Shown piece after piece: positions 1-32,627 of a stretch of DNA of 32,627 bases; within the stretch, counting starts at the first letter, position 1; every line of letters begins with the position of its first letter. The stretch lies in contig VFZY01000052.1 of NCBI GenBank assembly GCA_016870915.1, forward strand, positions 1 to 32,627. The letters run 5' to 3'. The position numbers and the translations under genes are program-made. The DNA is from Acidobacteriota bacterium (GTDB taxonomy: Bacteria > Acidobacteriota > Terriglobia > Bryobacterales > Bryobacteraceae). A model generated the notes under the pieces. The model worked only from the letters and a program-made list of their open reading frames with translations, did no database searches and was not told where the DNA came from.

Positions 1-292
1 TCAGCCGGAAGGTTGGATCCTGCGAGAGCCGCTCGGCATCGTTGACATCCTCGTAGCCGGCAATCCGGCTGTAGACGGACTGGCGCAGTAGGTCCGCCAG
101 CGGAAGCTGGGTATTCTTGCCGCGCCGTGAGTCAGTCAGGTGTTGGGCAATGAGAGCACCGAAGCCCAGCCGTTCATCCAACTCACGCACCAGGATCAGA
201 CCACCATCGGAAGTAACGCGCGATCCCTGGAAGTCGATCTTGAGAAGGCCGTTGAACGAGAGCTGAAAGGGCTGGTTTTGTTTGTCACCCAT
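1..292 (-). CDS. IS1380-like family transposase, N-terminal part (cut by window edge)
   Basis: A DDE transposase that would excise and insert its own IS. Only 97 residues are present; the gene leaves the window at base 1 without a stop codon. The ATG at 290-292 is preceded by GGAGG ten bases upstream, a good ribosome-binding site. The N-terminal pattern TSDGGLILVRELDERLG, then LLRQSVYSRIAGYEDVNDAERL and DPTFRL, is typical of the IS1380 group. The catalytic acidic residues lie further downstream and cannot be checked. It is identical to the copy at 32336-32627. It is encoded on the same strand as the receptor it interrupts, so receptor transcription would run into it. Confidence 0.85.
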   Translation of the reverse strand, partial: MGDKQNQPFQLSFNGLLKIDFQGSRVTSDGGLILVRELDERLGFGALIAQHLTDSRRGKNTQLPLADLLRQSVYSRIAGYEDVNDAERLSQDPTFRL

Positions 293-401
293 TGGGTGCT
301 GTCCTCCGCAGGGGTCTTCGCTGCCTTCAAACCCCTATCGATATTGATGCGGACGAGCATCCAGGAGATTCGCACGCGCGGCTCAAAACGGAAATGTGGG
401 T
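1..401 (-). mobile_element. 5' end of an IS1380-like insertion sequence, left copy
   Basis: These 401 bases are the exact reverse complement of 32227-32627. The identity stops abruptly at 401/402, inside a TonB-dependent receptor gene, so 401 is taken as the IS tip (plus or minus one base, because the T at the junction could be shared by chance). The segment holds about 110 bases of leader and the first 97 codons of a transposase reading leftwards off the window. The IS right end and the target-site duplication are outside the window. The IS1380 assignment rests on the transposase. Confidence 0.85.
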
Positions 402-1586
402 CAAAAGGTTGTTGTTGGTGGTTGCCGGATAGGTGGCGAGCAGCTTGGCGGTGATGGGGTTGAAGCGGCTCATCGGGATCTGGTTGTTCGGAAAGGGGTC
501 GCGGCGGACGGCCGTGCCTTCCCGGCGGCCGGTGATGGGGTCATAGATCCGGTTCTCGGCGGAAAAATCGCCGCGGCGGATGGCGGCGGTAGGAATGGAG
601 GTGAAGAGGAAGTTCTGAACGCTGCGGCGGTAGCCCTCATAGTCAGCGAACCAGAACGTTCGGTTCTTGCCGTTGTACACCTTCGGGATGAGGACGGGGC
701 CGCCGATGGAGCCGCCATACTGGTTGTACTTAAAGCTGGGGAACGGCGTGCCGCGGAGGTTGAAGAAATTGCGCGCGTCCATGGCGGAGTTGCGCAGGAA
801 CTCAAACGCCGAGCCGTGGAATTCGTTGGTGCCGGACTTGGTGATGACATCAACGACGGCGCCCGAGTTGCGGCCCAGGTCGGCCGAGTACATATTGGTC
901 TGCACCTTGAATTCGCGGATGGCCTCGATGGCAGGGCGCAGCACGATGAGCCCGATGAGACGCTCGTTGTTGTCGGCGCCGTCATAGAGGAAGTTGTTCG
1001 ACCCCTCGCGGTTGCCGTTCGAGAAAATCTCAGTGCCGGGGCGGCGATCGTCGGGCCGGGCACCGCTCATGATGGTGTTGCTCGTGGAAAAGCCTGTGCC
1101 GTTCACGCCGGGGTTGAGGATGGCGAGTTGGACGAAGTTGCGGCCGTTGAGCGGGAGTTCGCTCACAAACTGCTGGCCGATCACCTGGCCCAGCGAGGAG
1201 GACTGGCTCTCCAGCAGCGGCGCCGTGGCCTGCACCTCGACGGTCTCGCTCACCTGGCCCACTTGCAGTTGGAAATCCACCTTGGCGCGTTGGTTCGTTT
1301 GCAGCCCAACGCCGCTCTGCGCGAGTTTACGGAACCCGGACGCCTCGACGGTGAAGTTGTAAGTGCCCGGCGGCAGCAGGGTGATGATGTAGTTGCCGTC
1401 GGCGCCTGAGGTCACTTCGCGCGCCATAACGCCCGTTTCGGCGTTGGTGGCGGTGATCTTGGCGTTGGGCACGGCGGCCCCAGAGGTGTCGGTGACGTCG
1501 CCGATGATCTCGCCGGTGGAGACTTGAGCGCTGAGACGCAGCGCAAGCATGAGAATGGCGGTGGCCGCCAGAATGGGTCTGGTCAT
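327..1586 (-). pseudogene. TonB-dependent receptor (Oar-like), truncated by IS insertion
   Basis: An outer-membrane receptor for energy-dependent uptake of large substrates. It has a signal peptide (residues 1-20, cleavage before Gln21), a carboxypeptidase-regulatory-like beta-sandwich (about 22-115), then a TonB plug domain with the family motif LPLNGRNF (about 144-151) and the start of the barrel. Full-length relatives have roughly 1,000-1,200 residues; only 395 native codons remain (402-1586). The reading frame continues for 24 IS-encoded codons to a stop at 327-329. Most of the beta-barrel is missing, so it cannot be a functional receptor unless the rest rejoins elsewhere. It lies 75 bases downstream of the DUF1552 gene but has its own good promoter, so it may still be transcribed. 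It is a paralogue of the receptor at 28769-32281, not a second copy. Confidence 0.85.
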
Positions 1587-1614
1587 GGTTTCTTTACCCC
1601 GAAGGATAACTATT

Positions 1615-1642
1615 ATTGTATACCCTGCACTGCACGCGGCAA
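1615..1642 (-). promoter_or_regulatory. Sigma-70-like promoter of the truncated receptor
   Basis: On the minus strand TTGCCG (1637-1642) and TACAAT (1615-1620) are separated by 16 bases, matching the -35 and -10 consensus at 4 of 6 and 5 of 6 positions. Transcription would start near 1608, giving a leader of roughly 22 bases before the ATG at 1586. It lies in the 75-base gap after the DUF1552 stop codon. Recognised by eye only. Confidence 0.5.
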
Positions 1643-1661
1643 TTCAAGCTTGGGCGGCGAT

Positions 1662-2951
1662 TTACAGCTCCGCCAGGCGCGTGCGGGCGTCGCCGAACTC
1701 CTTGAGTTCCACGCCCATGCGGTCCATGATGCCCAGGTAGAGGCTGCAGAGCTTGCGGTTCTCGTCGCCCGCCGCCGCGTACTCAAGAGCCCGGCCGGTT
1801 TTCAGTTTGCCGCCCAGGCTTCCGATGGTCACCACCGGGACCTTCTTGTTATCGTGCTTGGTTCCGGACCACATGTTGGAGAGGAACAGCAGGCAGCTAT
1901 TGTCCAGAACATTGCTTTCGCCTTCCCGCATCGCCTCCAGGCGTTGGGCCAGGTAGGCAAGCTGGCTCACCTGGAATCGCACGATCTTGCGGTAATCCTC
2001 TTCCGTGTCGTAGTGCGAGGCGCCGTGATGCTGCTTGCCCACGGCCAGGAACGGGTAGTAGAGCGCTGAAAGATCGCGTGCCAGCAGCAGGGAAGCCACA
2101 CGGGTCTTGTCCGTCTGAAACCCGAGCGCGATGATGTCGCACATCAGCCGGATGTGGTCGCGGATGTCTTCCGGCAGTCCGTCCTGAGGGCGTTGCATGG
2201 CGGCCAGCGGGCGGCCGGCGCCGGCCGCCCGCTCCTCGGCCCTGTTCTTGTCGTTGCGCATCCGCTCAATGCCGCGCTCCACGTCGCGAACGCTGGCCAG
2301 ATACTCATCCAGTTTGATCCTGTCGGTGGCACTGACACGGCCGGCGAGCGATGCCGCATGATCCTTCACGCGGTCCAGCACGCTGGTGTCGCGCAGCCGG
2401 CCGCTGTTCTCAAACAGGCTGTCGAAGGCGAGCGAAGGATACATCTCATTGGGCACCGGGGAATCGGCGCTCTGCCAGGAGATGTGGGAGCTATAGGCAT
2501 TCGAGAAGTTGGTCTCATGGAAGCCGGTCATGGCGCGCTCACAGGCCAGCACCATGCTGGGTTGCGGCGTATCCTGCCCGATGTGGTTGGCCAGCACCTG
2601 ATCGATGGTGATACCGCCGCGAATGATGGACCCTTTGCGAATGGGCACCCCCGACAGCAGGTTGCCGGTCATCGCGGGGTGAATGCCCTGGCCCGTGGCG
2701 AACTTGTTGAACAGGCCGTCGATCACGTTGATCTTCGCGCGCAGCGGCGCCAGCGGCTCAAGCGATTCGCCCAGCTCCATCTCCGCGCCCGAGCCTTTGG
2801 CCCACCAACGCCCCGGGCTGATGCCGGTTCCCATGAACAATACGGCGAAGCGTTGCGGATGCGGCGTGGTGGCCCCCGGCAGCGATTCAAGCCACGGCAA
2901 GCCCATCGCCACGCCGGCGCCTCGGAGCACGGTTCTTCGGGATATCGTCAT
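1662..2951 (-). CDS. DUF1552 domain-containing exported protein
   Basis: 429 residues covering essentially the whole DUF1552 family. The N-terminus (residues 1-25) has an RR motif, SRRTVLRGAG, followed by a short hydrophobic stretch. This resembles a Tat signal, so the protein is probably exported folded. The family has no established biochemical function. It is related in layout to the exported DUF1501/sulfatase-like proteins of Planctomycetes and Acidobacteria and is almost always encoded beside a DUF1592-type cytochrome-like protein. That is the case here: its ATG lies three bases after the stop of that gene, so the two are surely co-transcribed and may form a complex. Residues 235-255 are charged and low in complexity (Arg/Glu/Ala-rich). 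Family assignment is firm; function is not known. Confidence 0.88.
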   Translation of the reverse strand: MTISRRTVLRGAGVAMGLPWLESLPGATTPHPQRFAVLFMGTGISPGRWWAKGSGAEMELGESLEPLAPLRAKINVIDGLFNKFATGQGIHPAMTGNLLSGVPIRKGSIIRGGITIDQVLANHIGQDTPQPSMVLACERAMTGFHETNFSNAYSSHISWQSADSPVPNEMYPSLAFDSLFENSGRLRDTSVLDRVKDHAASLAGRVSATDRIKLDEYLASVRDVERGIERMRNDKNRAEERAAGAGRPLAAMQRPQDGLPEDIRDHIRLMCDIIALGFQTDKTRVASLLLARDLSALYYPFLAVGKQHHGASHYDTEEDYRKIVRFQVSQLAYLAQRLEAMREGESNVLDNSCLLFLSNMWSGTKHDNKKVPVVTIGSLGGKLKTGRALEYAAAGDENRKLCSLYLGIMDRMGVELKEFGDARTRLAEL

Positions 2952-2954
2952 AGC

Positions 2955-5918
2955 CTACCTCTTGTTCAGAAACTGCCGGCTTGTAACGATGCTATCAACA
3001 ACCGTTTCAAAGCAGCAGCCGTCCTTGCCCAGTTTGCGGGCGATCTCGTCGATGAGCGGTTCGTCCGAAATCAGCAGGCTCCGTCCCAGGGCAAACGCCA
3101 GCAGCTTGCCGGTGAAGCCGCGAATGAAGTCGCGCTCGCGATGGCCCCTGATGTATTGCTGGAGTCCCGGCAATCCTTCCCCTTCCACGCCCTTGGGAAA
3201 CGCCGCGCGAGCATCCACCGCGCGCCCGGCAAGGTCGTGGGTGCGCCGCGCCCCCACCGGGTCGAAGCCCTCGAAGGCCAGCCCGAACGAATCGAATCGC
3301 GCGTGGCATCCCGCGCAACTGGGATCCGCCCGGTGCTTTTCCAGCATCTGCCGCAGCGGTAGATCCATCCGCGCTTCATCCGCTGGAAGTTCGGGAACCA
3401 CCGGGGGCGGCGGTGGAATCTGTTCGCCCAACACGTTCTTCGCCACCCAGTAGCCGCGCTTCACGGGGCTGGTTCTGAGTCCGGGCGCATTCCTGGCGAG
3501 GAACGCGGCCATGGGCAGCAGGCCGCCGCGGCCATACCGGTCCGCTCCGGTGACGCGAACCCAACCGTCGGCGCCGGTGTCCGTGGGCTGCGGCATGCCG
3601 TAGTGGCGGGCCAGCGCCGGATTGACAAAGGTATCGGTGGCGTAAAGGAAGTCAACCAGGGGGCGGTTCCGGCGGAAGACATCCAGCAGGAATCGCACCG
3701 GTTCCTCGAACATCGCTGCCTTCAACTCGTCGTTGAAGACGGGGAAGCGCTCGCGGTCCACGGTGCCGATCTGATCGAAGTCGCGGATGCCCAGCCAGTT
3801 GCCGCCGAACTCCACGGCGAGCGCGCGGCTGCGCTGGTCCTGCAGCATGCGGCGCGCCTGGGCCTGAATCACTTCCGGGCGGCGCAGGGTACCCGCGGCG
3901 GCAAGCCGTAGCAACTCCGCATCGGGCATGCTTGACCACAGGAAATAGCTGAGACGGCTCGCCAGATCGCCCCCTGCGAGCGGCTGCACGTCGCGGCTGC
4001 CCTCCAGGCGATCCACGCGGTAAGAGAACTTGGGCGAGGTCAGCACCAGCACAATGGATTCACGCATGGCGCCCTCATGGTCCAGGCCGTAGCGCTCACG
4101 CGCCTGACGGTAGAAGGACAGCAGATCGTCGCGGTCCGCCTGCGCGAGAGGGCGCCGGTACGCACGCGCGGCGAACTCCGCCAGTGCTTCCAGGTGGCTT
4201 GGTTCGGCGTCGCGGCGCGCCTGTTTCACCCAACCGATGCTCCTGCTGGCGGCGTTGAAAAAGTCCCGCACGGCCTGGATGGCCACGGGGTTGCCGCTTC
4301 GCGCCACCTCCAGGTAGTCCGCTTCCAGCTTTCTGATCTTCTCTTCCGCGATGATCTTTTCCACCTCAATCTCGCGCACCTCGGGCTCGCCGTCCTTGAA
4401 GTCGTCGCGTGTCCCGCGCGTGCCCAGTTTGGCGAACTCGATGTAGGTGCGGATGTTGATGGATGCCACGAAATCCATCGCCCGCCACATCTCATCCAGC
4501 GCGGCCTGTTGGGCCGGGTCCAGAAGCAATTCGTAGAGAGGCTGGTCGTCGCGGAAGTATCCCATCACGTTGTGGAATCCCGCGCTCAGGTAGCGGCCCT
4601 CGTCCTTTCCCGTTTTGAAATAGTTGCGCCCCCGCGACTCGCGGTAAAACATGTCCGGGAAGACGGAGCAGAAGCGTCCCCATGCCGCTTCAAACCGGGG
4701 CCGCTCACCGGCGGGCACGGCCAGATCGGGGTCGCCGGGCGGATTCTCCACCAGGATGGTCTTGCCCGGGCCGAACGCATTGTCCCACTCCGGTTCCACC
4801 ACATCGCGTTGGTTCAACAAAGGCTCACCCGCAACCTGCAACTGGCGCGCGTCGAACTTGCGGCGATGTGTGGCGTATTGGGTGTTCTTCCAGATGAGGA
4901 GCGGCTGCCATGCGGTGCCGATGGGCCCCGCCGTGATGTTGATAAACCGGGGTTCCACCTTGGCGCGAACGCGGGCTACGTAAGCACGCATCTCTTCGCA
5001 GCCAGGCCGCGCGAGGTCGGGCTGGCCGCGCCGGGGCGCGGGTAAGGCCCGCCACAACGCTTGCAGCTTCGCCAGCGGACCCACGGTTTCAGCGGTCTCC
5101 AGGGCATTCCACACGGTGTCGAGGTATTTGGCACTCACCTTGTGACGGCGTGCCAGGCTGGCCAACGTTGCGTTGGGTTGGCCCAAGGCGGCGCGATGCC
5201 GGAACCGCCAGGCTGTTTCGAAGTAGTCGGCGTAGTCGGTGTTCTGCTGGTGGTAAAAGTCGATGATGCGGTGCACGGCGAACTTGTCGCGGTCCGTCTC
5301 CACCAGCATCGGGTGGGGGGCAAAACCGAATCCCTTCTCTTTCAGGTAGAGGTGAGAGGCCACTTCGCGCGCCGCGGCCACGTACTTCTTGAGTAGCGTG
5401 GGCGACATGGCGAGCGTTTCGCCCGAGTTGTCGAAACCGGCTGTGTTGGCGGGGTCGGCGGGGAACTCGCGGGCCGGGCGTATGTCGGCGCCGGTGAGAT
5501 CTCGGATGGTGTAGTTGTATTCGGAGTTGCTCAGGCGGCGCGCCAGCACGACGCCGGGGTCGCCCGCATTGCGCCGGGTCTCGTGGGTGCGAACGGCGTG
5601 AAACCAGCCGGTCACCGCGCGGCGCTCCGCGGGCGCGGGCTGGGGCGCGCCCTTGGGCGGCATCTCCGAAGCTTCCAGGCGCTCAAGAATCTGGCTCCAG
5701 CGGCGGCCGTCCTCAAGCAGGGTGGCCATTGACGTGAAGCCGCTCAGGTCCATCTGCGCGGCCGGCTGGCGCGGCCCGTGGCATGAGATGCAGTAGGTGC
5801 CCAGAAACGGCCGGACCGTGCGCGCGAATTGCCGCTCCAGCGCGGACCCAGTGTCCTGCTGCGCCGGCGCGGCGGTGACAGCCACGGCGGCCGCGGCGAT
5901 GATGAAGGCACTTCGCAT
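2955..5918 (-). CDS. DUF1592-family multi-domain protein with two haem c motifs
   Basis: A 987-residue exported protein of the Planctomycete/Acidobacteria cytochrome-like family. After a signal peptide (1-19) comes a haem-binding CISCH (43-47) in a PSCyt1-like domain. DUF1587 follows at about 100-165, then a long family-variable middle, DUF1595 (about 595-655), DUF1592 (about 670-800), DUF1588 (about 830-920) with a second haem motif CAGCH (868-872), and DUF1585 at the C-terminus. The role is unproven; a periplasmic redox or electron-transfer function is inferred from the haem motifs. I chose the ATG at 5918 because it begins directly with the signal peptide. The TTG at 5966 would add 16 polar residues and lies only three bases from the toxin stop codon. 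It precedes the DUF1552 gene by three bases. Confidence 0.9.
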   Translation of the reverse strand: MRSAFIIAAAAVAVTAAPAQQDTGSALERQFARTVRPFLGTYCISCHGPRQPAAQMDLSGFTSMATLLEDGRRWSQILERLEASEMPPKGAPQPAPAERRAVTGWFHAVRTHETRRNAGDPGVVLARRLSNSEYNYTIRDLTGADIRPAREFPADPANTAGFDNSGETLAMSPTLLKKYVAAAREVASHLYLKEKGFGFAPHPMLVETDRDKFAVHRIIDFYHQQNTDYADYFETAWRFRHRAALGQPNATLASLARRHKVSAKYLDTVWNALETAETVGPLAKLQALWRALPAPRRGQPDLARPGCEEMRAYVARVRAKVEPRFINITAGPIGTAWQPLLIWKNTQYATHRRKFDARQLQVAGEPLLNQRDVVEPEWDNAFGPGKTILVENPPGDPDLAVPAGERPRFEAAWGRFCSVFPDMFYRESRGRNYFKTGKDEGRYLSAGFHNVMGYFRDDQPLYELLLDPAQQAALDEMWRAMDFVASINIRTYIEFAKLGTRGTRDDFKDGEPEVREIEVEKIIAEEKIRKLEADYLEVARSGNPVAIQAVRDFFNAASRSIGWVKQARRDAEPSHLEALAEFAARAYRRPLAQADRDDLLSFYRQARERYGLDHEGAMRESIVLVLTSPKFSYRVDRLEGSRDVQPLAGGDLASRLSYFLWSSMPDAELLRLAAAGTLRRPEVIQAQARRMLQDQRSRALAVEFGGNWLGIRDFDQIGTVDRERFPVFNDELKAAMFEEPVRFLLDVFRRNRPLVDFLYATDTFVNPALARHYGMPQPTDTGADGWVRVTGADRYGRGGLLPMAAFLARNAPGLRTSPVKRGYWVAKNVLGEQIPPPPPVVPELPADEARMDLPLRQMLEKHRADPSCAGCHARFDSFGLAFEGFDPVGARRTHDLAGRAVDARAAFPKGVEGEGLPGLQQYIRGHRERDFIRGFTGKLLAFALGRSLLISDEPLIDEIARKLGKDGCCFETVVDSIVTSRQFLNKR

Positions 5919-5969
5919 GTTGGAGCGTTCAGACTCGATTGTCGAATAGGCACGCGGTGGCGTCAACCA

Positions 5970-6371
5970 TCAGATAGGAATCACGTGAGCCATCGGGTCC
6001 AGCCTCCGGAGATCCCCCGGGTCACTGGTTACAATGGGTTCCCGGAGTTGCCGGGCGAGGATGACCACGGAAGCATCGATCACATCCGAAGTGCCGGTTG
6101 CGGCACAGAGCTCCCCGCAAGCTTTGGCGAGTTCCCCATCCAACCGCACGATGTCTACTTCATGGCTCCGAAGGAATCGGGCGAGAGTGGCCTGAACGCG
6201 GCCATTGCGCCAAGCCTGGCCGGCGGCGCCCGCCGGAACGCGAAACGTACGGCCCTGCGCCAGTGCCGCCCGGACCAGTGCGATCATGCGCCCGCTGCCT
6301 CGATCGAGAGCGATCAACGCGCCGGCATCCAGCACTATTCCTGTCGAGGCGCGAGTGCGCGTTCCGCCCAT
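5970..6371 (-). CDS. PIN-domain toxin (VapC-like ribonuclease)
   Basis: 133 residues matching a single PIN domain, normally a Mg-dependent RNase whose activity is held by a partner antitoxin. Acidic residues are visible at Asp15 (VLDAGAL), Asp96/Asp99 (TSDVIDASV) and Asp117 (TSDPGDL). The position that is often Glu in VapC is Gln52 here, in VPAGAAGQAWR. From memory this occurs in an actinobacterial/acidobacterial VapC subgroup, so it does not by itself mean inactivity. The start overlaps the 3' end of the antitoxin gene by 37 bases, the usual arrangement for translational coupling. The first 11 residues are Thr/Arg-rich, so a slightly later GTG start before Leu14 is possible. The pair sits between unrelated hydrolase and cytochrome genes. 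Confidence 0.85.
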   Translation of the reverse strand: MGGTRTRASTGIVLDAGALIALDRGSGRMIALVRAALAQGRTFRVPAGAAGQAWRNGRVQATLARFLRSHEVDIVRLDGELAKACGELCAATGTSDVIDASVVILARQLREPIVTSDPGDLRRLDPMAHVIPI

Positions 6372-6571
6372 TTCGTATCCCCAGCCGTTGGCTCACCATG
6401 TTGCTCCACCAGATCCCGAAGCAGCACCCGCAGAGACTCGCGTCTTTCGTGCTCCTCCAAGACTCCGGCGATGTAGCCCGAAACGGAAGCGGCCCGCCCG
6501 GCCCGCACCTCCCGGTGAACTCGTGCTAGTTGATCCTTGGGCAGACTGATCGCGATTTTCGATCTGGTCAT
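6335..6571 (-). CDS. Ribbon-helix-helix antitoxin (VapB-like)
   Basis: 78 residues. The N-terminus, with KIAISLPKDQLARV as the strand followed by two helices to about residue 42, fits a ribbon-helix-helix DNA-binding domain that would dimerise and repress its own promoter. The charged C-terminal half (about 43-78) would wrap and block the PIN toxin encoded immediately downstream with a 37-base overlap. An ATG 18 bases further upstream (6589) is in frame, but the ATG at 6571 starts directly at the conserved strand. It also sits where transcription from the TATGAT box at 6578-6583 should begin. I prefer it, which would make the message leaderless. Confidence 0.82.
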   Translation of the reverse strand: MTRSKIAISLPKDQLARVHREVRAGRAASVSGYIAGVLEEHERRESLRVLLRDLVEQHGEPTAGDTKWAERALAPRQE

Positions 6572-6577
6572 ACCAGA

Positions 6578-6583
6578 ATCATA
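6578..6583 (-). promoter_or_regulatory. -10-like TATGAT before the antitoxin
   Basis: TATGAT on the minus strand ends six bases before the antitoxin ATG, so the transcript would begin at or next to the start codon. I see no convincing -35; the best candidate, TAAGCA at 6601-6606, matches three of six. As an autoregulated toxin-antitoxin promoter, this is the expected site for antitoxin binding. Confidence 0.4.
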
Positions 6584-6603
6584 CCGCATCGCCCGGCCCG
6601 TGC

Positions 6604-7776
6604 TTAGCGCCCGCCCTGCTCAATCCACTCCGTGTTGATGCGGGCGTGCTTGATCGCCTTGCCTTCCTGGCCGTCCATGTTGCGGTGATAGCTGTAGCTG
6701 ACGTGGATGGACCCGTCGCGCGCCTGCATCACCGACGGATAGTGATACCGGCCCATCGGCGTTGCATCGCGTTCCAGATGGCGCTTCCATTTCCAGGTCT
6801 TGCCCTCGTCATCGGACATGGAGACGGCCAGGGAATGGCGGTCGCGTTCAAGGTCGTTATACACCATGATCCAGCGGCCGTCACGAAGCGCGAGTGCTTC
6901 CACGCTCGCGCCGGGGTTGAAAAGCTCGGTGTCGGTGGTCTTCGACCACGAGATTCCCTCATCCGACGACACGCTCATCTGGATGCGCTTGGGCGGCGGT
7001 CCGTTGTCGCGCAGATAGGCCACCAGGGTGCCGTCCTTGCGGCGGACAACGCTCGGTTGAATGCCGCCGTAGCCGACGATGGGCTCACTTGAGAACCAGG
7101 TCTCGCCGTTGTCGTCGGAGATGCCCATGATTCCGAACGAATAGCCGTCTGAGTACATAGGCACAAGAATGCGGCCCGAAGGCAGTGTGATGGGGTGCGT
7201 GCGTGTGAACCAGCCGAGACGCGAGAAGTACTTGTCCGCTGAGAGCGCGATGAGCCGTGCCGCGCGCTGGCCGATGGGATTGGGCCCCAGGTCTTTTTCC
7301 AGCAGTTCCTGGGTACGTTCGTGCATCCGCTTGGGGATCATCAGAATGTTGTCGCTCCACTCCCACTTGGGCGCGCCGGATTCGAACTGATAGTCGCTGG
7401 ACCGCTTGTACTTCATCAGCGCCGTCTCCCACTGGTTGGCCAGAATCACGGGCCAGAAGAGCCACAGCCGCTGCCGGTTATCAATGAACACGGTGCCGTT
7501 GGTGTCTGGGAACCCGGGCGAGTCAGCCAGTGTGAAACGGTCGCTCCAGGCGCGCTTGGATTGGATCCAGCGCGCGCCTTCGATCTTCACATCATCGGCC
7601 TGCCGCTCACCGGAGCCGTGAAACCAGCACAGGAAGAGATCGCCGTTCGGCTGCTCGACGATGGACGAAGAGTGGTTGTGCCATTTTTCGAGAGGGAAGA
7701 CAAGTTCCGCTTCATGGAGCGGTGGGGCCGCACTGAGAGCGGCGGCGGCCAGAATCGTAAGGGCTTCAAGGCGCAT
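6604..7776 (-). CDS. Exo-alpha-sialidase-like (BNR-repeat) exported protein
   Basis: 390 residues with a signal peptide (about 1-17) and a six-bladed sialidase-type propeller. Three Asp-box motifs are clear: SDDNGETW (220-227), SSDEGISW (270-277) and SDDEGKTW (321-328). The family includes GH33 sialidases, but many environmental members act on other glycans or are uncharacterised. The arginine triad and Tyr/Glu pair of true sialidases cannot be assigned without a structure-based alignment, so the substrate is open. It starts 36 bases after the M20 peptidase stop and could be part of the same transcript. However, a TATCAT box nine bases before the ATG suggests its own start. The antitoxin follows after 32 bases. 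Confidence 0.85.
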   Translation of the reverse strand: MRLEALTILAAAALSAAPPLHEAELVFPLEKWHNHSSSIVEQPNGDLFLCWFHGSGERQADDVKIEGARWIQSKRAWSDRFTLADSPGFPDTNGTVFIDNRQRLWLFWPVILANQWETALMKYKRSSDYQFESGAPKWEWSDNILMIPKRMHERTQELLEKDLGPNPIGQRAARLIALSADKYFSRLGWFTRTHPITLPSGRILVPMYSDGYSFGIMGISDDNGETWFSSEPIVGYGGIQPSVVRRKDGTLVAYLRDNGPPPKRIQMSVSSDEGISWSKTTDTELFNPGASVEALALRDGRWIMVYNDLERDRHSLAVSMSDDEGKTWKWKRHLERDATPMGRYHYPSVMQARDGSIHVSYSYHRNMDGQEGKAIKHARINTEWIEQGGR

Positions 7777-7785
7777 TCAGGTTTG

Positions 7786-7791
7786 ATGATA
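7786..7791 (-). promoter_or_regulatory. -10-like TATCAT before the sialidase-like gene
   Basis: TATCAT on the minus strand, nine bases before the ATG at 7776, in the 36-base gap after the M20 peptidase gene. No -35 is recognisable. It matches the TANNNT pattern and spacing seen at six other gene starts in this window. Confidence 0.35.
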
Positions 7792-7812
7792 GCGCCCCTG
7801 CCTGCCCCGAGT

Positions 7813-9078
7813 TCAGTCGCGGCTGAGCTTCAGGATCAGCAGCGCCGCCCGCTTGGCCTGCAGCGGCAGGCTTGACAGATCGACGAACTCGCCTTCGGCG
7901 TGGGACCCGCCGCCCATGCCGCCCAGCCCGGTGATGGAATCGACATAGGGCGCGACGAATGAGACGTCGCCCGCGCCGCGCAGCATCGGGTCGAGCGCGG
8001 GCATCACAGGTGTACCCATGGCCCGGTTGCCATCGTTGAGCAGGTCGAGCAGCCGTTGATTCCCGGCCGTCGTCGCCATGGGCGGGTAGCTGTCGCCAAA
8101 ACTGATCTCGGCGCTGGTTCCAGGCAGGCTGCGGGCTACGATCGATTGCATCTTGTCCTTCACCCGGCCCAGTTGGCTGGCGGTGAGAACGCGTAGATCG
8201 CCCCGTGCGAAGGCCTCCGGCGGCACGATGTTCGACTTGCCTTCCACGCTTGCGTGTCCGCCTGAATCCACCTTGGTGTTGCCGCCACCCAGAACCAGGC
8301 CCACACTGAACGTCATGTCCGGTTCGCGCAGAGTCTCATGGAATGCGTTCAGGATGCGGCTCAGTTCGAAGATCGCGCCGTGGCCCAAGGCCGGGGAGAA
8401 CACCCGCCCGGAGTGGCCGGCCCGGCCCTTCACCCGCAAATCCCACGACGTTGCGCCGCGGCGGGCAATCGAGGCATAGTCTGTTCCAGCCTCCCGGATG
8501 CCGGACTCGAAGCATAGAGTGGCCTGCGCGTTTTTGCCCGCCTGAATGAACGCCCCGCGCGAGGCTTCAAGCGGCCGTCCGGCGGACTCTTCATCGCCCG
8601 TGAGAAAGACCGTCACCCGGGCGCCTTCGAGTTCACCCGTCCGGTGGAGCGCCTTGAGCGCGGAGAGCATCACAACGATGCCGCCCTTCATGTCGGCTGT
8701 ACCGGGCCCCGTCGCGCGCGTGCCGCTGCGCTGCCAGCGCTGGAACGGACTGTCCGGTTCGAAGACCGTGTCCATGTGGCCGATCAACAGGATCCGCTTG
8801 CCACGCGTTCCGCTGCGCTCAGCCACCAGATGTGGACCCCGCTTGAGGGCTGCGTTGTCGATGAGGCGCACGGTGAATCCCAAGGTTTCGAATTCGCCCC
8901 GCAGTGCTTCCGCCACACGCGCGACGCCTGCCGGATGGAAGGTGCCCGAGTTGATGTTGACCAGCTTCTCAAGCAACGCTTCCGCGGCCGGCGCATCGCC
9001 GTCGATGGCCTGCAGTATCGGTTGCGCGAACGCGGCCGCGGCCGCAAGCACCGGGATTCCAACCAGGTATAGTGTCAC
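7813..9078 (-). CDS. M20 family metallopeptidase (glutamate carboxypeptidase-like), exported
   Basis: 421 residues; a two-zinc exopeptidase resembling Pseudomonas carboxypeptidase G2. The expected residues are present in order: His101 and Asp103 (GHMDTV), Asp129 (TADMKGG), Glu163 (catalytic) and Glu164 (GDEESAG), Glu191 (CFESG) and His393 (GGSHAEGE). Residues 205-330 form the lid/dimerisation domain with KGRAGHSG at 218-224. The GTG at 9076-9078 is chosen because it overlaps the stop of the preceding gene (GTGA), has GGAGG 10-15 bases upstream, and begins a signal peptide (about 1-18). An ATG at 9165 would add 29 polar residues and remove the signal. It probably trims peptides or N-acyl/glutamyl compounds in the periplasm after the M14 enzyme. 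Confidence 0.9.
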   Translation of the reverse strand: MTLYLVGIPVLAAAAAFAQPILQAIDGDAPAAEALLEKLVNINSGTFHPAGVARVAEALRGEFETLGFTVRLIDNAALKRGPHLVAERSGTRGKRILLIGHMDTVFEPDSPFQRWQRSGTRATGPGTADMKGGIVVMLSALKALHRTGELEGARVTVFLTGDEESAGRPLEASRGAFIQAGKNAQATLCFESGIREAGTDYASIARRGATSWDLRVKGRAGHSGRVFSPALGHGAIFELSRILNAFHETLREPDMTFSVGLVLGGGNTKVDSGGHASVEGKSNIVPPEAFARGDLRVLTASQLGRVKDKMQSIVARSLPGTSAEISFGDSYPPMATTAGNQRLLDLLNDGNRAMGTPVMPALDPMLRGAGDVSFVAPYVDSITGLGGMGGGSHAEGEFVDLSSLPLQAKRAALLILKLSRD

Positions 9079-11600
9079 GCCTTCTTTGCCTCCACCCCTT
9101 TGTTCACGGTCTGCCACTTGCCATCGGGATCGAAGAGGCGCACCGTGTAGCGGCCTTCGCGCCACACCCGCGGCGTGAAGCGGGCTGCCGCCATGGCGAT
9201 GGTGAGCACCCGGATTCCGCCGGCCTCTTCCGTCACCTCAACCACGGTGGCTTTTCCCTTGCCTGCCGTCACTTCAGGAAGAACGAATGGCGCCTCATCC
9301 ATGCCGTTGGCCGTCTGCGCGATCTCGATGGGCCAGCCGGCGTAAGGCTTGGCGCCGGGCTTCGACAAGTCCTCGGAGCGCGGCCAATTGGTCAGGCGGA
9401 TGCGGCGCGTCGCCTTGTCGAACTCCACCACGCCGAATCCCGGCGACCGCATGTGGAGAACCTTCGGCGCAATGGAGGAACGCACCGGATTGGCTACTGC
9501 GTGAACCGTCATCCGGTTGCCGAAGCCGTCGTGGAAATCGCCGAACTGGCGCGGCTGGCCGGGCGCCCGGTTCTGTCCGTCCACCGGAGGAAACCAGCGC
9601 CGGGGCCAGAGGTTCGAGATGGCCGGCGTGCAAAACGCCCAGGATGCATCGCGCCAGTGGCCGATGCCGTATTGAATGGTGCTGGCCAGGTGCTGATCGC
9701 CGCCGATGTGCAGCGCGCAGCAGGAGCGCAGCAGGCGTAGCGCCCGGTTGCGTGCGGTTTGGGGCCAGCCGTTCGAATCGTGATCGGCCGTCAGCCGCTC
9801 GCCTTCGGCCCATTCACCCTCGCCGAGCACCGGCAGTTTCGGCGTCGGCGCGTCCGTGGTGGCGTCCTTGGGAAGGGTGGCCAGGTTTGAAAAGATGGTG
9901 GCCGATACGGCGGCTTTCATCCAGATGCCGCCGGACCAGTCACGCGCCCAGTCTTCCAGAAACTTCTCCTGGCGCGGACCCAGCAACTGCGCTTCGGGTG
10001 CATCCCCGGCACGTGCGGCGTCGTGATTGGGGTTCTGGGCCCACCCGTTCAGGATCCTCGCCGAGGGCACGAAATCCTTGGGCGCCGACTTCCACTTCCG
10101 GTCCTCAAGCACGGCAAAGCTGACGCCGCCCCAAACCAGATGGCAGTAATGAACAGCAATGCCCTGACCGGCCGGCGAGGGGTCCGGCGGGTCCGGCATG
10201 TGGCTGGACTGCGTGCGCTCCACAATGTTCACGAACGCCGCCGGCATGGTGAAGCCGCCAGAATCCTGTGCTTCCTGCTGAACCGCGCTAGCCTTGGCGC
10301 TCCGGCCGCCTGCGCCCCACAGATTGCCATGGAACACGTCGTGATCATCGGGCAGGCAGACGGTGGGAATCTGACGTGTCAGATCGCCAAAGGCCCAGCC
10401 GAACAGGAACCATTTGCGAAGGTAGTCCAGGCGGGCGGCGGCTTCCGGCGTTCGTTGCAAGCCATACTCGCCGTTGCGCTCGTAGAGCTGATCGCCGGTG
10501 AACAGGAGAATGTCGGGCCGGGAGTGGCGAACGCCATCCGCCACCGCGGTGTGCGGAAAGCCGAAATCATTCTGGCAGGTGAGCGCGGCGGCGGTGATGC
10601 GCGTCTTCTCCACCGGATCATGGCGGATGACGCCTTCATAGGCGTGCGTGCCATAAACCACGCGATAGGGAGTATCCGTACGCGCGGTCCAGCGTTCCAG
10701 GCGGAAGCGCGCCGTTGCGGCATCGGGGTCAATGGCGGCCCTGGCCACGGTTCGCCACCGGTCGCTACGCTTCAGTTGGAGTTCGGCGGGGCGTTCCCAG
10801 GCGCCGGCCGGGGCGAGTTGCGCTGTGATCTTGACGGTGCCGCGGCTCAGCGTGTACATCGCGAACAGAATGGGGCCGAACGCGCGTTCCGGCCGCTCGA
10901 CAACGCCCGGTCCGCTGGCCTGCCAGTTCTGAAACCAGAAGCGGCCGTTGCCTCCCCGCGCCGTTCCGGGCTTTGCGCCGCCCACCGGATCCGTGGGTTC
11001 GTGGCGCGCTGGCGGCGATTCCACCACCGGCGCCGAACTGCACACCAGCGCCAGGCCGCCCGCCAGCCACGCGGCGGGTACGGTGCGATTGATCCGTGCC
11101 GTGCCGGCGCTCAGTGTCAGAACGAAAGCGCCGCGGCCATCGGGCTCCGCGTTCAATTGCAGTGTCAGACTACGCTGATTGGCCACGGCTGCGTTGCCGG
11201 GGTCGCGCCTGCCGATGAAGAGCCGCCCGTCGTGGGCACCGCCGCACTCAAGACCAGTGCCTCGCACGGCGCTGTCCCGATAGTCGTTGAAGTAGCCGCC
11301 AATGCCCACCCGAAAGCCGGCGAAGCCCGCCGTGAGAGGAGTTGTGTCCTGTTCCAGGCGGCCCAGGGTGACCGACATGGAGAAACCGCCGCGAGCCGGG
11401 TCCACTTCACGAACCAGCCAATACACGTTGCGGTCGCCGCCGGGAACGATGCACTCCATGCGCCCATCGCGCAGTTGCCAGTCCTGCAAAGGGTTCGACC
11501 AATAGTCGCGTCCCAGCCAGGGGCTGGGCTCAGTCACGGCCACGGCCGGCGCGGCGGGCAGCGCTGCCACCGTCTTGAGCCAGGTTCTTCTACTTGGCAT
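9075..11600 (-). CDS. PhoD-like alkaline phosphatase / metallophosphoesterase, exported
   Basis: 841 residues. A Tat-like signal (SRRTWLKTVAALPAAP, from residue 3) is followed by an N-terminal beta-rich region of over 300 residues and a calcineurin-type phosphoesterase domain. Metal-binding motifs are FTGDQLYE (Asp370), LPDDHDVF (418-421) and HIGGDQH (Asp635, His637). PhoD enzymes release phosphate from phosphodiesters and teichoic-acid-like polymers, and the arrangement predicts a periplasmic or secreted phosphodiesterase/phosphatase. The N-terminal part is much longer than in Bacillus PhoD and may bind a substrate. The ATG at 11600 is selected because GAGGAG lies eight bases upstream and the Tat motif follows at once. 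The gene overlaps the M14 peptidase by 11 bases and the M20 peptidase by four, so the three are translationally coupled. Confidence 0.87.
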   Translation of the reverse strand: MPSRRTWLKTVAALPAAPAVAVTEPSPWLGRDYWSNPLQDWQLRDGRMECIVPGGDRNVYWLVREVDPARGGFSMSVTLGRLEQDTTPLTAGFAGFRVGIGGYFNDYRDSAVRGTGLECGGAHDGRLFIGRRDPGNAAVANQRSLTLQLNAEPDGRGAFVLTLSAGTARINRTVPAAWLAGGLALVCSSAPVVESPPARHEPTDPVGGAKPGTARGGNGRFWFQNWQASGPGVVERPERAFGPILFAMYTLSRGTVKITAQLAPAGAWERPAELQLKRSDRWRTVARAAIDPDAATARFRLERWTARTDTPYRVVYGTHAYEGVIRHDPVEKTRITAAALTCQNDFGFPHTAVADGVRHSRPDILLFTGDQLYERNGEYGLQRTPEAAARLDYLRKWFLFGWAFGDLTRQIPTVCLPDDHDVFHGNLWGAGGRSAKASAVQQEAQDSGGFTMPAAFVNIVERTQSSHMPDPPDPSPAGQGIAVHYCHLVWGGVSFAVLEDRKWKSAPKDFVPSARILNGWAQNPNHDAARAGDAPEAQLLGPRQEKFLEDWARDWSGGIWMKAAVSATIFSNLATLPKDATTDAPTPKLPVLGEGEWAEGERLTADHDSNGWPQTARNRALRLLRSCCALHIGGDQHLASTIQYGIGHWRDASWAFCTPAISNLWPRRWFPPVDGQNRAPGQPRQFGDFHDGFGNRMTVHAVANPVRSSIAPKVLHMRSPGFGVVEFDKATRRIRLTNWPRSEDLSKPGAKPYAGWPIEIAQTANGMDEAPFVLPEVTAGKGKATVVEVTEEAGGIRVLTIAMAAARFTPRVWREGRYTVRLFDPDGKWQTVNKGVEAKKA

Positions 11601-14295
11601 GGGCCTGCTCCTCTTCGCTGGGCGAACCACCGCCTCGCGTGTGCGCGGGGCCGCGAAACACCGCGTTGAGGAACAGCACATTGAGCCCGTCCATGTAGCC
11701 GCGATAGTTCGGGTCCGCCGTGAATCCGATCACCCAGCCGCGTCCTTCCCTCTGCGTGACAACAAAGGGCTTGAAGGCCAGCTGCCTGCGATTCTCATCC
11801 CACAGATAGCCGCTGACCAGCAGCTTCTCGGGAGCTTCAAACACAGCGACATTGTTCCCCTTGTCCAGCTTGATGGGCGTAAAGATCGCGCGCCCGGACA
11901 GCAGCACGTTCACCTCCGAGGCCCCATGCCCCATCCAGTGCTCGCCATCCACGCGCGCCCGCACCAGGACGCCGGCAACGTCGTCGGGCAGCTCGGAATT
12001 GGCCTGAATCGCCTGATCGAACTGCTCCTGCTTTTCGATGTTGCGGCCGGTGGCGCGCTGCTCGGTCTGGGGTGCGGCCGGCGTAGCAGGGCGCTCGCCT
12101 TCGCGCACACGATTCTCCTGCTGAATGGCCAGCAGGCCGGTGCGTGTATCGCTCAGAAACGACACCGCGCCACCCAGACCCACCACCACGCCGCCGGCGC
12201 TCACCCATTCCTTGAGGCGGCGCAAACCGTTGGCGCCCAGCGCTTCTGAGTAGCTATTGGCGCTGCCTTCGGGCAGAATCAGAACGTGGAATTTTCTCAG
12301 GTCCACGGTGCTCATCTGGCGGATGCGGATCGGCGTGACGGGATAGCCGAACTGCCGTTCCAGAACATGGCGTGTATGCCCGGCGGAGCCTGAAGCAATA
12401 GGAGCGTCCCAGGCCATGGCGATCCGCGGCGGGCGCACCCACTGGACGTTCGAACTTCCGAAGTTCACGCCCCCTTCATCCACCCAACCGGTGGAAGTGG
12501 CCGTGACGTCCGCGCCGCTTGCGGCCGCCGCTGCCGCCACCCGGGCGCCCGCGCCGGTTCCGTTCTCCTTCACCTTCACGATCAGCGTGCCGGGTGGATA
12601 CGTCCGGCCGCTCTGCACAATGGGCTTGTCGGAAGAGTGAACGCGAAGGCCCGTCCTGAGCGCGCGCGCCAGGAAGCGGCCAGCCGCATTGGTGCCCCAG
12701 GGAATCAGGTAAGCCAGCGTATCCGTGGACTCGCCGGTCACCTTGCCTGGCATCGCCGTGCCGGCGGCCAGAGGTTCGAAGGCGGCTTCAGCGGCTTGTT
12801 TGAGACCCACGCACTCCACGTTGAACTGAAGCGGCAGGCTCCACGCCGTGACATCGTAGATCTCGTCCTGAAGCTTGCGTTTCCGGCGCCTCTCCTGCTC
12901 CTTGAGGAACTCCGCTTCCATGTCCACGCGCGGGTCCAGCAGATTGCGGATCAGCCGCTTGGCGGGTTGGGCCAGCGCCACCGCGTAGGATCCCGCGGGA
13001 TACTCAACGCCCGCCGCGCGCAGCGGCGTGGTGGCGCGCCGCACCTCCACACCCTGTTCGGCCAGCAGCAGGGCCAGACGGTCCGTACGGGAAGCGTCGC
13101 CGCGGCGCGGCAGGATGTACTCGCGGGTCTCCTCGCGGCCCCCCTCCTCAACCGCCGTCTGTTGGTACTTGTAGAAGTTCGCCAGAAGCTCGGCACGGCG
13201 CGCGGCGGCCGTTTCAGCCGTGGCAAGCGAGGCCACGAAGTGCTTCTGAACGCTTTGGCGGAATGTGTAGAGGGTTTCATCAGTGCGCTCGGCCAGAAGG
13301 CCCCGTACGGAAGCGTTTTCGTACGTCATGGCGATGCCGCCATAGTAGGATGGCCAGCTTGCGCCATAGCCCGGGTAAAATGCGTCGTAGACCTCGCGGG
13401 TGAAGTAGCTGAAGCCGAACTGGTCGAACCACTTCGCGTTGTTCCGGCCAAACCAGTCGAGCGACTTGCGCTGAAACTCCGCCAGGTGGGGGTTGTAGGG
13501 CACCGCTTCCGGAGCGAAGTAGTACGTCGAATCGGTGCTCATCTCATGCAAATCCACGAAGACCAGCGGAAGCCAGTCCAGCAGCAGCTTGATGCGGCCG
13601 CGAGTTTCGGGCTGGGTTAGGGCGGTCCAGTCGCGGTTGAGATCGAAGTGGTAGTGGTTGGTGCGGCCGGCGGGCCAGGGCTCATTGCGTTCCGCGGCGG
13701 CTGGGGAACCGTCCGGTTCCGGCCCGGCGGAGATTTCGTAGTTGTGTACGAACCGGTCCCTGCCGTCCGGGTTCTGCGTCGGGTCGATCATCACGACAAC
13801 GTTGGCCAGAACGCCGTTAACCAGTGCATCAGAGCGGGCCGCCAGCAGATGGTACGCCGTGGCCAGGGCGGCGTCGGGCGATGAAATCTCGTTGCCATGC
13901 ACGCCGTAGCTCAGCATGATGACGGCAGGCAGGTTCGCCGAAAGCCGTCCGGCCTCCGTGGCATCGGTCTTGCGCGGGTCGCGCAGCCGTTTCATCGAGG
14001 TCTGGATCTCCGGCAGGCGGCGGATGTTCGCCTCCGATCCGATGATCGCCGAAACCAGCTTGCGGCCCTCATACGACCTGGCGTACTCCACAATCTTCAT
14101 GCGCGCCGGAGCGGCCGCCGCCAAAGCCTCCATGTACTTCATGATGTTGGCGTGTGAGCTTACCCGTTCTCCGAAATCGTAGCCATGCACTGTCTTGGGC
14201 GTTGGAATCGCCGGGTCATACCTGGCGCCGGGCCAGAGTTCGGATTGCGCGGAGAGCAGCGAAGCAGCGGCGGGAAGCAAGAACCAATAGCGCAT
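11590..14295 (-). CDS. M14 family zinc carboxypeptidase, exported, with C-terminal glutamine-amidotransferase-like domain
   Basis: 901 residues with a signal peptide (1-16). The M14 domain occupies about 35-420, with zinc ligands His133 and Glu136 (GVHGNEIS) and His250 (FVDLHEMS), plus the substrate-binding region NPDGRDRF (175-182). The middle is a linker/beta region. The C-terminal part (about 660-800) resembles the class I glutamine-amidotransferase-like fold often fused to M14 peptidases in this phylum; no catalytic Cys is obvious. It likely removes C-terminal residues from peptides outside the inner membrane. An open frame continues upstream to 14778, but that part lies antisense to the AI-2E gene and is rejected. 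The ATG at 14295 starts the signal peptide. First gene of the minus-strand run. Confidence 0.9.
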   Translation of the reverse strand: MRYWFLLPAAASLLSAQSELWPGARYDPAIPTPKTVHGYDFGERVSSHANIMKYMEALAAAAPARMKIVEYARSYEGRKLVSAIIGSEANIRRLPEIQTSMKRLRDPRKTDATEAGRLSANLPAVIMLSYGVHGNEISSPDAALATAYHLLAARSDALVNGVLANVVVMIDPTQNPDGRDRFVHNYEISAGPEPDGSPAAAERNEPWPAGRTNHYHFDLNRDWTALTQPETRGRIKLLLDWLPLVFVDLHEMSTDSTYYFAPEAVPYNPHLAEFQRKSLDWFGRNNAKWFDQFGFSYFTREVYDAFYPGYGASWPSYYGGIAMTYENASVRGLLAERTDETLYTFRQSVQKHFVASLATAETAAARRAELLANFYKYQQTAVEEGGREETREYILPRRGDASRTDRLALLLAEQGVEVRRATTPLRAAGVEYPAGSYAVALAQPAKRLIRNLLDPRVDMEAEFLKEQERRRKRKLQDEIYDVTAWSLPLQFNVECVGLKQAAEAAFEPLAAGTAMPGKVTGESTDTLAYLIPWGTNAAGRFLARALRTGLRVHSSDKPIVQSGRTYPPGTLIVKVKENGTGAGARVAAAAAASGADVTATSTGWVDEGGVNFGSSNVQWVRPPRIAMAWDAPIASGSAGHTRHVLERQFGYPVTPIRIRQMSTVDLRKFHVLILPEGSANSYSEALGANGLRRLKEWVSAGGVVVGLGGAVSFLSDTRTGLLAIQQENRVREGERPATPAAPQTEQRATGRNIEKQEQFDQAIQANSELPDDVAGVLVRARVDGEHWMGHGASEVNVLLSGRAIFTPIKLDKGNNVAVFEAPEKLLVSGYLWDENRRQLAFKPFVVTQREGRGWVIGFTADPNYRGYMDGLNVLFLNAVFRGPAHTRGGGSPSEEEQAHAK

Positions 14296-14304
14296 ATACG
14301 GTTC

Positions 14305-14310
14305 AGCATA
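14305..14310 (-). promoter_or_regulatory. -10-like TATGCT before the M14 peptidase
   Basis: TATGCT on the minus strand ends nine bases before the ATG at 14295, in the 87-base divergent region shared with the AI-2E gene. No clear -35 box is seen. Transcription would start within a few bases of the ATG. Confidence 0.35.
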
Positions 14311-14367
14311 ACCGGTCCCCTGGGTGACACGGTTCGCGGACGTCCGGCCAGCCGCGCCCAAGCCTGC

Positions 14368-14373
14368 TACGAT
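14368..14373 (+). promoter_or_regulatory. -10-like TACGAT before the AI-2E/PerM gene
   Basis: TACGAT on the plus strand, nine bases before the ATG at 14383, in the 87-base divergent region with the M14 gene. No clear -35 box. Same spacing as the other TANNNT boxes described here. Confidence 0.35.
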
Positions 14374-14382
14374 CATTTGTTC

Positions 14383-15426
14383 ATGCTTGGATTCCATGCC
14401 CCCGCGGCTCGCGCCACCTGGACCGTCTTTCTGGTGTGTTCCGCCCTGGCCGGCGTCTGGCTTCTGCGCGATGTCCTGTTCATGCTCATCATCGCGACGT
14501 TCTTTGCCTACTTCCTCACGCCCCTGGTGGATCTGGCCACGCGCATTGCGCCGCGGCGCGTATCCCGGAACCTTTCGCTGGCTCTGGTCTATCTGATCTT
14601 TCTGTCGCTCATCGTCGCCGCCACGGGCTGGCTGGGCATGAATGCGGCGGAACAGGCCAGCGGTCTCGCGGGCCGGCTGCCGGAACTGGTAAAGAACCGC
14701 GTGGCGCTTGAAACACTGCCTCTGCCTTCCTGGCTTGAACCATACCGCATGCGCGCCATCGAGTGGCTGGTGGCGCACTTCTCAGAAGGCTTCGGCGCCG
14801 TGATGCCCGTGATGGCCAGCCTGGGCCAAAAGCTGCTCTCCGGCCTGGGAGCCGTGGCGATCTTCCTGCTGATGCCCATCTTTTCGTTCTTCTTCCTCAA
14901 GGACGGGCGCGCGATGGCGGATGCCGCGGTTGAGCGCCTGGCCCCGGCCCGGCACCGCGAGTTGTTCGCCGGGATCCTGGCCGGCGCGCACCTGATGCTG
15001 TCGCAATACATCCGGTCGCTGGTTCTGTTGTCGCTGGTGGCGCTGGGCGCCTACGGGATCTTCTTCATAGCGGCTGGAGTACCTTATCCTGTGCTTCTGG
15101 CCGTGCTCGGCGGATCGCTCGAATTCATTCCGGTGCTCGGTCCCCTCCTGGCGGGTCTGATTGCGGTGCTGGTGGCCGCATTCAGCGGGTATGCCCATGT
15201 CGCATGGCTGATCGTGTTTCTGGTGCTGTTCCGCCTGTTTCAGGATTATGTCACGCAGCCGTGGCTCCTGGGCTCGGGCATTGCTCTCCACCCGGCCGCC
15301 GTCCTGTTCGGAGTGATCGCTGGTGAGCAACTGGGCGGTGTGGCCGGTATGTTTCTCTCCGTTCCCACCTTGGCGTTGGCGCGCGTTGTGTTCATTCATG
15401 TGCGAAAGGCGGCGGAGCGGGCATGA
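14383..15426 (+). CDS. AI-2E family transporter (PerM-like permease)
   Basis: 347 residues; an integral inner-membrane protein with about eight predicted helices in the PerM layout. There are two or three N-terminal helices, a charged cytoplasmic/periplasmic loop (about 85-145), and a C-terminal bundle with LEFIPVLGPLLAG and LHPAAVLFGVIAGEQLGG, both diagnostic of the family. Members include quorum-signal exporters and Na+/H+ antiporters; the substrate cannot be read from sequence. The ATG at 14383 gives the normal length. An in-frame extension to 14185 is antisense to the M14 gene and is not used. Its stop overlaps the start of the HupE-like gene (ATGA), so both are made together. Confidence 0.9.
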   Translation: MLGFHAPAARATWTVFLVCSALAGVWLLRDVLFMLIIATFFAYFLTPLVDLATRIAPRRVSRNLSLALVYLIFLSLIVAATGWLGMNAAEQASGLAGRLPELVKNRVALETLPLPSWLEPYRMRAIEWLVAHFSEGFGAVMPVMASLGQKLLSGLGAVAIFLLMPIFSFFFLKDGRAMADAAVERLAPARHRELFAGILAGAHLMLSQYIRSLVLLSLVALGAYGIFFIAAGVPYPVLLAVLGGSLEFIPVLGPLLAGLIAVLVAAFSGYAHVAWLIVFLVLFRLFQDYVTQPWLLGSGIALHPAAVLFGVIAGEQLGGVAGMFLSVPTLALARVVFIHVRKAAERA

Positions 15427-16376
15427 GGCGGCTCGCGGTGTTGACCGCGGCGCTGGCCATTCCCGCCGCGGCCCACGTGTTCAGCGTGAGCCGTTCGTTC
15501 GTCGAAGTGAAGGGAACCACCGTCACATTGGCCGTTCACGTGCCTCTCTACGAGATGGCGCATCTCGACGCGCGATCGCGGATTCTGCCGGCCCACTTCG
15601 ATTTCAGTTCCGGCGAATCGGCCGGAGTACGCGAAGAGAGTTCGTGCAGCGAGCTTCGGACCGACAATGAGTTCCGCTGCACGGCGTTGTACCGCTTTCC
15701 AAGCCCCGTGGAAACGCTGAAGGTGGAAAGCCGGCTGCCCCGCGTTCTGGCGGCCGGGCACGTCCACTTCATGAATGCCACGCGGGAAGGGCGCACGGAA
15801 ACCTCGGTCTTCGATTCGTCCTCTTCGGCCCGCGTTCTTCGTTTTCGCGATCCTTCTTTCGGGGAGCGCGCCCTGGCTTCGTTCGGATTCGGCGCCGCGG
15901 AGCCATTTCGCAGCCCCTTGCGGCTGTTGCTGCTGCTCACCGTTGCGCTGGCCGCGCGGGCGCGCCGTGAGGCTCTCATCGTCGGCGCAGCTTTCCTGGC
16001 GGGCGAGGCCGTGGGGGCCGTGGCCGCGGGAGCGCTGAACCTTACCGCGAACGGCATCTTCCTGGAGTCCGCCGCCGCTCTGTCGATCGCGTATCTGGCG
16101 GTGGAAATTCTGTTCTTTAGCGCCGCAGAGTCCCGTTGGGCTGTCACCGGTGTGCTCGGTGGAATCCAGGGCTGGGCGCTCGCCGTTCTGAACACCGCCG
16201 GTGAAACCAGCCTGGCCTTCGTGCTTTCCGGAGCCGCCATCGTGCAGGCGGCATTGATCGCTCCGCTGGTCTGGGTGTGGCTGCGAACACGGCGCCGCCC
16301 GGTCGAAATCGGTCTGGCCGCGCTGCTGCTCGCGGTGGGCGGTGTCTGGTTCGTGATGCGGCTCATTCCGGCTTGA
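15423..16376 (+). CDS. HupE/UreJ-like membrane protein with degenerate metal-site residues
   Basis: 317 residues. A signal peptide (1-17) is followed by an exported beta-rich domain (about 18-145) with two Cys (75, 86) that could form a disulphide, then five to six transmembrane helices (about 163-313). The junction (ASFGFGAAEPF, 152-162) and helix four (LESAAALSIAYLAVE, 214-228) line up by eye with the HupE/UreJ_2 architecture. However, the histidines usually found near 'HI..G.DHLL', 'AHS' and 'HG' are replaced here (AAE, GEA, IQG). HupE/UreJ proteins are putative nickel/cobalt-type permeases, so metal transport is doubtful for this one. It overlaps the AI-2E gene by four bases and the convergent esterase by 14. 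Identification is tentative. Confidence 0.6.
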   Translation: MRRLAVLTAALAIPAAAHVFSVSRSFVEVKGTTVTLAVHVPLYEMAHLDARSRILPAHFDFSSGESAGVREESSCSELRTDNEFRCTALYRFPSPVETLKVESRLPRVLAAGHVHFMNATREGRTETSVFDSSSSARVLRFRDPSFGERALASFGFGAAEPFRSPLRLLLLLTVALAARARREALIVGAAFLAGEAVGAVAAGALNLTANGIFLESAAALSIAYLAVEILFFSAAESRWAVTGVLGGIQGWALAVLNTAGETSLAFVLSGAAIVQAALIAPLVWVWLRTRRRPVEIGLAALLLAVGGVWFVMRLIPA

Positions 16377-17157
16377 GGGCCGGATAAAGGTACCTCAACA
16401 TGTCTGGCACACGCGTCGCCCAGGCATCCTCACTGTGCCCGGCCCCCTCCGCTTCCAGATAATGCAAGTCCAGCCCCGTCCGCCAGCCCTTCCGCACCAG
16501 AAGGCCCTTCAGGCGTCGCGCATCGCGGACCAGCATGTGCGGCGCGGCGGGGCTCTCCGCGGTCCCCATGTCGAGCCAGATTCGCGGGCGCCGTCCGTTG
16601 AACCGGCAATCCTCGATCAGGCCGAAAATCATCCGCCGGTCCCACCAAAGCGACGGCGACATCACCGCCAGGCGGTCGAACAGCTCGGGGTGCCGCATCC
16701 CCAGGTACAACGTAATCAGACCGCCCAGCGATGACCCGCCCAGGCCGGTGGCGCCCGGCACTGTCCGGTAGGTGGCGTCGATGAACGGCTTCAACTCCTC
16801 CACCAGCATGGCTCCGTGCGAATCGGCGCCACCGCCATCCTGATGCCTGTCGTCGCGCGATGGCGTGTACTCGTACAGCCGCCGGGGGCCGGCATTGCTG
16901 ATGGCCACCACGATCACCGGTTCCATCTCGCCTGCCTGAATAAGCCGTTCAGCCGAGTCGTCGACGCCCCATTCGTGGCCGCGCACGAACGCCGTGTCGC
17001 CATCGAAGACATTTTGGCCGTCGTGCAGATACAGCACAGGGTACCGGGCCCCCGGATTACGCTCATAGCCGGGCGGCAGATAGACCAGCACATCGTGGGG
17101 CTCACCCAGATGACGCGAGGGAAAGTCCCGGTGCGGGCGCACGTCTCCGGTGGTCAC
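16363..17157 (-). CDS. Enterochelin-esterase-like alpha/beta hydrolase
   Basis: 264 residues. An esterase-D/Fes-type alpha/beta hydrolase with the core LHDGQNVFD (44-52), the nucleophile elbow GGSSLGG (Ser143) and the catalytic His241 (GAGHSEDAW). The acid is probably Asp196 (WLDMGTAES). No signal peptide is visible, so it is likely cytoplasmic. Relatives hydrolyse ferric-siderophore esters, feruloyl esters or S-formyl thioesters; the substrate is not determinable. The start is a GTG (17155-17157) three bases after the stop of the beta-propeller gene, so it is the last gene of the minus-strand S55 operon. Its 3' end overlaps the convergent HupE-like gene by 14 bases. Confidence 0.85.
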   Translation of the reverse strand: MTTGDVRPHRDFPSRHLGEPHDVLVYLPPGYERNPGARYPVLYLHDGQNVFDGDTAFVRGHEWGVDDSAERLIQAGEMEPVIVVAISNAGPRRLYEYTPSRDDRHQDGGGADSHGAMLVEELKPFIDATYRTVPGATGLGGSSLGGLITLYLGMRHPELFDRLAVMSPSLWWDRRMIFGLIEDCRFNGRRPRIWLDMGTAESPAAPHMLVRDARRLKGLLVRKGWRTGLDLHYLEAEGAGHSEDAWATRVPDMLRYLYPALKPE

Positions 17158-17160
17158 GGG

Positions 17161-19344
17161 CTAGCGGATCACCGCCGTGTCAGTGGCCACATTCTCATTG
17201 GCGTCGTAAACACGCACGGCAATGGTCTGTTCGAGCGTGGATGGGCGATCGAGCGTCAACTGATAGTCATGCGACTTCGAATCGGTCAGCCCCGTTGTCG
17301 GTTCAACAATGGTCCACGGGCCGCCGTTCATCGAGTATTCGGCGCGGCGGAGCACGCTGATGGCGTCGGTGGCGCGCCACCGCACCGTGAGCCGCGAACC
17401 CTGCGACGTTCCCGACAGGGCTGAGATGACAGGCGCTCCGTTGTCGATCCAGAAACTCCCGCTTTCACCGCTTGCACCCAATGCCTGATCGCTGGTGTTC
17501 GACAGGGCGTCGGTGGCCGAAACCCGCAGCCGGTACTCGCCATCCGGAAATGCGGTGGAATCCCATGAATAGTAGCGATCCGTGAGGTTGGCTTTCAGTT
17601 GTTGCCATGCCGCCGCCCCCGCCAGACGAATCTCCAGCAGAAACTCCAACTTGTCACCGTTGTCGTCAGCCGCCAGCCATCGTGCGCCCAGATGCCCCTT
17701 GGCGAAGTTCACCGTTTGCGACGCGGTGGTTTCCAGGGAGAGCGGCGCCGTGGCCGGACGCCTTCTTGTGAGCGCCGGCAGAGTGATGGACGGATTTGCC
17801 GCCGCCGCCGTGGACGGGGCAGGGAAGCGGTAGTTGAACGGTGTCACTTCCACCTCTTCCACCCTGGGCGCCAGATTCTTCGGAAGGTACGCCACGTCCA
17901 CCGACCGTAACTCCGGCGAACGCCCATCGGCCGCCGGTTTCAGTACCGCCCGCCATTGTAGAAATCGTGCCGCCGGCGACACCACCCGGCCGTCCTTCAG
18001 CGGAGTCCACGGGCTCCAACTGGTCTGCGGACGTTCCAGATTGCCGCTGCGCGATTCAAACGCCAGCGTGCCCCCGTTGGCCGAAGCCGCAAACTCCAGC
18101 CGGCCCCACCGAGCGAACTGCGCCGCATCGAAGATCTCGCTCTCAACCCGGCCGGAACTCTCCGCCCCCGGCCCGATCTCAAACAGGCGGCCGGCATTGG
18201 CGGTCACGGCCATCACTCGTCCGCCGCGGCCCGCGGCCAGCGCCGTCACCTGCGTGGCGGGCAGGCTCACCAGATGCGTCGCCTGAAGATCGCTATCCAA
18301 CCGGTAGACGTTGCCCTTGTTGCCCGTGCCCACCCACGGCTTGCCCGAGGAGTCGATGGTCAGCGAGTAAGCCACTTCCACCGCATTCGTCCAGAGACGG
18401 CGCGGCGATCCATCCGCGGCAATCTCGATCACTTCCGAACCGCCCTGCACCGGTTGAGGCAGCGGCAGCGCCGGCGGCGTGGCCACTGGAATACGCTGAG
18501 CCATGCCCGGTTGGGCCTGCGGCGCGGGAGGCTGAATGGGCACCTGTTGAACGGTTTGCACGCCCACCTGGGCCGGAGCCAGGCGGTTGCCCGTGGCTGC
18601 CACGAACACGCGCCCGTCCCCCGATACGGCCAGCGCGGTCACCTCGCGCTTGCCCGTTTGATGCAGGACAAACGGACGTCCGTCCGCCCCAATCCGCACC
18701 ACCAGTCCGTTGGGCTCCGTGCCGGCGATCACCGCGCCGTTCGAATCAACCCCCAGCGCGCGCACATTGGTGTCTTCCAGCCGCGCCCAGACGGAGCCCT
18801 TTCCCGCCGGGTCCACCCTGTGCACCTCGCCCTTGTCGCCCGTCGCCACCAGAAGATGGCCCCCGCGGTCGAACGCCAGGGCCCAGATGTACTTGGCTTT
18901 GGGATCGTAAAAAACCTCAGACTGGCCCTGAGCCGTGATCCGGTAGACCTTTCCATCGGGCGAGGTCGCCGCGAACACCTGGCCCGCCCGGTCGGCCGCA
19001 ATGGCATGCACGGACAATCCATCCAGTTCGGCCAGCAGACGCCCCTTCCCCTGTGCGTCGATGATGTAAACGCGGGCGCGGTCGCCACCGGGTCCCCCGC
19101 CGCCCAGGTAGACGGAGCCGTTGGCGCCTTCCGCCGAACACCAAAGATAAGGTGTGGCCGCGTCATAAACTTCCCGCACTCCCGGCGCCAGAGTGATCAG
19201 CCCATCGCTGCGCAGGGCCAGATGCGAGAGATTCGCTTTTTCAAAGGCTGCCTGGCCGTTCTGCGACCACGTCTTCGTGTTTGTGCCCCAGACAGGCAGT
19301 GAGACCAACGCGGCACAGGCCGCCCATTTTGCAACAAGACGCAT
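17161..19344 (-). CDS. Exported beta-propeller repeat protein of unknown function
   Basis: 727 residues with a signal peptide (about 1-20). Residues about 60-395 are built of repeated propeller blades of the form 'ALAxDxxGxxxVATGxxGxVxRxD', for example around 113-135, 155-177, 196-218 and 327-349, as in NHL/WD-like propellers. A Pro/Gln-rich insertion (about 257-301) interrupts the propeller. The C-terminal half (about 400-727) is beta-rich, looks like two or three Ig/fibronectin-type domains, and may bind carbohydrate or protein. No catalytic motif is seen. It begins nine bases after the S55 gene stop with a GGA-type ribosome site and ends three bases before the esterase start. An exported binding or scaffold role is a guess. 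Confidence 0.8.
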   Translation of the reverse strand: MRLVAKWAACAALVSLPVWGTNTKTWSQNGQAAFEKANLSHLALRSDGLITLAPGVREVYDAATPYLWCSAEGANGSVYLGGGGPGGDRARVYIIDAQGKGRLLAELDGLSVHAIAADRAGQVFAATSPDGKVYRITAQGQSEVFYDPKAKYIWALAFDRGGHLLVATGDKGEVHRVDPAGKGSVWARLEDTNVRALGVDSNGAVIAGTEPNGLVVRIGADGRPFVLHQTGKREVTALAVSGDGRVFVAATGNRLAPAQVGVQTVQQVPIQPPAPQAQPGMAQRIPVATPPALPLPQPVQGGSEVIEIAADGSPRRLWTNAVEVAYSLTIDSSGKPWVGTGNKGNVYRLDSDLQATHLVSLPATQVTALAAGRGGRVMAVTANAGRLFEIGPGAESSGRVESEIFDAAQFARWGRLEFAASANGGTLAFESRSGNLERPQTSWSPWTPLKDGRVVSPAARFLQWRAVLKPAADGRSPELRSVDVAYLPKNLAPRVEEVEVTPFNYRFPAPSTAAAANPSITLPALTRRRPATAPLSLETTASQTVNFAKGHLGARWLAADDNGDKLEFLLEIRLAGAAAWQQLKANLTDRYYSWDSTAFPDGEYRLRVSATDALSNTSDQALGASGESGSFWIDNGAPVISALSGTSQGSRLTVRWRATDAISVLRRAEYSMNGGPWTIVEPTTGLTDSKSHDYQLTLDRPSTLEQTIAVRVYDANENVATDTAVIR

Positions 19345-19353
19345 GAGGAGTCC

Positions 19354-21207
19354 TTACCGCACCGCGACCCGGAGCGAATAGCTGCCGGTGACCATCTGGT
19401 CCATGGCCAGGGAAGCCTGCTCCACGGCCGTTTCGTTCGCCGCCACCAGCGCGCGGCTGGAAGCGCGGCCCGTCTGCATCGCGTTCAGGATGGACGAAGG
19501 CAACCCGGGCATCACCTTGTCGTCGTAATAAACAGCCGGCCGGGTCTCCACCAGCGATACGTAGAGCCGGTTGTTGCTCCGTTCCTGATTGATCAGCGAC
19601 ACGGTTTCAGTCAGGTCAATGAAACGGTTGGTCTGTCCGGCGATGCTCTGCACCCGGTTCAGCGTGTCGGCATCGCTCACCAGAATGCGATGCTCGCCCC
19701 GCGCGATGCCCGCCGGAATCCGCACCCGCACCTCGCGCTCAATCCGCGTGCCGCGATACGGGCGCAGATAGATCCGTACCGGCACCTCCGCCCCCGCCTC
19801 CACTTCATTGGACCCGATCCAGGCGCTCTCAATGGCCGCCGAGCGGCGCGCCGGCAGCAGATCGATCGTTGCCTCAACGCCCTTCAGCCGCGGCGGCTTC
19901 ACCGGATTGGCGAACAGCCGGTTGAACTTCTCGCCCCACCAGTTGGCCAGCACCATCGGCGGCGGGATTGGAATCTCCGTCGGCGCCTGCATGTTCTGAA
20001 GCGACAGGCTCGAATAGCCGTCCAGGTCCACCTTGCCGGAAAGCCGGTAGGTGGCATCGTCCGAAAAGTCGTTGACGCCCGAAACCGAGTTGAACAGCGT
20101 CATCATCATCAGGAACGGAGTCCACTTCTGCTGCACAAAGACGTCAAAGCGGAAGTTCTTCTCCTTCACCACAGCGTCGTTCTCCCCGCGCGACCGTACC
20201 TTCACACGCACCGGGATGGTGGCCGCTTCGGCGCCCAGAACTCCCATGATTCCGGAGTGGCGGTCCTGCTTGAGTGCCCCGACGATCTCCGTGGCGTTGC
20301 CAAACTTGTTGGGCTGAAACTGCGAGGAGAGCACCATCAGGATCTCGCCCTTGCTCATCGGCATCTCCACGGGACCCAGGTTGAAGAACGGATGCCCGAA
20401 CGCCAGCACGCGCCGGCCATCGTTGTAGCTCACCGTTCCCAGTCCCGTGATGCTCATGTCGCCGCTCACCAGAACCCCGGTCACCGCGTCGCCGGGCAGC
20501 AGCGCATTCGCATAGCCCGCCACCGGTTTCGACCCCGTTAACGAACCAGCCGCACCCCCCTGCGCCGCCGTGATCCCTAGTTGTTCGAAATAGCCCCGGA
20601 ACTGGCTCAGCACCTCCGTGCTGAAACCTGAAAACGTGAGCGGAGTCTCGATGGGCACCATCACCGGCCGTGCACTGGCAGGCGCGTTCATCACGTCGGC
20701 GGCCAGCGAATCCGGCAGCTCCAGCCGTGCCCGGTTGGCGCCGGTTCCGGGAACCTTGGGCGCCGCCGGCCGGCTCTGGTCAAAGTCGTTGATCTCCAGC
20801 ATCAGTTCAATCGGCGTGATTCCGCAGATGGCATCCGGGCTGAAAATACTCATGCGCAGGGCCACGGCGCCAATCAGCTTCCCGTCCACGTATACCGGGC
20901 TGCCGCTCATGCCGCCCGCCACGTTCGTCCGCTGGGCTTTACCGCCCATCTTGCCCAAAATGATGTCCTGGCGTGGCCCCCAGGCGTTCTTCCACAGCCC
21001 GATGATCTCAATCGGAACCGGTTCCGGCTCGCTGCCCTCGAATACCGTCCAGGCGATGGCTTGCATGCCCCGCTTCACTTCGCCCGCCTTCAGAATCTCC
21101 ACCTTGCCCGCGCGCGGACGCTCCGGCGCCGCCGTAAGCAGGGCGGCCGTCAGCAAGCCGCAAAGGACGCGCACGGCGATCGCCGGGCGAGAAATGGTTA
21201 ATGGCAC
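19354..21207 (-). CDS. SpoIVB/S55 peptidase domain-containing exported protein
   Basis: 617 residues. A signal peptide (1-27) is followed by an S55-like region with the serine motif GGMSGSPVYVDGK (98-110, Ser101) and ITPIELML (130-137). Further on is GLGTVSYNDGRRVLAFGHPF (255-274, His272). Ser and His correspond to the catalytic pair of Bacillus SpoIVB, but here the Ser motif precedes the His motif. From memory, homologues across Acidobacteria share this order. The remaining ~290 residues are beta-rich. There is no sporulation in this phylum, so the role is unknown; periplasmic protease or regulatory cleavage is possible. The GTG at 21205-21207 with GGAG just upstream is chosen. Frames extending to 21663 run antisense to the PPIase gene and are rejected. 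First gene of its operon. Confidence 0.85.
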   Translation of the reverse strand: MPLTISRPAIAVRVLCGLLTAALLTAAPERPRAGKVEILKAGEVKRGMQAIAWTVFEGSEPEPVPIEIIGLWKNAWGPRQDIILGKMGGKAQRTNVAGGMSGSPVYVDGKLIGAVALRMSIFSPDAICGITPIELMLEINDFDQSRPAAPKVPGTGANRARLELPDSLAADVMNAPASARPVMVPIETPLTFSGFSTEVLSQFRGYFEQLGITAAQGGAAGSLTGSKPVAGYANALLPGDAVTGVLVSGDMSITGLGTVSYNDGRRVLAFGHPFFNLGPVEMPMSKGEILMVLSSQFQPNKFGNATEIVGALKQDRHSGIMGVLGAEAATIPVRVKVRSRGENDAVVKEKNFRFDVFVQQKWTPFLMMMTLFNSVSGVNDFSDDATYRLSGKVDLDGYSSLSLQNMQAPTEIPIPPPMVLANWWGEKFNRLFANPVKPPRLKGVEATIDLLPARRSAAIESAWIGSNEVEAGAEVPVRIYLRPYRGTRIEREVRVRIPAGIARGEHRILVSDADTLNRVQSIAGQTNRFIDLTETVSLINQERSNNRLYVSLVETRPAVYYDDKVMPGLPSSILNAMQTGRASSRALVAANETAVEQASLAMDQMVTGSYSLRVAVR

Positions 21208-21222
21208 GATAGCTCCGCTTCC

Positions 21223-21228
21223 ATTATA
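21223..21228 (-). promoter_or_regulatory. Perfect TATAAT -10 box of the S55 operon
   Basis: TATAAT on the minus strand, 15 bases before the GTG start, within the 82-base divergent region. GGAG lies between box and start, so this message would have a short leader with a ribosome-binding site. No -35 consensus is visible at the expected distance. Confidence 0.5.
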
Positions 21229-21275
21229 CGGACGCCCTGCCGGGGCCCGGCGGACCCCGGGCGATTCCACTCGGG

Positions 21276-21281
21276 TATCAT
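21276..21281 (+). promoter_or_regulatory. -10-like TATCAT before the PPIase operon
   Basis: TATCAT on the plus strand, eight bases before the ATG at 21290, overlapping a palindrome at the start codon. No -35 box is recognised. It would drive the PPIase-FGE-glycosidase-sigma-anti-sigma operon. Confidence 0.4.
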
Positions 21282-21291
21282 GAACGTTCAT
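21280..21291. repeat. 12-base perfect palindrome overlapping the PPIase start codon
   Basis: ATGAACGTTCAT is fully self-complementary. It lies directly after the TATCAT box and includes the first two bases of the start ATG. At this position it could be an operator or a small hairpin that hides the start codon, but a 12-base palindrome can occur by chance. Confidence 0.4.
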
Positions 21292-22141
21292 GCCTGTTAT
21301 CGTCAACGGCGAACGGATCGAGGACGCCGCCATTCTGGAAGAGCAGCGGCTCATCCGGCCGCGTTTGCAGGAAGCCATGGAGAACGAGCCGCCCGAGGTC
21401 ATCGACGCCCGCGTCACGCAATGGGCCCGCGAAAACGTCATCGAGCGCGCCCTGCTGCGCCAGGCCGCGCTGGCGGACCCTGAGCCCGTGCCCGCCGAAG
21501 CCCTCGAATCCGCCCTCCGCGAAGTCCGCGACAACACTCCCGGCCAGACCGGCTGCGTGCTGCCCGGCCCCGAAGATACCGTGCGCGCAGAGGTCGACCT
21601 GCGCCTCCGCGTCGATCGCCTGTTCGAACGTGCCGCGCGCCACGTCGGCAAGCCGCCGTCCAAGGATATCGCCGAGTACTACCGCAAGAACCGCGCCGAG
21701 TTTCAACGCCCGGAGACCATCCACGCCGCCCACATCGTGAAGAACGTCGACGCCAACACGGACGAGGCCACTGCCCGTGAAGCCATCGGCCAAGTGGAAG
21801 TCCGGCTCCGCGAGGGCGCCGATTTCGCTGAACTCGCCGATGAACTCTCTGACTGCCCCGGCCGCGGCGGCGACCTCGGCTTCTTCCCGCGCGGTGAAAT
21901 GGTGGAAGAGTTCGATGAAGCCGTGTTCCCCCTGCCCGTCGGCGGCACCACCGGCATCTTCCGCAGCCCGTTCGGCTTCCACATCGCCCGCCTCCTCGAA
22001 CGCCGGCCCGCCGGCGCCCTGGCCCTGGAAGAGGTGAAAGACCAGATCTCGGCCACTCTGCACCAGCAGCGGCGCGAGAAGGCCATTGAGATGTACCTCG
22101 ACCGCCTCTGGAAAAACGCCCGCATTGAGGACGTCCCGTGA
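21290..22141 (+). CDS. Parvulin-type peptidyl-prolyl cis-trans isomerase (PpiC/SurA-like)
   Basis: 283 residues. An N-terminal helical region (about 10-130), as in SurA/NifM-type chaperones, precedes one parvulin domain (about 141-240) with THAAHIVK-like start (143-151), GRGGDLGFFPRGEMVEEF (191-208) and SPFGFHIARLLE (226-237). A charged C-terminal helix follows. There is no signal peptide or lipobox, so it should act in the cytoplasm, unlike SurA or PrsA. Cys89 and Cys189 are present. Its stop overlaps the GTG start of the FGE gene (GTGA). A chaperone encoded with FGE could help present unfolded sulfatase substrates or fold the FGE itself; that link is inferred only from the coupling. Confidence 0.88.
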   Translation: MPVIVNGERIEDAAILEEQRLIRPRLQEAMENEPPEVIDARVTQWARENVIERALLRQAALADPEPVPAEALESALREVRDNTPGQTGCVLPGPEDTVRAEVDLRLRVDRLFERAARHVGKPPSKDIAEYYRKNRAEFQRPETIHAAHIVKNVDANTDEATAREAIGQVEVRLREGADFAELADELSDCPGRGGDLGFFPRGEMVEEFDEAVFPLPVGGTTGIFRSPFGFHIARLLERRPAGALALEEVKDQISATLHQQRREKAIEMYLDRLWKNARIEDVP

Positions 22142-23130
22142 AGCCTGAGTTCAAGCTCTTTGCCGAGGCGGGCGCCGTCCACCCCTGTTGCTCCCCCACG
22201 CGCGCCCGGGCCGTGCGCCTCCAAGAGTCGCGCCAGCGGTCCGCCGAACGTCTCCACGCCGCATCCGGCTCCACCGCCGGCATGGTCAAGCTCGAAGGTG
22301 GAACCTTCTGGATGGGCACCGACGATGAGGAAGGCTTTCCCGCCGATGGCGAAGGCCCCATTCGCGACGTCACACTGGCCCCGTTCTGGGTGGACGCCCA
22401 TCCCGTCACCAACCAGCAGTTCTCGGAGTTCGTCCACGCCGCCAACTACGTCACCGAAGCCGAGCGTTTTGGCTGGTCCTTTGTCTTTCAGGGCCACATC
22501 GAAAGCGGCCGCTATGCCTCCGTGGTGAGCGATAACGCACCTGGCACCCGTTGGTGGTGCAAGGTGGACGGAGCCCAATGGCGGCATCCGGAAGGCCCTG
22601 ATACCTCCATCGGCGCGCGGCCCAATCACCCCGTGGTTCACGTCTCCTGGACCGATGCCGCTGCCTACGCCGCCTGGGCCGGCAAGCGCCTTCCCACCGA
22701 GGCCGAATGGGAGTTCGCCGCGCGGGGCGGCCTGGAGCAGAATACCTATCCCTGGGGCAACGAACTCACGCCCGGCGGACGCCATCTATGCAACGTCTGG
22801 CAGGGCGATTTCCCCGTCGCCGACCTGGGCGAGGACGGCTTCACCGCTCCCGCGCCCGTGGACGCCTTCCCGCCCAACGGCTACGGCCTCTACGCCGTCT
22901 CCGGCAATACCTGGGAATGGTGCGCGGACTGGTTCCACCCCACGTATCACTTGACAGCGTCACGGTTCAACCCCGTGGGCCCCGCCTCCGGCTCCAATCG
23001 CGCCATGCGCGGCGGCTCCTATCTCTGCCACCGTTCGTACTGCAACCGGTACCGTGTGGCGGCCCGAACTTCCAACACCCCCGATAGCGCCACCACCAAT
23101 ATCGGGTTCCGCTGCGTGAGGGATCTATGA
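22138..23130 (+). CDS. Formylglycine-generating enzyme (sulfatase-activating, SUMF1/FGE type)
   Basis: 330 residues. Oxidises a Cys in the CxPxR motif of sulfatases to C-alpha-formylglycine, using O2 and copper. The FGE fold starts at about 48 (GMVKLEGGTFWMGT). The copper-binding active-site pair is intact: Cys297 and Cys302 in GGSYLCHRSYC, followed by NRYRVAAR, SNTPDS and IGFRC. This matches true bacterial FGEs such as the Streptomyces enzyme and separates it from the many FGE-fold proteins lacking these Cys. A CCSPTR segment at 17-22 resembles the N-terminal Cys pair of some actinobacterial FGEs. It starts with GTG overlapping the PPIase stop and ends overlapping the glycosidase start (ATGA). 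No sulfatase is encoded in this window, so its substrates lie elsewhere. Confidence 0.92.
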   Translation: MKPEFKLFAEAGAVHPCCSPTRARAVRLQESRQRSAERLHAASGSTAGMVKLEGGTFWMGTDDEEGFPADGEGPIRDVTLAPFWVDAHPVTNQQFSEFVHAANYVTEAERFGWSFVFQGHIESGRYASVVSDNAPGTRWWCKVDGAQWRHPEGPDTSIGARPNHPVVHVSWTDAAAYAAWAGKRLPTEAEWEFAARGGLEQNTYPWGNELTPGGRHLCNVWQGDFPVADLGEDGFTAPAPVDAFPPNGYGLYAVSGNTWEWCADWFHPTYHLTASRFNPVGPASGSNRAMRGGSYLCHRSYCNRYRVAARTSNTPDSATTNIGFRCVRDL

Positions 23131-24590
23131 GAGCCATGGCTGTTCTTGCCTTGTTGGCCGCCGGGGCGTCCGCGGCCGATCGCCTTCCGTTTGGTCTCAC
23201 CGCCTCTCGGGCCGTGCTCGAAGCCTCCCTCGCCGGCCGCGGCCCATCGCGCCTTCTGCTCCTGGGCGGCCTGGATGGTTCGCCCGGCGCCACGCAACGC
23301 GTGCGGGACGAGATCATCGCCGTCGAACGGTCAAGGAAACTGGCCGGCCGCTTCGCCGTCACCGCTGTTGCCGCGGCCAACCCCGGCAATGCCGCTCTTG
23401 CGTTTCCCCCCACAGGCGATGCCTACCGCGACCAGCCGGAGTCTCATGCGCTGTGGCGGTTCATTTTGGCTGAAGCTCCGGATGCCGTGGTGATCGTAGG
23501 CCCGGATGCAGGCTTGGGCGAGGCTCTGAAATCGCTCGCCATTCCAGTCGAGCGGGCGCCGGAAAAAGGAGCCATCCTCACCCGCCTCAAGCCCCCCGTT
23601 CGATCCCAGGCGCGCATCGCCTTGGAAGCCCGCGCTGCCCGGACGCCCCGCCAGGTGGCCGATCAACTGGCCAAGGTCTATGGCTACGAACTGAACGAGG
23701 TGGCCTACATCCCGGCCTTCGCGCTGATCGCGCGGGCGCGCCTGGGCGCCGTGGCGGAGATCGAGAAAATCGTCGAGCCGTACCGCTCCGGGTCGCGCGA
23801 CAGCCTGGCGAAAGCCACCTCCAGCCACTTCTCCGGCCACTTGGTCTTCGCCGATCTGGCGCGCCGCACACGGAACCCGCGGTACATCGAACTCGTCCGC
23901 GCCGCGGCCAACATGGGCTTCGATGCGGACGGCAAGCCCAGGGAATCGATGCCCATGCACAACCGCATGAGTGACTCTGTGTTCATGGGCTCGCCCATTC
24001 TTGCGGCGGCCGGCGTTCTCACCGGCGAACGCAAGTATCTCGACATGGCCGGCGTGCATTACCGCTTCATGCGGGCCCTCGACCTGCGGCCCGATGGCAT
24101 CTGGCGCCACTCACCGCTCGATGAAGCGGCCTGGGGACGCGGCAACGCATTCGCCCTGCTGGGCCAGGTGCTCACACTCTCATGGCTCCCCGCCAGCCAT
24201 CCCGATTTCGACCCCATCCTCCGCGATTTCCAGAATCTGGCGGCGGCCCTGGCAAAGCACCAGGACGCATCCGGCATGTGGCGCCAGGTCATCGACCATC
24301 CGGGCGCCTACCGTGAGTTCACGGCCACCAGCATGATCGCCCGGTCTCTGCTCATCGGAATCCGCAAGGGCTGGCTCGACGCGAAATCCTATCAGCCCCG
24401 CGTCGACCGCGCCTGGCGCGCCATCAACGAACGGATTTCACCCGAGGGGGAATTCACCGACGTCTGCGAATCCACCGGCGCCCAGAAATCCCTGGAAGAC
24501 TACCTGCGGCGCAAAGCGGTCTTCGGCCGCGACCCCCGCGGAGGCGCCATGGCCCTTCTCTTCGCCACCGAAATGGCCGGCCTCGATTGA
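23127..24590 (+). CDS. Exported GH88/GH105-like glycoside hydrolase (unsaturated uronyl hydrolase type)
   Basis: 487 residues with a signal peptide (1-17). Residues about 170-485 form an alpha/alpha-barrel of the GH88/GH105 type. The likely catalytic Asp283 is in NRMSDSVFMGSP, the hallmark WGRGNAFALLG is at 336-346, and the C-terminal signature SGMWRQVID...ATSMIARSLL covers 382-409. Such enzymes remove the unsaturated uronic acid left by polysaccharide lyases. Residues about 40-135 are an additional alpha/beta domain not part of the barrel. Overlaps of four bases with FGE upstream and with the sigma factor downstream (TTGA) place it in one operon. Pairing with FGE suggests a sulfated uronate-containing polysaccharide as target, which is inference. 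Confidence 0.83.
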   Translation: MRAMAVLALLAAGASAADRLPFGLTASRAVLEASLAGRGPSRLLLLGGLDGSPGATQRVRDEIIAVERSRKLAGRFAVTAVAAANPGNAALAFPPTGDAYRDQPESHALWRFILAEAPDAVVIVGPDAGLGEALKSLAIPVERAPEKGAILTRLKPPVRSQARIALEARAARTPRQVADQLAKVYGYELNEVAYIPAFALIARARLGAVAEIEKIVEPYRSGSRDSLAKATSSHFSGHLVFADLARRTRNPRYIELVRAAANMGFDADGKPRESMPMHNRMSDSVFMGSPILAAAGVLTGERKYLDMAGVHYRFMRALDLRPDGIWRHSPLDEAAWGRGNAFALLGQVLTLSWLPASHPDFDPILRDFQNLAAALAKHQDASGMWRQVIDHPGAYREFTATSMIARSLLIGIRKGWLDAKSYQPRVDRAWRAINERISPEGEFTDVCESTGAQKSLEDYLRRKAVFGRDPRGGAMALLFATEMAGLD

Positions 24591-25033
24591 CCCGGTCTCA
24601 ATCAATCAGTGAGCCCTTCGAGGAGATCGCCCTCGGCCACCTCGACGATCTTTACCGCGCCGCTCTGCGCCTGTGTGGCGGTGATTCCCGCGCCGCTGAG
24701 CGCCTCGTCGAGGACGCCGTGCTCGACTGCCACCGGCGCTACCGGCAATACGCCGGCCGGCCCTCGCCGCGGCTCTGGCTCCTGCAATCCCTCTTCCGCG
24801 CCTCGGCTGATGCCCCCACCGTCGAGCAGGACCCGGTGCTCCGTGCCCTCGATCTGTTGCCCCGGCCACGGCGTGACGCCGTGCTGCTGGTGGATTGTCT
24901 GGAAACCTCGTCCGCTGGCGGCGCCGAGGTCCTGGGGCTATCCCCCGAAGCCTTCGCCGGCCTCCTCGCCGAAGGGCGGCGCGACTTGCTAAAACAACCG
25001 GGAATAGATGCCGCCGCCGGGGGGATTTCGTGA
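24587..25033 (+). CDS. Small ECF-like RNA polymerase sigma factor
   Basis: 148 residues, shorter than usual ECF sigma factors (about 170-200). Residues 14-72 resemble region 2 (HLDDLYRAALRLCGG...RLWLLQSLF) and 85-137 resemble region 4 with its helix-turn-helix (GAEVLGLSPEAFAGLLAEGR). The linker is minimal. Both regions are weak matches, so it may be degenerate or highly specialised. The identification is helped by the next gene, a zinc-finger anti-sigma factor 19 bases downstream. The start is a TTG that overlaps the glycosidase stop (TTGA); no ATG or GTG is available near it in this frame. It may control its own operon or receptor/hydrolase genes elsewhere. Confidence 0.7.
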   Translation: MTRSQSISEPFEEIALGHLDDLYRAALRLCGGDSRAAERLVEDAVLDCHRRYRQYAGRPSPRLWLLQSLFRASADAPTVEQDPVLRALDLLPRPRRDAVLLVDCLETSSAGGAEVLGLSPEAFAGLLAEGRRDLLKQPGIDAAAGGIS

Positions 25034-25052
25034 ACAGGAGGTCGAAGGCAGC

Positions 25053-26207
25053 ATGAACATCGAATGCCGCGCCCTCCGTCCGCTTCTGGACCGGTACCTC
25101 AGCCGCGACCTCGATCCGGAGCTGAATGAGCGTGTTGTCTCGCACCTTGCGGCGTGCACGGAATGCGGTGCGATCGTCGAAACTAACTGGCGCGTGAAAC
25201 GGGCCCTGCGCCGCGCCTGGGACGCCGAAGCGCCTCCCAGGGATCTGGCCGCGCGCATTCAGGCCAGCCTCGGCGCGGAGAAGCAGTGCGATGACCCGGA
25301 ACTTCGCCTCCGTCTGGCGCAGGCAACCCGGGCCGTGACCGCTCCCGCGGCCCTGCACCACCGCATCGCCGCCATGACCGCCGCCAGCCCCGATTTCGAA
25401 GCCTCCGCTCTCAATTGCGCCGCCGCCGCGCCATTGATTCAACAGTACGTCTCGCGCGAAATCGACACCGCCAGCCGCGCCTCCCTGCTCGATCATCTGG
25501 ATACCTGCGAGTCCTGCGCCGGCGAAATCTCCCTTTACACAGCCGCGCGGGACAGGCTTCAGCGTGCGTTTAAACCCCTCACCGCGCCTCCCTACCTGGC
25601 TGCCCGAATCCGCGCCGGGCTCACCGCAAGCGATCGTCTGAATTGGCTCCTCGCGCTGCCATGGAAATGGGCCGGCGCCGCCGCGCTCCTCGCGATCGCC
25701 ATCTGGATCCCGGCCGCCATGCTCAAACAGGCCGGCCGGCCCGCCATTCCTATGGCGTTCTCCGCCCCTCCCGCGTCCCACTTCGCCGATCTCGCGGAAC
25801 CCCTTGAAATCACCGCCGGCCAACTGGCCGATATCTCACCGTCGCCCCTGCTCAGGCAGGCGGCCGGCCATTTTGGCGGCCGCGATCTGGCCGCCGCGGC
25901 GCTCGCCGCCCGGCAGGCGCTCAAGGATAACCCCAAGGATCTGGGTGCCATGCAGATGCTGGCCCTGGTGGAATACGCCAAGGGCAATTGGGCGGAAGCC
26001 TTGGCCCTGTCGAAAAAGGCTCACGCCTATTCGGACCACTCTCCAGCCGTGTGGCAATGCTGGATCACCCTGCAACTGGCGCTGCTCGGCAATGACCTCG
26101 GCCGCATTAAGGATGAATGCGCCGATCTTGAGGAACACGCCGCTCAATACCCGCGCGCCCGTGAGATCCTGCGCCAGGTACGCCTCCGCACCCGGCAACT
26201 CGGCTAA
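25053..26207 (+). CDS. Transmembrane anti-sigma factor with two zf-HC2 domains and TPR-like C-terminus
   Basis: 384 residues. Two zinc-binding anti-sigma domains occur in tandem: Cys5, His31, Cys35, Cys38 (HLAACTEC) and Cys122, His148, Cys152, Cys155 (HLDTCESC). A single transmembrane helix (about 203-224) follows, then a periplasmic region with a helical TPR-like repeat pair (about 268-345). One zf-HC2 domain is normal; two in series are unusual. It would hold the upstream sigma factor at the membrane and release it on a periplasmic signal. The ATG at 25053 follows AGGAGG (25036-25041) by 11 bases; an ATG in frame at 25008 lies inside the sigma gene and is less likely. It overlaps the convergent propeller gene by four bases. 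Confidence 0.85.
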   Translation: MNIECRALRPLLDRYLSRDLDPELNERVVSHLAACTECGAIVETNWRVKRALRRAWDAEAPPRDLAARIQASLGAEKQCDDPELRLRLAQATRAVTAPAALHHRIAAMTAASPDFEASALNCAAAAPLIQQYVSREIDTASRASLLDHLDTCESCAGEISLYTAARDRLQRAFKPLTAPPYLAARIRAGLTASDRLNWLLALPWKWAGAAALLAIAIWIPAAMLKQAGRPAIPMAFSAPPASHFADLAEPLEITAGQLADISPSPLLRQAAGHFGGRDLAAAALAARQALKDNPKDLGAMQMLALVEYAKGNWAEALALSKKAHAYSDHSPAVWQCWITLQLALLGNDLGRIKDECADLEEHAAQYPRAREILRQVRLRTRQLG

Positions 26208-27331
26208 CGATGCCCGGCCCGCACCGGCTTTCCATTCTTGAAATCGATCTCGATCAGTTTCTCGCTGGTCGGAATCCGCGCCACAATCTGCTTCGTTTTT
26301 GCGTCGATTACCGCACCACCGTCCGGGTACACATACTTCCCGTCCAGGCTGAATGAGATCCAGCCGGGGTGCGGCTGTTCGCCCGGATCCTTGAAGAGCG
26401 GCACCGCCGCCACGAACTTGGGCGGCATCACCGTCACATCGTAGGCATACACGTAACCGTACACGCCATCCACCACCCACACTTCCTTCTGATCCGGGCT
26501 GATATTGATCCCGTGGCTCGGCGTGGAATGGGGCTTGCGCCGCGGCGGGTTCGGAATCTGCTTCAACCGCTCGGGCGGCGTCTTCGCCTCCACCCGGTGC
26601 AGCATGCCGCCGCCCCACTTGGCTCCGTCCTTCACCGCCCCCACTTCAAAGCCCAGCAGCGCATCCACATTCGCGAACACCAGCTTCTCATCGTCCGTCA
26701 CCGTGAACGGACGCACGCCCTTCGAAAAAGGACCCACCTTGAAAATCCGTTGATTGGTCTTCGTGTCCGCCACGTACACCCACGGCTCCGTCAGCACCTC
26801 CATGTACACGCGCGTACCCGCCGGATTGATCCACGTGTTGTGCGGCCCGATGCTGCCGATCGGGTCCACGTCGTAGTTCTTGCCCCGGCCCACCTGGATC
26901 TTCGCCTTCGGCTCACCGGTCTTGCAGTCCACCGCCAGCCAGTAGTCCTCATCCCGATACGGCACGTACATCGTCCGACCGTCCGGCGTCACCATCATGC
27001 TGTCGGGATACTTGCCGTGCTTCTTCTTCCACACCACCTGATCTGTTTTCAGATCCAGTGCGATCAGGTCGTCCTCCACGTTCGACGTGAAGTAGAGCAG
27101 CCCGTATCGCATGCTCGCCGCAATCCCCTTGTACGCCCCGGTGTTCGGAATGTCGATCCGCCGCAGCAGCTTGTGGCCGTCGTTGATGTCGTAAACGCTG
27201 ATGCCGCTCTTGTCCGTCACATAGAGCAGCCGCTCCAGGCCATCCACTTCCTTGCCATTCGACTTCGACGCGGCGCCCAGCCCGGCCGCGCCCAGCCAAC
27301 CCGCCGCGAACAACGCAATAAGACGTTTCAT
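26204..27331 (-). CDS. Exported YncE-like beta-propeller protein
   Basis: 375 residues with a signal peptide (about 1-21) and a seven-bladed propeller of the YncE / 40-residue YVTN type. Repeats such as LLYVTDKSGISVYDIND (35-51), MMVTPDGRTMYVPYRDE and ISFSLDGKYVYPDGGAVIDA show the 'xVSPDGxxxYV' blade pattern. The function of such proteins is generally unknown; periplasmic binding or a role with PQQ-like or quinoprotein systems has been suggested for some, but no cofactor site is visible here. It follows the MFS gene by 28 bases but has a TATACT box eight bases before its ATG. The last codons overlap the convergent anti-sigma gene by four bases. Confidence 0.83.
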   Translation of the reverse strand: MKRLIALFAAGWLGAAGLGAASKSNGKEVDGLERLLYVTDKSGISVYDINDGHKLLRRIDIPNTGAYKGIAASMRYGLLYFTSNVEDDLIALDLKTDQVVWKKKHGKYPDSMMVTPDGRTMYVPYRDEDYWLAVDCKTGEPKAKIQVGRGKNYDVDPIGSIGPHNTWINPAGTRVYMEVLTEPWVYVADTKTNQRIFKVGPFSKGVRPFTVTDDEKLVFANVDALLGFEVGAVKDGAKWGGGMLHRVEAKTPPERLKQIPNPPRRKPHSTPSHGINISPDQKEVWVVDGVYGYVYAYDVTVMPPKFVAAVPLFKDPGEQPHPGWISFSLDGKYVYPDGGAVIDAKTKQIVARIPTSEKLIEIDFKNGKPVRAGHR

Positions 27332-27339
27332 CGGTGGCC

Positions 27340-27345
27340 AGTATA
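27340..27345 (-). promoter_or_regulatory. -10-like TATACT before the YncE-like gene
   Basis: TATACT on the minus strand, eight bases before the ATG at 27331, in the 28-base gap after the MFS gene. The -35 region would lie inside the MFS coding end and shows no consensus. Confidence 0.4.
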
Positions 27346-27359
27346 CAACACCAGCCCCG

Positions 27360-28658
27360 CTACAGCGGGCGGCGCCGCAACGTCAGCACAAGCACTCCAG
27401 CCGCCCCCAGCGAAGCCGCCAGATACCAGTTCGCCCCCGTGAACGACCCCGTGGATTCCTTCATCCACCCCGTCACATAAGGACCCACAAATCCGCCCAG
27501 GTTCCCAATCGAATTGATCAGCCCCACCGCGCCCGCCGCCGCCGGACCCGAAAGGAACGCCGTCGGATAGGACCACCACACGCTCATCGGCGCATACACA
27601 CCCACCGCCGTGATAAACAGAAAAATCAGATACACCGCTGGGTCCCGCACGAAAGTGCCGGCCGCCATCGCCGCCCCCGCCGCCAGCAGATGCACCGCGC
27701 AGTGCCACCGCTTCTCATCGCGCCTGGAAGAGGAGTGGCCCGTGTAAGCGGAAGCCGCCAGCGAAACCAGCATCGCGCCGGCCACCACCTGCCCGATCAT
27801 TGTGTTCTCCCAACCCGAAAGATCCTTCAACACCGTGGGCATCCAATAGTTGAAGCCCCAGAATCCGGTGATCCACAGGAAGTAGATCAGAGCCAGCTTC
27901 AACACCTCCCGGTCGGAAAGCGCCTCCCGCAGCGAATACCGCCGCACCGCCGCCTTGGCCGCCTGCTCCGCGGCGAACTGCCTCTCCAGGTGCTCCCGCT
28001 CCGCCCCCGTCAGCCATCGGGCCTCGCGCGGCCAATCGGCCATCCAGTAGATCACCACCACGCCCAGCACCACGGCGGGAATCGCCTCCAGCAGAAACAG
28101 CACCTGCCAGCCGGCCATCCCGAACATCGGCTTGCCGGTCAGCCACCCGGCCAGCGGCGCTCCCACCACGCCGGCCGCCTGCAGCGACGTCAACATCAAC
28201 GCAATCGCCCGCGCCCGCTCCCCCGCGCTGAACCAGCGCGGAATGCAGCTCACATAGATCACCGGGTAGAGGCTCGCCTCCGCGACACCCAGCAGAAACC
28301 GGATCAGGTAGAACTCCCACGGCGTGGTCATGAACGCCATCAACCCGGAGACCAGGCCCCAACTGATCATGATGCGCGCCAGCCACAGTCGGGCGCTGAA
28401 CCGCTCGGCGATCAGCGCGCCGGGAATCTCAAACAGGAAGTACCCGGCAAAGAAGATTCCCGCGCCCAGCCCGAAGACCTCGGCGTTGAAGCCCAGGTCG
28501 CGATTCATCGTGAGCGCGGCATAGCCGATGTTCACCCGGTCGATGTAGGCGATCACCGAGGTCAGGAACAGCGGCAGAATGATGTTCCAGTACGCCTTGC
28601 GCCGGGCGCTGGCAGGGACCCCGGTATCGGGCGGCGTGGGAGTGACGGATACGGGCAA
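27360..28658 (-). CDS. MFS transporter, anion:cation symporter (ACS) type
   Basis: 432 residues; about 12 transmembrane helices in two halves with a charged central loop (about 210-240). Signatures of the ACS group are YIDRVNIG (38-45) in helix one and the loop motif GVAEASLYP...PRWFSAGERARA (124-150). Family members carry organic anions such as tartrate, glucarate, galactonate or phthalate, usually with protons; uronate or sugar-acid uptake would fit the hydrolases here but is a guess. The start is TTG (28656-28658); the nearby ATG at 28666 is out of frame. A strong terminator separates it from the upstream receptor gene, and TACAAT lies six bases before the TTG, so it probably has its own promoter. 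Confidence 0.88.
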   Translation of the reverse strand: MPVSVTPTPPDTGVPASARRKAYWNIILPLFLTSVIAYIDRVNIGYAALTMNRDLGFNAEVFGLGAGIFFAGYFLFEIPGALIAERFSARLWLARIMISWGLVSGLMAFMTTPWEFYLIRFLLGVAEASLYPVIYVSCIPRWFSAGERARAIALMLTSLQAAGVVGAPLAGWLTGKPMFGMAGWQVLFLLEAIPAVVLGVVVIYWMADWPREARWLTGAEREHLERQFAAEQAAKAAVRRYSLREALSDREVLKLALIYFLWITGFWGFNYWMPTVLKDLSGWENTMIGQVVAGAMLVSLAASAYTGHSSSRRDEKRWHCAVHLLAAGAAMAAGTFVRDPAVYLIFLFITAVGVYAPMSVWWSYPTAFLSGPAAAGAVGLINSIGNLGGFVGPYVTGWMKESTGSFTGANWYLAASLGAAGVLVLTLRRRPL

Positions 28659-28664
28659 GGTCCC

Positions 28665-28670
28665 ATTGTA
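28665..28670 (-). promoter_or_regulatory. -10-like TACAAT before the MFS gene
   Basis: TACAAT on the minus strand, six bases before the TTG start codon, between the receptor terminator and the MFS gene. A TTGAGC at 28690-28695 is a possible -35 but with a long 19-base spacer. Confidence 0.45.
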
Positions 28671-28712
28671 ACCGCGCTCACCGGGACAGGCTCAAAGCTG
28701 AAAAGATGGCCG

Positions 28713-28747
28713 AAAAAATGGCCGGCCCCACTCGGGAAGCCGGCCAT
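28713..28747 (-). terminator. Rho-independent terminator after the complete TonB-dependent receptor
   Basis: On the minus strand ATGGCCGGC (28739-28747) and GCCGGCCAT (28719-28727) form a perfect nine-base GC-rich stem with an 11-base loop, followed directly by six T residues (28713-28718). It begins 22 bases after the receptor stop codon. This is the clearest intrinsic terminator in the window. Confidence 0.93.
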
Positions 28748-28768
28748 CGCACTGCTCGCGAATCGATG

Positions 28769-31700
28769 CTACCAGAGCAGCTTCAGGGCAAACTGCGTCT
28801 GGCGCGGCGCGTTCGCCGTGCCAGTCACACGCCCGAACTGCGCATTGCCCACCGTCGCGTTCGGCAGGCCGAACACCGGATGGTTGAGCGCATTGAAGCT
28901 CTCACCGCGCAGCTCCAGTTGGACCCGTTCGCCCACCAGATTGAACTGCTTGAACACCGACATGTCGAACGTTTCAACAAAGTCGGCGCGCAGCGTCGGG
29001 TGCATCCGGCCCATGTTGCCGAACGTGTACTGCGCCGGCAGCCGGAACGCGCTCGTGTCGAACCAGCGCTCCAGGGTCGGATTGTCCAGGTCGGCCCTCA
29101 CGCCCGTGGAATCCGGCCGCTGTCCGCCGCCGAACGAGAAGCTGGTGTTGCCCGTGGTGGTCATCTGTACGGGCTGGCCGCTGCTCAGAGTCAGGATGCC
29201 GTTCACCTGCCACCCGCCCAGGGCCGCATTCATCGCCTTGTTCCAGTTGGCGCCAAACTGCTTGCCCTTGCCGAACGGCAGTTCGTACGTGGACGTCACC
29301 ACCAGCCGGTTCCGGTAGTCATACGGCGAAATCGACCGGTCGCAGGCCCGGCAGTTGAAGTTCCGGAAGCCCGACGAATCCCACGCATTGTCGCCGCCAT
29401 CCGAGATCAGCTTCGAGAACGTGTAGGCCACCACGGCGGTGCCGTTTTGCGAGAACCGCTTCCGCAGCGTCACCTGCAGGCTGTGGAAGTTCGAGTTCCC
29501 CCACGACGTGCCGGCGAACGAAACGCCCGGATACTGCGGATACGGCGTCAGCAACTCTCCGCGCTGCACGTTGCGGTTCGACAGCACACCCACGGGAATT
29601 CTGCCGAAGAACGGATTGGGCACCGTGTCCAGCAAACCTGCGTTCGGCCGGATGAGCGAGTCCGCCAGTTGGTCCATCTGCCAGCCGAGAGGAAGATGCG
29701 TCCCCTTGTTGCCCGCGTACGCCAGATCAAGCACCAAACCTGGTCCCAGGTCCTGGCCGATTGAGAAGTTCCACTGCGTGTTGTACGGCGTCGTCATGGT
29801 GGACGGGATCGGAGACCCCACACCCTGCCCGAGCGCCGCGCCCAGACCGTTCACGGATCCTTCAGGCTGCAGCACCCCATTCGGGAACGGGTTCCGCAAC
29901 AGATCCGTCGGCGTCACTCCGTCAATCGTCGGCACCCAGGGCGTCGCGGCGCGGAAAGGAGCCGTGCCGTAGTTATTGGCGCCATACGTTGCCATCGTGT
30001 AGAAAATACCGCCGCCGGCGCGGATCACCGTGCCCGGCCGCAGTTGATACGCCAACCCGATACGCGGAGCGATCTTGCCCCATTCAATGGACTTCAGCGT
30101 CCGTCCCCGGTTGCCCTTGTTGGCGAACGTCCAGCCGCCCCGCAGGTTCAGCCCCGTCGGTCCGCTCAGCGGATGAGTCGCGCTCGGATCGAAAACCGCA
30201 TAGCGGTCATACCGCTCGGTCAGCCCGGTCTCGAAGTCCCAGCGCAGGCCCAGGTTCAGGGTCAGCTTGCGGTTCACCTTCCAGTCGTCCTGAAGATAGA
30301 AGCCGTAGCTCTTGCTCTCCAGCGCCGGACGGATTCCGTGCACTTCGCTCCCGCCCGCGCCCGTGCCCAGCAGGAACGAGGCAAACCCAAAGCCGCCATT
30401 GGCCGAGACCACGCGGGGGTCGGGCCCCTGCGTCATCGCGCGGTTGAAAGTGAAGTTCAGACTCCACGGAGCCTGCATGTGATTGATCAGGTTCTCCCGA
30501 ATTTCCGTCCCCACCTTCATGCTATGGCTCCCGAATACCTTCGAAAGGGTGCTCACGATGGTGTGGGACTGATTGGCCGAACGGAAGTTCCAATGGTGCA
30601 ACAACCCCGGCATCGTCATCTCCTCGACGGCGAACTCGGGGAACACCAGCAGGTCCGCGCCCGTTTCCACACTCGTGGGCAGCCCCAGCGAACTCGGCCG
30701 GAAGTTCTTGTGCCAGCTGCCGCGATCGAGAATCGACCGGGCAAATCCATACCGCAGGCTCAGCAGCGTGGTGGGGTTGATCGTCCAGCTATAGTCAAGC
30801 GCGGCGTTCTGCAGGCGTTCATAGTTCGAATAGCAGCCGCCATCGGGGCACCCCGGCCCCGCCCACAACTCGGGCTGTGAGTTGATGTTCTGGAAAATCG
30901 AATAACGGAAGAAAATACGCTGATTCTCGTTGAAGTTGTGGTCGAACTTCATCGTTCCGCGGTTCACATCCGTCGGGGCCTTGCCCTGAAAGAAAAAGTT
31001 GTTCTGGCCCGTGTTGGTCTGGCCCGGCAGATTCGGCCGCGGCCCGTAGAACTTCAGCACGTTGGCGGATACCGGGTCCACCCGGGTGGCTGGAATCCGG
31101 TTGCCGGGAAACACCGTGCGCAGAAACTGGCCCGGCCGCGCCGGATCGGGCGTGGTCGAAAACGGGTCGTAGATGTTCCGCAACGCGCCCGCGGCCGTCA
31201 GCGTTCTCGAAAAATCGCCCGCCATCTGCTCGTTGGTGGGAAGAGTGAAGAAGCGCGTCGACGCCGAGCGCTGCCGGCGTCCCTCATACACGGCGAACCA
31301 GAACGTCTTGTTCCGGCCGTCATACATTCTCGGAATCACCAGCGGGCCGCCCGAACTTGCGCCGAACTCGTTCCGCTGGAACTTCGCCAGCCGGGCGCCG
31401 CTCGCATTGGCGAACCAGTTGTTGGCGTCCATCTTGCTGTTCCGCAGGAACTCGAACACGCTGCCATGAAGCGTGTTCGTCCCGGACTTGGTGGCGATCG
31501 TCAGCACGCCGCCGCCAGACCGTCCATACTCCGCGCTGTAGGAATTGGTCTGAATCCGGAACTCCTCCACGCCTTCCACTGAAGGCACGGCGCTGTTGGC
31601 GTTCATGTTCGCCGTGTTCGAATTCATCGTCACCGGCACGCCGTCCATCAGAATCGCGTTCGAGGAGTCGCGCCCGCCGTTCACCGTGAAGATACCAATG

Positions 31701-32281
31701 GAGTGGAATCCCTCATTCGCGCTTCCCTGCGCGGGGCGCTGTGGAAACACGCCCGCCGTCGCCCAGGCCAGCGAAAAGATGTTGCGGCCGTTCAACGGCA
31801 GGTCAATGATCCGCTTGTTCTCAACCACGCCGCTCAGCGTGGCAGTGGTCGTATCCACCAACTGCGCACCACCCGTCACCGTCACGCTCTCCGATACCGC
31901 GCCCACCTGCAGCGTAATGCTCACTTCAGCCTTCTGCTGCGTGGCAATCGGCACCAGTTCCACCAGGTGGACACGGAAACCGGCTTTCTCCGCCCGCAGT
32001 TTATACCGTCCCGGCGGCAGTGGCGATACCAGGTAGAATCCACTCTCATTCGACGTGGAACGCAGGGTCACATTGCGGTCAAGATCGGTCACCACCACGC
32101 TGGCGTCGGCAATCGCCGCGCCCGACGGGTCGGTCACCAGACCGGAAATCTGCCCGGCTACGGTCTGCGCGCTCACACTTGAGCTCAGCAGAACAGCCAG
32201 CGTCATCAACGCCGTGAAGGCTCTAAACCCACATTTCCGTTTTGAGCCGCGCGTGCGAATCTCCTGGATGCTCGTCCGCAT
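28769..32281 (-). CDS. TonB-dependent receptor (Oar-like), complete except for an IS-replaced N-terminus
   Basis: 1,170 residues from the chosen ATG. Order: signal peptide, carboxypeptidase-regulatory-like domain (about 43-130), TonB plug with LPLNGRNIF (161-169), and a large 22-strand-type barrel ending in QTQFALKLLW, the usual outer-membrane C-terminal signature. It should import oligosaccharides or peptides across the outer membrane; the ligand cannot be told. The IS tip is at 32227, so codons 1-18 from the ATG at 32279-32281 are IS sequence and native sequence begins at Phe19. An internal ATG at 32204-32206 (residue 26) would leave a signal without positive charges. Neither start has a good ribosome-binding site. 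The original promoter and start have been displaced by the IS. Confidence 0.9.
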   Translation of the reverse strand: MRTSIQEIRTRGSKRKCGFRAFTALMTLAVLLSSSVSAQTVAGQISGLVTDPSGAAIADASVVVTDLDRNVTLRSTSNESGFYLVSPLPPGRYKLRAEKAGFRVHLVELVPIATQQKAEVSITLQVGAVSESVTVTGGAQLVDTTTATLSGVVENKRIIDLPLNGRNIFSLAWATAGVFPQRPAQGSANEGFHSIGIFTVNGGRDSSNAILMDGVPVTMNSNTANMNANSAVPSVEGVEEFRIQTNSYSAEYGRSGGGVLTIATKSGTNTLHGSVFEFLRNSKMDANNWFANASGARLAKFQRNEFGASSGGPLVIPRMYDGRNKTFWFAVYEGRRQRSASTRFFTLPTNEQMAGDFSRTLTAAGALRNIYDPFSTTPDPARPGQFLRTVFPGNRIPATRVDPVSANVLKFYGPRPNLPGQTNTGQNNFFFQGKAPTDVNRGTMKFDHNFNENQRIFFRYSIFQNINSQPELWAGPGCPDGGCYSNYERLQNAALDYSWTINPTTLLSLRYGFARSILDRGSWHKNFRPSSLGLPTSVETGADLLVFPEFAVEEMTMPGLLHHWNFRSANQSHTIVSTLSKVFGSHSMKVGTEIRENLINHMQAPWSLNFTFNRAMTQGPDPRVVSANGGFGFASFLLGTGAGGSEVHGIRPALESKSYGFYLQDDWKVNRKLTLNLGLRWDFETGLTERYDRYAVFDPSATHPLSGPTGLNLRGGWTFANKGNRGRTLKSIEWGKIAPRIGLAYQLRPGTVIRAGGGIFYTMATYGANNYGTAPFRAATPWVPTIDGVTPTDLLRNPFPNGVLQPEGSVNGLGAALGQGVGSPIPSTMTTPYNTQWNFSIGQDLGPGLVLDLAYAGNKGTHLPLGWQMDQLADSLIRPNAGLLDTVPNPFFGRIPVGVLSNRNVQRGELLTPYPQYPGVSFAGTSWGNSNFHSLQVTLRKRFSQNGTAVVAYTFSKLISDGGDNAWDSSGFRNFNCRACDRSISPYDYRNRLVVTSTYELPFGKGKQFGANWNKAMNAALGGWQVNGILTLSSGQPVQMTTTGNTSFSFGGGQRPDSTGVRADLDNPTLERWFDTSAFRLPAQYTFGNMGRMHPTLRADFVETFDMSVFKQFNLVGERVQLELRGESFNALNHPVFGLPNATVGNAQFGRVTGTANAPRQTQFALKLLW

Positions 32282-32291
32282 CAATATCGAT

Positions 32292-32318
32292 AGGGGTTTG
32301 AAGGCAGCGAAGACCCCT
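32292..32318 (+). repeat. Inverted repeat in the transposase leader
   Basis: AGGGGT (32292-32297) and ACCCCT (32313-32318) can pair with a 15-base loop just upstream of the GGAGG ribosome site (32321-32325). In other ISs, leader hairpins reduce transposase synthesis from read-through transcripts. The same structure is present in the left copy. Confidence 0.4.
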
Positions 32319-32335
32319 GCGGAGGACAGCACCCA

Positions 32336-32627
32336 ATGGGTGACAAACAAAACCAGCCCTTTCAGCTCTCGTTCAACGGCCTTCTCAAGATCGACTTCCA
32401 GGGATCGCGCGTTACTTCCGATGGTGGTCTGATCCTGGTGCGTGAGTTGGATGAACGGCTGGGCTTCGGTGCTCTCATTGCCCAACACCTGACTGACTCA
32501 CGGCGCGGCAAGAATACCCAGCTTCCGCTGGCGGACCTACTGCGCCAGTCCGTCTACAGCCGGATTGCCGGCTACGAGGATGTCAACGATGCCGAGCGGC
32601 TCTCGCAGGATCCAACCTTCCGGCTGA
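32336..32627 (+). CDS. IS1380-like family transposase, N-terminal part (cut by window edge)
   Basis: The second copy of the transposase start, base-identical to the left one: 97 codons from the ATG at 32336, with GGAGG ten bases upstream and no stop before the window ends. The motifs are the TSDGGLILVRELDERLG segment and GYEDVNDAERL. It is transcribed divergently from the adjacent receptor. Whether the full gene is intact cannot be seen. Confidence 0.85.
   Translation, partial: MGDKQNQPFQLSFNGLLKIDFQGSRVTSDGGLILVRELDERLGFGALIAQHLTDSRRGKNTQLPLADLLRQSVYSRIAGYEDVNDAERLSQDPTFRL

Follow-up and report, generated by a model that had tools for sequence, protein, structure and literature searches.

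A conserved parvulin-FGE gene pair in Bryobacterales and an N-terminal cysteine-pair arm of prokaryotic FGEs with a possible role in copper loading

The genes for a SurA/NifM-like parvulin PPIase and a canonical aerobic FGE form a conserved pair in Bryobacterales, and the FGE carries, upstream of its catalytic core, an arm with two adjacent cysteines (CC) that, judging from translated genes, is also present in numerous other bacteria and in some archaea. The pair was found in the window, i.e., the whole analyzed stretch of 32,627 nucleotides of contig VFZY01000052.1 from an Acidobacteriota bacterium of this order. We tentatively propose, at a probability of roughly 0.4, that the two genes form a sulfatase-maturation pair in which the arm, a tethered substrate-mimicking dithiol, docks in its own FGE and loads it with Cu(I). 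The following features were found in the window:

21290..22141, + strand: SurA/NifM-like parvulin PPIase, 283 aa (Pfam Rotamase_3, PF13616, 4e-21)
22138..23130, + strand: canonical aerobic FGE of 330 aa; its GTG start overlaps the stop of the PPIase gene (PF03781, 1.8e-85)
22186..22203, + strand: arm motif CCSPTR, FGE residues 17-22, Cys pair plus CxPxR (C17, C18, and P20 invariant)
22198..22248, + strand: predicted arm helix, FGE residues 21-37, following the Cys pair and preceding the core (AlphaFold2)
23026..23043, + strand: FGE active-site stretch C297-H-R-S-Y-C302 (invariant residues; alignment to human FGE)
23127..24590, + strand: GH88-type glycosidase, local neighbor outside the conserved unit (PF07470, 7.6e-38)
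24587..25033, + strand: short ECF-like sigma factor, 148 aa, local neighbor (Sigma70_r4_2)
25053..26207, + strand: anti-sigma factor, ATG at 25053, local neighbor (two zf-HC2 stretches, weak TPR matches)

The first-pass annotation had described five linked plus-strand genes forming an operon without a sulfatase. Direct reading of the sequence and profile matches confirmed this layout, with overlaps GTGA, ATGA, and TTGA and a 19-base gap at the junctions. The domain matches of the five genes include no sulfatase; FGE is adjoined by the PPIase and GH88 genes and does not form an FGE-sulfatase gene pair. The glycosidase scores 130.8 bits with PF07470 (cut-off 26.6), the match covering residues 234-484 only. 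For the sigma factor, Sigma70_r4_2 is above its cut-off (29.1 vs. 25.7 bits) and Sigma70_r2 is below (17.3 vs. 24 bits).

A signal peptide is not evident in the PPIase. The protein was assigned to the SurA/PpiC-type parvulins by PF13616 (76.2 bits, cut-off 22.5) and by its parvulin fold. The AlphaFold2 model (mean pLDDT 92.7) matches parvulin domains of the Pin1, PrsA, and SurA entries with Z of about 17 (SurA 1m5y: Z 17.1, 257 residues, rmsd 8.9). Residues H148, L196, M204, F208, and H231 are invariant in 51 aligned PPIases (alignment A2, without L084, L095, and L113). The best NCBIfam match is TIGR02933, the model for NifM, a parvulin of nitrogenase maturation. NifM is similar in its helical N-terminal part and in the location of its gene beside a metalloenzyme gene, but the PPIase reaches only 88.3 bits where the cut-off is 168.2 and was therefore rejected as NifM.

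A long-type FGE was found in 57 of the 120 genomes of the order, the window's own genome included, and in 54 of these 57 loci its neighbor is a SurA/NifM-like parvulin gene. Of the 52 relatives with both genes on the same strand, 30 show an overlap between them (starts assigned by script). Since the pairing recurs and overlaps so often, it goes beyond chance. Thus, the coupling of a cytoplasmic parvulin to FGE noted in the first-pass annotation stands as a conserved unit of the order, but the regulated five-gene module built around it does not. The pairing is almost confined to the order. Separately, two Acidobacteria outside it, L221 and L222, have the same arm type, and the parvulin is also present there.

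The window's FGE appears to be a canonical aerobic enzyme of the SUMF1 type and the one such enzyme of its genome, predicted to use copper in converting the Cys of CxPxR to formylglycine. It scores 287.1 bits with PF03781 (curated cut-off 23.3), and no other protein of its own genome matches at E ≤ 1e-60. Its best PDB match is the T. curvata FGE (7.9e-123), and its model superimposes on 2q17_D with Z 36.7 over 281 residues (rmsd 2.0). Residues S294, C297, H298, S300, Y301, and C302 are invariant in 56 aligned FGEs of the order (alignment A1, without L114, for which no standard start was found). The same stretch was aligned to the T. curvata FGE, and C297 and C302 align with Cys336 and Cys341 of human FGE (human numbering from PMC4505483).

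The own genome contains 79 PF00884 matches above the cut-off. Among the 30 best, 29 sulfatases are of the CxPxR type; for the remaining one (L027), the script took the wrong strand. The sulfatases encoded elsewhere, including the Cys-type ones on whose existence the first-pass annotation depended, are thus present. Several of them contain CSPTR, the identical pentapeptide of the FGE arm.

Upstream of the FGE core, the arm has only two cysteines, the adjacent C17 and C18. Both, together with P20, are invariant in the 56 aligned FGEs of the order, and R24, S31, and S45 are almost invariant. The CC motif was found in all 57 FGEs of the order set and in none of four paralogs from the order. For the wider census, 267 rows were merged to 251 unique cores. 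In this sample, which is biased toward query-like FGEs (best 80 of 582 kept; no more than 30 loci per genome search) and divided by ad hoc hydrophobicity cut-offs (mean over 14 residues; 1.85 for the counts by group, 1.75 for the census of 251 unique cores), CC was found in 195 and absent from eight of the 203 unique FGEs lacking a hydrophobic N-terminus. At 70% identity, this corresponds to 72 of 79 clusters. All 12 plasmid FGEs that were read have the motif, including 5/5 from haloarchaeal plasmids. Among FGEs without a hydrophobic N-terminus, it was found in 4/6 from Alphaproteobacteria and 0/3 from Bacteroidia; hydrophobic ones from Bacteroidia have it in 3/13. Some exported Bacteroidota FGEs carry C-x(2-4)-P-x-R in place of the CC motif. 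Within the FGE cores, a single CC was found in a total of 74,042 residues. An internal CC motif may be present in another FGE subgroup.

The surroundings of the cysteines are less uniform. In the 72 CC clusters, position +3 is Pro in 78%, position +4 is Ser in 43%, and position +5 is Arg in 57%, with tether backgrounds of 9, 11, and 9%, respectively. The tether length is roughly constant at about 29 residues to the core (median 29, quartiles 26-31). The exact CxPxR motif is present in 13/57 arms of the order set, 20/59 named CC-bearing FGEs, 22/30 from Streptosporangiales, and 3/18 from Bacilli. The Arg is found in 13/57 of the order set, in 0/13 of the S. coelicolor type, and not in T. curvata; the Pro is absent in 15/18 Bacilli. 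Because the Arg is not universal and the Pro is lost in most Bacilli, substrate mimicry is partial, and the idea of a strict CxPxR substrate motif in all arms was rejected. In the AlphaFold2 model, residues 21-40 have a mean pLDDT of 80-93 and the Cys pair about 54; the active-site loop is also of low confidence. Searched against the PDB on its own, as a 48-residue consensus, the arm had no significant match, the best E being 0.59. No description of a prokaryotic CC arm or of a PPIase-FGE pair was found in the open-licence literature searched.

Exported FGEs have CC in only 4/48 cases. In the FGE tree, from which cores shorter than 230 aa and one row with fewer than 15 upstream residues were excluded, the motif follows mainly one deep split (60 rows with 59 CC vs. 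37 rows with 2 CC; four changes in all), and an independent-pairs test, with just two usable pairs, lacked power. As this is mainly one split rather than repeated events, the contrast between exported and cytoplasmic FGEs is weak evidence and was not accepted as independent support for CC as a cytoplasmic adaptation.

The CC arm is absent from the bacterial FGE proteins with solved structures. The T. curvata and S. coelicolor enzymes (6s07, 5nxl, 2q17, 6muj) have the same catalytic core as the window's FGE, but the crystallized proteins begin after a CC motif encoded in their genes. The T. curvata protein starts at a GTG 14 residues past the start of the upstream motif, and the S. coelicolor protein at a GTG 8 residues past it (read from a 99% identical gene). 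The S. coelicolor protein studied in PMC4505483 corresponds to the GTG start that excludes the arm.

FGE is a copper enzyme that is mostly apo when recombinant, the S. coelicolor FGE from E. coli being the less active, and the studied core proteins are active after copper addition (PMC4505483). The arm is therefore not needed for catalysis itself. In the proposed mechanism, the Cys-Cys of the arm with the following x-P-x-R would mimic the sulfatase motif and enter the substrate groove of its own FGE, where the docked vicinal dithiol would supply both cysteines of the active site with Cu(I). An incoming sulfatase chain would then displace the arm, and the parvulin may hold or isomerize the X-Pro chains of both the arm and the nascent sulfatase.

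A partial precedent is Cox17, in which the surface-exposed adjacent pair Cys22-Cys23 binds one Cu(I) (PMC7582641). The FGE arm has a similar adjacent pair with putative Cu(I) binding. Cox17 is a mitochondrial protein in its own right with a twin CX9C fold, whereas the arm is part of the copper enzyme and has two adjacent cysteines only, without that fold.

A short extension with two cysteines likewise precedes the core of human FGE (SUMF1). In human FGE, an ER enzyme, the cysteines are one residue apart (C50/C52) and bind ERp44 (PMC7279497), whereas in the window's FGE they are adjacent and the C-x-C spacing is not found. Replacement of C50/C52 with Ala abolishes sulfatase activation in cells (PMC7279497), but the human core by itself shows activity in vitro (PMC4505483). 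The review considers such an extension unique to higher eukaryotes (PMC7279497). In our tree, the human core is located on the CC side (branch support 100), and the extensions themselves may be homologous. The human sequence, which we take to be C-G-C-G-T-P-Q-R, also ends in P-x-R.

A broader reading, possible but doubtful, is that prokaryotic FGEs have an overlooked self-metallation arm, a substrate-mimicking CC-x-P-x-R tail loading Cu(I) into the active site of its own FGE, that the choice of start codon explains its absence from both crystallized bacterial FGEs, and that the disease-relevant human pair C50/C52 is its descendant. The first job of the human pair would then have been copper or thiol chemistry and not ER retention. 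With a conserved prokaryotic arm, both the route of copper to cytosolic FGE and the reason why the human pair is essential in cells yet dispensable in vitro become directly testable in simple hosts. The arm also has implications for how SUMF1 is understood in multiple sulfatase deficiency, a full-length start suggests itself as a practical fix for aldehyde-tag technology, and the chaperone-FGE pair is a candidate maturation module.

Three other roles of the arm were considered. Of these, a resident reductant is the least improbable, though still unlikely: the vicinal dithiol would swing into the active site, supply two electrons per turnover, and be re-reduced by cellular thiols. FGE does require an exogenous reductant to finish its cycle (PMC4505483), and the far better conservation of CC than of Pro or Arg fits thiol chemistry. 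However, Pro, Ser, and Arg at the substrate-motif positions would be left unexplained, and the sulfatase would face competition from a docked mimic.

The CxPxR of the arm could instead keep the active site closed as long as no sulfatase is present, or the second Cys of the arm could itself be converted to formylglycine. The exact motif in many arms (22/30 in Streptosporangiales, 13/57 in the order set) and the CSPTR of the window's own arm speak for such a pseudosubstrate or self-substrate. Its probability is nevertheless low, with CC kept without Arg or Pro in FGEs of the S. coelicolor and T. curvata types and in most Bacilli, and with the first Cys left without a role.

Docking of a partner, such as the parvulin, the ribosome, or a thioredoxin-like protein, is similarly improbable. 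It would parallel the human extension, in which C50/C52 are required for the ERp44 interaction (PMC7279497). The arm is longer and more conserved in the order, where FGE pairs with the parvulin, and L221 and L222 combine the same arm type with a parvulin. On the other hand, many groups retain the arm without having a homolog of this parvulin next to FGE. We know of no partner common to all these groups.

The sigma-controlled module for desulfation and chain cleavage proposed in the first-pass annotation is highly improbable despite the tight overlaps on this contig and the Cys-type sulfatases elsewhere in the genome, since the five-gene order, expected to be kept in other Bryobacterales, was seen in 0 of the 56 relatives searched and is unique to this contig among them, a result which that annotation itself had named as decisive against it. 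No tblastn match (E ≤ 1e-3) to GH88, sigma, or anti-sigma was found near FGE in these relatives (flanks up to 8 kb; downstream flank at least 4 kb for 51 of 56 loci), and the five genes were rejected as a conserved unit. GH88 homologs are present in 46 of the 120 genomes, and in none of 29 relative GH88 loci (flanks of about 1.5 kb) does PPIase, FGE, sigma, or anti-sigma lie alongside. FGE genes of this group often have no sulfatase gene beside them: in 12 of the 52 loci analyzed, a sulfatase-like gene was found within 5.5 kb of FGE.

Five closely packed genes were read directly on the plus strand, and both their presence and their tight packing were borne out. A gene for a protein with a peptidase domain is divergent from the PPIase-FGE pair.

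19354-21213, minus strand: SpoIVB/S55-type peptidase domain protein
21290-26207, plus strand, in this order: parvulin PPIase, canonical FGE, GH88-type protein, short ECF-like sigma factor, anti-sigma factor with two zf-HC2 stretches

The FGE was used as a query against 120 genomes of the order Bryobacterales (cut-off E<=1e-60). Matches were found in 60 genomes, 57 of which, including the own genome, have a long-type FGE scoring >450 bits. The loci of all 56 relatives were taken with flanks of up to 8 kb where contigs allowed. A PPIase homologue was found next to the FGE in 53 of them (54 of 57 loci counting the window), in divergent orientation in locus L095, and no PPIase homologue was found near the FGE in loci L110, L111, and L118. 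The 52 same-strand pairs include 30 that overlap, 13 spaced by 0-60 bases, and 9 by >60 bases. None of the 56 FGE loci (at least 4 kb downstream in 51 of these) gave a match to the genes for the GH88 protein, sigma factor, or anti-sigma factor. GH88 homologues are present in 46 of the 120 genomes, and none of the other four genes was found alongside in 29 such loci of relatives (flanks of about 1.5 kb). Since the PPIase recurs beside the FGE while the other three genes do not, the conserved module is PPIase plus FGE, and the GH88, sigma, and anti-sigma genes are local neighbours. The first-pass annotation, which had suggested that the five genes could be a regulated module, with chaperone and FGE maturing sulfatases encoded elsewhere, fails as a five-gene reading and holds for its chaperone-FGE core; the finding worth pursuing is the N-terminal arm of the FGE. 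Additionally, a second PPIase, convergent, long, and by eye membrane-anchored, lies downstream of the FGE in loci L091-L093 and L099-L101.

The sulfatases supposed to be encoded elsewhere were indeed found. The own genome (6.6 Mb in 367 contigs, the window being contig C52) contains 81 PF00884 matches, 79 of them above cut-off, some being pieces of one gene. The Cys-type motif CxPxR is present in 29 of the 30 best, the remaining one having been read on the wrong strand. Among 19 PF03781 matches, only the gene in the window matched the full FGE at E<=1e-60. A sulfatase-like gene was found within 5.5 kb of the FGE in 12 of 52 loci, with CxPxR in 13 of 15 copies. Therefore, the FGE most likely serves sulfatases spread over the whole genome, as had been guessed. 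PF03781 domains also occur inside open frames of 750-950 aa, probably fusion proteins, on contigs C105, C153, and C257 of this genome (G000).

The PPIase has a parvulin domain and a helical N-terminal part, with an overall SurA-like match (Z 17.1, 257 residues, rmsd 8.9). Its putative catalytic positions, which we take to correspond to those of Pin1, are invariant in 51 sequences. Assignment as NifM was rejected, the score being below the cut-off of the NifM model. Outside the order, the PPIase was found beside the FGE by tblastn in L159, L221, and L222 among 104 further loci, counted after L140-L144, which belong to the order, had been set aside. In the simplest reading, the parvulin is a putative chaperone dedicated to X-Pro chains while sulfatases mature.

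For the first ~230 residues of the GH88 protein (23127-23825), neither Pfam nor NCBIfam gave a match above cut-off; in several homologues, the alignment begins only around residue 145-165, and by eye this part has a faint likeness to a degenerate M14-type fold. In the pair at 24587-26207, the ECF-like sigma factor has only 148 aa and a sub-threshold region 2, and the anti-sigma factor combines two zinc-finger stretches with weak TPR matches and what looks by eye like a membrane segment.

The FGE in the window carries PCCSPTRARAV in the N-terminal segment ahead of the core; C17, C18, P20, and the catalytic residues are invariant in an alignment of 56 long-type FGEs. The CC motif is no peculiarity of the order. 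Among named loci (the best 80 of 582 found in GTDB genomes), CC was found in 59 of 64 FGEs without a hydrophobic N-terminus vs. 1 of 16 with one, and within the phylum, with the order excluded, in 23/24 vs. 0/5. It is present in all Streptosporangiales (30/30), S. coelicolor-type Streptomyces (13/13), and Bacilli (18/18) FGEs, in 4 of 6 alphaproteobacterial FGEs without a hydrophobic N-terminus, and in Bacteroidia in 0/3 non-hydrophobic and 3/13 hydrophobic ones. With identical cores merged, the counts are 195/203 vs. 4/48, and after 70% clustering 72/79 vs. 2/33 clusters; within the cores of these proteins, a single CC was counted among 74,042 residues (repeats included). Twelve annotated plasmid FGEs, including five haloarchaeal ones, were selected out of 256 records; all have CC in frame, and the annotated start lies past CC in 6 of the 12 records read (L378, L380, L381, L383, L386, and L387). 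The contrast with exported FGEs is mainly one tree split and therefore cannot decide among mechanisms. A single Cys a short way ahead of the core, in place of CC, is frequent in exported alphaproteobacterial FGEs of another clade (L320, L322-L327, L329).

Annotated starts past CC, as in these plasmid records, are a systematic annotation problem. In T. curvata, gene L253 (100% identity with the crystallised core) offers a TTG start ahead of CC and, 14 residues past the first residue of CC, a GTG; the protein from this GTG has 303 aa, the same length as PDB chain 6s07. In its close relatives L254-L256, no start codon follows CC in the stretch listed, so CC must be translated there. In the Streptomyces gene L282, 99% identical to S. 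coelicolor FGE, HRPCCAP begins 8 residues before a GTG consistent with where the crystallised protein starts, and 13 of 13 S. coelicolor-type genes have a start codon exactly 7 codons ahead of CC. Because both crystallised proteins fit GTG starts past CC, the bacterial FGE structures depict the protein without its arm.

The arm pattern was scored in 72 CC-bearing clusters, with the first Cys as position 0. Pro at +3 (78% vs. 9% in the rest of the tether), Ser at +4 (43% vs. 11%), and Arg at +5 (57% vs. 9%) are enriched, and the arm lies 29 residues from the core (quartiles 26-31). From the second Cys on, the pattern reads C-x-P-S-R, i.e., the substrate motif of FGE itself. Bacilli arms keep Arg in 18/18 and Pro in only 3, and S. 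coelicolor-type arms keep Pro in 12/13 and Arg in none; substrate mimicry is partial, and CC is the part that persists. AlphaFold2 predicts a helix at residues 21-37 with fair confidence, and the Cys pair and active-site loop with low confidence.

We favour a mechanism in which the arm would act as a tethered dithiol that docks by its CxPxR-like part in the groove of its own FGE and delivers Cu(I) to the two catalytic cysteines. The fitting placement of Pro, Ser, and Arg argues for docking in the groove, and the better retention of CC than of Pro or Arg favours thiol or metal chemistry over plain mimicry. Adjacent Cys bind Cu(I) in Cox17 (PMC7582641), a precedent for the proposed binding by the arm. 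Alternatively, the arm could be a resident reductant, a pseudosubstrate or self-modified tail, or a docking tag. The known counterpart of the arm is the N-terminal extension of human FGE. According to Holder et al. (2015; PMC4505483), the human FGE core is active in vitro without the N-terminal extension, recombinant FGE is mostly apo, and S. coelicolor FGE produced in E. coli is less active than the human enzyme.

In a tree built from 106 cores, that of human FGE falls on the CC-bearing side (69 rows, 67 with CC; branch support 100), without a firm position inside it. Because of this grouping, the eukaryotic Cys pair may be inherited. The human tail, which we take to be C-G-C-G-T-P-Q-R, resembles the prokaryotic arm. 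Exported FGEs of Bacteroidota (L202, L205, L207, L214, L218, L301, L305-L307, L312, and L314) have C-x(2-5)-P-x-R ahead of the core, a pattern that resembles the human tail.
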